Below are positions 1 through 7,419 of a DNA stretch of 7,419 nt, one piece after another. The stretch is from the NCBI GenBank assembly GCA_017629415.1, contig JAGBXG010000278.1, positions 1 through 7,419 on the forward strand, in the 5' to 3' direction. A model generated the notes under the pieces. That model saw only the letters and a list, made by a program, of their open reading frames with translations. It ran no database searches and was not told the DNA's origin. Every line of letters starts with the position of its first letter. Position 1 is the stretch's first letter. The position numbers and the translations under genes are program-made. The stretch comes from Pseudomonadota bacterium. GTDB taxonomy: Bacteria > Myxococcota > Bradymonadia > UBA4248.

Positions 1-1
1 A

Positions 2-856
2 GTTGGTTATGAATGTATCAATGGCACATGCAAACCCTTCTCAGATTTTTCAGCATCCAAAACTATCATTTGCAACGGTCAAACCTTGACTCCTTATAAC
101 GATAAAAATGGTTGCAATGGTTGCGGAATTCATTGCCAGAACGGTTCATGCAAAGCAGGAGTGTGCCTGAATTCAATTATTACATTCGGTCACTATGAGC
201 AAGACAATGACCCCGAAACTGGCAAAGAACCCATTGAATGGCGTGTACTCGATGTCAATGCCGAAGGTCAGTATCTCGTCATCAGCGACAAAGTCCTTGA
301 AAAGAAAAGATACAACGAAACGAATAGATCCATCACATGGGAAAAGAGCACCATTCGTTCGTGGTTAAATGGGTATGCGGCATCTTACAATAGCAATGGC
401 ATAAATTATACAAGCAACAACTTCATCGATGCGGCATTTACAGCTGAAGAACAAGCCAAAATCATTGCTTCCAACGTCCCTGCACATGCCAATCCCGGCG
501 TTTACAGCTCGAGTCCAGGTAATGCAACGACCGATAAGATATTCTTACTCAGCATCGTTGAAGCCAAACAGTATTTTGCCAACGATACGGCCCGTCTGGC
601 AGATGCCACACGTTATGCCGTTAAGCAAGGTCTGTTTGTCAGAGGTACCGACACTGTGAGTACCTCTGGTGGTACAACTTCATTCAACGGAAAGTATACA
701 AATGTTCACCATTACGCCTACTGGTGGCTCCGGTCGCCGGGCTACAATTCAACTTATGCCGCCGATGTGGACCTCAGTGGCGCCGTTTATGCAAGTGGGA
801 ACTTCGTGCTCAACGACTACAACGGTGTTCGTCCCGCTTTGTGGCTGGATTACTAA
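2..856 (+). CDS. DUF6273 domain protein with Cys-rich N-terminal segment (5' end outside window)
   Basis: The reading frame is open from the left edge, so the true start lies upstream; the TTG at 86 is internal. The visible 284 residues begin with a cysteine-rich stretch (Cys 5, 10, 24, 38, 41, 45, 50, 55; motifs CINGTC, CNGCGIHC, CQNGSC) that looks like a small disulfide-bonded or metal-binding module. From about residue 59 to the end it matches DUF6273: 'PIEWRVLDV', 'YLVISDKVLEKKRYNE', 'STIRSWLN', 'DKIFLLSIVEAKQYF', and the C-terminal 'WWLRSPG' followed by 'GVRPALWLDY'. The WWLRSP...VRPA layout recalls the formylglycine-generating-enzyme/C-type-lectin-like fold, but I see no catalytic residues to support an enzyme. 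Cys-rich linkers before DUF6273 suggest a surface or secreted protein, which is inference because the N-terminus is missing. The TAA stop is followed by a non-coding, hairpin-rich region. Function unknown. Confidence 0.88.
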   Translation, partial: VGYECINGTCKPFSDFSASKTIICNGQTLTPYNDKNGCNGCGIHCQNGSCKAGVCLNSIITFGHYEQDNDPETGKEPIEWRVLDVNAEGQYLVISDKVLEKKRYNETNRSITWEKSTIRSWLNGYAASYNSNGINYTSNNFIDAAFTAEEQAKIIASNVPAHANPGVYSSSPGNATTDKIFLLSIVEAKQYFANDTARLADATRYAVKQGLFVRGTDTVSTSGGTTSFNGKYTNVHHYAYWWLRSPGYNSTYAADVDLSGAVYASGNFVLNDYNGVRPALWLDY

Positions 857-920
857 ATATTTAATCACTGAACCAATAATCTTTAATCCAAACTGATGTT
901 TCAGGCAGTACCCCAATCTC

Positions 921-946
921 GAACGCCCATCCCCAAAAGGGCGTTC
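921..946. terminator. Hairpin after the DUF6273 gene, possible terminator
   Basis: GAACGCCC (921-928) pairs perfectly with GGGCGTTC (939-946) around a 10-nt loop ATCCCCAAAA. It starts 64 nt after the stop codon at 856. No U-tract follows, so it is weak as an intrinsic terminator. It may instead be the first hairpin of the repeat element that follows. Confidence 0.4.
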
Positions 947-1019
947 TAGTGCCCCCCCCTTGGGGGCACGGCGTACGCAAAGTCACAAATCGTTTACGAA
1001 TTCGTATGTTGCAGGGACG

Positions 1020-1047
1020 AAAAATGGGGGAGCGGGTCCCCATTTTT
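1020..1047. repeat. Perfect 10-bp hairpin inside the intergenic element
   Basis: AAAAATGGGG (1020-1029) pairs with CCCCATTTTT (1038-1047) around loop GAGCGGGT. The A and T ends make it resemble an intrinsic terminator on either strand. It could stop readthrough from the DUF6273 gene toward serS. Confidence 0.5.
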
Positions 1048-1110
1048 CCAAAAAACGAGTGTTAACAGTACCCGGCTAACCCACGAAAAAGCACCCCATA
1101 TTGTGGGATT

Positions 1111-1157
1111 CCAAAGGGGCTCAGCCCCTTTGGCGGGGTTTGGGGCGGAGCCCCAAA
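1111..1157. repeat. Double hairpin CCAAAGGGGC / TTTGGGGC inside the element
   Basis: Two adjacent hairpins. CCAAAGGGGC (1111-1120) pairs perfectly with GCCCCTTTGG (1124-1133) across a TCA loop. Five bases later TTTGGGGC (1139-1146) pairs with GCCCCAAA (1150-1157) across a GGA loop. The related stems and three-base loops suggest a repeated building block. Confidence 0.55.
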
Positions 1158-1221
1158 AGAACTTTGCGTACGCCGTGCCCCTTGGGGGGGACCCCAAAGC
1201 GCGAGCAAAAAAAGGGGTCAC

Positions 1222-1251
1222 TTGAATATTGATACCTACATGGAGTATATC
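1222..1251 (+). promoter_or_regulatory. Possible sigma-70-type promoter for serS
   Basis: TTGAAT (1222-1227) and TATATC (1246-1251) are separated by 18 bp; each matches four of six consensus bases. It lies just outside the repeat element and would give a leader of roughly 60 nt that contains the palindrome at 1271-1290. Prediction by eye only. Confidence 0.35.
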
Positions 1252-1270
1252 GCGCTGCGGTTTTCATACC

Positions 1271-1290
1271 TTTCGGCAATGTTGCCGAAA
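1271..1290. promoter_or_regulatory. Perfect 20-nt palindrome in the serS leader
   Basis: TTTCGGCAATGTTGCCGAAA forms a 9-bp stem with only TG at the centre as DNA; as RNA, a 7-bp stem with a 6-nt loop is more likely. It ends 32 nt before the serS start and has no U-tract, so it is not an obvious terminator. It could be a protein-binding operator or a leader hairpin affecting mRNA stability. Confidence 0.4.
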
Positions 1291-1305
1291 CCATCACTTA
1301 AAACT

Positions 1306-1312
1306 AAAGGAG
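1306..1312 (+). promoter_or_regulatory. Ribosome binding site of serS
   Basis: AAAGGAG lies 10 nt before the ATG at 1323 and fixes that start. Confidence 0.75.
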
Positions 1313-1316
1313 TTGA

Positions 1317-2579
<1,263 letters not shown>

Positions 2580-2598
2580 TTTGTAAACCTAACATCAC

Positions 2599-2632
2599 AA
2601 AAAAGGCGACTGCTTATGCAGCCGCCTTTTTT
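2599..2632. terminator. Bidirectional intrinsic terminator between serS and the lipoprotein gene
   Basis: A6 (2599-2604) and GGCG pair with CGCC and T6 (2627-2632). After one A/C mismatch, CTGC pairs with GCAG around the loop TTAT. The A-tract and T-tract on either side make it work from both strands, which suits the convergent serS (+) and lipoprotein (-) genes. Confidence 0.9.
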
Positions 2633-2700
2633 CATGTTGAAATATTGATAAAGTTTAATTCAGCCTTATCGCATCCTTTCAAATGCATCATGTGTATGAT

Positions 2701-3441
2701 CTAATCACATGTATAATCCACACCCAAATCAAATTCCTCACTGAGACGTTTCCAGCCATCATTTGTGGTTATCATCTTGCAATAGTTCTTTCGAGATAAC
2801 CCGGAAAAAAGAAACATTCTGTCTGCATCTTCAACATTTGAAACATTCCAAGAACTTAAATCTTGATCAAAAGACTCGGCCATTTCAAACATACTCATCA
2901 TATCTCTGACATTTGAAACATCCCAAGAACTTAAATCCTGGTCAAAAGACACGGCCATGTAAAACATAGAAGACATATCCATCACATTGGATACATTCCA
3001 AGAACTTAAATCCTGGTCAAAAGACTCGGCCATGTAAAACATAGAAGACATATCCATCACATTAGATACATTCCAAGAACTTAAATCTTGGTCAAAAGAC
3101 CCGGCCATGTAAAACATAGAAGACATATCCATCACATTGGAAACATCCCAATCGCCGATATTCTGGTTAAACTCTCCCGCAAATGAAAACATAGAAGCCA
3201 TATCTATCACATTGGAAACATCCCAATTGCCGATATCTTGATTGAATAGCATACTTATCTCAAATAAATCACTCATATCTGTAATCTGAGAGGTATCCCA
3301 ATTTGTGACATTTTTACCCCAAATGATTGCATCAATTAATTCATCTCTAGCCTCTTCTGCTTCGAATGCTTCACACCCCAGCATCCCCAAAGCCAAAGAT
3401 ACACATGCTGCCATTTCCATCCATTTCAAACATTTTTTCAT
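2701..3441 (-). CDS. BspA-like DUF285-repeat lipoprotein
   Basis: 246-residue protein starting at the ATG at 3441. That start is preferred over an in-frame one at 3504 because AGGGG (plus-strand 3449-3453) sits 7 nt before it and a lipoprotein signal follows at once: basic MKK, hydrophobic segment, then LGMLGC with Cys23 as the likely lipidated residue. The -3 position is Met, which is less typical of a lipobox, and Glu9 precedes the hydrophobic run. Tryptophans at 48, 73, 98, 123, 148, 173 and 198 mark seven units of exactly 25 residues of type W[ND]VSNVxDMxxMFxxAxxFDQDLSS, the DUF285 leucine-rich-like repeat of bacterial surface proteins. The tail carries Cys221 ('NYC') and Cys245 ('YTC'), a likely disulfide cap. 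It probably sits on the outside of a membrane and binds a ligand or host molecule; the partner cannot be read from the sequence. It ends 69 nt from the shared terminator. Confidence 0.88.
   Translation of the reverse strand: MKKCLKWMEMAACVSLALGMLGCEAFEAEEARDELIDAIIWGKNVTNWDTSQITDMSDLFEISMLFNQDIGNWDVSNVIDMASMFSFAGEFNQNIGDWDVSNVMDMSSMFYMAGSFDQDLSSWNVSNVMDMSSMFYMAESFDQDLSSWNVSNVMDMSSMFYMAVSFDQDLSSWDVSNVRDMMSMFEMAESFDQDLSSWNVSNVEDADRMFLFSGLSRKNYCKMITTNDGWKRLSEEFDLGVDYTCD
2776..3300 (-). repeat. 75-bp tandem repeats encoding the DUF285 units
   Basis: Seven units of exactly 75 bp without indels; the Trp codon recurs on the plus strand as CCA at 2848, 2923, 2998, 3073, 3148, 3223 and 3298. The units at 2926-3000 and 3001-3075 differ at only 2 of 75 bases, and the next (3076-3150) differs from its neighbour at 5. 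The outer units are more diverged, a pattern that fits recent internal duplication by slippage or unequal recombination. Confidence 0.9.
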
Positions 3442-3534
3442 GAGATATCCCCTACACTTCTCTAGATTGAAAAAGCGAAGACACAAACAATGCCTTCTCA
3501 ACAAACAGCAAATAAAACAGCAAATATCATACCA

Positions 3535-3563
3535 ATTTTACAACCCAACAGTTTATTTTCCAA
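3535..3563 (-). promoter_or_regulatory. Possible promoter of the lipoprotein gene
   Basis: On the minus strand TTGGAA (plus 3558-3563) and TAAAAT (plus 3535-3540) are spaced by 17 bp, matching four and five of six consensus bases. The -10 box lies about 95 nt before the ATG at 3441. No clear operator is seen. Prediction by eye. Confidence 0.4.
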
Positions 3564-3662
3564 TCTCACCGCTATCCCCACCCCCAATGCACGGATATCG
3601 CATCAAAACTGTTAACGATAAAGCAATAACCCCAAGAAAATTACGGCGTGATATAACACTAC

Positions 3663-3716
3663 CTGCCTGCAACCCACTGCCTGCAACCCACTACCCACTA
3701 CCCACTACCCACTACT
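3663..3716. repeat. Heptamer tandem array (CTACCCA) with G-quadruplex potential
   Basis: Two perfect copies of the 14-mer CTGCCTGCAACCCA (3663-3690) are followed by three perfect copies of CTACCCA (3691-3711) and a partial fourth. On the minus strand this gives five GGG runs, four of them separated by TAGT loops, the spacing needed for an intramolecular quadruplex. It lies in the non-coding gap about 220 nt upstream of the lipoprotein start. Confidence 0.85.
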
Positions 3717-3831
3717 TTTTTTGCGTCTTTTAGGCTCTTTAAACTTGTATTTTTTTTTTTGATAATCACGCTATACCTTAAGCATGGCTATTTTACTGGG
3801 TTTTGTCACCCCACAAAATGTGAGTGTCCAA

Positions 3832-3910
3832 AAATTTGTACAAATATGACACGCACCTTGTTCTCGACCTGTATCAATAAACGAACGAGAGACACCCCTT
3901 GTACAAATTT
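3832..3910. promoter_or_regulatory. Paired TTGTACAA palindromes, possible operator pair
   Basis: AAATTTGTACAA (3832-3843) and its exact reverse complement TTGTACAAATTT (3899-3910) lie 55 nt apart, and each contains the self-palindrome TTGTACAA. The right copy falls between a plus-strand GAGACA (3889-3894) and TATAAT (3912-3917) that are exactly 17 bp apart, which is where a repressor would block a promoter. No coding sequence follows on the plus strand, so any transcript would be non-coding or antisense to the WYL genes. The layout also allows a 12-bp long-range stem. Confidence 0.45.
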
Positions 3911-4008
3911 ATATAATATTAGTTTCGTGCGACGTCCATCCGACCAAACGCATCACCTTGTTTGCATCTGTGTGTTATTTATATATAGAATAACATGAAA
4001 TAAAATAT

Positions 4009-4023
4009 AAATATTGGATATTT
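4009..4023 (-). terminator. Weak AT hairpin downstream of the WYL operon
   Basis: AAATAT (4009-4014) pairs with ATATTT (4018-4023) around a 3-nt loop, 32 nt beyond the WYL stop codon on the minus strand, and a T-rich stretch follows on that strand. With an all-AT stem it is a poor terminator, but it is the only candidate seen at this end of the operon. Confidence 0.25.
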
Positions 4024-4055
4024 CACGCAAAACCACATGATAAGCCATGCATATT

Positions 4056-4898
4056 TTAGCTTCTCTTTTCCCAGGAATCCATCAGAGATGGATCCGAAAA
4101 TGATATGCGGATAACATAACCAGTAAACGACCTTAACCACGGAAATAGTTCGCGGCCGTCGTAAACGTCAGCAGAAAAACGCGCAGAATACGGACTGATG
4201 CGCTCTATTGTGCCGCAGCGCTTTTCAGATTCGAGCCTCGCCAGCACAGGGTGATTGGGATGCGGAGCCATAATCTCCATCTCGACGTGAACGGTTTGAG
4301 GCACATTCCGTGTCGAAACACCCCACAGATGCAGAGATTCAGCTGCAAACCGTTCGCGGCATTGCGCATATTGTGTTTCAGAAGCGTTATGGGGTTCCAC
4401 TGGCTTCACTTCCTCAATGCGATCAATTCGTATCGCAGCAAAGTCGCCCGACTCGAGGTAATACCCCATCAGATAGCGACGCCCTGTACGTGCGCTCGCA
4501 TAAATTTTGACAGGGACAACGTCGGCGGCAAGCCAGCATTTGGATGTCGTCTGTGGCGGTTGTACGACATGGCCATTATGATCAATCAATCGATAATTCG
4601 CGGGTATTTGATATTGTACATCATGACTGCGCACCCAATGATAAAGCTTCACGCTCACCGGCGTCTGATTGCGAATGCATGTCAATATCGACTCCAATAT
4701 CTCCGCATCCATGACGTGATACAAAAAACGATACCGGAATCTCAGCGGTGACTGAGGTAACACCTTGAATTTGGCGCGCTCCCGTTCAATCATATAATGC
4801 CCGGCGACGCCCAATGAATCAACCTCGGCAAAGAATCGGAATAAATCGATATAAGGGGTTAGCTCAAATTCTGGCTTCACCAAGCGATACTCAAACAA
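4056..4898 (-). CDS. C-terminal fragment of the WYL regulator (WYL and WCX domains)
   Basis: 280 codons if read from a TTG at 4898 (residue 1). No ribosome binding site favours that TTG; the frame continues upstream to 'LGIIERQIVKK' before a TGA. Residues 20-40 ('FRFFAEVDSLGVAGHYMIER') link to the WYL domain (about 65-167: 'AEILESILTCIRNQTPVSVK', 'RRYLMGYYLESGDFAAIRID', 'RIEEVKPV'). The WCX extension (about 200-275) shows 'LARLESEKRCGTIERI', 'FSADVYDGRELFPWLRSFTG'. WYL domains in characterised regulators bind nucleic-acid ligands and control defence or DNA-damage genes; the ligand here is unknown. A loop of about 30 residues (about 92-125) between the first strands looks longer than I expect. 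It is best read as the second half of the frameshifted gene. Confidence 0.75.
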   Translation of the reverse strand: MFEYRLVKPEFELTPYIDLFRFFAEVDSLGVAGHYMIERERAKFKVLPQSPLRFRYRFLYHVMDAEILESILTCIRNQTPVSVKLYHWVRSHDVQYQIPANYRLIDHNGHVVQPPQTTSKCWLAADVVPVKIYASARTGRRYLMGYYLESGDFAAIRIDRIEEVKPVEPHNASETQYAQCRERFAAESLHLWGVSTRNVPQTVHVEMEIMAPHPNHPVLARLESEKRCGTIERISPYSARFSADVYDGRELFPWLRSFTGYVIRISFSDPSLMDSWEKRS

Positions 4899-5335
4899 TT
4901 TTTTAACGATTTGACGTTCAATGATACCGAGTTTTCATATTCTTTCAGCACAGCCCAAAGGCGCTTATTATCTACTGGAACTGCGCGCTTTAGGTCTGAC
5001 ACGGTTTTATAATTTCCATCTTCCAGCGCAAAAAGCAGCCCAAAGTGTGCCGCCAGTTCCGAATCAATAACCTTTTTCGATTGCAGAAACGCAGCCACTG
5101 GATTCTCATCCAGATCACGGCTATCCATAGTCAAAAACTGTCTCATCTCGCTTTTGTATCCACGTTTGCATAAATATGATTTAAGCAACTGCTCCATCAA
5201 CGTGCGGAACTGGCGATAGGCACTCTGGTTTTCTTCCATCAACATTCTATATGAAATCCCAAGCATGCAGAATTCGCGCAAAAACTGCCTGCACCGATTG
5301 AGTTTTTCGAACTTGAACTCAATATTATACGCCAT
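4877..5335 (-). CDS. N-terminal fragment of the WYL regulator (winged-helix part)
   Basis: 152 codons as it stands. The family start 'MAYNIEFKFEKLNRCRQFLREFCMLG' class is recognisable (helical 'LNRCRQFLREFCMLGISYR'), followed by a segment of 'RQFLTMDSRDLDENPVAAFL' type known to me from clostridial WYL regulators, and then 'FGLLFALEDGNYKTVSDLKR' and 'DNKRLWAVLKEYE', the helices of a winged-helix DNA-binding domain. The last 18 residues (NSVSLNVKSLKNCLSIAW) are out of frame relative to the family. Alone it would lack the wing and the WYL sensor, so it is unlikely to work as a normal regulator. Translation probably couples to the upstream gene because start and stop overlap. Confidence 0.7.
   Translation of the reverse strand: MAYNIEFKFEKLNRCRQFLREFCMLGISYRMLMEENQSAYRQFRTLMEQLLKSYLCKRGYKSEMRQFLTMDSRDLDENPVAAFLQSKKVIDSELAAHFGLLFALEDGNYKTVSDLKRAVPVDNKRLWAVLKEYENSVSLNVKSLKNCLSIAW
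4932..4935 (-). other. Frameshift position in the WYL regulator
   Basis: The minus strand reads GAA TAT GAA AAC TCG GTA in the upstream frame and AAA CTC GGT ATC ATT in the downstream frame. Insertion of one A in the A4 run joins EYE to KLGII. The heptamer TGAAAAC is not a canonical X-XXY-YYZ slippery site because re-pairing at the P site would be poor. Confidence 0.75.
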
Positions 5336-7391
5336 GATGATTCCTCCATTTGGGAAGCGAAGTCATCGAAACAGCCCCTGCAAACATATTATCCGACAAT
5401 TCCAGAGCTGATACATTCCAGTTATCCAGAATTTGCCGATAAGAAATGGCGCCGCATAGCATTCCAGCCATGGATTTAACATGGGATACATCCCAGGCAT
5501 CCAGCGGCTGATTGAACGATTCCGCCATTTTAAACATATCCGTCATATCCCAGACGTTTGACACATTCCACGACCCAAGGGAATGGTTAAATGACGAGGC
5601 AAATGCAAACATTCCCGCCATATTCTGCACATTCGATACATCCCAGGCATCCAGCGGCTGATCGAATTCTGTTGCCCTTTCAAACATCATGGCCATATTC
5701 TTCACATTTGAAACGTTCCAATGTTCCACTGGATCATTCAATTTTATACAATTATAAAACATACATTCCATCGTTTCAACACGAGACAGATCCGGTGCAT
5801 CCATAGCAGGAATTCGAATCATACACGCACCAGCAAACATATAAGCCATCGAACGCCATGCAATATCCCCCCATTGGCATACCTCCGACCAATAATAATC
5901 ATCTGCATCGGGTGCATAGTTCGATATCTCCGATAATTCGAGATTTCCATGTTTTCCGTCGCGAAGCAAGATGTGTCCCACATTTCCGCGCATGGCAATG
6001 GTATAAATCCCTGGCTTTTCATAGACATGGCTCAAATCACCGGTTTGGCATATTTTTTCGTAAATACCGTCCCCGTCGCAGTCTGCTTCATAAAGCAGAT
6101 GATAATCTTCTCCATAAGAAAAGACATCTGTTTCCGGCTCTCTGCATATCGCATGGTGAAGACAACATATCCGCACTTCCGTATTTGGCCGCGTCACGAC
6201 GACTTTCATAACAAAAGGTCGCATTTTTTCAAAAGAAACTATTTCTTGTAAATTCGCATTTGTCCTGTCTGAGCAATCGTTCTGATTCACGATGGTATGA
6301 ACTGAAGCGGCCTCAAATCTATTTTGTAGTTCCTTTTGCTTTTTAAACCGAAGTTGGACTTTCCACGCCAGTTCGTTCGGTGACTCGACACACACATTTT
6401 TCCCCAGCGATAATATATCATTCACGATCGATTCCGAATCCACTCGCCAGTCATAATAAAATTCCAAACGATAGCGTTTCTCTTCTTCCGAAACGCACAC
6501 AACATCTCGTTTTTGATAAGAAGCAAAACAATTCAATGACCGAGATAATGCATCATGCTTATCTGTAATTGACAAACAAGCAACGCGATTCTTTTTGGGT
6601 TTAGCTGACTTCTCTGACTTTCGCAATTCGGCTCGTTCATGCTCAACTTCGGTCATGCGTTTGGCATTACATAACAACAAAGAACAACGAGGTTTCCAGA
6701 TTTCCGCGCACGCCAAAGCATCTGCAAGTTTGCACGACACGATGGAACGCATTGGAATGCGTATGCATTTTGAACTTACCCCCTTTTTGCCGTGATAATC
6801 ACATTCTGCATGTATAAACATGGCATCAAGCCTGCTGTCATATTCGAGATGAACAGGCCTGCAGATAGCCCATGCCGGTGTATTTGTATATTTTAACCAT
6901 CCTGAATTTTCATGCTCTCGCCAAACCAAAGCCAGTCTTTGATTTTCTTTGCATGCACGATATACCATTCGAAAATGTTCAATATAATCGCAGTCCATCC
7001 ACGGATCAGATACTGCCGGTCTGTCAAAATAAACATAATCTTCCAGATGATACAAGGGTTCGACATCATCCAACCTCGTAAAGGATACATCGAACAGTTT
7101 AACCCTTGGATCGTTCAAAATGGCCTTAATCCATTGCTTTTCCAGCTTTGTCAGCCCATACTCCGGCATGGTGCGATGGTTATTTGCCCCATCCTCTTGC
7201 ATCAAATGGAGTTCTCCAAACAGTTCCGTAACCTCTTTGGATTCTATCAGCTCTTTGAAAGAGTGTTTAAGGAATTTTGGTAACTCCAGATTATCAATCG
7301 CCTCATCCATCGGCCCCGGTTCCCGAAGTAACTGTCGAATCAGCCTTTCACACGTATAAATATAGATGCTGTATATTTTATGAAAGATCAT
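5325..7391 (-). CDS. WYL regulator fused to PKD-like and DUF285 repeat region
   Basis: 688 residues; AAGGA (plus 7399-7403) lies 7 nt before the ATG at 7391, and the N-terminal 'IFHKIYSIYIYTCERLIRQL' fits the family start. Residues 1-110 match the helical N-terminal part of clostridial-type WYL proteins, with the hallmark 'LTKLEKQWIKAILNDPR' near 80-96. A WYL-like region follows (about 150-225: 'RLALVWRE', 'GWLKYTN', 'CRPVHLEYDSRLDAMFIHAE'), a Lys/Glu-rich linker, and a WCX region (about 270-365: 'RYRLEFYYDWR', 'ILSLGKNVCVESPNELAWKV'). Relatives I know end about here. This protein continues with a PKD-like segment (about 391-475, 'DCDGDGIYEK', 'HVYEKPGIYTIAM'), a cap ('QWGDIAWRSM', Trp507) and five 25-residue DUF285 units (Trp558, 583, 608, 633, 658). 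No signal peptide or membrane segment is seen, so it should be cytoplasmic, unusual for DUF285. It is probably co-transcribed with the downstream WYL gene. I see no intact DNA-binding helix pair in it, so it may act through that partner. Confidence 0.88.
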   Translation of the reverse strand: MIFHKIYSIYIYTCERLIRQLLREPGPMDEAIDNLELPKFLKHSFKELIESKEVTELFGELHLMQEDGANNHRTMPEYGLTKLEKQWIKAILNDPRVKLFDVSFTRLDDVEPLYHLEDYVYFDRPAVSDPWMDCDYIEHFRMVYRACKENQRLALVWREHENSGWLKYTNTPAWAICRPVHLEYDSRLDAMFIHAECDYHGKKGVSSKCIRIPMRSIVSCKLADALACAEIWKPRCSLLLCNAKRMTEVEHERAELRKSEKSAKPKKNRVACLSITDKHDALSRSLNCFASYQKRDVVCVSEEEKRYRLEFYYDWRVDSESIVNDILSLGKNVCVESPNELAWKVQLRFKKQKELQNRFEAASVHTIVNQNDCSDRTNANLQEIVSFEKMRPFVMKVVVTRPNTEVRICCLHHAICREPETDVFSYGEDYHLLYEADCDGDGIYEKICQTGDLSHVYEKPGIYTIAMRGNVGHILLRDGKHGNLELSEISNYAPDADDYYWSEVCQWGDIAWRSMAYMFAGACMIRIPAMDAPDLSRVETMECMFYNCIKLNDPVEHWNVSNVKNMAMMFERATEFDQPLDAWDVSNVQNMAGMFAFASSFNHSLGSWNVSNVWDMTDMFKMAESFNQPLDAWDVSHVKSMAGMLCGAISYRQILDNWNVSALELSDNMFAGAVSMTSLPKWRNHHGV
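5343..5347 (-). promoter_or_regulatory. Ribosome binding site of the second WYL gene
   Basis: GGAGG on the minus strand lies 7 nt before the ATG at 5335, inside the last codons of the upstream WYL-DUF285 gene. It fixes the start and implies translational coupling. Confidence 0.75.
5346..5720 (-). repeat. Five 75-bp DUF285 units at the 3' end of the fusion gene
   Basis: Trp codons (CCA on the plus strand) recur at exactly 75-bp steps: 5418, 5493, 5568, 5643 and 5718. The units have the same period as in the lipoprotein gene but are more diverged from each other, with consensus W[DN]VSNVxxMxxMFxxAxxFNQPLDA. The last unit (WNVSALELSDNMFAGAVSM) is degenerate and truncated. Confidence 0.88.
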
Positions 7392-7419
7392 GGATTTTTC
7401 CTTGTATTGCTCGTCTATG

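Follow-up and report, generated by a model that had tools for sequence, protein, structure and literature searches.

A WYL regulator joined to a DUF285 repeat array: a conserved gene fusion in a lineage of uncultured Myxococcota-type bacteria

DUF285 repeats are reported mostly in surface or secreted proteins. The locus described here raises the question of what such an array does at the end of a regulator of the WYL type, and of whether the joined gene is genuine. The gene lies in a stretch of 7,419 nucleotides, which was analyzed at its full length and is referred to below as the window. A sequence-only reading had described a WYL module, a PKD-like segment, and five DUF285 units in one uninterrupted frame, and this is borne out by a single 688-aa open reading frame running from 7391 to 5325 (Table 1).

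Table 1. Parts of the fused gene and of the adjoining WYL-B gene in the window.
Feature	Coordinates	Strand	Description
Fused WYL-A gene, 688 aa	5325..7391	-	WYL-WCX subunit A, linker, PKD-like segment, and DUF285 array in one frame
Residues 1-362, subunit-A regulator module	6306..7391	-	N-terminal helices, WYL barrel, WCX; PADLOC WYL and fold comparison
Residues 134-225, WYL Sm-like barrel	6717..6992	-	A helix plus five predicted strands; carries replacements at positions conserved in unfused A
Residues 265-340, WCX ferredoxin-like domain	6372..6599	-	Beta-alpha-beta-beta-alpha-beta; structure model and fold comparison
Residues 363-384, fast-evolving linker	6240..6305	-	Identity drop and low pLDDT
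Residues 385-500, PKD-like beta-rich segment	5892..6239	-	MRPF close to segment start
Residues 501-688, DUF285 region	5328..5891	-	Five 25-residue units
WYL-B N-terminal piece, 152 aa	4877..5335	-	Shares 11 bases with the 3' end of A; reading frame disrupted in window
WYL-B C-terminal piece, 280 aa	4056..4898	-	WYL domain: PADLOC E 3.2e-8; Pfam WYL E 0.0027, below Pfam's cut-off

The fused gene is not an assembly join, because the same fusion occurs in three other metagenome-assembled genomes (MAGs) and in five protein clusters that match the whole query at 55, 59, 81, 81, and 96% identity; the cluster at 96% stands for 407 sequences. This protein search was limited by length to fused-size proteins, and thus says nothing about the frequency of unfused homologues. 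A chimera or annotation error, which might be suspected given that the relatives are MAGs and that the neighboring B gene is frameshifted, can be dismissed in view of the same join in separate assemblies. Within the genus, full or near-full fused copies are found in three of six genomes (G001, G003, and, from residue 2, G002), and a fourth (G005) carries the C-terminal part of the fused gene at a contig edge; no match to A was found in G004 and G006. The expectation that a WYL-DUF285 protein had not been described is in line with the literature searched, in which no paper contains both "WYL domain" and "DUF285". What is new in the fused gene is the architecture; the kind of regulator is a known one.

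Two other origins or roles were considered and rejected. When viral contigs were scanned with a pattern, 56 stretches matched, no relative among them, and none of 104 matches between phage records and the fused protein covers more than 80% of the query; the ten phage matches listed all start at residue 425 or later, that is, within the cassette. As for a link to a defense system, PADLOC yielded just WYL for A and for the 280-aa piece of B, and nothing for the 152-aa piece.

That the first half of the protein is a WYL/WCX regulator of clostridial type, as had been proposed, is upheld by fold comparison, by a PADLOC WYL match over residues 129-346, and by its unfused relatives. In the predicted structure, built from 58 aligned rows and superseding a 6-row version with a mean pLDDT of 55, the nearest folds to residues 91-359 are PafBC, DriD, CapW, and BrxR, and an Sm-like WYL barrel is followed by a ferredoxin-like WCX domain; PafBC is also the sole PDB sequence match. 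The fold search barely covers the C-terminal half of the protein, and the fold assignment is accordingly confined to the regulator half. Helices over residues 2-60 of the medium-confidence model form a candidate DNA-binding part, and the alignment of full-length DriD rows starts at model residue 2-9, while a profile search returned no HTH match in A.

Pfam detects only DUF285 in the window protein, with no match to WYL or WCX. This is likely a limit of sensitivity, because L041, an unfused paralogue at 30-31% identity, clears the Pfam cut-off for WCX; of the 58 aligned A rows, 49 have WCX and 18 have WYL at E <= 0.01. The fused protein contains no literal WYL string, and an alignment reading places M-F-I at the triad positions in the window and F-R-L in most of the unfused rows displayed. 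The literal triad is not decisive for membership, since L068 and L069, which have F-R-L, pass the Pfam WYL cut-off.

Immediately beyond the fused gene, the open reading frames 5335-4877 and 4898-4056 together represent a single gene, WYL-B, whose frame is broken in the window as assembled. An unbroken WYL-B of 426-432 aa is present in G001, G002, G003, and G005, and in these genomes, as in the window, A and B overlap by 11 bases. Fused loci thus have two adjacent WYL-WCX genes, the arrangement of the PafBC type, with B broken in the window itself. No conserved partner gene was found upstream of fused A, where the ORFs, of 316 aa in G001 and 236 aa in G003, match nothing in Pfam, PADLOC, or NCBIfam.

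PafBC is an actinobacterial WYL heterodimer that activates the response to DNA damage. DriD, BrxR, and CapW are homodimeric WYL regulators, from which the present locus differs in its two paired genes and C-terminal array. Unlike PafBC, fused A bears a PKD-like segment and a DUF285 array. The A-B heterodimer is putative and is proposed by analogy, because a 2025 paper states that, among WYL proteins, heterodimers have been reported just for PafBC and its orthologues, and describes other WYL factors as homodimers (PMC11804915). In the two fused-locus B genes that were aligned (G001 and G005), the sequences IRIDRI and IRIDRV conform to R-x-D-R, which may be the counterpart of the PafBC ligand arginines (given as R211/R214 and R201/R204 in PMC11804915). 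The motif is not general in B, since a looser R-x-D-R-type pattern is absent from 48 of 80 B ORFs. B also shows weak winged-HTH similarity (HxlR, E 0.039; SmtB, E 0.04; ArsR-type, E 0.008 in the B of L068).

Relatives of the A module were collected from one genome per species (84,980 species) with a single peptide pattern, which gave 111 confirmed relatives, of which 80 were kept. B lies beside A in all 80 loci. In 76 of these A is unfused and preceded by B, and in three A is fused and precedes B; in the remaining one (L139), B precedes an A that is cut by the contig end. The unfused relatives do stop after WCX, as the sequence-only reading had held. The three fused loci belong to an uncultured Myxococcales bacterium (two) and to a Proteobacteria bacterium from water-buffalo rectum (one). 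The earlier reading had missed the pairing with WYL-B and the swapped gene order, along with the rtcB neighbors, the changed WYL residues, and the other unexported DUF285 proteins.

The unfused pairs are mostly clostridial and comprise the same A and B families as the fused locus, but their A, of 298-417 aa when counted from the first start codon, lacks the cassette. They often lie ahead of rtcB and of a DUF2828/DUF7788 gene: outside the lineage, rtcB is downstream of the pair on the same strand in 47 of 73 loci (within 2 kb in 31), and a DUF2828/DUF7788 gene is near the pair in 40, downstream in 37 of them. RlaP genes (five) and Thg1-like genes (four) also occur near the pair in this set. The cultured species Anaerotignum lactatifermentans (L125) has the pair with rtcB downstream. 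In contrast, none of these four neighbors is found beside the pair in the seven loci of the lineage, where the sequence beyond the pair extends for 3.7-6.0 kb in five and for 0.1-0.3 kb in L060 and L065. In genomes G002-G008, rtcB is on contigs other than those carrying A genes, and G001 gave no match to rtcB. Because RtcB, RlaP, and Thg1 act on RNA ends, this gene neighborhood suggests that the ancestral A-B pair was probably the switch of an RNA-repair operon. We met neither a description of an A-B WYL pair beside rtcB nor a formal name for the unfused pair in the literature searched, although the link to rtcB may have been published elsewhere.

A tree of 58 A modules (seven fused, six unfused from the lineage, and 45 from outside it), obtained by a quick search and rooted at the midpoint, places the seven fused rows in one clade with an SH-aLRT of 100, on a long branch. 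This clade joins four unfused rows of the same lineage with an SH-aLRT of 93, below the 95 mark, and two A-like rows of the genus (L043 and L045) group with the outside rows, most of them Bacillota. Within the class, A matches are confined to one family and to five of the 57 genomes; together with the tree position, this suggests that the A module may have been transferred from Clostridia.

Residues conserved in unfused A have been lost from the fused clade. At position 216, R occupies 37 of the 45 outside rows and five of the six unfused rows of the lineage, whereas all seven fused rows have S or G; at position 213, N occurs in 42 of the 45 and P in every fused row; and R at position 211, found in all seven fused rows, occurs in one outside row. 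Two of these otherwise mostly Bacillota outside rows are from Ruminobacter and Aeromonadales. The stretch K-D-D-K-F-R-L of most unfused rows displayed reads R-L-D-A-M-F-I in the window. In a weak, sub-threshold alignment stretch (3.7 bits), positions 213 and 216 fall opposite the R-x-x-R of PafBC, and going by this alignment fused A is without both ligand arginines. Taken together, the replacements at these positions and in the K-D-D-K-F-R-L stretch make it probable that the gain of the array was accompanied by a change in the ligand surface of A.

Behind the regulator, a linker (pLDDT below 50 over residues 358-389) leads to the PKD-like segment and the array, which matches DUF285 at E 5.9e-55 and TIGR02167 at E 1.5e-10. 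At the DNA level, the array contains two families of direct repeats, one of 111 bases at 73% identity and one of 21 bases at 71-81%. Fused A shares the DUF285 and TIGR02167 matches with DUF285/PARCEL/BspA-like surface proteins, but differs from them in its fixed repeat number and in being joined to a regulator. BspA-like surface proteins also have an export signal or membrane anchor, whereas the fused protein, by a simple hydropathy rule rather than a dedicated signal-peptide predictor, has neither a signal peptide nor a membrane segment: its highest 19-residue mean is 0.99, and the highest 13-residue mean in its first 150 residues is 0.84. The absence of an export signal, implied in the sequence-only reading, thus holds under this rule, and a surface or lipoprotein location was rejected.

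We consider it about an even chance (roughly 0.5) that the locus encodes a PafBC-like two-gene WYL regulator whose subunit A has gained a cytoplasmic, probably protein-binding, DUF285 arm. In this clade of uncultured Myxococcota-type bacteria, A would have acquired the PKD-like and DUF285 cassette behind its WCX domain. The helical N-terminal part of A would serve for DNA, as in PafBC, the Sm-like WYL domain for a ligand, and the WCX domain for pairing, with A joined to B through the WCX domains of both in the manner of PafB and PafC. B may hold a nucleic-acid or nucleotide input, and the array of A may act as a fixed cytoplasmic protein-binding arm, which would add or replace an input or recruit the regulator to a partner. 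Since related bacteria keep the joined gene intact, the site of action of the array is probably intracellular, and its role is perhaps to bind protein.

It is possible, though on balance unlikely, that the array is instead an arm for oligomerization or stability, producing larger A-B assemblies or A-A ones, with the WYL domains remaining the sole sensor. Repeat arrays of fixed unit number can form rigid interfaces, and the number is fixed here, with five units in all six aligned proteins, 188 columns aligned without a gap, and the same-numbered unit as the best match in 14 of 15 unit comparisons between the window and clusters P0003, P0004, and P0005. However, the conserved residues lost from fused A suggest that the input changed as well.

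We regard it as improbable that the cassette is without function, having arrived at the 3' end of a regulator gene as a repeat-coding element and been tolerated as a passenger. The lineage is rich in DUF285 (341 Pfam matches in eight genomes of the family), DUF285/PARCEL sequences are described as mobile in PMC2996958, and the linker evolves fast, with 19 and 20% identity to P0004 and P0005 over residues 363-384. The flanking parts tell a different story: identity to the same two clusters is 55 and 52% in the WYL half and, higher still, 67 and 65% in the cassette. Among the six pairs formed by the window, G001, G002, and G003, both halves of the gene are under purifying selection in five, where dN/dS is 0.25-0.30 in the WYL half and 0.19-0.24 in the cassette; in the closest pair, window and G001, the values are 0.55 on 25 changes and 0.13 on 19 changes. 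Nor did a search of positions 5325-5900 find any inverted repeat of at least 14 bases, although shorter or diverged palindromes could escape it. A useless passenger is not expected to show such dN/dS values, such cassette identity, and a fixed register. The earlier alternative of a fusion with no retained function is therefore disfavored by selection, by the fixed repeat number, and by conservation over five clusters.

Slightly less credible still is the proposal that A is no longer a transcription regulator and, in the manner of the BRCT-DUF285 proteins found in this lineage, now acts as a scaffold or in association with repair. Unexported DUF285 proteins were surveyed in 80 stretches from eight genomes of the family, drawn from the listed part of the 341 Pfam matches and from a homologue search. 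The survey gave 87 DUF285 ORFs, 22 of them open-ended or starting inside the repeats; by the hydropathy rule, 56 of the remaining 65 show a hydrophobic stretch within their first 150 residues, whereas nine show none. Five of the nine (L182, L184, L209, L233, and L241) look, in our judgment, truly unexported, three (L171, L212, and L232) have doubtful starts, and L238, a protein kinase, carries an internal membrane segment. L182, likewise without an export signal by this rule, consists of BRCT and an MRPF-type cassette, with PADLOC assigning PDC-S48 to the BRCT part. With clusters P0006-P0009 it makes up a BRCT-DUF285 family in which a cytoplasmic-type head precedes an MRPF-type cassette, as in fused A, except that the head is a LigA-like BRCT domain rather than WYL. 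In the literature searched, no paper combines "DUF285" and "BRCT"; BRCT is listed among the domains combined with WYL in PMC4012209. This parallel family, the changed WYL strand in the fused clade, and the lack of an HTH profile match in A are what a scaffold would lead one to expect, but the 11-base A/B overlap kept in the window and four genomes and the purifying selection on the WYL-WCX frame in five of six pairs argue against it.

Returning to the regulator with a cytoplasmic arm, a broader and tentative extension is that DUF285 arrays in this lineage serve as intracellular interaction arms on nucleic-acid-repair heads, one being WYL-A, with ligand-site residues exchanged for a protein-binding arm, and the other the LigA-like BRCT. 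If this doubtful extension is correct, the pair would add a second class to the WYL heterodimers: a switch for RNA repair (rtcB) in its ancestral form, now reading a protein signal.

The 2010 PARCEL paper (PMC2996958) left unsettled whether PARCEL-type ORFs that lack membrane-targeting sequences represent pseudogenes, annotation artifacts, or proteins of the cytoplasm. A conserved, selected regulator fusion and a parallel BRCT fusion argue that cytoplasmic DUF285 proteins are real. The fused cassette provides a defined bait for finding what DUF285 repeats bind, and the unfused A-B pairs that precede rtcB are candidates both for a regulator of RNA repair and for a second WYL heterodimer.

Judged from sequence, a single BRCT head is combined with differing arrays. 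The architecture of the BRCT-DUF285 protein at locus L182, in which the hydropathy rule detected no export signal, is also found in four protein clusters, P0006-P0009. The BRCT module of P0010-P0013 is close to this head (73-78% identity); three of these proteins are 244-327 aa long and carry the module without DUF285, and P0011 carries it with ankyrin repeats. The same rule found no signal-like segment in the stand-alone DUF285 proteins of L184, L209, and L233, nor in the additional DUF285 protein of G001, a genome of the same lineage.

Other DUF285 proteins contain a membrane segment or a lipobox-like N-terminus. Based on the domain order of the L238 protein, its DUF285 region probably serves as an outside sensor for the kinase. 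No match to DUF285 was found downstream of WYL-B, the second WYL gene, in the fused loci L061 and L062.

Features of the fused gene, its neighbors, and related DUF285 proteins
Location	Strand	Feature	Remarks
L182:583-1905	+	BRCT (LigA-like), MRPF-type PKD-like and DUF285 cassette	
L184:1328-3541	-	Stand-alone DUF285	MRPF motif almost at start
L209:250-2448	+	Stand-alone DUF285	MRPF motif almost at start
L233:1901-2876	+	Stand-alone DUF285	MRPF motif almost at start
L060:3726-4745	+	DUF285 protein	G001; two genes upstream of fused gene
L238:2205-4733	-	Protein kinase, membrane segment, PKD-like and DUF285	
Window 2701-3504	-	DUF285 protein, lipobox-like N-terminus	Same strand as WYL-B and 0.55 kb downstream
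Window 4056-5335	-	WYL-B	Two overlapping frames
L060:4884-5834	+	ORF upstream of fused gene	316 aa
L062:279-989	+	ORF upstream of fused gene	236 aa
L010/L049 (G005:C106)		DUF285 C-terminal part of fused gene	Contig edge; other sequence upstream

WYL-B is intact in four related genomes, whereas its frame is broken in the window, reflecting either a real mutation or an assembly error. The partial copy of the fused gene in G005 could be a truncated allele or an assembly end. G003 and G005 also carry more distant A-like (L043, L045) and B-like (L051, L053) genes, which sit on separate contigs. Neither ORF upstream of the fused gene matched Pfam, PADLOC, or NCBIfam.

Outside the lineage (L067-L138), rtcB lies downstream of the unfused WYL pair in 47 of 73 loci; DUF2828/DUF7788 is often, and RlaP or Thg1 sometimes, found with the pair and rtcB. 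This neighborhood is a candidate WYL-controlled RNA-repair operon.
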